A stretch of 33,779 bases of DNA from an uncultured Desulfobacteraceae bacterium (GTDB taxonomy: Bacteria > Desulfobacterota > Desulfobacteria > Desulfobacterales > Desulfatirhabdiaceae): the NCBI GenBank assembly GCA_903953895.1, contig CAJBLH010000266.1, positions 1 to 33,779 on the forward strand, given 5' to 3'. The notes beneath the pieces are model-generated. The model was not told the DNA's origin, did no database searches, and saw nothing but the letters and a program-made list of their open reading frames with translations. The translations under genes and the position numbers were made by a program. This document shows positions 1-33,779 of this stretch, piece by piece (the stretch's first letter is position 1; the number at the start of each line of letters is the position of its first letter).

Positions 1-726
1 CTCCTGGATATGCAGGAATTCCGCAACTACTGGTTTGAAACCGGCACCCCGACATTTCTGATCAGGCTGCTGAAATCCCGGAATTACGACATTCAGGATA
101 TGGATGATATGCAGGTGGATGAACTGGCTTTCAGCAGTTATGAAGTGGATGATTTAAATCCGGAGGCATTGCTGTTCCAAACCGGATATCTCACGATCAA
201 GGGGTATGATCCGGAACCCCGGCTGTTCCGGCTGTCCTATCCCAACTTCGAGGTCAAAAATGCGTTCATCCGCTATCTGCTGAGCGCCTTCAGTAAGGCA
301 AACATTTCAAAAACCGGCGGATATCTTTGGCAACTGCTTACGACCCTGCGGGTTGGAGATATGAACCGTTTTTTTGAAGTGCTGCAAATATTTTTTGCCG
401 GTATTCCTTATGACATTCAGATCAAGGCGGAGCGGTATTACCAGACCATTTTTTACCTGATATTCCGGTTGATCGGCCTGCAGATCGGTGTCGAAGTGCG
501 AACCAGCAAGGGCCGGATCGATGCGGTCGTCGAAATCGATGAGGGAATTTTTATCTTCGAATTCAAGATGGGAGGAACCGCCCAGGCGGCGCTGACCCAG
601 ATTCACGAAAAAGGTTATGCCACACCTTACAACAATCAGAAACAGCCCGTGGTTCTGATCGGCGCCGTATTTGGGATCAAGGGCGAAGGCATTGTGGATT
701 GGACCAGCGAGCGACAGATATTTTAG
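1..726 (+). CDS. PD-(D/E)XK nuclease-family protein, C-terminal part (5' end outside window)
   Basis: The reading frame is open to the first base of the window (codons for Leu-Leu-Asp precede the ATG at 10), so this is the 3' part of a longer gene. The visible NYWFETGTPTFLI-type segment followed by a C-terminal nuclease-like fold matches the family that joins an AAA-ATPase-like N-terminal domain to a PD-(D/E)XK domain (known as AAA-ATPase_like/PDDEXK_9). A putative catalytic pattern is visible near the end: RID, then about 17 residues on, FEFK, matching D...ExK. Members are common in anaerobes and often multicopy; their role is not established. No AAA motifs are visible because that half is off-window. 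It ends 42 bases before the next gene on the same strand, but nothing ties the two functionally. Family confidence is good, function is unknown. Confidence 0.75.
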   Translation, partial: LLDMQEFRNYWFETGTPTFLIRLLKSRNYDIQDMDDMQVDELAFSSYEVDDLNPEALLFQTGYLTIKGYDPEPRLFRLSYPNFEVKNAFIRYLLSAFSKANISKTGGYLWQLLTTLRVGDMNRFFEVLQIFFAGIPYDIQIKAERYYQTIFYLIFRLIGLQIGVEVRTSKGRIDAVVEIDEGIFIFEFKMGGTAQAALTQIHEKGYATPYNNQKQPVVLIGAVFGIKGEGIVDWTSERQIF

Positions 727-768
727 CGTTATGGTCACAACGTAAAATAAATTCATGGGAGGTCAACT

Positions 769-3018
769 GTGTCAAACGACTACAGCCTGCAATTACGGAA
801 TCAAGTCTCCGGAATTAAACAGTTGTGTGAAAAGATGGATGCTTTCGGCAAGCTTCATGGGTTAAGTGAGAGATTGATTTACGGAGCCAATCTCGCCATT
901 GAAGAAATATTTGTCAACATCGTTACCCATGCCTACACGGACGGCCGGGAACACATCATCGGGATTGGATTTTCCCTGACGGGTCAGACGCTGACGATCA
1001 CCTTAGCGGACGATGGAAAGGCATTCGACCCCACGACCATCCCTGACAGGCCGACCGAAAAAACGTCTCTGGAAGACATTGAAGATATCGAGTTAGGGCT
1101 TCGGATGGTCCGAAAGGTGGTGGATGGTATCACCTATGAACGAAAGAACGGCCAGAACCAGGTTACCCTGGTGCTGGACGACAGTTCCAATAAAACGACC
1201 ATCACTTCGATCGCGCGCGAAGACCGGATTTTCCCTCCTCCGGAAGCGTTCCGGGAAAAAGCCGGGCTTCAGAACATTGACGAATACCAGAAGATATATC
1301 GCAGATCGATCCATCACCCCGAGGCGTTCTGGTCTCAACTGGCCGAAGAACTGGACTGGTTCAGAAAATGGGATACGGTACTGAAGGAGAATTTCCGTGA
1401 AGGCATCCATCAATGGTTTGTAGGGGGAAAACTGAACCTTACGGTGAATTGTCTGGATCGTCATCTGATCACCGGACGACGAAACAAAGCCGCCCTCATC
1501 TGGGAAGGGAACAGACCCGGCGAAGAGAAAACACTTACCTTTCAGCAGCTTCACCGACAGGTCTGTCGATTTGCCAATGTATTGAAACAGCACGGCGTTC
1601 AAAAGGGTGATCGGGTGTGCATCTATTTGCCGATGATCCCGGAACTGCCGATTGCCATGTTGGCGTGCGCCCGGATCGGTGCGGTTCATTCCGTCGCTTA
1701 TGGAGGTATCGGCGCCGAAGCGCTCAAAAACAGGATTCTGGATTCCCATTCCCGCCTGTTGATCTGCACAAACGGGTTTTCCGCCGGCGGCAGACCCGTC
1801 AGAAGTAAAGAACAGGCCGATATCGCGCTGCTGTCATGCCCGGCTATCACCGATGTGATCGTTGTTCGCAGGCCGGATATGGAATCATCCAGATATGAGG
1901 GGCGGGATTTCTGGTGGGATGAGGAGATCGGGGATCCGAATATTTCCAATGACTGCCCCCCGGAGATGATGGACGCAGAAGACCCTCTTTTTATCCACTA
2001 TCCCGGCGGCGCTGCCGATAACCCCATGGGAATACTCCACACCACGGCCGGTTATCTGGTGTATGTCATGCAGACATTTAAATGGATTTTTGATATCCGG
2101 GAGGAGGATATCTTCTGGTGTACAGCGGATATCGGCTGGAACGCCGGACATGGCTATACGGTTTACGGCCCGCTGGTTAACGGCGCCACAACGATCCTGT
2201 TCGAAAGCGGCCAGAACCATCCTTACCTCGATCGATTCTGGGAGATCATCGAAAAATATGGGGTAACCATTTTCTATACCACAACCAATGCGCTGCGCAC
2301 TCTGATGAAATCAGGAAATCACCGGCCCGAACGACACGATATAAGATCACTCAGGCTCTTGGGATCAACCGGCTCCCCTTTGGAACTCAAACTCTGGATG
2401 TGGTATCGTGATGCCATCGGTCAGGGGAAATGCCCGATCGTGGAGACATGGTGGCAGGCCGAGACCGGAGGCATTGTGATCAGCCCGATTCCTGGAGCCA
2501 CCCCCTGCAAGCCCGGGTCAGCCGCCCTGCCCTTCTTTGGAATCGATCCGGAAATCATCCGGAACAATCCCGATCGAACAGCCCTCGATGCAGACGGATG
2601 GCTGGTCATCAACAGGCCGTGGCCCGGGTTGATGAGAAGTATTTACGGTAACCCCGGCCGGTATAGAAAAATCTATTTTTCGAAGTTCCCCAGTGCCTAC
2701 AACACCGGAGATCGCGCAAAAACAGATGCTGACGGCTATTTCTGGATGATGGACCGAAGCGATGATGACGGCGCCACGCAGAGCCAGAATATCAACGAGG
2801 CAAAGACTCCACCGTTATCGCAGCCTTTTTTTGTGGATGTTGTCGGTCCGGCAATCGCCCACTCAGGCGCAGGACAGGATATCCACACATTTATGACTTT
2901 AAAGATGGATACCATCAAGCGCACTGATCTGCTCTCCACCCTCAGAAATCAGCGGCTCGCCCAGGCCGGCTATCGTGATACATCTCCCCAGAAACCGACA
3001 GTTATATCCCGGGCCTGA
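769..3018 (+). CDS. Fusion: RsbW/SpoIIAB-like HATPase domain + degenerate acetyl-CoA synthetase-like domain
   Basis: GTG start with GGGAGG seven bases upstream. Residues about 1-140 form a GHKL ATPase of the anti-sigma-factor kinase type: N-box around 41-56 (LAIEEIFVN), G1 around 81-88 (DDGKAFDP), G2 around 109-116 (LGLRMVRK); these look intact. Residues about 165-749 align with acetyl-CoA synthetase from its N-terminal region through GRYRKIYFS. The WWQAETGG core and the TGD and Arg of the nucleotide site are kept. The ATP phosphate-binding loop (normally TSGSTGKPKG) reads YPGGAADNPMG at about 412-422, the hinge/A8 segment (normally GRVDDVINVSGHR) reads DRSDDDGATQSQN at about 663-675, and the protein stops before the PKTRSGK catalytic lysine region. 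I infer a catalytically dead ligase domain used as a sensor or scaffold beside an ATPase that may act on anti-sigma or STAS partners. No such partner gene is adjacent. A sequencing-damaged or decaying gene is the alternative, but the frame is open throughout. Confidence 0.8.
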   Translation: MSNDYSLQLRNQVSGIKQLCEKMDAFGKLHGLSERLIYGANLAIEEIFVNIVTHAYTDGREHIIGIGFSLTGQTLTITLADDGKAFDPTTIPDRPTEKTSLEDIEDIELGLRMVRKVVDGITYERKNGQNQVTLVLDDSSNKTTITSIAREDRIFPPPEAFREKAGLQNIDEYQKIYRRSIHHPEAFWSQLAEELDWFRKWDTVLKENFREGIHQWFVGGKLNLTVNCLDRHLITGRRNKAALIWEGNRPGEEKTLTFQQLHRQVCRFANVLKQHGVQKGDRVCIYLPMIPELPIAMLACARIGAVHSVAYGGIGAEALKNRILDSHSRLLICTNGFSAGGRPVRSKEQADIALLSCPAITDVIVVRRPDMESSRYEGRDFWWDEEIGDPNISNDCPPEMMDAEDPLFIHYPGGAADNPMGILHTTAGYLVYVMQTFKWIFDIREEDIFWCTADIGWNAGHGYTVYGPLVNGATTILFESGQNHPYLDRFWEIIEKYGVTIFYTTTNALRTLMKSGNHRPERHDIRSLRLLGSTGSPLELKLWMWYRDAIGQGKCPIVETWWQAETGGIVISPIPGATPCKPGSAALPFFGIDPEIIRNNPDRTALDADGWLVINRPWPGLMRSIYGNPGRYRKIYFSKFPSAYNTGDRAKTDADGYFWMMDRSDDDGATQSQNINEAKTPPLSQPFFVDVVGPAIAHSGAGQDIHTFMTLKMDTIKRTDLLSTLRNQRLAQAGYRDTSPQKPTVISRA

Positions 3019-3060
3019 GACATGATGTTAATGGTCAGACCTGTGATTTGTAACATGGCA

Positions 3061-3642
3061 TCAGAATTTCGCGTTCATTTCCTGAACCGCCCATCGGATA
3101 TCGGGATGAGCGATTATGGCGGCGATATGGCCGTTAAAATAAAAATGCGCGATGGAATATTCGTGATGGCCATAAGTCAACACCAGACGATAATCATCCA
3201 CAATCCGGATGACCCGGCACCGGGAAAGCCCGCTCAGTCCGATTCCCACCGATTTCAAGACCGCCTCCTTGGCCGTCCAGTATCGGAAAAACAGCAGGTC
3301 ATCTACCGTCTCTCCCAGCGCCCATTCTGTTTCATCCGCTGTCATGCGATAAAGCCCCGGCAGACAGGGTCTGATTTTCTCGATGTCCATACCAATGGGG
3401 CAATCGGCGACCACCCCGGCCACATACGCCGTTTTATGAGCCAGGGACCAGAAATAGCCACCGACAGGCAGCGGCGCGCCTTCCGGCGATTTAGTCAGCT
3501 CGCCGAGTTCGATCCCGCTGTAGCTTGCAGAAAGCCGTACCGCCCGACGGGCGAGATCGCTCAGCCGCAGGACTTTTTCCCGGCCGCGCAATAGACGATC
3601 CATCTCCGGAACTGCCAGAATGATAGGGTAGATAACCTTCAC
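3061..3642 (-). CDS. 4'-phosphopantetheinyl transferase (Sfp/HetI type)
   Basis: A 193-residue protein that would transfer the phosphopantetheine arm of coenzyme A onto a serine of acyl- or peptidyl-carrier proteins in the cytoplasm. The diagnostic motifs are present: IGMDIEKI (Mg-binding Asp86 and Glu88) and YWTAKEAVLK (Trp122, Lys125, Glu126, Lys130), with a WSLAHK segment at about 65-70 in the place of the usual substrate-binding FNLSHS. The start is a GTG behind GAAAG. It faces the HATPase/ligase fusion gene, with 42 bases between stops. No carrier protein, polyketide or peptide synthetase lies in the window, so its target is unknown. Length is slightly short for Sfp proteins (about 220), but both core motifs are there. 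Confidence 0.88.
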   Translation of the reverse strand: MKVIYPIILAVPEMDRLLRGREKVLRLSDLARRAVRLSASYSGIELGELTKSPEGAPLPVGGYFWSLAHKTAYVAGVVADCPIGMDIEKIRPCLPGLYRMTADETEWALGETVDDLLFFRYWTAKEAVLKSVGIGLSGLSRCRVIRIVDDYRLVLTYGHHEYSIAHFYFNGHIAAIIAHPDIRWAVQEMNAKF

Positions 3643-3974
3643 GATCTTTCTTCAGCCAGCTTTTTAGTACAGGTTTCTCTTGACAGCGGAATGTGCGGCG
3701 GTCAGCACACACATGCCAACCCGACAATACCCCCATTCATATTTGATGTAAAGACGATCATGCTTTACAGGCTGTACCGGCTTTCCGGCTTTGTTGATTT
3801 CCAGCTTTCCGGATTGACAGAAGAATTCATTTTTTCTATAAGCAATAGGAAGTCTGGCTCCACATGACAACGGACGGCAATAAAGCGTTATTGCCGGATT
3901 CAGTCATTATCTCATCCGGAAAAAAACCACATATGACATCTTCACACAATCTATCGGGGAAAAAAGGCAAAAAG
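3643..3974. other. Intergenic region between the phosphopantetheinyl transferase and ppdK
   Basis: About 330 bases. It holds the ppdK promoter described separately and the 5' leader of ppdK. On the minus strand there is a 68-codon open frame (3664-3870) ending 21 bases before the transferase start. Its composition looks protein-like, but it has no clear ribosome-binding site and no family I recognise, so it is not called as a gene. Upstream in-frame ATGs for ppdK occur at 3864 and 3933. Confidence 0.5.
3814..3842 (+). promoter_or_regulatory. Sigma70-type promoter for ppdK
   Basis: TTGACA at 3814-3819, a 17-base spacer and TATAAG at 3837-3842: a perfect -35 and a one-mismatch -10 at optimal spacing. 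The predicted transcript starts near 3849 and gives a leader of about 125 bases to the preferred ATG at 3975. Confidence 0.7.
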
Positions 3975-6701
3975 ATGACAAAAAAATGGGTTTATCTCTT
4001 TGATGAAGTGCAACAGGTAGAAGCGTATGTCGGCGGAAGCCGGGATGCAGTCCGCGGCCTTCTGGGCGGAAAAGGTGCAAACCTTGCCGAGATGGCCCGG
4101 ATCGATGTTCCCGTTCCTCCGGGATTTACCGTAACCACGGAAGCCTGCAATACCTATCTGGCTGCAGGCAGCATTTTTCCCGAAGGCATGTGGGATCAGG
4201 AGATTCAGGCCCTTCAGGAGGTTGAAAACAGAACCGGAAAAATTTTCGGAGATGCCGACAACCCCCTTCTGGTTTCCTGCCGCTCCGGCGCCAAATTTTC
4301 CATGCCCGGCATGATGGATACGGTGTTGAACATCGGCCTCAACGATGAAACCGCGGAAGGTATGGTCCGGCTGACCGGTGACGAGCGCTTTGTTTATGAT
4401 GCCTATCGCCGGCTGATTCAGATGTTCGGCAGTGTGGTCATGGGCATTCCGGATGAACATTTCGAAGAAGTGATCACAACCGCCCGTCAGCGCGCCAGAG
4501 TCGACAGCGATGCCGAACTTTCCGGCGCAGACTGGCGGGCGGTTACCGAAGAATTCAAGAAAATCTTCAGACGTCATTCCAAACACAAGTTCCCCACCGA
4601 TCCTTACGAACAGCTCAGCCTGGCAACCGAAGCGGTTTTTAAAAGCTGGAACGGCAAAAGAGCCATCGATTACCGGAATGCCGCAGGAATTTCACATAGC
4701 CTGGGTACGGCAGTCAGCATCGTCACGATGGTTTTCGGCAACATGGGTAACGACAGCGCCACCGGCGTGGCCATGACCCGCAACGGCTCCACCGGCGATC
4801 ATAAAATCGAAGGGGATTATCTGACCAACGCCCAAGGAGAAGATGTTGTGGCCGGAATCCGGATGACCAAGGACATTTCGCAACTGAAAACGGAAATGCC
4901 CAGAGCCTATGCCGAATTTGAAGCCATTGCTGTCCGTCTTGAAAATCATTACCGCGAAATGCAGGATGTGGAGTTTACCATTGAAAAAGGCAAGCTGTGG
5001 ATGCTCCAAACCCGCGATGGAAAGCGCACCGCACAGGCCGCGGTCCGTATTGCCGTGGATATGGCCGAAGAAGGACTTATCACCCGGGAAGAAGCGGTTC
5101 TGAGGGTTACGCCGGATCATGTGGACTTTTTTCTTCATCCCCAGTTCGACAGCAAATCCAGGCAGATGGCCAAAGCCTCGGGGGATTTTCTGGGAACCGG
5201 TCTGAATGTTTCTCCGGGAGCCGCCTTCGGCGTGGTGGCACTGGATGCTAATCTGGCGGAAACATGGGCCAAGCAGGAAGGCAAACAGGTCATCATGGTT
5301 CGGGCCGAAACCCGACCCGATGATGTTCACGGCATGCTGGCCGCCCAGGGCATTCTGACCAGCCGGGGCGGCAGAACCAGCCATGCGGCCCTGGTGGCGC
5401 GGCAGTTCGGCAAACCAGCCGTGGTGGGGGTATCCGATCTGAGAATCGATATGATCAAACGCCGCATCATGATGCGGGACAAGGTCATTCGCGAAGGAGA
5501 CTGGATTTCGATTGACGGCACCGTTGGTGAGGTTTACCTCGGTAAACTCAATACCAGCATTCCGGATATCAACGACCCATGGCTCATCAAGCTGCTGTCC
5601 TGGGCCGACAAGTACCGGCGTCTCGGCGTCTGGGCAAACGCCGACTACCCGCGGGATGCCGCTCGGGCCAGGGAATACGGCGCCGAAGGTATCGGATTGT
5701 GCCGCTCCGAACACATGTTCTTTGAAACCGAACGGCTTCCCTTTGTTCAGAAAATGATCATGACCGATCTCCCCATCGAACGGCGAGAAGCCCTCGACAT
5801 GATTCTGCCGTTTCAGCGGGAAGATTTTTACGGCATTTTCAAGATCATGGATGGGCTTCCGGTCATCATTCGACTGCTGGACCCGCCCCTTCATGAATTT
5901 TTGCCCAACCACATTGATCTGGTCCGGGATCTGGCGGATTTAAAGCTGCGCATTAAACAAGCCGCCAATTTAACGGAACTCGATGAACTGCTCAACCAGA
6001 TCCGCGCCAAGGAAACAGTGCTGAAACGACTCGAAAACCTCCGGGAATCGAATCCCATGCTGGGCATGCGCGGGGTGCGCCTGGGAATTCACATCCCGGA
6101 AGTTTACACCATGCAGGTGAAAGCGGTATTTGAAGCCGCCTGCATGGCCTCCAAAGAAGGCATCCGTGTTCATCCGGAAATCATGATTCCGCTGACCTGC
6201 CATGTGAATGAACTGAAGCTGCAGCGTGAGATTCTCGAGGCTGAAGCGAAAAAAGTCATGGATGAATGGGGAATGGATATCGACTATAAATTCGGCACCA
6301 TGATCGAGATTCCCCGTGCGGCGCTGACCGCCGAAAAGATCGCTGAATACGCAGAATTCTTTTCATTCGGAACCAATGACCTGACACAGACCACATTTGG
6401 CATTTCACGGGATGATGCGGAAGCCAGTTTTCTGGTCCACTATCTGGAAGCCGGTATTCTGCCACACAACCCGTTTACCACCATCGATCGAGAAGGCGTC
6501 GGAGAATTGATGAAAACAGCTCTGAACAAGGGACGGTCTGTCAAACCCGATCTGGAGTGCGGCATCTGCGGTGAACACGGCGGAGATCCCCAGTCCATCC
6601 ATTTATGCCATGAACTGGGGCTGACATATGTCTCCTGTTCCCCGTTCCGGGTTCCCATCGCGCGTCTGGCGGCAGCCCACGCCGCATTGAAAGAAAAATA
6701 A
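3975..6701 (+). CDS. ppdK: Pyruvate, phosphate dikinase
   Basis: A cytoplasmic enzyme that interconverts pyruvate + ATP + phosphate with phosphoenolpyruvate + AMP + pyrophosphate. In anaerobes it serves gluconeogenesis or PPi-linked glycolysis. The N-terminal nucleotide-binding domain starts with the family signature KWVYLFDE...LLGGKGANLAEM. The swivelling phosphohistidine domain carries GGRTSHAALVARQ (catalytic His470). The C-terminal PEP/pyruvate barrel carries the ECGICGEHGGDP loop (catalytic Cys865). At 908 residues it has normal family length. I chose the ATG at 3975 because MTKKWVY aligns with known PPDK N-termini; in-frame ATGs at 3864 and 3933 would add 37 or 14 residues with no family counterpart. 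No PPDK regulatory kinase gene lies beside it. Expression is probably from the promoter at 3814-3842. Confidence 0.97.
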   Translation: MTKKWVYLFDEVQQVEAYVGGSRDAVRGLLGGKGANLAEMARIDVPVPPGFTVTTEACNTYLAAGSIFPEGMWDQEIQALQEVENRTGKIFGDADNPLLVSCRSGAKFSMPGMMDTVLNIGLNDETAEGMVRLTGDERFVYDAYRRLIQMFGSVVMGIPDEHFEEVITTARQRARVDSDAELSGADWRAVTEEFKKIFRRHSKHKFPTDPYEQLSLATEAVFKSWNGKRAIDYRNAAGISHSLGTAVSIVTMVFGNMGNDSATGVAMTRNGSTGDHKIEGDYLTNAQGEDVVAGIRMTKDISQLKTEMPRAYAEFEAIAVRLENHYREMQDVEFTIEKGKLWMLQTRDGKRTAQAAVRIAVDMAEEGLITREEAVLRVTPDHVDFFLHPQFDSKSRQMAKASGDFLGTGLNVSPGAAFGVVALDANLAETWAKQEGKQVIMVRAETRPDDVHGMLAAQGILTSRGGRTSHAALVARQFGKPAVVGVSDLRIDMIKRRIMMRDKVIREGDWISIDGTVGEVYLGKLNTSIPDINDPWLIKLLSWADKYRRLGVWANADYPRDAARAREYGAEGIGLCRSEHMFFETERLPFVQKMIMTDLPIERREALDMILPFQREDFYGIFKIMDGLPVIIRLLDPPLHEFLPNHIDLVRDLADLKLRIKQAANLTELDELLNQIRAKETVLKRLENLRESNPMLGMRGVRLGIHIPEVYTMQVKAVFEAACMASKEGIRVHPEIMIPLTCHVNELKLQREILEAEAKKVMDEWGMDIDYKFGTMIEIPRAALTAEKIAEYAEFFSFGTNDLTQTTFGISRDDAEASFLVHYLEAGILPHNPFTTIDREGVGELMKTALNKGRSVKPDLECGICGEHGGDPQSIHLCHELGLTYVSCSPFRVPIARLAAAHAALKEK

Positions 6702-6714
6702 GCAAGACACATGG

Positions 6715-6763
6715 ATGAAGGGTGATGTTTCAACAAATCCCACCACGAAAATTCACCCTTCAT
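6715..6763. terminator. Stem-loop between convergent ppdK and REC-PAS gene
   Basis: An 11-bp inverted repeat, ATGAAGGGTGA (6715-6725) against TCACCCTTCAT (6753-6763), with a 27-base loop, lies between the two convergent stop codons. The tract after it is AT-rich (ATAATTCATAATTA) rather than a pure U-run, so terminator function is plausible but unproven. The right arm plus AATTCATAATT looks like a dispersed low-complexity repeat. Confidence 0.4.
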
Positions 6764-6772
6764 AATTCATAA

Positions 6773-7573
6773 TTACACTTCCCACGGTTTCAAATCCTCC
6801 ATCACAACGATCCACCCCGCAGATTCCTGATTGATCTTAAGAAGCGATATCGTAATCCCTATCCTTTTTGTATCCAGCCATACCGGAACCATCTTCTGCT
6901 TCACCGAGCGCCGACGGGCGACATTTTTCAATGCACCGACAAATTGCGGCCTTTCAGAAGCAGGAACCAGTGTGGTGATATGGCAGCTCAGTACATCGCA
7001 GATCGACTTTTCAAGCAATTCAAGCCCTATTTCATTGGCTTTGATGATCACGGCATCTTCATCTGCAATGAAAATGCCCACTCCGATACAGTTGAAAAAG
7101 GCTTCCTGAAAATCCATCACTGCAATCAGTTCCGCCGTGGATTGCCGGGGAAACAAGGGAACCGATTCCTGAAACTCCGGATCATGAATGGTCTGAAAGG
7201 GCTCTTGTTCCAGTCTGTCCAGAAACCGATTGATTTGAGTAGTCATGATATCGACAGGCGCTTTGGTAAAATAAAAATCAGCACCGATATCATGAACGTC
7301 TTTCAACTGATCAATCAGGGTTCCGGATATTGCCACAATGGGAAAGGGAACATCGGGAAACTTTTCCCGCGTATATTGGATCAGTTGTTTTCCATCGATC
7401 TTGGGCATGACCATATCCACAAAAAGAATATCGATGTGGCACGTTTTGAGTTTGACAATGCCCTCCTTGCCGTCATAGGCCTTGAGAACTTCATACCCTC
7501 GCTGCTGAAGAAGGTCCGTTAAAAATTCCACAAAGAAAAAGTCGTTGTCTACGACAAGAGCCTGTTGTTTCAT
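6773..7573 (-). CDS. Response regulator: receiver domain + PAS domain
   Basis: 266 residues. Residues about 1-125 are a CheY-like receiver: acidic pair VVDNDF near the N-terminus, phospho-acceptor Asp in FVDMVMPKIDG, Ser/Thr in AISGT and Lys in FYFTKAP. Residues about 145-262 look like a PAS domain (VGIFIADEDAVIIKANEIGLELL). There is no DNA-binding or enzymatic output, so it probably signals by protein contact. ATG at 7573 with AGGA a few bases upstream. It starts only 7 bases after the PilB-like gene stops and is the last gene of the leftward motility operon. Its receiver has the same MxQQALxVDND opening as the neighbouring hybrid kinase, which suggests the two receivers share ancestry. A role in controlling the pilus or gliding motor is inferred from position. 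Confidence 0.85.
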   Translation of the reverse strand: MKQQALVVDNDFFFVEFLTDLLQQRGYEVLKAYDGKEGIVKLKTCHIDILFVDMVMPKIDGKQLIQYTREKFPDVPFPIVAISGTLIDQLKDVHDIGADFYFTKAPVDIMTTQINRFLDRLEQEPFQTIHDPEFQESVPLFPRQSTAELIAVMDFQEAFFNCIGVGIFIADEDAVIIKANEIGLELLEKSICDVLSCHITTLVPASERPQFVGALKNVARRRSVKQKMVPVWLDTKRIGITISLLKINQESAGWIVVMEDLKPWEV

Positions 7574-7580
7574 TTCATTC

Positions 7581-9950
7581 CTATCCGATGCAAACCCGGT
7601 TAATCTCTTTCATGTCCGTAAGTCCTTGAAACAGTTTTACAATTGCATCCTGCTTGAGTGTGGTCATGCCTTCCTTGGATGCCTGATGAAAAAGATCTTC
7701 GGCGGATGCCTGCTTTTTGATCAGGCGCTTGATTTCCCGGGAGCCTTCCATGAGTTCATGAATTCCCATTCGGCCCTTGTATCCGCTTCCGGCGCAGATA
7801 TCGCAGCCGGTCGGACGATGCAGGGCGAGTTCCGGCGTATAGACAATGCCTGTCAGCGGAAAGGTTTCCGCGCCGTAAGAGGTGACAATGTCGCTGAACT
7901 CTTCCTCGGACGGATGATAGGATTGACGACAGTTGCTGCAAAGAGTCCGGAGAAGCCGCTGCGCCAGCACTCCCAAAAATGCGTCTGAAAAATTCAGCGG
8001 ATTCAACCCCATATCCAATAACCGGGTGATCGTCTCCGGCGCGCTGTTGGTATGAAGGGTGGAAAACACCAGATGGCCGGTCAAAGAGGCTTCAATACCA
8101 ATAGACGCCGTCTCTTCGTCGCGCATCTCGCCGATCATGATCACATCAGGATCGGCACGCAGAAATGAGCGCATGACCCGGGCGAAATCCAGACCGATCC
8201 TCGGCTTGACCTCCACCTGCCGCAGTCCGGCCTGCGTGATTTCAACAGGATCTTCGGCAGTCCATATCTTAATACCGGGTTTGTTGATATGCCCTAGCGC
8301 TGCATGAAGGGTGGTTGTTTTCCCGGAGCCGGTCGGTCCTACCACCAGAATCAAGCCGTAGGGTTGAACCAGTATTTTCTGCATGATCTCGATATTCCGG
8401 GCATTCAATCTCATCTGGTCCAGCTTCATGGCCCCGGCCTTGGCCAGAATCCGAAGAACCGCATCTTCAAATCCCCCGGTCGTTGGAATGGTGGCGACCC
8501 GGAGTTCAAACGGCTGAACCCCCTTTCGGCGGAATTTGATTTTTCCGTCCTGAGGCAGACGCCGCTCGGATATATCCAGATTGCACATGATCTTGATCCG
8601 CGACAGAATGCCTTTGGCCATGTTGTTGGGCACTTTCAGATATTCCTGGCAGACCCCGTCCATTCGAAACCGAATGCCGGTTTTATTGGTCACCGGCGAC
8701 GGCTCGATATGGACGTCTGAAACCCCGGTCCGATAAGCCGCCACCAGAACCTGATCCACCAGACGAACAACCTGGCTGGTGGATTCATCCATGGATTCCA
8801 GCACCTCTTCGGCATCTTCTTCAAAGACGACATCCGGAATGATATCTTCGAAATCGAGAGAAGACTCCAGAGAATCCGATCCTTGATTTTGTTCATAAAA
8901 GCGTTTGATATACTCCTCAATATCTTCTTTTATCCCCACAGAGAGCTGAATGTTGGGCATCTTGATCAAGGCTTTGATGTGATCGGTTTTCCGGATGTCT
9001 TTGGGATCATCCACAATGATCTCGATCCCGTTTTTACTCCAGCTCAGGGGAACCCATACATCATGCAGCAGAAATGATTTTTTCAGATTACGCGTCAGTT
9101 CGAAAGGCACCGGATGGGCCGGATCATACATTTTGAACGGCACGCCGTAAAACAGGGACAATGATTTGCCGATATCACTTTTTTTCAGGTGATATTCTTC
9201 GATCAGAACATGTTCCACACTTTTGCGCGTCTTCTGGGAAATGACCAGCGCCTTTTGAAGGTGCCCGGGCGTAACGATTTTTTCGTTGATCAGATAATCA
9301 TAACGGGACCCGGGCAGCATCTGCGCCAACAGAGCGTTCAGTCTCTGTTCGACGTCGCCGACACCGGGGTCCATCATCAGCGCACCTTTATACAATTCGA
9401 TCGCCGTATCCTTGTGCCCCCGTTTTTCCATTTCAAGACCCATATCGGAAACGAGTTGGGACTTTTGAGACGTATCGACATTCAGTTTATAAACCAGGGG
9501 GGAAAGATGCTCCACAACCTGGCCGGGAGAATTGAAAAGAAGCAGGCAATCCATAAACCGATTCATGATATCGGCGGATAATGGGTTTTTTCTGAATGCT
9601 TTTTCATACTCGGCGGCGGATTCTTTGACAAGCCCCAGTTCCTTGAGTGCAGCGGCGCTTTCAATCAGGGTATCGATGGTTTCTTCGGCCGGACTGCTCT
9701 GCAGAATCGAAAGCTCCCGGGGGGACACCCTGCCGACGACTTCTTTGTCGAAATCGTGGATTTGAGTGCGCAGGACCGACATTCTTTTCTGAATCTCCTG
9801 TTCCTTCTCGGGATCCAGCACCAGGAGATCGGAAAGCAGGTGGTGATAGGTATCTAGGCTGGCATCCAGAAGTCCCATGGACTGATAGACTTCAGCCTCA
9901 TGAATTTTGGCGTTGATTTCCGACATGGATAAAGCGGGATTCGTACTCAC
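7581..9950 (-). CDS. PilB/GspE-type secretion or pilus-extension ATPase with TPR-like N-terminus
   Basis: 789 residues, GTG start overlapping the hybrid-kinase stop by three bases (GTGA). Residues about 1-205 contain helical TPR-like repeats (AAEYEKAFRKNPLSADI, AIELYKGALMMDPGVGDV). About 215-345 is a GspE-N/MshEN-like domain (PGHLQKALVISQ...LSLFYGVPF). The rest is the type II/IV secretion ATPase: Walker A GPTGSGKTT, Asp box around IWTAEDPVE, Walker B DVIMIGEMRDEE, His box LTGHLVFSTLHTN, and a zinc-type CSNC...CDIC pair. Every motor motif looks intact, so an active hexameric ATPase for type IV pilus assembly or a type II-like system is expected at the inner membrane. The TPR extension is unusual for PilB. 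No other pilin or pilus genes are in the window, so it may power a pilus encoded elsewhere under Mgl control. Confidence 0.93.
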   Translation of the reverse strand: MSTNPALSMSEINAKIHEAEVYQSMGLLDASLDTYHHLLSDLLVLDPEKEQEIQKRMSVLRTQIHDFDKEVVGRVSPRELSILQSSPAEETIDTLIESAAALKELGLVKESAAEYEKAFRKNPLSADIMNRFMDCLLLFNSPGQVVEHLSPLVYKLNVDTSQKSQLVSDMGLEMEKRGHKDTAIELYKGALMMDPGVGDVEQRLNALLAQMLPGSRYDYLINEKIVTPGHLQKALVISQKTRKSVEHVLIEEYHLKKSDIGKSLSLFYGVPFKMYDPAHPVPFELTRNLKKSFLLHDVWVPLSWSKNGIEIIVDDPKDIRKTDHIKALIKMPNIQLSVGIKEDIEEYIKRFYEQNQGSDSLESSLDFEDIIPDVVFEEDAEEVLESMDESTSQVVRLVDQVLVAAYRTGVSDVHIEPSPVTNKTGIRFRMDGVCQEYLKVPNNMAKGILSRIKIMCNLDISERRLPQDGKIKFRRKGVQPFELRVATIPTTGGFEDAVLRILAKAGAMKLDQMRLNARNIEIMQKILVQPYGLILVVGPTGSGKTTTLHAALGHINKPGIKIWTAEDPVEITQAGLRQVEVKPRIGLDFARVMRSFLRADPDVIMIGEMRDEETASIGIEASLTGHLVFSTLHTNSAPETITRLLDMGLNPLNFSDAFLGVLAQRLLRTLCSNCRQSYHPSEEEFSDIVTSYGAETFPLTGIVYTPELALHRPTGCDICAGSGYKGRMGIHELMEGSREIKRLIKKQASAEDLFHQASKEGMTTLKQDAIVKLFQGLTDMKEINRVCIG

Positions 9951-12385
9951 GGTATCAGCACCTCAGCCAACAATTTGGATAATCTGGCAATTTCAAAAGG
10001 CTTGACGATATAACCCTTGATCACGTTCCTAAGATGAGCCGGAACACCATCCGGGCCTTCTGCCTCGTAGCCGGATGCAATGATGATTCGGGCAGCGGGG
10101 TCGATTTTGAGAATCTCTGTGGCGGCGGCGATACCATCCATGACCGGCATATTGCGATCCATCAGAACGACATCGGGCCGGCAACCCGGATAAAGACTCA
10201 CGGATTCCCGTCCCGATCCGGCAATCGTAACGATATAACCGTTGCATTCCAGCAACTCTTTCAAAATCCCGGATATGGCTTCATCATCATCCACCAGCAG
10301 AATTTTTTCTCCGTGTCCTGGGATCAGCATTTCATCTTCCGGTTGTAACGGCGGATCAAGGCCATTTGAGACAGGAAGAACCACCGTAAAGACGGTTCCT
10401 AGTCCCTGCTGGGAGAATACCTGAATATCGCCGCCATAATTGTGAACGATGCCATAAGCGGTTGAAAGACCTAACCCGGTTCCCTGCCCCGCCTCCTTTG
10501 TCGTAAAAAACGGATCAAAAATTCTTCGGGTGGTTTCTTCCGCCATACCGCAACCGGTATCCGAAATTCGGATGACGATCTGATGATCGGCTTCCTTGGC
10601 TTCAATTAAAAGCGTGCCCCCATCCGGCATAGCGTCCCGCGCATTGGTAAACAGATTCATGAAGACCTGGCTTAGTTCTGATGGATTCCCTTCCACGGCA
10701 ATCAGTTCCGGCCATTTTTGTTGAATTTTGATATGTCCGTCAAACGATGCGGATACAATCTGGCAGCATTCCTGGAGCGTATCGCCCAAATTAAAGACGC
10801 GATTGGGGCCTCTCGACTCCAATCTTGAAAATTTCATGAGACCGGAAATCAAATCCGAGCCGAGCTGGGCGATATTGATGATGCTGCCAGCGCATTTTTG
10901 AATCTCGGCTTCGGTGGGATATTTCAACCGGATCCATTCGGCGTTGCCTAGGATACCGGCCAAAAGATTTCGAAAATTATGGGAAAGCCCTGCAGATATC
11001 TCCCCCATGAATTTCATCCGCTGAGCGTGCAGCAGTTGATCTTCGAGCTTGTTTTTTTCGATGAGCGACATCTCATAATCAAATGCCTTGGCAAGCGAAT
11101 CTGTCGCCATCCGCATCAGATGGATTTCCGGATCCTTCCACGGAGCTTCCCGGGTGCAATTGTCAAACCCGATAAATCCTTCAAGACAGCCTTTTATCAG
11201 AAGCGGTATGATCAATACTGAACGAATGCCCATAGACTGCAGAAAGCGACTCTCGGACTCCGGGAAATCTTTGACCGCCCCGGAGATAATGCGATCTGCA
11301 GACAGCTCCGCATACCATCTGGAAAATCCGGCGCGGTAATAAATCTGCTGCAGGTCCGCCAGAGACGACTGAGAGCAAACGCCATCTGCACACCATTCGG
11401 ATTTCAAGCTCATCCAGACATTTCCGGATACATCCCGTGAGTTCCGATACCAGTAAGAGCGGCTGGCTCCTGCGGCCTTGCCCATGATTTCCAGAACACG
11501 GAATACCTGGTCGTGAGCATTCTCCCGTTTCAGGAGCATGGACGCAACGCGTGCGGCCGATTCCAGATACCCATGCAATTTTTCCATCCGGGTTACATCC
11601 ACCAGCAATACCAGACCGCCCTGCCAATAGCCGTCCAGGGAATCCTCCAGATGTGATATATTCATATCCAGGATTCTATCCTGACTGTGAACCGTCAGGT
11701 GGCCATCCAGTTCCTGGTCTGCATCGCCGGGTTTAAGCCGTGCTTGAAGGATTGCATGATATTTTTTTTCAAACTGATTTTCGACAAGATTCCCCAGAAT
11801 CTGACTGATGGGTTTTTCCAGAAGAATTTCTGCAGCAGGATTGGCGCTAAGAATCCTCAGATCAGTATCGTACACAAGCAACCCGGCGTGTAAATTTTCA
11901 AGAACCTGAAGGATATGCCTGCGATCATTTAGCAGTTCTTCGACAATTTTGCGGCTTCTCAGGCTCTGATCGGTGATCAGGGTTCGGCCAAAAGACATTC
12001 TGTCCGGGATTGTGGATGAACGGATTTTTTGAGATAGAATCAGAATCTGCTGTTGAAAGGAATGGATATTGCTTTTGGTGATGAAATAATCCGCCGCGAT
12101 CCGTTCATGTCCCGAATATTCCAGAATGGCGCCTGAAACGACCACGATCACCATCGGTGCAATGGCAGGGTCATCGCGAACATACCGGATCAGTTGCTCG
12201 CCGGATATTTTGGGGATGATCAGATCCGTGAACAAAACATCCGGCGGATTGCGGTGAATCTCTGAAAGCGCTTCTTTCCCATCACTCACCGTCCGGACGT
12301 GATAACCTTCCATGGTCAGAATATCACTGAAGACATTCAGAAAATTGGGATCATTATCCACCAGAAGCGCATGTTGTTGCATCAT
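9947..12385 (-). CDS. Hybrid histidine kinase (REC-PAS-GAF-HisKA-HATPase-REC)
   Basis: About 812 residues from the ATG at 12385; a GTG at 12403 would add six residues but has poor upstream signals. Order: N-terminal receiver (phospho-acceptor in LFTDLIIPKISG), PAS (GLLVYDTDLRILSANPAAEILL), GAF-like segment (RSVLIIPLLIKGCLEGFIGFDN), dimerisation/phospho-acceptor helix with His in GLSHNFRNLLAGILGN, ATPase domain with DTGCGMAEE and GTGLGLS, and a C-terminal receiver (LMDRNMPVMDG). There are no membrane segments, so it is cytoplasmic. Its 3' end overlaps the PilB-like start, suggesting translational coupling, and it lies just downstream of mglA/mglB and the unknown gene. This context suggests it sets motor or polarity output; ligand and partner are unknown. 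Confidence 0.92.
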   Translation of the reverse strand: MMQQHALLVDNDPNFLNVFSDILTMEGYHVRTVSDGKEALSEIHRNPPDVLFTDLIIPKISGEQLIRYVRDDPAIAPMVIVVVSGAILEYSGHERIAADYFITKSNIHSFQQQILILSQKIRSSTIPDRMSFGRTLITDQSLRSRKIVEELLNDRRHILQVLENLHAGLLVYDTDLRILSANPAAEILLEKPISQILGNLVENQFEKKYHAILQARLKPGDADQELDGHLTVHSQDRILDMNISHLEDSLDGYWQGGLVLLVDVTRMEKLHGYLESAARVASMLLKRENAHDQVFRVLEIMGKAAGASRSYWYRNSRDVSGNVWMSLKSEWCADGVCSQSSLADLQQIYYRAGFSRWYAELSADRIISGAVKDFPESESRFLQSMGIRSVLIIPLLIKGCLEGFIGFDNCTREAPWKDPEIHLMRMATDSLAKAFDYEMSLIEKNKLEDQLLHAQRMKFMGEISAGLSHNFRNLLAGILGNAEWIRLKYPTEAEIQKCAGSIINIAQLGSDLISGLMKFSRLESRGPNRVFNLGDTLQECCQIVSASFDGHIKIQQKWPELIAVEGNPSELSQVFMNLFTNARDAMPDGGTLLIEAKEADHQIVIRISDTGCGMAEETTRRIFDPFFTTKEAGQGTGLGLSTAYGIVHNYGGDIQVFSQQGLGTVFTVVLPVSNGLDPPLQPEDEMLIPGHGEKILLVDDDEAISGILKELLECNGYIVTIAGSGRESVSLYPGCRPDVVLMDRNMPVMDGIAAATEILKIDPAARIIIASGYEAEGPDGVPAHLRNVIKGYIVKPFEIARLSKLLAEVLIP

Positions 12386-12467
12386 GGAACAGCCTGTATT
12401 CACATAAGAAAAAGCTAGGGGAAGACCAGCAACCTGGATTGACCATCGATCGAGCAGGCGCAGGAAG

Positions 12468-13169
12468 CTATCTGCCTTTTCGCCACAATTTAAGCTCCGC
12501 TCGAATGGCGCCGAACTCTGCCTGAATGGTTTTTTTCATCTCTTCGACGGCATACAGGAATGCTTCATGAGGCGGCATGGTTTCCTGTTCCGACATGGGA
12601 TTGGCGTGCACCGGGTCGACCGTTGCCGATGAAGAGAATCCATAAGGTTTCTGATCTCTTCTTGAATAATTTTCAGATGATGGTTTTGGGGGCTCGGCCA
12701 GTTTTTCCTTAAGTTTTTTGAACTGCGCAATCTCATCGGCAAGAATGCTTCGCCTAGCACTCTCCGATACCCCTTTTGACAGCAGGAGAATTTCCAGATC
12801 GCGGTAAATAAATTGGAGCAGTCGGATGGAATCCGGGTGAGTCTCTGCTTTTTTCTGCAGAATGTACTTGCCGATCGCTTCCAGCAATTGCAAGCATCTG
12901 ACGACGATGCCGTCTTCTTTGAATACGATTTTCAGCCGAATCAATTCCTGAACGAACTCGGTGAGAATGGCATCATTGATTTCCCAGTCCATGGACAAAA
13001 CGATGGATTTCAATGTGGTCAGCGGCGATACCACTCGAGTGTTCTCGACAGGTTCATCCACATTCGGCCCGAATGATTTGTCTTCCTGATTCAACACTTC
13101 ATCCAGTCGCTTATCGGAATCCGGGCTGTCGGTATCGACATTGTCTATGCTCATGAATGCCTCTCCCAT
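12468..13169 (-). CDS. Hypothetical protein in Mgl/PilB operon
   Basis: 233 residues; not recognised. The N-terminal 45 residues are acidic and probably disordered. About 48-175 is predicted to be largely helical (LKSIVLSMDWEINDAILTEF, then LLEAIGKYILQKK). A Ser/Pro-rich linker follows, and the C-terminal 35 residues look like an amphipathic or coiled-coil helix (VEEMKKTIQAEFGAIRAELK). No signal peptide or membrane segment is seen. The first ATG overlaps the mglA stop by one base (TAATG). A second ATG at 13154 has GGGAGAGG at ideal spacing and could be the true start. Its tight placement between mglA and the hybrid kinase suggests a dedicated adaptor of the polarity/motor system, but that is inference from position only. 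Confidence 0.75.
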   Translation of the reverse strand: MGEAFMSIDNVDTDSPDSDKRLDEVLNQEDKSFGPNVDEPVENTRVVSPLTTLKSIVLSMDWEINDAILTEFVQELIRLKIVFKEDGIVVRCLQLLEAIGKYILQKKAETHPDSIRLLQFIYRDLEILLLSKGVSESARRSILADEIAQFKKLKEKLAEPPKPSSENYSRRDQKPYGFSSSATVDPVHANPMSEQETMPPHEAFLYAVEEMKKTIQAEFGAIRAELKLWRKGR

Positions 13170-13771
13170 TATAAACCCTTCTGAAAAGACGCCATCGTCA
13201 TTGAAATGATTTTCTTGAGCGTTACCACCACATTGTTCCCTTTCAAGGCGCTGGCGGGGATGGATGGAACTTTCAGCTTTTCGTTCAGATCGTTTTCCAT
13301 CATCTCGATAGACATGACGGGAATACCCTGATTTTCGAGATCTCTTTTGTTGTACTGAATGATCAGGGGAATATGATAAATATCTTTCTTGTGCGCCGCC
13401 AGATTATCCTGAAGGTTTTTCAGGGATATCAAGTTCTGTTCCCGCTGAACGGTCAAGGAATCCGCAACGAACACCACGGCATCCACACCTTTTAAAACCA
13501 GCCTGCGGGTGGCGTCGTATTTGATCTGTCCTGGCACGGTATAGAGCTGCATTCGAATGGAATAACCCTTGATTTTACCGACATCGAACGGCAAAAAATC
13601 AAAAAAAAGAGTTCGATCTCCATGTGTTTTGATACTGACCATCTCAGAGGGGATGCGCTCCCGAAACTGCTGGTAGATGTATTCCAGGTTGGTGGTCTTT
13701 CCACACCGTCCAGGCCCATAATAAACGATTTTGGCCTGAACTTCCTTATTTTTCATGTTGATGAATGCCAA
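13169..13771 (-). CDS. mglA: MglA-like small Ras-family GTPase
   Basis: 200 residues. MglA proteins are cytoplasmic switches that set cell polarity and recruit pilus or gliding machinery to the leading pole. Visible: P-loop GPGRCGKT (19-26), TVPGQ in the switch II position (about residue 78), QYNKRDL for guanine recognition (about 130) and a MAFIN...KIVYYGPG opening matching canonical MglA. That opening supports the TTG start at 13771, which has GGGAG eight bases upstream. It follows the MglB-like gene on the same strand by 40 bases. Its stop overlaps the next start. All nucleotide-binding motifs appear intact, so it is probably an active GTPase. Confidence 0.93.
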   Translation of the reverse strand: MAFINMKNKEVQAKIVYYGPGRCGKTTNLEYIYQQFRERIPSEMVSIKTHGDRTLFFDFLPFDVGKIKGYSIRMQLYTVPGQIKYDATRRLVLKGVDAVVFVADSLTVQREQNLISLKNLQDNLAAHKKDIYHIPLIIQYNKRDLENQGIPVMSIEMMENDLNEKLKVPSIPASALKGNNVVVTLKKIISMTMASFQKGL

Positions 13772-13811
13772 TCAAGAAACTCCCTTTTTGATGAAGCCGG
13801 CAACATCCAGG

Positions 13812-14240
13812 TTATGACCCGGTTTTCCAGATTCGTCGGATTTTATCAACGACATCCGCCACTTTCATTCGTAACAGGCCGAGAGAGATTTTCTTTCCGA
13901 ATACCGTGATGATCAGCAATTCTTCGTTTACCTTGCTGAAGTATAAACTCTCTGTTTCTCCCTTATGAAAGAGCAGGGCGAATTCTTCCTGACCCACTAT
14001 CTTTGCCATTGCTTCAACAGCCCCGAAATTGGCCGCAGAAAGAGCCGCCAGAGAATATACGTCGATCCGGGAATTCGCATTATCCCCTTTTGCAATGATA
14101 TTGCCTGCAAAATCTATCAGCAACACGCAGTGAACACCGCTGGCGACAAGTTCGGACAACAGAATTTTTTCAATTTTGTCCAACTGATCCTGACCCAGTG
14201 CATATTCCATTAAGCTTATTGATTTATCATGAGGAGACAC
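13812..14240 (-). CDS. MglB-like roadblock/LC7 domain protein (probable MglA GAP)
   Basis: About 142 residues with the compact roadblock/LC7 pattern: HCVLLIDFAGNIIAKG, then ALSAANFGAVEAMAKIVG and ELLIITVFGKKISLGLLRMKV. MglB proteins stimulate GTP hydrolysis by MglA, which is the next gene, so the pair is probably functional together. An ATG at 14249 directly abuts a GGTGGAGG; the GTG at 14240 has GGAGG at a nine-base spacing and is the more likely start. An ATG at 14210 is a third option. This is the first gene of a leftward run of six. No confident promoter was found upstream. Confidence 0.85.
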   Translation of the reverse strand: MSPHDKSISLMEYALGQDQLDKIEKILLSELVASGVHCVLLIDFAGNIIAKGDNANSRIDVYSLAALSAANFGAVEAMAKIVGQEEFALLFHKGETESLYFSKVNEELLIITVFGKKISLGLLRMKVADVVDKIRRIWKTGS

Positions 14241-14249
14241 TGCTTCCAT

Positions 14250-14729
14250 CCTCCACCGAAAAAATTTGGACGAACATTTATTCTGAAGTTATTTATGATT
14301 GATTCAAACACCAAACATCTGACTGAATCCTGTAACTGAAACAAATCCGTTAATCAAGGAGTTTTCAATATCGAAACAAGGTTATGTTGTAAGCGGTTTT
14401 CATTAAAAGGTAATCACCTCGTATCCGGCATCCCGGTACCTAGCAATGCTGGGATTCCCCCCGATATCTTCCAGCAGGGTAAGACCCTGCGCAAATGTCT
14501 ACAGCGACCAATCTGCACAATCGGTGGCCATGTGGAAACCAAGGCCGGTTCATCTGCGGAAACAATTCATTTTTTTGATTGTAGCCCATATAAGTTGCAG
14601 TTATCAATAGAAAGCTACTCAGCATGTAAATCATTTATAAACGATGCCGAAGGCATGTCCACCGCTGGTTTCCCCCGTACATAAAAATGCTGTCCACCTT
14701 ATCATCTGAGTACAGACCACTGATCATCA
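14250..14729. other. Intergenic region with a possible coding remnant
   Basis: About 480 bases between the divergent mglB-like gene and the GGDEF gene. On the minus strand, 14403-14550 reads as a plausible protein C-terminus (DIGGNPSIARYRDAGYEVITF, then TAA), preceded in frame by TFAQGLTLLE and, past an in-frame TAG, by ATDCADWSL. This looks like the decayed tail of a gene whose family I cannot name. The rest shows no gene, and I see no confident promoter for the mgl operon. Confidence 0.3.
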
Positions 14730-14758
14730 TTGAACTTCAAACAATAATCATTTATCAT
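14730..14758 (+). promoter_or_regulatory. Promoter for the GGDEF-like gene and arsR
   Basis: TTGAAC at 14730-14735, a 17-base spacer and TATCAT at 14753-14758. The predicted transcript starts near 14765. That would exclude the ATG at 14757 and favours the ATG at 14808, which has its own AAGGGGG ribosome-binding site. Confidence 0.55.
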
Positions 14759-14807
14759 GCAATCATCGCAGCAATCTGACAAAACACATGAAAGGGGGAA
14801 AAATTTG

Positions 14808-15785
14808 ATGACATCCGACATCACATCGCCGCTTGTACAAAAACCAATCAAGATGGTTTCCCCCTGTTCCGAATTGCTGGTAATCAGCGATCAGCCGGAC
14901 TGCACCCAGGCCCTGCGCGATATCTTCAAGCAAGATCACGCCATTTCCGCAGTCAGCAGCGGCGACCAGGCATTTCAGACATGCCGCAACAGATTGCCGG
15001 ACCTGATACTGCTGGATATCGTGATGCCGAACATGGAGGGACTTGAGATTTGCAGACGGTTGAAAGATGACCCGGATACTACAGAAATTCCGGTCATTTT
15101 CCTCATGGCGCCGGATCACCCGGAAGCCGAAACCAGCGCGATCGAAGCAGGCGCAGCCGATATCATCACCCAACCGATTCATCCGGCAGTCGCCCGCAGC
15201 CGGGTCAAAACCCACCTGACCCTGAAAACCCAATCACGCCTTCTGGAGTCACTGGCATTTATCGACGGCCTGACCGGTATCGCCAACCGACACCGTTTTG
15301 ATGAAGGCCTTGAAGCGGAATGGCGGCGTTGCAGACGACTCATCACACCACTTGCCATACTCATGATCGACATCGATCATTTCAAAATTTTTAATGAAGT
15401 CTATGGCCACCTGACCGGAGACCGTTGCCTGAAAGAAGTGGCAGCGATTCTGAAGGGGCAGATCGGCCGATCCCACGACATCTTGGCGCGTTACAGCGGC
15501 GAGGTGTTTGCCTGCCTCCTGCCGGACATCTATTTTGACGGGGCGATGCAAAAGGCGGAAGCCATGGTTCGGGCCGTCCATGACAGGGAAATGCCGCATC
15601 GCGATTCCAAAACCGCTCCGGTCGTTACCATCAGCATTGGAGTCATTGTCACCATACCCGGCCCGGACCGACAGCCCGGAGAGGTAATTTCCCAAGTTAA
15701 AATGCAGCTCTCCGAAGCCAAGCAACACGGACGGAATCGAGTATGCGGCCGGGAATTGCCGGGATATTTTGCCAATGCCCTCTAA
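14808..15785 (+). CDS. REC-GGDEF protein with degenerate active site
   Basis: 325 residues from the ATG at 14808 (AAGGGGG upstream). The receiver domain, about 20-140, keeps the phospho-acceptor Asp70 (LILLDIVMPNMEG), but the conserved Lys is Gln (DIITQPIHP) and the Thr position is Met (IFLMAPD). The GGDEF domain, about 165-320, keeps DGLTGIANRHRF, the metal-site Asp in MIDIDHFKIFNEVYGH and the AKQHGRNRV tail, but the signature reads R-Y-S-G-E-V-F (Ser230, Gly231, Glu232, Val233, Phe234) instead of R-Y-G-G-[DE]-E-F. Loss of the first Gly and the catalytic/metal Glu predicts little or no cyclic-di-GMP synthesis, so the domain may be a receptor or scaffold. No RxxD inhibitory-site motif was noted. 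arsR follows after 17 bases, probably on the same transcript. It diverges from the motility operon. Confidence 0.88.
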   Translation: MTSDITSPLVQKPIKMVSPCSELLVISDQPDCTQALRDIFKQDHAISAVSSGDQAFQTCRNRLPDLILLDIVMPNMEGLEICRRLKDDPDTTEIPVIFLMAPDHPEAETSAIEAGAADIITQPIHPAVARSRVKTHLTLKTQSRLLESLAFIDGLTGIANRHRFDEGLEAEWRRCRRLITPLAILMIDIDHFKIFNEVYGHLTGDRCLKEVAAILKGQIGRSHDILARYSGEVFACLLPDIYFDGAMQKAEAMVRAVHDREMPHRDSKTAPVVTISIGVIVTIPGPDRQPGEVISQVKMQLSEAKQHGRNRVCGRELPGYFANAL

Positions 15786-15802
15786 TAATTATGGAGTTTC
15801 TT

Positions 15803-16147
15803 ATGGATCAGTTCATCAAAGTCATGAAAGCCCTGTCAGATACTAGCCGGCTGAAAATCATCAAAATGCTTCAACATAAGCCCATGTGCGTCTGTGAAAT
15901 TCAAAAAGCCCTGGATATTCCGCAACCATCGGCATCCAGACACCTCAAAATTCTGGAAGACGCCGGACTGGCCATGAGTCAGAAAAGCGGGCTGTGGGTC
16001 AATTACAATCTGGCGGACGGTACCGACAGCCCGTATGCCGCCATTTTGTTGGGTGGGCTGAAACACTGGCTTGTCGATGATCCGGAAATTGTCCGGATCA
16101 TCGACAAGCTGCCGGAAATCCGAAGGGAAGATATCTGCAAAGTATAA
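15803..16147 (+). CDS. arsR: ArsR-family arsenic-responsive repressor
   Basis: 114 residues; the ATG at 15803 has GGAG seven bases upstream. A winged-helix repressor of the ArsR/SmtB family: KALSDTSRLKIIKML, recognition helix QPSASRHLKILEDAGL and wing KSGLWVNYNL. The As(III)-binding Cys-Val-Cys (C29, C31, in PMCVCEI) is in the classical ArsR position, so it should leave DNA when arsenite binds. It lies 17 bases after the GGDEF-like gene and is separated from the arsenic transport genes (from 18347) by an oppositely oriented AbiE pair and a 105-bp element. Its probable target is the inverted repeat at 18187-18214. Its stop is one base from the stop of the convergent AbiEi-like gene. Confidence 0.92.
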   Translation: MDQFIKVMKALSDTSRLKIIKMLQHKPMCVCEIQKALDIPQPSASRHLKILEDAGLAMSQKSGLWVNYNLADGTDSPYAAILLGGLKHWLVDDPEIVRIIDKLPEIRREDICKV

Positions 16148-16148
16148 C

Positions 16149-16772
16149 TTATATTTCGCTCAATTTTTTGGAAAAGTTAGAACCAAACCCTGCGTGGCCT
16201 AAAAGACGTCTTCGTAAGGGATCAAGTCTGCGAGACAAAGAAATCGGGAATTTTTTCGCCATTTCATTCATCGTCTCGACATCGATGCTGTCCAGCTCCA
16301 GTTCATCTTCGACGGGAAGAGATTTTCTGAGGTACAGGGTGTCCAATACCGCTTTTTCGGGTGTTGCGATGTAGAAATCATCGACCCGGATGAATCCGGA
16401 AAAAAGGATGGGAGAGATCTTTGAAAATTCGATGGTGACGCCCTGGTATGGAATATTTCTGCATTTTCCAACCGCCGGACTCAATGTGATGATGGTGCAG
16501 ACCACCGGGGATTGCAGGCTGACGCCATGATAATTCAAGGCCCATTCTCCGGATACATAGGCAGGCGGGCGGAGAAAGCAGCCTACGGTTTCCACCCGCG
16601 GAAAACCGCACAGAAAAGAATTGATGTAATGGCCTCTCATCACCCGATGAATCAATCCATTTTTCTGTGTACGGGATAAAAACATGGCCGGATGCGGGGT
16701 CAGTTTTTCCACATCTTCTATGCGGAACAGGCCGGGAAGAAATTTCAGCCGCTTTAATGTGGATTTTTCCAT
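16149..16772 (-). CDS. AbiEi-like antitoxin / transcriptional regulator
   Basis: About 207 residues. It resembles the AbiEi antitoxin family of type IV toxin-antitoxin (abortive infection) systems: N-terminal winged-helix part (FRIEDVEKLTPHPAMFLSRTQKNGLIHRVMRGHY), then a C-terminal part with VSGEWALNYHGVS and FYIATPEKAVLDTLYLR. These proteins usually repress their own operon and neutralise the AbiEii nucleotidyltransferase. A TTG at 16799 would extend the frame into the toxin gene; the ATG at 16772 is more likely and leaves five bases after the toxin stop. Here the antitoxin is the second gene, whereas the usual order is antitoxin first. It runs into arsR stop-to-stop. Confidence 0.82.
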   Translation of the reverse strand: MEKSTLKRLKFLPGLFRIEDVEKLTPHPAMFLSRTQKNGLIHRVMRGHYINSFLCGFPRVETVGCFLRPPAYVSGEWALNYHGVSLQSPVVCTIITLSPAVGKCRNIPYQGVTIEFSKISPILFSGFIRVDDFYIATPEKAVLDTLYLRKSLPVEDELELDSIDVETMNEMAKKFPISLSRRLDPLRRRLLGHAGFGSNFSKKLSEI

Positions 16773-16777
16773 TGCCG

Positions 16778-17644
16778 TTATTTCCAATAAATCCGGCAAA
16801 GGTTCTGCGATTGAAGCTGAGCGCTGACCTGCTGCAACGTCAGAATAAACCGATTGAATCCTTCTGTCTGGTATGCTGAAAAAATATCCGGCGGAATGAA
16901 GCGGGGAAGATCGGTATTGAGCGCATTTTCAATCTCTGGCAGCGATTCCGATCTCTGGAAAAAATCCAGTCCACGAGCCGGATGAAAGGGTACCCGGTAC
17001 ATGGACAATTTATTTTCAAGCGTCTGCCAGTTGAGGGAAGTATTCAACTGACTGACGATCCACCAGAGATCAAAGATGTCTCGTCCCTTGAGATATTGGC
17101 GCTCATACAGCGCTCGGATTTTGTCCGTCAAGATTTCTTCCGGCGTCTCCACCAGAAGAATGGTGCTGGAATAGGGTAAATAGAAATATCCCGATGTGAT
17201 CAATCGCGATACCTGTGGCAGATCCCGGAAAACATATTTCTGAGAACCGGGTGTTTGATCTGATTGAAGAAATTCGAATTCCAGCTTTACGGCAATCCGC
17301 TCTCGCCGTAGATCCGGCCGGTAGATGAAAAATGTTTTAAAGGCAGTTGCCCGGTTACCCTTGATCTGCTGTTCAGATTGACCGGCACCGAACTGAGCCA
17401 CACAGGCACGGGATACTTTGGTGATGACCCCCTTCAATATGGATTGAATTTTATCCGGCGGAAGGCAGGTGACGAAATCCAGATCTTCTGAAAAGCGGGA
17501 GCCACCATATACCCACCGCAGCGCGGTTCCCCCCTGAAAAACGATGTGCCGAGACCCGGCCTGCCCGTACAGCGCATCCAGCAGCAGCAACTGAAGCACT
17601 TCTGATTGCCTGACCCGTGTTTCGGTATATGTGGTCGCCATCAT
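16778..17644 (-). CDS. AbiEii-like nucleotidyltransferase toxin
   Basis: 288 residues of the nucleotidyl transferase AbiEii/AbiGii family. Visible motifs: IVFQGGTALRWVYG followed by RFSEDLDF (nucleotidyltransferase G-G and DxD core, about residues 37-57), VKLEFEF in mid-protein, and ETPEEILTDKIRALYERQYLKGRDIFDLWW, the conserved C-terminal Lys/Arg/Asp motif. Such toxins modify a cellular RNA target and arrest growth; with AbiEi they give phage abortive infection. All expected catalytic residues seem present. It is the first gene of the pair and begins only 25 bases from the end of palindromic element A, so its promoter must lie within or across that element. A GGG triplet three bases before the ATG is the only ribosome-binding-like signal. 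Confidence 0.85.
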   Translation of the reverse strand: MMATTYTETRVRQSEVLQLLLLDALYGQAGSRHIVFQGGTALRWVYGGSRFSEDLDFVTCLPPDKIQSILKGVITKVSRACVAQFGAGQSEQQIKGNRATAFKTFFIYRPDLRRERIAVKLEFEFLQSDQTPGSQKYVFRDLPQVSRLITSGYFYLPYSSTILLVETPEEILTDKIRALYERQYLKGRDIFDLWWIVSQLNTSLNWQTLENKLSMYRVPFHPARGLDFFQRSESLPEIENALNTDLPRFIPPDIFSAYQTEGFNRFILTLQQVSAQLQSQNLCRIYWK

Positions 17645-17669
17645 GAACCCTGAGCATGTAAATGGTTAA

Positions 17670-17774
17670 TATAGACGTTCAGAAAATTCATTTCGTGGCG
17701 TTATCGGTCGGAGATATACTACAGTATGATCTCCTCCCTGCTGCCTTGTGAAATGAATTTTCTGAACGTCTATA
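17670..17774. mobile_element. 105-bp palindromic MITE-like element, copy A
   Basis: Perfect 25-bp terminal inverted repeats beginning TATAGACGTTCAGAAA, and an internal second palindrome (GGAGAT-AT-ACT...AGT-ATG-ATCTCC), so the whole unit can fold into one long hairpin. A second copy of identical length lies inverted at 22487-22591; I count 7 differences in 105 positions. Termini are TATA...TATA, compatible with insertion at TA. No transposase is encoded. It sits between the abiEii-like start and a frameshifted small gene. Confidence 0.85.
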
Positions 17775-17805
17775 CTTCAAGCAATGACCTGATTGATTAC
17801 TTTAA

Positions 17806-18014
17806 TTAACTTATTTGTATAATATCGTAAATGCCCTGTGGCGGATGCTCCTCGGCCCAGGCAATGGCTTCATTCAAATCCTGCGATAACGCAGGATCAT
17901 GAAGCCAGCGTCGCTGACGGGAATGAATTCACCAATTTTCAGTATCCATTCTCCGGTTTCGGTCTGTCCTATCATCACGGTTTTACCGGCATATTGTTTG
18001 CCCGCTGCAGCCAT
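17806..18014 (-). pseudogene. Frameshifted small hypothetical gene
   Basis: From the ATG at 18014 the minus strand reads MAAAGKQYAGKTVMIGQTE through GEWILKIGEFIPVS and then hits a stop. Shifting frame near 17920 continues smoothly as RWLHDPALSQDLNEAIAWAE and EHPPQGIYDIIQIS to a TAA at 17806-17808. The two parts together make a protein of about 69 residues, so a one-base indel is likely. An 8-bp perfect hairpin (ATCCTGCG/CGCAGGAT) lies just past the break. No family was recognised. It ends 31 bases from palindromic element A. Confidence 0.5.
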
Positions 18015-18166
18015 CCTTCTTTTTTTTCAATGTTTCGCCTATCATGGATGTATGAATCTTGCAAACAAAATATATCCCCGATGGAATTAATGAATTCGAA
18101 TAGTTACATGATTTCAAACGTTTTAATATATTCATAATATATCTTACAGTTTTGATAAAATCGATA
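18015..18166. other. AT-rich non-coding stretch upstream of the arsenic operon promoter
   Basis: This stretch and the leader up to 18346 hold no convincing gene; the open frames crossing it lack ribosome-binding sites and protein-like composition. A small hairpin (TCTCCC/GGGAGA, 18309-18325) lies in the leader just before the permease ribosome-binding site. Confidence 0.45.
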
Positions 18167-18214
18167 TTGACATCCAATGTCAACATATCTATATTCAGAA
18201 TATTGGATATAGAT
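18167..18214 (+). promoter_or_regulatory. Arsenic operon promoter with overlapping ArsR-like operator
   Basis: TTGACA (18167-18172), a 17-base spacer and TATATT (18190-18195) form a strong promoter. An inverted repeat, ATCTATAT (18187-18194) against ATATAGAT (18207-18214), covers the -10 and the expected start site. Its size and AT-rich arms resemble ArsR/SmtB operators. A second perfect repeat, TTGACAT-CCA-ATGTCAA (18167-18183), covers the -35. Bound ArsR would block transcription of the genes from 18347. The predicted leader is about 145 bases. Confidence 0.7.
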
Positions 18215-18346
18215 ACGACCAAGCGTTCATTTGTAAAGCCATAAGAACCTGTCTTGACCATGGTTCCGGAAACTTTGATGGTACGCTGATACTGTAAATG
18301 TTTATCCCTCTCCCCCACTGGGAGACGGAGTTAAAGGAGATGTCTT

Positions 18347-19444
18347 ATGAAAGATATTGATGCCCAATCCTGCTGTTCGGTGCTGACTGACAAAGCAGAG
18401 ATTCTCGTCGGCTCAGCGGAAAAATCCCGTGCCCTTCGCTATGTCCTGTATATGGTTCCCTTATTGATCTTATGGGTGTTCATTTATCAGGAACTGGCGA
18501 ATTTCTCCCGCTTGATGACCTATTCCGTACTCCGGCTACAAGAAGGAAATCACCTGAGCAGCGCCATTGAATTTTTTATCTTCGAAACACCGAAAGTCAT
18601 GATGCTGCTGACCCTGGTGGTATTCGGCGTCGGAATCGTCCGCTCATTTTTTACCCCGGAGAAAACACGGGCCATTCTGGCAGGGAAAGGGGAATCTGTC
18701 GGAAACGTCCTGGCGGCACTTCTGGGAATCGTAACCCCGTTTTGTTCCTGCTCTGCAGTTCCTCTTTTTATCGGGTTTGTCACTACCGGGGTTCCTCTTG
18801 GCGTAACCTTTTCATTTTTGATTTCCGCCCCCATGGTCAACGAAATCGCGTTGGTATTGCTCTACGGCCTGTTCGGCTGGAAAATCGCCGCCATTTATCT
18901 GGGTACCGGTTTATTGATCGCCATGATCTCCGGATGGGTCATCGGCAGACTTCACATGGAACACCATCTGGAAGATTGGGTGCTTCAGATCAAAGCCGGC
19001 GGAAACGGCATGGAAGAGGAAAAACTGACCTGGGAGAACCGGATTCAGTATGGACTGGATGCCGTCAAAGACATCGTCGGAAAGGTATGGATCTATGTCG
19101 TGGCCGGTATTGCCGTCGGCGCAGGCATTCACGGATTTGTGCCCGAAGGGTTCATGGCGTCCATTATGGGAAAAGGCGACTGGTGGTCCGTACCCGTGGC
19201 TGTTTTGGTAGGTATTCCCATGTATTCCAATGCCGCCGGCATCATCCCCGTGGTTCATGCCCTGATCGGAAAAGGCGCTGCCCTCGGAACGGTTCTGGCC
19301 TTCATGATGTCCGTGATTGCACTTTCTCTGCCGGAAATGGTGATCCTGCGCAAAGTGTTAAAGCCCAAACTGATCGCAACTTTTGTCGGAGTGGTCGGGT
19401 TCGGCATCATGATCGTCGGATATCTATTCAACATTTTGATATAA
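18347..19444 (+). CDS. ArsP-like permease (DUF318/YraQ family)
   Basis: 365 residues with about eight hydrophobic segments; an inner-membrane permease of the family that includes the methylarsenite exporter ArsP. The signature TPFCSCSAVPLFIGF (around residues 129-143) contains the Cys-Ser-Cys typical of the family, and GIPMYSNAAGIIPV lies in the second half. The N-terminal QSCCSV adds a vicinal cysteine pair that might bind thiophilic metalloids. AAGGAG lies eight bases before the ATG. It is the first gene behind the ArsR-like operator, and the next gene starts 14 bases after its stop. Export of organoarsenicals or another soft metal(loid) is likely, but substrate cannot be told from sequence alone. 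Confidence 0.88.
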   Translation: MKDIDAQSCCSVLTDKAEILVGSAEKSRALRYVLYMVPLLILWVFIYQELANFSRLMTYSVLRLQEGNHLSSAIEFFIFETPKVMMLLTLVVFGVGIVRSFFTPEKTRAILAGKGESVGNVLAALLGIVTPFCSCSAVPLFIGFVTTGVPLGVTFSFLISAPMVNEIALVLLYGLFGWKIAAIYLGTGLLIAMISGWVIGRLHMEHHLEDWVLQIKAGGNGMEEEKLTWENRIQYGLDAVKDIVGKVWIYVVAGIAVGAGIHGFVPEGFMASIMGKGDWWSVPVAVLVGIPMYSNAAGIIPVVHALIGKGAALGTVLAFMMSVIALSLPEMVILRKVLKPKLIATFVGVVGFGIMIVGYLFNILI

Positions 19445-19458
19445 TTAAGGAGATCGTT

Positions 19459-19701
19459 ATGGAAATCAAGGTATTGGGACCCGGCTGCAGCAAATGCCAG
19501 CAGACCGAAAAAATCGTGAAAGAAGCCATTGCCGAAGCCGGAATATCCGCCAATGTTGAAAAAGTGACGGATATGATGGCGATTGCCGGGTATGGTGTGT
19601 TCGGCACCCCCGCCGTGGTTATAAACGGCGAGGTTAAAAGTGTTGGAAAGATTCCCAAAAAAGACGAGATCAAGAAATGGCTGGGTGGGACAATAATATG
19701 A
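19459..19701 (+). CDS. Small CxxC thioredoxin-like protein (redox-active disulfide protein 2 type)
   Basis: 80 residues with a minimal thioredoxin fold: MEIKVLGPGCSKCQQT (active-site Cys10 and Cys13), cis-Pro region GTPAVVINGE, and a C-terminal helix ending KKWLGG. Proteins of this type commonly sit beside ArsP-like permeases in anaerobes and probably reduce or hand over the metalloid or a permease disulfide in the cytoplasm. AAGGAG precedes the ATG. Its stop overlaps the start of the next gene (ATGA), suggesting translational coupling. Confidence 0.88.
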   Translation: MEIKVLGPGCSKCQQTEKIVKEAIAEAGISANVEKVTDMMAIAGYGVFGTPAVVINGEVKSVGKIPKKDEIKKWLGGTII

Positions 19702-20123
19702 AAAACCATTACACGAAGATTCAAACCGGATATATCATTGTTTCCGTGTTGTTCATTCTTTTTTTCAGTTTTCTGTATGCCCCGTCTGTTTCATACCTGA
19801 CGCCCTCTCCAGCGCAGGCAGCGGAAACAAAGGAAATTCCGGCCAAGGGGATGATCACCCTGGTGGACCTGGGTGCGAAAAAATGCGTGCCATGCAAAAT
19901 GATGGCCCCCATTCTTGAAAAACTGGAAAAAGCGTATCAGGGAAAAGCGCTTATCCATTTTTACGATGTGTGGGAGAATCGGGAACCCGCCGCGCGGTTC
20001 GGCATTCGGGCAATTCCCACCCAGATATTTTTCGACAAGGATGCCAAGGAAGTGTACCGGCATGAAGGGTTCATGAGCGAAGAAGACATTGTCGGTCAGC
20101 TTGCCAAAATGGGCGTAAAATAA
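19698..20123 (+). CDS. Exported thioredoxin-like protein
   Basis: 141 residues. An N-terminal hydrophobic stretch (about 11-35) followed by PAQAAETK looks like a signal peptide or anchor, so the thioredoxin domain should face the periplasm. The active site is Cys63-Val-Pro-Cys66 (KKCVPCKMM), with cis-Pro in RAIPTQIFFDKD. The start at 19698 overlaps the previous stop. A CcdA-like membrane protein follows after 19 bases, and such pairs pass electrons from cytoplasmic thioredoxin across the membrane. In this operon they may keep periplasmic or transporter thiols reduced during arsenic stress. Confidence 0.88.
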   Translation: MKNHYTKIQTGYIIVSVLFILFFSFLYAPSVSYLTPSPAQAAETKEIPAKGMITLVDLGAKKCVPCKMMAPILEKLEKAYQGKALIHFYDVWENREPAARFGIRAIPTQIFFDKDAKEVYRHEGFMSEEDIVGQLAKMGVK

Positions 20124-20142
20124 CCCCGTACCGGGAGATATC

Positions 20143-20847
20143 ATGATCGACACATTTTTTCTGACGGTAAACCAGTGGATGGCCGGCGGTACGCACCTGG
20201 CGATGGCAGGATGTTTTATCTGGGGAATGGTCAGCGTGCTGTTCAGCCCCTGTCATCTGGCATCCATTCCACTGATGGTCGCTTATGTCGGGGGGCAGAA
20301 AGAGCAGCCCAGACCGCTGCAGGCCCTGTTTTATTCGGTGGCATTTACCACGGGTCTTTTTTTCAGTATTGCCGCGATCGGCATCATCTGCGCACTGCTG
20401 GGCCGGATGCTGGGAGATGTCGGCAATTACTGGCAGATACTTGTGGGGCTCGTGCTGGTATGGGTCAGCCTCGGCATGTTCGGCGTCAAAGGCTGTTCCC
20501 TGAGCGGCGGACTGCTCTACCGGCTCAAATTCAAGGGGCTGTTGGGTGCGCTTGGCCTTGGCGTTGCGTACGGTACACTTTCCGGGTCCTGCACCTTCGG
20601 GTTCATCGCCCCGATTCTGGCCGTCATCACGGTTCAGCAGCAGATCGCCAGCGGCATCCTGATGATCCTGCTGTTTGCCGTCGGGCACTGCATCCCTATC
20701 GTTATCGCCGGTAGCTCGACGGCGCTGGTGCGGCGGGTTCTGGAAAACAGCGTCTGGCAAGGTGCTGGAAGCTGGTTTCGGAAAGGCGCAGGCGCTCTGA
20801 TCGGATCACTCGGAATCTATTTTATCCTGACGCCATGGGTATCATAA
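20143..20847 (+). CDS. CcdA-like transmembrane thiol-disulfide transporter
   Basis: 234 residues, about six membrane segments. The two CcdA/DsbD-type cysteine motifs are present: SVLFSPCHLASIPL (Cys37) and TLSGSCTFGFIAP (around residue 150). CcdA proteins carry reducing equivalents from cytoplasmic thioredoxin to periplasmic thioredoxin-like partners such as the product of the preceding gene. GGGAGA lies six bases before the ATG. Cytochrome c maturation genes are absent here, so the role is probably tied to the arsenic cluster rather than heme ligation. Confidence 0.9.
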   Translation: MIDTFFLTVNQWMAGGTHLAMAGCFIWGMVSVLFSPCHLASIPLMVAYVGGQKEQPRPLQALFYSVAFTTGLFFSIAAIGIICALLGRMLGDVGNYWQILVGLVLVWVSLGMFGVKGCSLSGGLLYRLKFKGLLGALGLGVAYGTLSGSCTFGFIAPILAVITVQQQIASGILMILLFAVGHCIPIVIAGSSTALVRRVLENSVWQGAGSWFRKGAGALIGSLGIYFILTPWVS

Positions 20848-20895
20848 AAACCTGCATTAAATCCGCCTTAACTTAACCAACTTCCAGGAGGACTC

Positions 20896-21981
20896 ATGTC
20901 AGCCATCAAAAAACTCTCTTTTCTGGATCGTTTTCTCACCCTGTGGATTTTCCTGGCCATGTTCCTGGGCGTATCCTGCGGATATCTGTTTCCGGAAGTC
21001 CGGGATGTCATCAACCTGTTTCAGGCAGGAACCACCAATATCCCCATTGCTGTCGGCCTGATTCTGATGATGTATCCACCGCTTGCCAAAGTCAAATATG
21101 AGGAACTGAAAGAAGTCTTTAAAAATACCAGGGTACTGCTGCTCTCCCTGGTTCAAAACTGGATCATCGGCCCGGTGCTGATGTTTTTTTTGGCCATATC
21201 GTTTTTATCCGGCCACCAGGAATACATGGTGGGTCTGATTCTGATCGGTCTGGCCCGCTGCATCGCCATGGTCATCGTCTGGAACGATCTGGCTTCCGGC
21301 GATACGGAATACTGCGCGGGTCTGGTGGCCTTCAACTCCATCTTTCAGGTTCTGTTTTTCTCGGTGTACGCCTGGGTGTTCATTACGGTGCTGCCCGAAT
21401 GGCTGGGCTTAAAAGGCATGGTTGTGGATATCTCCATCGGCCAGATCGCCGAAAGCGTGTTCATCTATCTGGGAATCCCCTTCATCGCCGGAATGATCAC
21501 CCGCTGGATCGGTTTAAAGACAAAGGGCAAGAAATGGTATGAAGAGCGATTCATCCCGAAAATCAGCCCGCTCACGCTGATTGCGCTGCTGTTTACCATT
21601 CTGGTGATGTTCTCCCTTAAAGGCGAATACATCGTCCAACTGCCGCTGGATGTCATCCGGATCGCCATTCCCCTCTGCATTTATTTTTTCGTCATGTTTT
21701 TCGTATCCTTTTTTCTATCCATGAAATTCAAGGCAACCTACGAGCAGACCACCACGCTAAGTTTTACCGCCGCATCCAACAATTTCGAGCTGGCCATCGC
21801 CGTGGCTGTCGCCGTGTTCGGCATCGACTCCGGCCAGGCGTTTGCCGCGGTGATCGGTCCGCTGGTGGAAGTTCCGGTTCTGATCTCTCTGGTAAATGTG
21901 GCCCTGTGGTTCAGGAAGAAATATTTTCCTTTTACCCAGCGCACGCCGACAGGCGTCTGCCATTTAACCTGCAAACCATAA
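20896..21981 (+). CDS. acr3: ACR3-family arsenite efflux permease
   Basis: 361 residues with about ten hydrophobic segments; an inner-membrane As(III) exporter driven by the proton motive force. The conserved cysteine is in [15 protein letters not shown] (Cys122) and the conserved glutamate in [13 protein letters not shown] (about residue 305), both needed for transport in studied ACR3 proteins. GGAGG lies five bases upstream of the ATG. It is the fifth gene behind the ArsR-like operator. No arsC reductase is in the window, which fits a sulfidic or anaerobic setting where arsenite is already the main form, or reduction by another enzyme. Confidence 0.96.
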
Positions 21982-22034
21982 AACGATTCAAAAAAACGCT
22001 CTTGGCCTTAGGCAACTCGAAAAAAATAAACTGC

Positions 22035-22056
22035 CATGATTCCTTCATGAATCATG
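22035..22056. other. Hairpin between acr3 and the PsiE-like gene
   Basis: Perfect 8-bp inverted repeat, CATGATTC/GAATCATG, with a 6-base loop. No U-run follows, so it is not a standard terminator. It may be an operator or an mRNA processing or stability element. Confidence 0.35.
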
Positions 22057-22089
22057 CCGGGTTGAAAAACCTGACAAAAGGATAAAGGC

Positions 22090-22491
22090 ATGCTCAATCT
22101 GCTGAAACGGTTCGAGTCCTTCATCGTACTGACGCTCATCTTGATGATGATGGTTGTCGTGTCGCTCTCCACCATCGAACTTGGCTGGCTGCTGATAAAG
22201 GATATAATCACTCCGCCGGTTGTGTTGCTCGAGATTGATGAGATTCTTGAAATTTTCGGCTTCTTCATGTTGATACTTATCGGACTTGAGCTTATAGAAA
22301 CCATCCGGGCCTATTATGTCGAGCACTCCGTGCATGCGGAAATCGTGATCAAGGTAGCGATGATCGCCATCGCCCGAAAAATCATCATCCTGGATATAAA
22401 AGACCTGCCAAGCCTTACATTGATTGGTATCGCCGCCATCGTTATTGCGCTGAGTACTGCATATTATGTGATCAAACGCATGAAACTATAG
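22090..22491 (+). CDS. PsiE-like (phosphate-starvation-inducible) membrane protein
   Basis: 133 residues with four hydrophobic segments (about 12-35, 47-70, 88-110, 112-128), matching the PsiE family. The family's role is unknown; E. coli psiE is induced by phosphate starvation, which is of interest because arsenate mimics phosphate. AAAGG precedes the ATG. The last sense base and the stop codon (TAG, 22489-22491) lie inside the terminal repeat of palindromic element B, so the element fixes the end of the protein. The length is typical, so the coding region is probably nearly complete. It follows acr3 by 108 bases and may be read through from the arsenic promoter. Confidence 0.82.
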   Translation: MLNLLKRFESFIVLTLILMMMVVVSLSTIELGWLLIKDIITPPVVLLEIDEILEIFGFFMLILIGLELIETIRAYYVEHSVHAEIVIKVAMIAIARKIIILDIKDLPSLTLIGIAAIVIALSTAYYVIKRMKL

Positions 22492-22591
22492 ACTTTCAGA
22501 AAATTCATTTCGCAAGGCAGCAGGGAGGAGATTATACTGTAGTATATCTCCGACCGATAACGCCGCGAAATTATTTTTCTGAAAGTCTATA
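22487..22591. mobile_element. 105-bp palindromic MITE-like element, copy B (inverted relative to copy A)
   Basis: Begins TATAGACTTTCAGAAAATTC and ends with the imperfect inverse. Its reverse complement matches copy A over all 105 bases with about 7 differences. Position 8 and its pairing partner near the other end are both changed (G-C in copy A, T-A in copy B), so terminal pairing is kept. It supplies the psiE-like stop codon on one side and cuts off a vapC remnant on the other. Confidence 0.85.
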
Positions 22592-22830
22592 TCGGCCCCA
22601 CCGGATAAAGATTTCTAATGCCATCGGCAGTGCTCGCTGAAGATGGGATAAGCAGATATGGTAGCTGGCCAGTCAGTAGAACACGGTAAATTTTCAAGAG
22701 GTACAACAAACTCATCAAGTGCCTTCCGGTTCTTTCTCTGATACAGGATGTTCTCAACCCCATGCTCAAGCTCTGCCAGGGTTATCTCCGAAATACCAAT
22801 ATCGCCTGCTTGGTGGGTTATAAAGCTTGA
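22592..22830 (-). pseudogene. vapC (PIN-domain toxin) remnant
   Basis: On the minus strand the translation HQAGDIGISEITLAELEHGV, then ENILYQRKNRKALDEFVVPL matches the middle of VapC-type PIN ribonucleases. The N-terminal LDTN motif is missing upstream. After about 70 codons the frame is broken; a shifted frame gives NLYPVGPI, corresponding to the conserved PIGxxD motif. Exactly there palindromic element B begins, and the PIN C-terminus is absent. So the gene has lost both ends and contains indels. No vapB antitoxin is left. Confidence 0.7.
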
Positions 22831-22848
22831 ATGCTATGAGAGGTTTTA

Positions 22849-23271
22849 ATGAAATTGGATTTGGATATCCTCACATCTGCCGTCGCCGCCATTCCGGAAA
22901 TCGCCGCATGCTATCTGTTCGGATCGGCAGCCAATAACGAACCCGTCGTCAATGACATCGATTTGCTGATCCTGGTGTTTCCCGAGGCGGATGCCGAAAA
23001 AGTTCTATGGACAGCCGCCGAGAAAATCAGCGATGCCGTCAATCTGCCGGCTGATATGATGGATATTTTGCTGTTCGATCTAACCATGGCCAATCCGTGG
23101 GTATTGTATGCGGCTGTCACAAACGGCATTCTGATCAAGAATGCATCACCGGAGCTTCTTGGAGACAGAATTGAGAGTCTCTCTGTCTATTTTCTGGAAA
23201 ATGAGCCTGTCATTCAGCGAGCTGCTCAGTTGAACCGTGAGATGATCGAGGAAGTATGCGGCAATGGATAA
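22849..23271 (+). CDS. mntA: MntA-like minimal nucleotidyltransferase antitoxin
   Basis: 140 residues. Nucleotidyltransferase core: CYLFGSAANNEPVVNDIDLLI gives Gly25-Ser26 and Asp36-x-Asp38 (GSx9DxD), and DMMDILLFDL holds a further acidic segment. In HepT/MntA (type VII) systems this protein adenylylates a tyrosine of the HEPN toxin and so neutralises it. Start at 22849 with GAGAGG upstream. It overlaps the HEPN gene by eight bases, which is the usual coupling in this pair. Confidence 0.9.
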   Translation: MKLDLDILTSAVAAIPEIAACYLFGSAANNEPVVNDIDLLILVFPEADAEKVLWTAAEKISDAVNLPADMMDILLFDLTMANPWVLYAAVTNGILIKNASPELLGDRIESLSVYFLENEPVIQRAAQLNREMIEEVCGNG

Positions 23272-23677
23272 AGACCGTATTGAAACCTATCTTCAGACAA
23301 TCGCTATGGAAACCGCTGCCATCGTTGATGTTCTGAAGGATTCCGATGAAGAGTTACTCGCGTCTCCTCACCAGATCAAAAGTTGTAAATATTCCCTGAT
23401 CGTGATTTCCGAAGCGATTGCCAATACGCTTCAGCATATTCTTGCCAAAAAATATCACACGCCTATCGGTGGTTATACGGAGGTTTTTATCAAAGCAAAA
23501 AACTTCAAGCTGTTATCGAATGAAATGATTGAAAGGCTGCAGCCGTTCATCCGTTTTCGAAACATGCTGGTTCATCAGTACTGGCGGGTCGATGATACTG
23601 TTTTCCTCAACAATATCAGGGCAGGCGTGTCCGACTTTAAAGGATTCATCCATGACATCAGGAAAATCATCGACTGA
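23264..23677 (+). CDS. hepT: HepT-like HEPN toxin (DUF86)
   Basis: 137 residues, all-helical HEPN domain. The ribonuclease/modification motif RX4HXY is exact: Arg99-Asn-Met-Leu-Val-His104-Gln-Tyr106. Tyr106 is the expected site of AMP addition by the MntA partner encoded just upstream, and Arg99/His104 the RNase residues. A GAGGAAG ribosome-binding site lies within the end of mntA. Both genes look intact, so the system is probably functional. Confidence 0.92.
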   Translation: MDKDRIETYLQTIAMETAAIVDVLKDSDEELLASPHQIKSCKYSLIVISEAIANTLQHILAKKYHTPIGGYTEVFIKAKNFKLLSNEMIERLQPFIRFRNMLVHQYWRVDDTVFLNNIRAGVSDFKGFIHDIRKIID

Positions 23678-23765
23678 CATAAATCCTGTATCGCAGCCAG
23701 CAATTCCCGGAGGCGTCATGAACCAGCATAATTCAACGGTTTAATTCCGGTGCTGGTGGTAAAAT

Positions 23766-23789
23766 AGGAACGGTTTTGAAACCGCCCCT
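23766..23789. repeat. Short palindromic sequence
   Basis: AGG-AAC-GGTTT-TG-AAACC-GCC-CCT: a near-perfect 24-bp palindrome with a mismatched middle of each arm, in the 130-base gap between hepT and the convergent glpK stop. It may be a dispersed REP-like palindrome or a weak bidirectional terminator; no U-run follows. Confidence 0.4.
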
Positions 23790-23808
23790 GCCAGGGTGAC
23801 TTTCTAAC

Positions 23809-25320
23809 CTAATCCACCCAATTCAAAGTTCGATCGACCGCTTTTTTCCATTTTGCATACCCGGCCGCCCGCCGGCTTTCGGTTGTTTCCGCATTCCAGA
23901 CCCGATCCACATGCCAGTACCGACAAAGTTCATCCTTATCGGTCCAGAACCCGACGGCAAGGCCCGCAGCATAGGCAGCCCCCAGAACCGTGGTTTCGGT
24001 GACGACGGGCCGGATCACCGGCACATTCAGGATATCCGCCTGAATCTGCATCAAAAGAGCATTGGCCGTCATGCCGCCATCCACTTTAAGCTGGGTGAGC
24101 CTGACGCCGGAATCCTTTTCCATGGCTTCAACAATGTCTCGAACCTGATAGGAAGTGGCCTCCAGCACGGCTCGGGCCAGATGCCCCTTATGGGCGTACT
24201 GGGTAAGCCCCACAATGACACCGCGGGCATCGGATCGCCAGTATGGCGCAAAAAGTCCGGAAAAAGCCGGCACCAGATAAACGTCGCCGCAATCCGCAAC
24301 TGTCCTGGCAAGCTCTTCGATCTCGGCCGAAGTGGTGATCAGCCCCAGATTGTCCCGCATCCACTGAACCAGAGCACCCGTGATGGACACCGATCCTTCC
24401 AGGCAGTAGCAAGGCTTGTCGGAACCCAGTTGGTAGGCCACCGTGGTAATCAGGCCATGTCGGGACACAATGGGAACCTGACCGGTATTCATCAGCAGAA
24501 ACGCGCCGGTGCCATAGGTGTTTTTGGCTTCTCCGGGAGTAAAACATGTCTGCCCCACCAGGGCCGCCTGCTGATCGCCAAGTGCTGCACAGACCGGAAC
24601 CGCCGCAGACAACGGCCCCGAAGGATCGGTCAGACCCCAGCACCGTTGATCGCTTGATGGAACAATTTTCGGCAGTATCTGTGTCGGAATATTCAGGATG
24701 GAGAGCATATCAGGATCCCAGCTCAGGGTTTTTAAATCCATCAGCAGGGTCCGGCTGGCATTGGTGACATCGGTCACATGCGCCCCGCCGTTCGGGCCGC
24801 CGGTCAACAGCCAGATGATCCAGGAATCCATGGTGCCAAAAAGTGCATTTCCTTCACGGGCCGCTTTCCGGGCTTCCGGAACCTGATCCAGAATCCAGGC
24901 GATCTTCGGCCCGGAAAAATATGTGGCCACGGGAAGCCCTGTTTTCTCCCGGAACCGGTCCGTGCCGCCATCCGCGATCAGTTTCCGACAGATATCGTGG
25001 GTGCGGGTACATTGCCAGACAATGGCATTGTAATAGGGTTTTCCCGACCGTTTGTCCCAGACCACGGTGGTTTCCCGCTGATTGGTGATACCGATGGCTG
25101 CAATATTTTTTCCGTCGATTCCGCCTTTTGCCAGCGCCCCCTGAATCACATCCTGCGTATTCCGCCAGATTTCTTCCGGATCATGCTCGACCCAGCCCGG
25201 TTCGGGATAAATCTGACGATGTTCTTTCTGATCCCAGGCCACAATCCGGCCGGTCCGGTCGAAAATGCTGAATCGCGTGCTGGTCGTTCCCTGATCCACT
25301 GCGCCGATATAGGATGTCAT
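23809..25320 (-). CDS. glpK: Glycerol kinase
   Basis: 503 residues, full family length. FGGY-family kinase phosphorylating glycerol to sn-glycerol 3-phosphate with ATP in the cytoplasm. Visible signatures: [14 protein letters not shown] at the N-terminus (phosphate-binding), [13 protein letters not shown] and [22 protein letters not shown], and [20 protein letters not shown] near the C-terminus. The start ATG at 25320 is preceded by GGGAGGTG. No glpF, glpD or glpR is adjacent, so it stands alone here. A TATAAT -10 lies about 40 bases upstream. Confidence 0.97.
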
Positions 25321-25657
25321 GTCGTTTCACCTCCCTTTGGAATTCATATACGGATGAAGTCATTATACAGAAACATGACGATAAAACAGCAAAAAAAATG
25401 GGCTCGACGCCGGGGGGGTTTTATTTTATCGCTTATACCTCGACTTTGTACATTTTTATGACATGGTGGCCCACCTACCAGTTAATTTGTGCCATGCTCT
25501 TTGATAAATTTTCCAAAAGTCTTTTTTGAACTGAAAAACATTTCTTGATCATTCTGTTTGTTGACAGGAGAAGTTACCCATGGCAATAAACTGCTCAGGG
25601 ATAGGGATGTTGAGAGGATAGCCGTACGAAACTCCGTGAAGGTGAAATCCAGGACAT
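25321..25657. other. Divergent intergenic region glpK / membrane PAS gene
   Basis: About 340 bases. On the minus strand a perfect TATAAT (25362-25367) lies well placed for glpK, but no good -35 is seen at 16-18 bases. Other features are a GGTGG-C-CCACC palindrome (around 25467), a run of seven G near 25412, and a TTGACA at 25561-25566 with only a weak -10 (CAATAA). No gene is seen. Confidence 0.4.
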
Positions 25658-26917
25658 ATGAATTTACTTGATTTACGAACCATATTATTTACAAATTTAA
25701 TCACGAATTGCCTGTGTGTGTCGGTCCTCGGGTTTCTGTGGATTCAAAATCGAAAGCGATTCAAAGGGTTGTTTTATTGGGTGGCGGACTATTGTTTTCA
25801 GGCAGGCGCTCTGTTCATGATTTTTCTGCGCGGAATCATCCCGGATTGGATTTCCCTGGTTCTCCCCAACATGCTGGTGATTACCGGCGCTTTTCTGGGA
25901 TATGCGGGTCTGGAACGTTTTGTTGGAAAACAGAGCCGACAGATTCATAATTATGTTCTGCTGATCATTTTCACCTGTCTTCAAATCCATTTTGTCTTTA
26001 TTGCACCCAACTTGTCGGCGCGAAAGCTCATTACTTCAACTGGCGTGCTGATCCTCTGCGCGCAGTGCGTCTGGCTCATGACATACCGAGTTTCTCCTGG
26101 CATGCGACGGATGGCGTTGGGTACTGGCCTGGTTTTTGGCGGGTTTTGCCTGGTCAGTCTCATCCGAATCGCCGTTATCGTTTCCAGTCCCCAATCAGAT
26201 AATGATTTCTTCAAATCCGATCTATATGATTTGCTGATGATAAGCTGCTACGAAATGCTTCTCATTCTGCTTTCCTACAGTCTGACCTTGATGGTGAATG
26301 GCAGACTTATCAGGGAAATCCATACTCAGGAAGAGAAATTTTCCAAAGCATTTCATTCATCGCCTTATTCCATTACACTCACCAGACTGGCTGATGGTCA
26401 TTTTCTGGAAATCAATGACGGCTTTTTGAAAATAATGGGTTATCGGTATGATGAGGTGATCGGAAAAACAACGGTTGACCTAAAACTCTGGGAAAATGAT
26501 GAAAACCGAAAATGTGTTATCGATGAATTATCCCGGAATCAAAAAGTACGAGATGCGGAATATCGGTTTCGGAAAAAGACTGGCGAAACATTCATCGGGC
26601 TTTTTTCAGCGGAAACCATCATGATTGATGACAGTCCATGGGTTTTATCGGTCATTGTCGATATTTCTTTACGCAAAGACGCCGAACGGGAACGCGAAAA
26701 ACTGATTGGAGAACTCAAAGACGCTCTTTCTGAAGTCAAACAGTTAAGCGGCCTGCTGCCTATCTGTAGCTATTGCAAAAAAATTCGTGATGACAAGGGA
26801 TACTGGAATCAAATTGAAGCTTATATCGCCGAGTACTCCGAGGCGGAGTTCAGCCACGGTATCTGTAAAGAGTGTGCAGAAAAACACTTTCCAGGTATGA
26901 ATCTATACGATGCGTGA
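25658..26917 (+). CDS. Membrane PAS sensor with C-terminal CxxC...CxxC module
   Basis: 419 residues. The N-terminal ~225 residues contain about seven hydrophobic segments, forming an integral membrane input. A PAS domain spans about 230-345 (FSKAFHSSPYSITLTRLADG...YRYDEVIGKTTVDL), then a short coiled coil (EREREKLIGELKDALSEVKQ). The last ~55 residues carry LSGLLPICSYCKKIRDDKGY and, about 40 residues after the first Cys pair, ICKECAEKHFP, a putative zinc-binding four-cysteine module often seen at the end of PAS or receiver proteins in this group. There is no kinase, GGDEF or DNA-binding domain, so output is by the cysteine module or partner binding. AGGA precedes the ATG. Its last 15 bases overlap the convergent hybrid-kinase gene. 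Confidence 0.85.
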   Translation: MNLLDLRTILFTNLITNCLCVSVLGFLWIQNRKRFKGLFYWVADYCFQAGALFMIFLRGIIPDWISLVLPNMLVITGAFLGYAGLERFVGKQSRQIHNYVLLIIFTCLQIHFVFIAPNLSARKLITSTGVLILCAQCVWLMTYRVSPGMRRMALGTGLVFGGFCLVSLIRIAVIVSSPQSDNDFFKSDLYDLLMISCYEMLLILLSYSLTLMVNGRLIREIHTQEEKFSKAFHSSPYSITLTRLADGHFLEINDGFLKIMGYRYDEVIGKTTVDLKLWENDENRKCVIDELSRNQKVRDAEYRFRKKTGETFIGLFSAETIMIDDSPWVLSVIVDISLRKDAEREREKLIGELKDALSEVKQLSGLLPICSYCKKIRDDKGYWNQIEAYIAEYSEAEFSHGICKECAEKHFPGMNLYDA

Positions 26918-29425
26918 AACGTTTTTATCCGATAGTACGCGGCTGATAACTTCAGCAAGCCCCTTCAACTGATATGGTTTCCCCAGAAACGCATTGGGGA
27001 GTTCAGGATGTTCCTCTGTCATCACCTGAGCCTCGTCGAAGCCGCTGGAAAGGATGACCGGAATTTCCGGCGATATTTTACGCAGCGCCGCCAGCGTGTC
27101 CCATCCATTCATGCGAGGCATGGTCAAATCAGAAAGAACGCAGCATATCTCACCCTGATGTCGCTGAAACACCTCAACCGCCTCGACACCATCCTTTGCA
27201 TCCAATACGGTAAAGCCAATGCGCTTCAACATTGTCATGACCAACTGGCACACATCCGGTTCGTCTTCGACGACCAGCACCGCACCGGTCCATTTGATTT
27301 CAGTATCTTTACCCGCTTTTTTCAAAGAAAACGGAAGGGCTTCGGCGGATACCGGCAAAAAAACCCGAAAGACACTTCCCCGACCCGGGCGACTCTCGAC
27401 GGTAATCCCGCCATCATGAGCGTTTACTATCCCGACAACCACGGATAGACCCAATCCCCGGCCGGTAAACTTCGTGGTGTAAAACGGATCGAATATCTTT
27501 TCGATATCTTGATTTCTGATGCCACATCCCGTATCCATGATTTCCAGACACGCATAGACGCTTTCTTTCGGCTGCCAGTCGATCGGAAATCGTCTTGCTG
27601 CGGGAATATTTTCATGCGGAACCGTCTTGACCGACAGGGTGATGGTTCCGGGCTTTTCATCGGCGGCTTCCCAGGCATTGGTGATCAGATTGGTTAAAAT
27701 CAACTGAATCTGGTGCTTATTTGCCTTGATCACCGGCCCGGTTGCCAGTAGATCGGATGTAAAGATGATGTCTTTCGGAATTAAAGCCTCGAGCTGGGGC
27801 AGGCTGAGGCGGCACGTCTCGGATGCATCCAGCGGTTCCCGTTTGCCGGGTGTCTGTCCGAGATAAGTCAGCATCAGGCTGCTCATCTGCGCCGCTTTGC
27901 CGGCTGCTTTCTGTGAACTGGCCAAGGGTTTTGCTATATCCGAATCCTGAGGCAGATCATTCATGGCCATTTCAAGATTTCCCATTACAACATAGAGCTG
28001 ATTGTTGAAATGGTGTGCGATAGCGCCCGCCATACGGCCCAGGCTTTCAGCTTTTTGGGCCTGTTGCAATCGATATTCCAGTTCTTTCCTTTCTGCCTCC
28101 AACCGTTTTTCGTTGGTAATGTCGCGCTGTGTTCCGGTCCAGATAATATCACCATTTTCCAACATCCTGGGCAAAGACTCCATATGCATGAATCTGACTT
28201 GATCATCAACGATGAACCGTCCTTCCCACTGAAATGAACCCCCTGTTTTTCTGGCTGTTTCATTTGTCTCGATCAAATGGTTTATATCTTCGGGATGGAT
28301 GCAATCAAACGCCATCTTTGGATTTTTCAAGACTTCATCGCAGTCAACCGCCATCATCTCACAAAAACGCGGGCTGACATAATCGAAAACAACATCGCCT
28401 TCAGACTTCATCCTCATTTTATAGATGCCGACCGGGATTTGCGCCACCATTTCATCATAGGCGAGTTTACTTTCCTGCAATGCCGTCTCCGCCTGCATGC
28501 GCTCGCTGATGTCGCGCACTATCGCAAACATGACTTTTTTCCCCTTCCATGTATAAGGCCCCCCCACAATTTCTACGGGAAAGACGGTCCCATCTTTTTT
28601 CTTGTGAAATCGTAGCGGAATATAGGTGGTTCCATCAGATATCGCCTGTCGGGTGGCTTGATCCGATTCCTGGTGCTGCACCGTAATATCGTGAATGGTC
28701 ATTTGGCCCATGAGTTCCGTCTTGCTGTATCCATAAAGCTTTACATAGGCGTCGTTGACATCCAGAAATCGCAGCGTCTGCAGATCAAAGATGCTGATCG
28801 CATTCAGTTCGTTATGAAAAAGCACCCGGTATTTTTCTTCGCTCTCCTGCAGCGTATTCTCTGCCAGTTTGCGTTCGGTGATATCGCTGATGGCCACCAG
28901 AAGCTGTGGATCGACGGATTCCGATCGGATGGACTTGGGAGTTGTCAGCTTAGCTGCGGATAATTGCCCGAAAACCGGTACTCCGGACTTGGAAAGAAGA
29001 CCGAATTCCAGTTTTTTTCCATCAGGATGTTTAAAAAAAGAGCGGAATCGTGATAGAAACACCTGACGGTCCGATGGGTTCAGAAACTCGCTCAATCCCC
29101 TGCCCATGACCTTGTCGGGGTCTATTCCCACCATGTTGCAGAATGTCTCATTGACTTTGTTGATCGTTGCATTTTCATCGAGCACCAGGTAGCCGACTGG
29201 CGCCTGATGGAAAAGAATCCCGAATCGGTCTCTGGAATGCGTCAAGTCTTCCTGTGATCGCTGCAACTCCTCGTTTTGTATTTGAAGTTCGATTTGATGA
29301 ACCTGTAGTTCATGAATCAATCTTGCAGCTTTTTCAGCAGAAAGCGCCTGATGCGACGAACTGTCTTCAGGAGTCAGAGCCTCGGCCTTCCTCCGCAATG
29401 CGTCGAGCGAGTCCATAGCGTTCAA
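26903..29425 (-). CDS. Multi-PAS hybrid histidine kinase with receiver
   Basis: About 840 residues. Order: coiled coil (about 30-65, HELQVHQIELQIQNEELQRS), three PAS domains (about 68-190, 200-320, 325-450), phospho-acceptor His in GRMAGAIAHHFNNQL (about 470), ATPase domain with DTGCGI and GRGLGLS, and a C-terminal receiver with Asp in CVLSDLTMPRMNG. It is cytoplasmic, with no membrane segments. A TTG start at 29425 has GGAGAG seven bases upstream; the ATG at 29416 is the alternative. Next upstream is the CheB-CheR-PAS fusion, which has no kinase of its own, so the two probably work together. Its C-terminal ~240 residues are a close paralogue of the truncated gene at 32913-33620. Confidence 0.92.
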   Translation of the reverse strand: MNAMDSLDALRRKAEALTPEDSSSHQALSAEKAARLIHELQVHQIELQIQNEELQRSQEDLTHSRDRFGILFHQAPVGYLVLDENATINKVNETFCNMVGIDPDKVMGRGLSEFLNPSDRQVFLSRFRSFFKHPDGKKLEFGLLSKSGVPVFGQLSAAKLTTPKSIRSESVDPQLLVAISDITERKLAENTLQESEEKYRVLFHNELNAISIFDLQTLRFLDVNDAYVKLYGYSKTELMGQMTIHDITVQHQESDQATRQAISDGTTYIPLRFHKKKDGTVFPVEIVGGPYTWKGKKVMFAIVRDISERMQAETALQESKLAYDEMVAQIPVGIYKMRMKSEGDVVFDYVSPRFCEMMAVDCDEVLKNPKMAFDCIHPEDINHLIETNETARKTGGSFQWEGRFIVDDQVRFMHMESLPRMLENGDIIWTGTQRDITNEKRLEAERKELEYRLQQAQKAESLGRMAGAIAHHFNNQLYVVMGNLEMAMNDLPQDSDIAKPLASSQKAAGKAAQMSSLMLTYLGQTPGKREPLDASETCRLSLPQLEALIPKDIIFTSDLLATGPVIKANKHQIQLILTNLITNAWEAADEKPGTITLSVKTVPHENIPAARRFPIDWQPKESVYACLEIMDTGCGIRNQDIEKIFDPFYTTKFTGRGLGLSVVVGIVNAHDGGITVESRPGRGSVFRVFLPVSAEALPFSLKKAGKDTEIKWTGAVLVVEDEPDVCQLVMTMLKRIGFTVLDAKDGVEAVEVFQRHQGEICCVLSDLTMPRMNGWDTLAALRKISPEIPVILSSGFDEAQVMTEEHPELPNAFLGKPYQLKGLAEVISRVLSDKNVSRIV

Positions 29426-29466
29426 TTATCAGCTCTCCATAAACGGTTATCATTCAGCTTCTTCAT
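29422..29466 (-). other. Possible 14-codon leader ORF before the hybrid kinase
   Basis: The minus strand shows ATG (29466), MKKLNDNRLWRADN and TGA, with AGGA upstream. The TGA overlaps the TTG start of the kinase gene (TTGA), an arrangement that could couple translation. It is short enough to occur by chance. Confidence 0.2.
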
Positions 29467-29507
29467 TGTCACATCCTGTGGTGGATCAGACAATCCTTCG
29501 TGAAAAA

Positions 29508-32500
29508 TTAAATCGTTTTCAGCGATTTTTCATGAAGAATTCTGTTGGTGATATCCTCAAAAGTGGTATAAATCTGAAACGGCTTTTTTTCTCCATCTTG
29601 AAATTCCGGTGTGGCATTCACCAATATCCATCGCGTCGAGTCGCTTGTCGGACTGAAGACACCCATCACAAATCCAAAAACCGGTTTTCCGGTGGACAAG
29701 GCGACCATCGATGGGTGATCCGCACCGTCAAGAGGTGTTCCATCTTCTCGGAGAGTCTTCCACCGAGTATCCATCGAAGTCCGCCCCAGTATCTGATCGA
29801 GGCTGAGCCCCAGTATCTTTTCCGCAGATGGATTGGCGGAAATGATTTTTCCATCGGCATTCTGGTAAACAACCCCTTGAGCCATCGTTTCAAAGAGATT
29901 TCGATATTTTGCTTCACTGGCTTTAAGATCGGTTTCAATGCGTCTTTTTCCGGCTACATCTTCAAACGTAACTGCCAATCGCGCATCCGGCAATCGAAAC
30001 GCATGAATACGATAAGCTCCATGGATTCGGCTATCCTGGTAGCTCATATTTTCGATATAGCAAGGTTCACCGGTTTCGATTACGGCATATAAGCAATTCT
30101 TAAATCCGCTTTCTTTAGCGCCCGGCCAGATATCATCGAAACGACGCCCCTTCCAAACTTCCAAATGGATTCCGGTCAACCGTTCGGCTTCCGGGTTGGT
30201 GTTTTCCAGAACCAGTTCACCGGCCTCATTTCGTACATAGATGAACAGACCCGCAGGCATATAGGTGCTGATGTCCTGATAGATTTGAATACTTTGATTG
30301 ACACGGCTCTGAATGTGTTTCAGCTCCGTGATATCCACAAAGGTGAGAACAACACCTGAAAACAGGTTTTCTCCGATCTGATAAGGAATCGCACGGGTCA
30401 GATAACTACTGCCATCGTCGGCTCGAACATTTTTCTCGATCAACTGATTGCTTCTTAAAACCATACGAACGGTTTCAACCGGATCAAAGTCAATAAGACG
30501 ATGAGACAGATGCGTGATGGGGCGACCAACGTCCTTTTCCATGATGTTGAAAATACGCTTGATTTCAGGCGAGAATCGGCGGATTTCCAGATCTTCATCC
30601 AGCAGCAGGGTGCCGATCTGCGTGCTGGTCAGCAAATTGTCTACATCATTGTTCAGTTCGGTCAGCTCGAGAATTTTTTTCTGATATTCAGTATTGACGG
30701 TGTACAATTCTTCATTGGTGGATTGCAATTCTTCATTGGTGCTTTGCAGCTCTTCGTTACTGGCCAGCAGTTCTTCGTTGGTGGCTTGCAGTTCCTCGTT
30801 GGAAGTTTCCAACTCTTCGATGGTGGCCTGAAGGTTCTCCCGTGCAAACTGCAGTTCCTGATCCAGGTCCTGAATCCGCTGTTTTGCCTCCTCTCCCAAA
30901 TCATAAGAAGTTCCTTCTGTTACAACAGCCCCAAATTCCTGTTTACTTTCTTCAAAGAAAACCGCTACGAACTGTTCATATCCTTTTTTCCATGGCATCG
31001 GCACAATACGCATGCGAATGTTGCGGTTCATATCCATGTTTCTGATGCGGATATTGGTATATGAGATTTCCTCTCGGGTACGGAACACCTTTTGAATTCC
31101 GGTTGCCAGTGGGATGGCCAGGTCTTTTGTCGCCATTCGCGTGATGTCGAAATGCATCCGGCCTGAAGGAACCGTAAAATATCCTTCCGTGTTTCCAATA
31201 ACATGCAGAATTTCCATCTGTTCATTGACAATCACCGCAAGGGGAAAATATTGCGCGGCCACCAGATCCAGAAACCCCCTGATCATTTGATTGTCGTCTG
31301 GGCCTGAATGCCGTGGACTGCTGTTTCGAACCGAATAAGGTTGAATCCGATAGACAGAGTCCCCCCTCATCGGCATCGGAATATCTTTTCGAAGTGAACG
31401 CGATTTTCCTTTCGATCGGAAAATTTTATATTTGGCGTGCAGCGTCTCGAAACAATCGGACATATCGCCGATCGTTTCACTGCTTCCCAAGAACAACAGC
31501 CCTTGCGGATTCAGCGAAAAATTAAACATTTCCAAAGCTTTTTGCTGAAGTATGGGCTGAAGATAAATCAGCAGATTTCTGCAACTGACCAGATCGGTAT
31601 TGGTAAAGGGCGGATCCCGGACCAGATTGTGCTGAGCAAAAACCACCATTTCTCGTATGTGCCGGACGATCTGATAGTTATCCTCTTTCCGATAAAAATA
31701 TTTGCTCAATAACTGGGGACTCAAATCGGCTGCAATGCTTTCCGGATAAATTCCGTTGCTGGCCGCCAGAATGGCATCCCGATCGATATCTGTGGCGAAT
31801 ATTTTGATATCACGACTTATTTTTTCCTTTTCCATCGCTTCTTTAGCCAGTATGGCAATGGTATATGCCTCTTCGCCTGTTGAACATCCGGAAATCCAGA
31901 ACCGAATTTCGCGACTCCGGTCACGATGAAGAATATCCGGAAGACATGCCGTGGCCAACTCGTTCATCGCTTCGGAATCACGAAAAAAACTGGTCACACC
32001 GATCAGCAGCTCCCGGTAAAGGGTCATCAACTCGCCCGGATAGGTCTGAATATATCGAACGTAATCCCGCAGATCGTCCATGCGGTTGACGGTCATACGC
32101 CGTTCGATCCGGCGGGTGATGGTGCTGGGTTTGTAGTATGTGAAATCGACCTTGGTCTTTTCGCGCAACTCGGCGAAAATGCGCGTCAGGTTGTCTTCGT
32201 CGCTGAGGAGCGTTTCAGATCGTTTTTCCCGAGACGCATAGGGGTGGTCAACAAAAGACATCAACTGATCCGGCATATCTTCCGGATTCAGGATAAAGTC
32301 CGCAACTCCCGTAGAAATGGCAGCTCTGGGCATACCATCGAATTTAGCACTTTCCGGACTGTGTACCATCACCATTCCGCCAAATTCCTTGACGGCCCGA
32401 ACTCCTCGAGTGCCATCGCTGCCGGTTCCGGACAAAATAACGGCAACGGCCCGCTCAGCCTGATCTTCAGCCAGAGATCTCAGGAATATATCGATGGGAA

Positions 32501-32837
32501 GGTTGATGCCTCGGTTTGGTTCCTGATCCTTCAACAGAAGTTTGCCGTGAAAAATGGTCAGATTCTTTTTGGGAGGAATCAGGTAAATATGGTTGGTGTC
32601 TACCACCATGCCATCTTCGGCGCGTTGAACCCGCATCTCGGTTTTTTTGGACAGCAGTTCGACCATCAGACTTTTGTAGTCCGGTGCAAGATGCTGAACC
32701 ACGATAAACGCAAGCCCGCTTTCAGGCTGCATATGTGTAAAAAAGGCTTCGATGGCCTCGAGCCCTCCGGCGGATGCGCCGATGCCAACATAATGGGTGG
32801 GATTTTGTTTCTCGATGGTGATGGAGGGATCATTCAT
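29508..32837 (-). CDS. CheB-CheR fusion with PAS domains
   Basis: 1109 residues. A CheB methylesterase domain (about 15-195) has [20 protein letters not shown] and LSGTGSDGT, giving the Ser-His-Asp triad; there is no receiver in front. A CheR methyltransferase domain (about 215-480) has [10 protein letters not shown] and [17 protein letters not shown]. Then come a PAS-like region (about 510-640), a long heptad-repeat coiled coil (about 660-730) and three PAS domains (about 735-855, 865-975, 985-1100). It stops without a kinase domain. Such fusions are thought to adjust methylation of chemoreceptor-like or other sensor proteins, or act as signalling scaffolds. No chemoreceptor or CheA is nearby. 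ATG at 32837 with AGGCAGG upstream. The hybrid kinase follows after 82 bases. Confidence 0.93.
30700..30835 (-). repeat. 21-bp tandem repeats encoding TNEELQS-type heptads
   Basis: Inside the CheB-CheR gene the coding strand repeats a 21-base unit about six times, giving [21 protein letters not shown], then [18 protein letters not shown]. It forms a parallel coiled coil between the methyltransferase half and the PAS domains. Near-identical units make this stretch prone to copy-number change in steps of seven residues. Confidence 0.7.
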
Positions 32838-32912
32838 GCGTACCTGCCTTTGAACTGGAAACTTTCCTGCAACGCCCTCTCCTGCAGAGAAGGCCGAAGG
32901 ATTCCTATAAAA

Positions 32913-33620
32913 CTATTGTTCGTTATTTGCAAGTACGCGGTTGATGATTTCTCCAAGCACCTTGATCTGATAGGGTTTACCCAGAAACGCATCAGGGCGT
33001 TCAAGGTGATCTTCCGCCATCACCTGAGCCTCATCGTAGCCGCTCGACAGGATGACCGGAATTTTCGGCGATATACCGCGAAGCGCTGCCAGTGTCTCCC
33101 AACCGTCCATCCGCGGCATCGTCAAGTCGGAAAGAACACAGCGGATCTCATGCTGGTGTTGCTGAAACACTTCCACCGCCTCGACACCGTCTTTTGCTTC
33201 AAGCGCGGAATATCCCAGACGACCCAGCATGATCCTGGCCATGTTGCGCACCATCGGGTCATCTTCGACCACCAGCACCGTACCGGCTCCGGTAATTTCC
33301 GGAATGCCGCCGGTTTTTTCCAGAGAAATGGCCACGGCTTCGGCGGATACCGGCAGAAAAACCCGAAAAATGCTGCCCCTGCCCACGCTGCTTTCAACCG
33401 TTATTCCCCCGCACTGAGTACCGACCATTCCCAGCACTGTGGGTAACCCCAGCCCCCGGCCGGTAAATTTTGTGGTAAAAAACGGATCAAAGAGCTTTAC
33501 AATATCTTCAGTTGCAATCCCGCATCCCGTATCCGAGACTTCTAGGCAGGCATAGATACGCTCTTTCGGGTGCCAATCCACAGGAAAGCGGTTTAAATCA
33601 GGAATATGCTCCGAAGCCAC
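32913..33620 (-). pseudogene. 5'-truncated hybrid-kinase paralogue (partial HATPase + receiver)
   Basis: The 235-codon frame (GTG at 33620) matches the C-terminal part of the hybrid kinase at 26903-29425 nearly end to end (FPxDWxPKE..YACLE, TTKFTGRGLGL, CVLSDLTMPRM). Homology continues upstream to about 33635 (ISVKTV) and then stops; an in-frame TAA lies at 33648-33650. The PAS domains, the phospho-acceptor His and the N-box of the ATPase are missing, so it cannot be a working kinase. The receiver (about 112-232) has all its key residues and could still be made as a stand-alone receiver. Its stop is 75 bases before the CheB-CheR start, on the same strand. Confidence 0.75.
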
Positions 33621-33656
33621 TGTTTTGACACTTATATCGTATCGTTGTTAAATATC

Positions 33657-33680
33657 ATGGGATAAGCATCCCATTCTTTT
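33657..33680 (+). terminator. Terminator-like stem-loop
   Basis: ATGGGAT-AAGC-ATCCCAT (33657-33674) followed by TCTTTT. The 7-bp stem with a T-rich tail is terminator-like for plus-strand transcription entering from the left, yet the nearest gene is on the minus strand. The remaining ~100 bases to the window edge hold repeated GGTAACCG motifs (near 33738-33765) and no gene. Confidence 0.35.
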
Positions 33681-33779
33681 CACTAACATCAAACAAAAAG
33701 CAACAAAGGCTTGGTCACATCTTTGTTCAAGGTTATCGGTAACCGCTTGACGGGTAACCGGTAGCACATTTGAGCAAAG

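Follow-up and report, generated by a model that had tools for sequence, protein, structure and literature searches.

The closest parallels of the repeats described here are the RUP of pneumococcus, the neisserial Correia elements (PMC2229807) and a MITE, or non-autonomous mini-transposon, of Ca. Thiomargarita nelsonii (PMC4853749). RUP is 107 bp long, occurs in 108 copies, targets TA and has terminal inverted repeats (TIRs) resembling those of an IS630 transposon, while Correia/NEMIS elements form a class of about 107 bp with 5'-TA ends, longer variants carrying an internal insert, and hairpin transcripts (both from PMC2229807). The Thiomargarita MITE, embedded in a dsrA intron, has TATAG ends and a long hairpin and was termed Correia-like; according to the 2016 genome paper, no strong candidate was found for its parent IS (PMC4853749).

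The two repeats that we analyzed lie in the window, i.e., the whole stretch of 33,779 nucleotides under study. By description, they are similar to RUP and its IS630-Spn1 in size, TA target and IS630-type TIRs, but RUP belongs to a different host group and the MITE described here has no detected partner IS in the window's genome; the likeness to the Correia/NEMIS elements of Neisseria, also by description only, concerns the size class and the TA ends (PMC2229807). TATAG ends and a long hairpin are shared with the dsrA-intron MITE, again compared by description (PMC4853749). We suggest, with a probability of roughly 0.9, that the two repeats arose by separate insertions of a single MITE, about 105 bp long and moved in trans by an IS630-family transposase at TA. 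According to this model, an IS630-family (Tc1/mariner-like DDE) transposase would act in trans on matching TIRs, excising the MITE and inserting it at a TA, which would become duplicated.

The repeat pair and its family

A repeat search across the whole window revealed a single inverted pair (17669-17777 and 22484-22592, 109 nt, 93% complementary, 4706 nt apart), in agreement with the two oppositely oriented 105-bp palindromes of about 93% identity reported in the preliminary description. Copy 1 (17670..17774, + strand) embeds the core GCGTTATCGGTCGGAG (+ strand) and has a TA at each end, the target-site duplication corresponding to 17670-17671 and 17773-17774; copy 2 (22487..22591, - strand) is also 105 bp long, TA ends included, and lies in the opposite orientation. 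The limits of both are TATAGAC...GTCTATA, and the end sequence of the copies in the window's genome is TATAGACNTTCAGAAAA. The folding of each copy into one hairpin, which had been proposed from the letters, was confirmed (-52.8 kcal/mol, z -10.8, for copy 1; -47.1 kcal/mol, z -8.5, for copy 2), none of the 200 shuffles made per copy being equally good. The paired change that preserves the complementarity of the ends, also pointed out previously, is real, but within the window's genome it is weak evidence: it is located in the most variable column pair (8/102), where 15 rows pair and 11 do not, among the 26 distinct rows in which neither column is empty. Across elements from several genomes the pairing is strongly kept: in a comparison of 20 of them, 13 of 27 pairs exhibit changes on both sides (48 cells vs. 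15.4 +/- 2.9 in shuffles), and the apical stem varies in sequence and retains its pairing.

The search of the window's genome for the terminal repeat returned 172 matches at up to three mismatches (none with the reversed pattern), a number far above two copies that supports the mobility of the element, and 98 matches to the core at up to two mismatches (one with the reversed pattern). The core search covered 57 genomes, in 6 of which the reversed control gave one match; lone core matches in relatives are close to this control rate and were not counted as presence. The ends are nearly fixed: 22 of the 30 copies read span exactly TATAGAC to GTCTATA (21 at 105 bp and one at 104), and eight have a point change in one end. 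The copies are dispersed and have unrelated flanks; at 21 of the 30 sites, no ORF of at least 120 codons would cross the site once the element is removed. Being short (105 bp), delimited by two TIRs and lacking a transposase gene, the repeats are members of a dispersed MITE family, and not the bracket of an ars operon.

The ars locus and the insertion of copy 1

The bracketing of an arsenic operon, as originally claimed, does not hold. Indeed, the arsR-like regulator gene (15743..16147, + strand; over the NCBIfam HTH_metalloreg cut-off and in agreement with synteny) is located outside the pair, within which the first ars gene encodes an arsP-like permease (18347..19444, + strand; Pfam ArsP_1, 5.3e-74) and the last conserved one an SBF-family exporter (20896..21981, + strand; Pfam SBF, 1.1e-62), which we take to be of the ACR3 type and which is conserved alongside the ars genes in genus-mates. 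A distance of 7 bp separates arsR from arsP in three genus-mates (four contigs); in the window's genome, this gap hosts a 2.2-kb block with an AbiE-type toxin-antitoxin pair and copy 1. Because this block splits arsR from arsP, the pair encloses neither the complete ars operon nor a unit that was mobilised. In the window, as in the contigs of G001 and G006 that were read, arsR, arsP and the genes for a thioredoxin, a DsbD-like protein and the SBF/ACR3-type exporter share one direction, and the ars genes lie together without MITE copies in G001 (two contigs) and G006.

The AbiEi-like antitoxin gene (16149..16799, - strand), between arsR and arsP, was recognized by PADLOC (AbiEi, 6.8e-19); it scores far under the NCBIfam AbiEi cut-off and had no match in a Pfam search at 0.001. 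The adjoining AbiEii-like nucleotidyltransferase toxin gene (16778..17644, - strand) matches Pfam AbiEii (5.7e-26) and PADLOC (1.8e-32), with no NCBIfam match, and its start codon is 25 bp from copy 1. Beyond copy 1, the alignment revealed a 27-nt block (17802..17828) identical in G004 and G006, which may serve the abiE pair as promoter or operator and in which the promoter scan called no site. The likely local effect of copy 1, placed between the abiE operon and this conserved possible-promoter block, would be a long hairpin in the 5' leader of the toxin-antitoxin operon. On the other side, the PsiE-like gene (22090..22491, + strand; Pfam PsiE, 2.2e-27) has its 3' end inside copy 2, which provides its stop codon (22489-22491).

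The comparison with empty sites, which had been proposed to reveal a TA duplication, succeeded for copy 1 but not for copy 2. The genus-mates G006 and G004 possess the empty site of copy 1, which reveals an insertion at TA with TA duplication: the junction reads GGTTAA-CA-CTTCAAG in G006 (with CA instead of TA), GTTGA-TA-CATTCAG in G004 and GGTTAA-TA-[element]-TA-CTTCAAG here. For copy 2 the search for an empty site was negative, with no match to its PsiE flank in the six other genus members searched. A second element, L027, is missing at the corresponding place in G001, G002 and G006, the TA being clear in G002 only. Among the 13 joined sites searched in the genus, that of L027 alone gave an alignment across the junction; for L004, both flanks matched in G001 with other DNA between them, and at the remaining sites the outcome was a single flank, short dispersed matches or no match. 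Comparing the loci fetched by then all against all revealed no empty site, and the directed genus searches succeeded. A blastn search with copy 1 at E 0.01 was negative in plasmid and phage records, as was an exact search of viral contigs for the end pattern.

Candidate transposases and distribution of the ends

Two other genomes of the same order as the window's genome harbor elements whose ends match the MITE and whose transposases are over the NCBIfam IS630 cut-off, that is, an element of 1326 bp with a transposase of 363 aa in G120 and one of 1107 bp with a transposase of 318 aa in G310. Their TIRs are TATAGnnnTTCAGAWAAWTAATTT-like, with TA ends, and agree with the MITE end in 21-25 of 27 positions; of the 1878 TATA sites in the pool scanned, 1864 score at most 17, and the 14 higher-scoring sites include the G120 and G310 ends, fetched more than once. 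The two elements are like the MITE in TIR and TA ends and differ from it in their length (1.1-1.3 kb), in their transposase gene and in that the MITE core was not seen in them. Because this core is absent from the sequence read, neither of them can be presented as the established direct parent. Side observations include the IS L240, with ends weakly similar to the MITE, which led to G120 and G310, and L245, where a MITE-like pair lies next to a transposase fragment.

A transposase with the same ends, whose existence the preliminary description had proposed to check, is thus present in other genomes, but none was detected in that of the window: the matching-end IS630 group gave no match among the 5 of 10 candidates scored and, separately, among 8 candidates. 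The draft consists of 315 contigs, from which a collapsed IS could be missing. Since none was detected there, the partner transposase is deduced from other genomes: an IS630 group may have moved the MITE, acting in trans, and would now be absent from the window's genome. The two DDE_3 matches in this genome correspond to an ISAzo13-type gene and an IS630-like element whose ends differ from those of the MITE. The IS630-like element of the window's genome, L031, was rejected as a parent, its ends being TATAGTTCATAGCAGATGAATTGATA; at the 30 loci of L031 matches in the order, the MITE end is absent from the best inverted pairs printed, and the 30 DDE_3 loci taken from 22 genomes included no transposase seen to have MITE ends on both sides. 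G055 has the highest core count (181) among the 57 genomes, yet no DDE_3 match. In G099, whose transposases are decayed, two transposase-linked ends read ...ATGTCAT; among the ends listed, the G of ATGTCAT is found in 21 of 35 others in G099 and in 47 of 64 in the genus-mate G045, and it is absent from those of the other genomes in the same search.

Further Desulfobacterales have the same ends, as do giant gammaproteobacterial sulfur bacteria, including Thiomargarita and Parabeggiatoa assemblies; ends with the MITE TIR are present in a T. nelsonii assembly (L127; 25 matches), and the Thiotrichaceae elements printed have the ends and lack the core. The false lead of a mobile or invertible arsenic unit can be dropped and replaced by a well-defined MITE family, whose copy number ranges from tens to well over a hundred in certain genomes of this order, most members of which are uncultured sulfate reducers. 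Moreover, the TATAG-ended Thiomargarita MITE was reported without a known parent (PMC4853749), and it is now possible to name an IS630 group that has the ends described here.

Alternative readings and the conserved core

The inverted orientation of two copies flanking a 4.7-kb gene segment might suggest that they delimit a composite unit in which the ars genes travelled together, and the copy 2 side offers no empty site to exclude it. However, each copy is complete with both its ends, an empty site specific to copy 1 lies beside abiE in G006 and G004, arsR is outside the pair, and the genus-mates that carry the ars genes together without the elements argue against such a unit; there is no sign of a block that moved as a whole and has a target duplication of its own, and this origin appears highly improbable. 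From 98 copies, about eight pairs this close, about four of them inverted, are expected by chance, and the facing arrangement around the ars genes is most simply a coincidence. Near-identical inverted repeats of 105 bp could also recombine and switch the ars genes as an invertible segment, but arsR, arsP and the downstream genes are oriented to one another as they are in the G001 and G006 contigs read, and repeats so common cannot be a dedicated switch, which makes this possibility very unlikely. Overall, nothing suggests that the copies moved or flipped the ars genes as a unit. If a RAYT (HUH) enzyme had spread the element as a REP/BIME-like palindrome, its palindromic, dispersed nature and the 21 of 30 sites without a spanning ORF would agree with this; a TA duplication and terminal repeats of such length are in keeping with DDE elements, and these features, together with the matching ends that flank IS630 transposases, render such an origin extremely improbable.

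The trans-mobilised MITE reading leaves space for a further function. The sole unusual point of the family is the combination of a conserved core, maintained across genera, with two terminal-repeat types (TIRs A and B). It is possible, though we consider it rather doubtful, that the core has also been selected as an RNA hairpin, a host-protein site or a transposase sub-terminal site, as its retention across genera and with both TIR types and the varying but still paired apical stem might indicate. On the other hand, the same pattern could result if the arms underwent conversion by each other and all copies descended from a single successful MITE, the Thiotrichaceae elements printed have the ends without the core, the promoter scan gave promoter-like matches near the shuffled mean, and the terminator scan found no terminator-like site; Rfam had no match in the window at gathering scores. 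A broader scenario, to be taken jointly and only tentatively, is that one MITE lineage with an asymmetric core of about 30 nt persisted beside one IS630 clade across Desulfobacterales, that TIRs A and B tracked the transposase, that same-ended elements crossed to or from the giant gammaproteobacterial sulfur bacteria, and that the core is functional; in this lineage it may act as a transposase sub-terminal site, a host-factor site or an RNA signal. Lastly, the apparent strand bias of the cores among the matches listed for G055 is an artefact of that listing, as revealed by checking 400 kb: an exact minus-strand core lies near G055:C1:1134286, absent from the matches listed.

Inverted palindromes of a dispersed family

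The repeat search of the window returned a sole long inverted pair (17669-17777 versus 22484-22592, 109 nt, 93% complementarity). The two copies that it comprises, copy 1 (17670-17774, forward strand) and copy 2 (22487-22591, reverse strand), are palindromes of 105 bp each, running from TATAGAC to GTCTATA, and both fold into hairpins far better than shuffled sequences; this confirms the inverted pair, about 93% alike, of the preliminary description. The window is one entire contig (C266) of a genome of 5.47 Mb in 315 contigs, and throughout this genome the 27-nt end of the element has 172 matches at up to three mismatches (reversed-pattern control, 0), while its conserved core has 98 at up to two (control, 1). 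These numbers are far above two copies, and the miniature element (MITE) is a dispersed family in this genome. The initial element search, in which 40 of 143 candidate places were scored and all 40 matched, gives a lower bound. For 98 copies, chance alone would give about eight pairs no more than 4.8 kb apart, roughly half of them inverted.

The exact TATAGAC-to-GTCTATA span is kept in 22 of the 30 copies read (21 of 105 bp and one of 104 bp), and the other eight, one of which is 109 bp long, carry a point change in an end. For 9 of the 30, removal of the element would leave an open reading frame of at least 120 codons, called mechanically and not a proven gene, crossing the site. Truncated solo ends are present in many loci.

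Across 20 elements of several genomes, compensatory change affects 13 of 27 pairs (48 cells versus 15.4 +/- 2.9 in shuffled alignments; 0 to 4 pairs with slid structures), in a structure derived from the same alignment and with related rows, which inflate scores of this kind. In the window's genome by itself, both-side changes occur in 2 of 41 pairs, a small signal that 90 of 500 shuffles matched. Both selection and arm-to-arm conversion can maintain such palindromy. Variant elements also occur: another palindrome, GTAGGGGTTCAAGATTTTGAACCCCTAC, takes the place of the apical stem in L379, L382 and further stretches of genome G055; two elements stand end-to-end with one TATA in common at L130 (679-876); and a different sequence, of the TATAGCGTG... 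type, interrupts the element at L136 (6181-6389).

Surroundings of the two copies

In the genus-mates G001 (two contigs), G002 (contig C529) and G006, arsR (up to 16147 in the window) is followed after 7 bp by arsP (from 18345 or 18346 in the window); the gap is 38 bp on contig C422 of G002, and the SBF/ACR3-type gene follows an arsR within 4 bp in G004 and 17 bp in G005. In the window, arsR and arsP are separated by a 2.2-kb block (16148-18345) embedding an AbiEi/AbiEii-like pair, copy 1 and more. Since the abiE part is also found in G004 and G006, where no ars genes accompany it and where, in both, the homology stops near window position 17832, copy 1 is part of the abiE block, and copy 2 belongs to the end of the PsiE-like gene. 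The two copies, which had been suggested to be the ends of one mobilised unit, thus do not delimit one. Nor was any inversion of the ars segment seen, because the gene directions agree with those of the relatives read.

The flanks of copy 1 are joined without a gap in G006 (GGTTAA-CA-CTTCAAG) and G004 (GTTGA-TA-CATTCAG), whereas the window reads GGTTAA-TA-(101 bp)-TA-CTTCAAG; copy 1 was therefore inserted at a TA, which was duplicated, and we take the CA of G006 for a point change. Another element, L027, has no counterpart at the corresponding position in G001, G002 and G006, of which G002 alone shows a clear TA. The empty site with a TA duplication was thus recovered for copy 1, but not for copy 2, whose PsiE flank has no match in the other six members of the genus.

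Other features of these surroundings can be mentioned. The AbiEii-like toxin gene lies ahead of the AbiEi-like gene (16149-17644, reverse strand), the reverse of the usual order. Upstream of abiE, 27 nt (17802-17828) are identical in three genomes amid diverged surroundings, and this conservation makes them a candidate promoter or operator. An MNT/HepT-like pair (22849-23677, Polbeta and HepT-like Pfam matches) adjoins copy 2. A direct repeat of 300 nt (26925-27224 versus 32923-33222, 78% identity) derives possibly from paralogous genes.

Transposases with matching ends

Using as query an IS630-type transposase of G007, whose ends are faintly like the MITE end, we found two elements bounded by MITE ends, in G120 (1326 bp, 363 aa; ends TATAGATGTTCAGAAAAATAATTTCA and TATAGTTTTTCAGAAAAATAATTTCA) and G310 (1107 bp, 318 aa), and both proteins exceed the NCBIfam IS630 cut-off. 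A transposase with the same ends therefore exists in these genomes, but the window's own genome yielded no match to this transposase group. G120 harbors a second copy (98.7% identity over 1238 bp; first 88 bp not found) and a 105-bp element that shares these ends but differs inside. A second end type (type B), roughly TATAGnnnTTAAGAAAAAnATTTTGGGG, is seen in the next-best matches of the transposase pair, those in G269, G215 and G064. In the midpoint-rooted tree of 16 transposases, the five rows of type A (the MITE end) and type B cluster at 93/88, below the starred level, and the three type B rows at 98/98; G310, of type A, joins the latter at 99/99, so that type A is not a separate clade.

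Among the 133 distinct core sites in the fetched loci, 126 were assigned to type A and two to type B, and five are unclear. The two type B-like sites with the usual core, L365 of G055 (13698) and L076 of the window's genome (about 1861, reverse strand; a weak match), have ends resembling those of the sister IS630 group, TTAAGATAAAGATTTTGGG. Two ends linked to transposases in G099 read ...ATGTCAT, and among the matches listed the G of this motif recurs in 21 of 35 other ends of G099 and in 47 of 64 of G045, of the same genus. On contig C126 of the window's genome, locus L031 carries a 1389-bp IS630-like element with near-perfect terminal repeats, which appears to sit within another transposase-like reading frame.

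Known parallels and distribution

The best parallel to the 105-bp MITE is the RUP element of Streptococcus pneumoniae, which is 107 bp long, targets TA and has terminal repeats similar to those of IS630-Spn1 (PMC2229807); Correia elements have TA ends and belong to the same size class (PMC2229807). Flood et al. 2016 (PMC4853749) describe in Thiomargarita a Correia-like MITE with TATAG ends, for which no parent element was a strong candidate. In open PMC text, no prior description of the present family was found, and a search with four letter strings of its ends and core returned no paper.

Counting the genome of the window itself, 15 of 57 genomes carry the end pattern, and these span 12 of 51 genera; the core is most abundant in G055 (181 matches), followed by the window's genome (98), G031 (68), G039 (54), G045 (51), G052 (34) and G054 (30). 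Among the matches listed in named genomes (at least 95 stretches), 24 are titled Thiomargarita, Parabeggiatoa, Thiotrichaceae or Gammaproteobacteria, and the six such loci inspected have the ends in common, but not the core. An end also lies near the contig edge in one Methanococcoides contig (L177) and one Geobacteraceae contig (L141), both of which may be misbinned.
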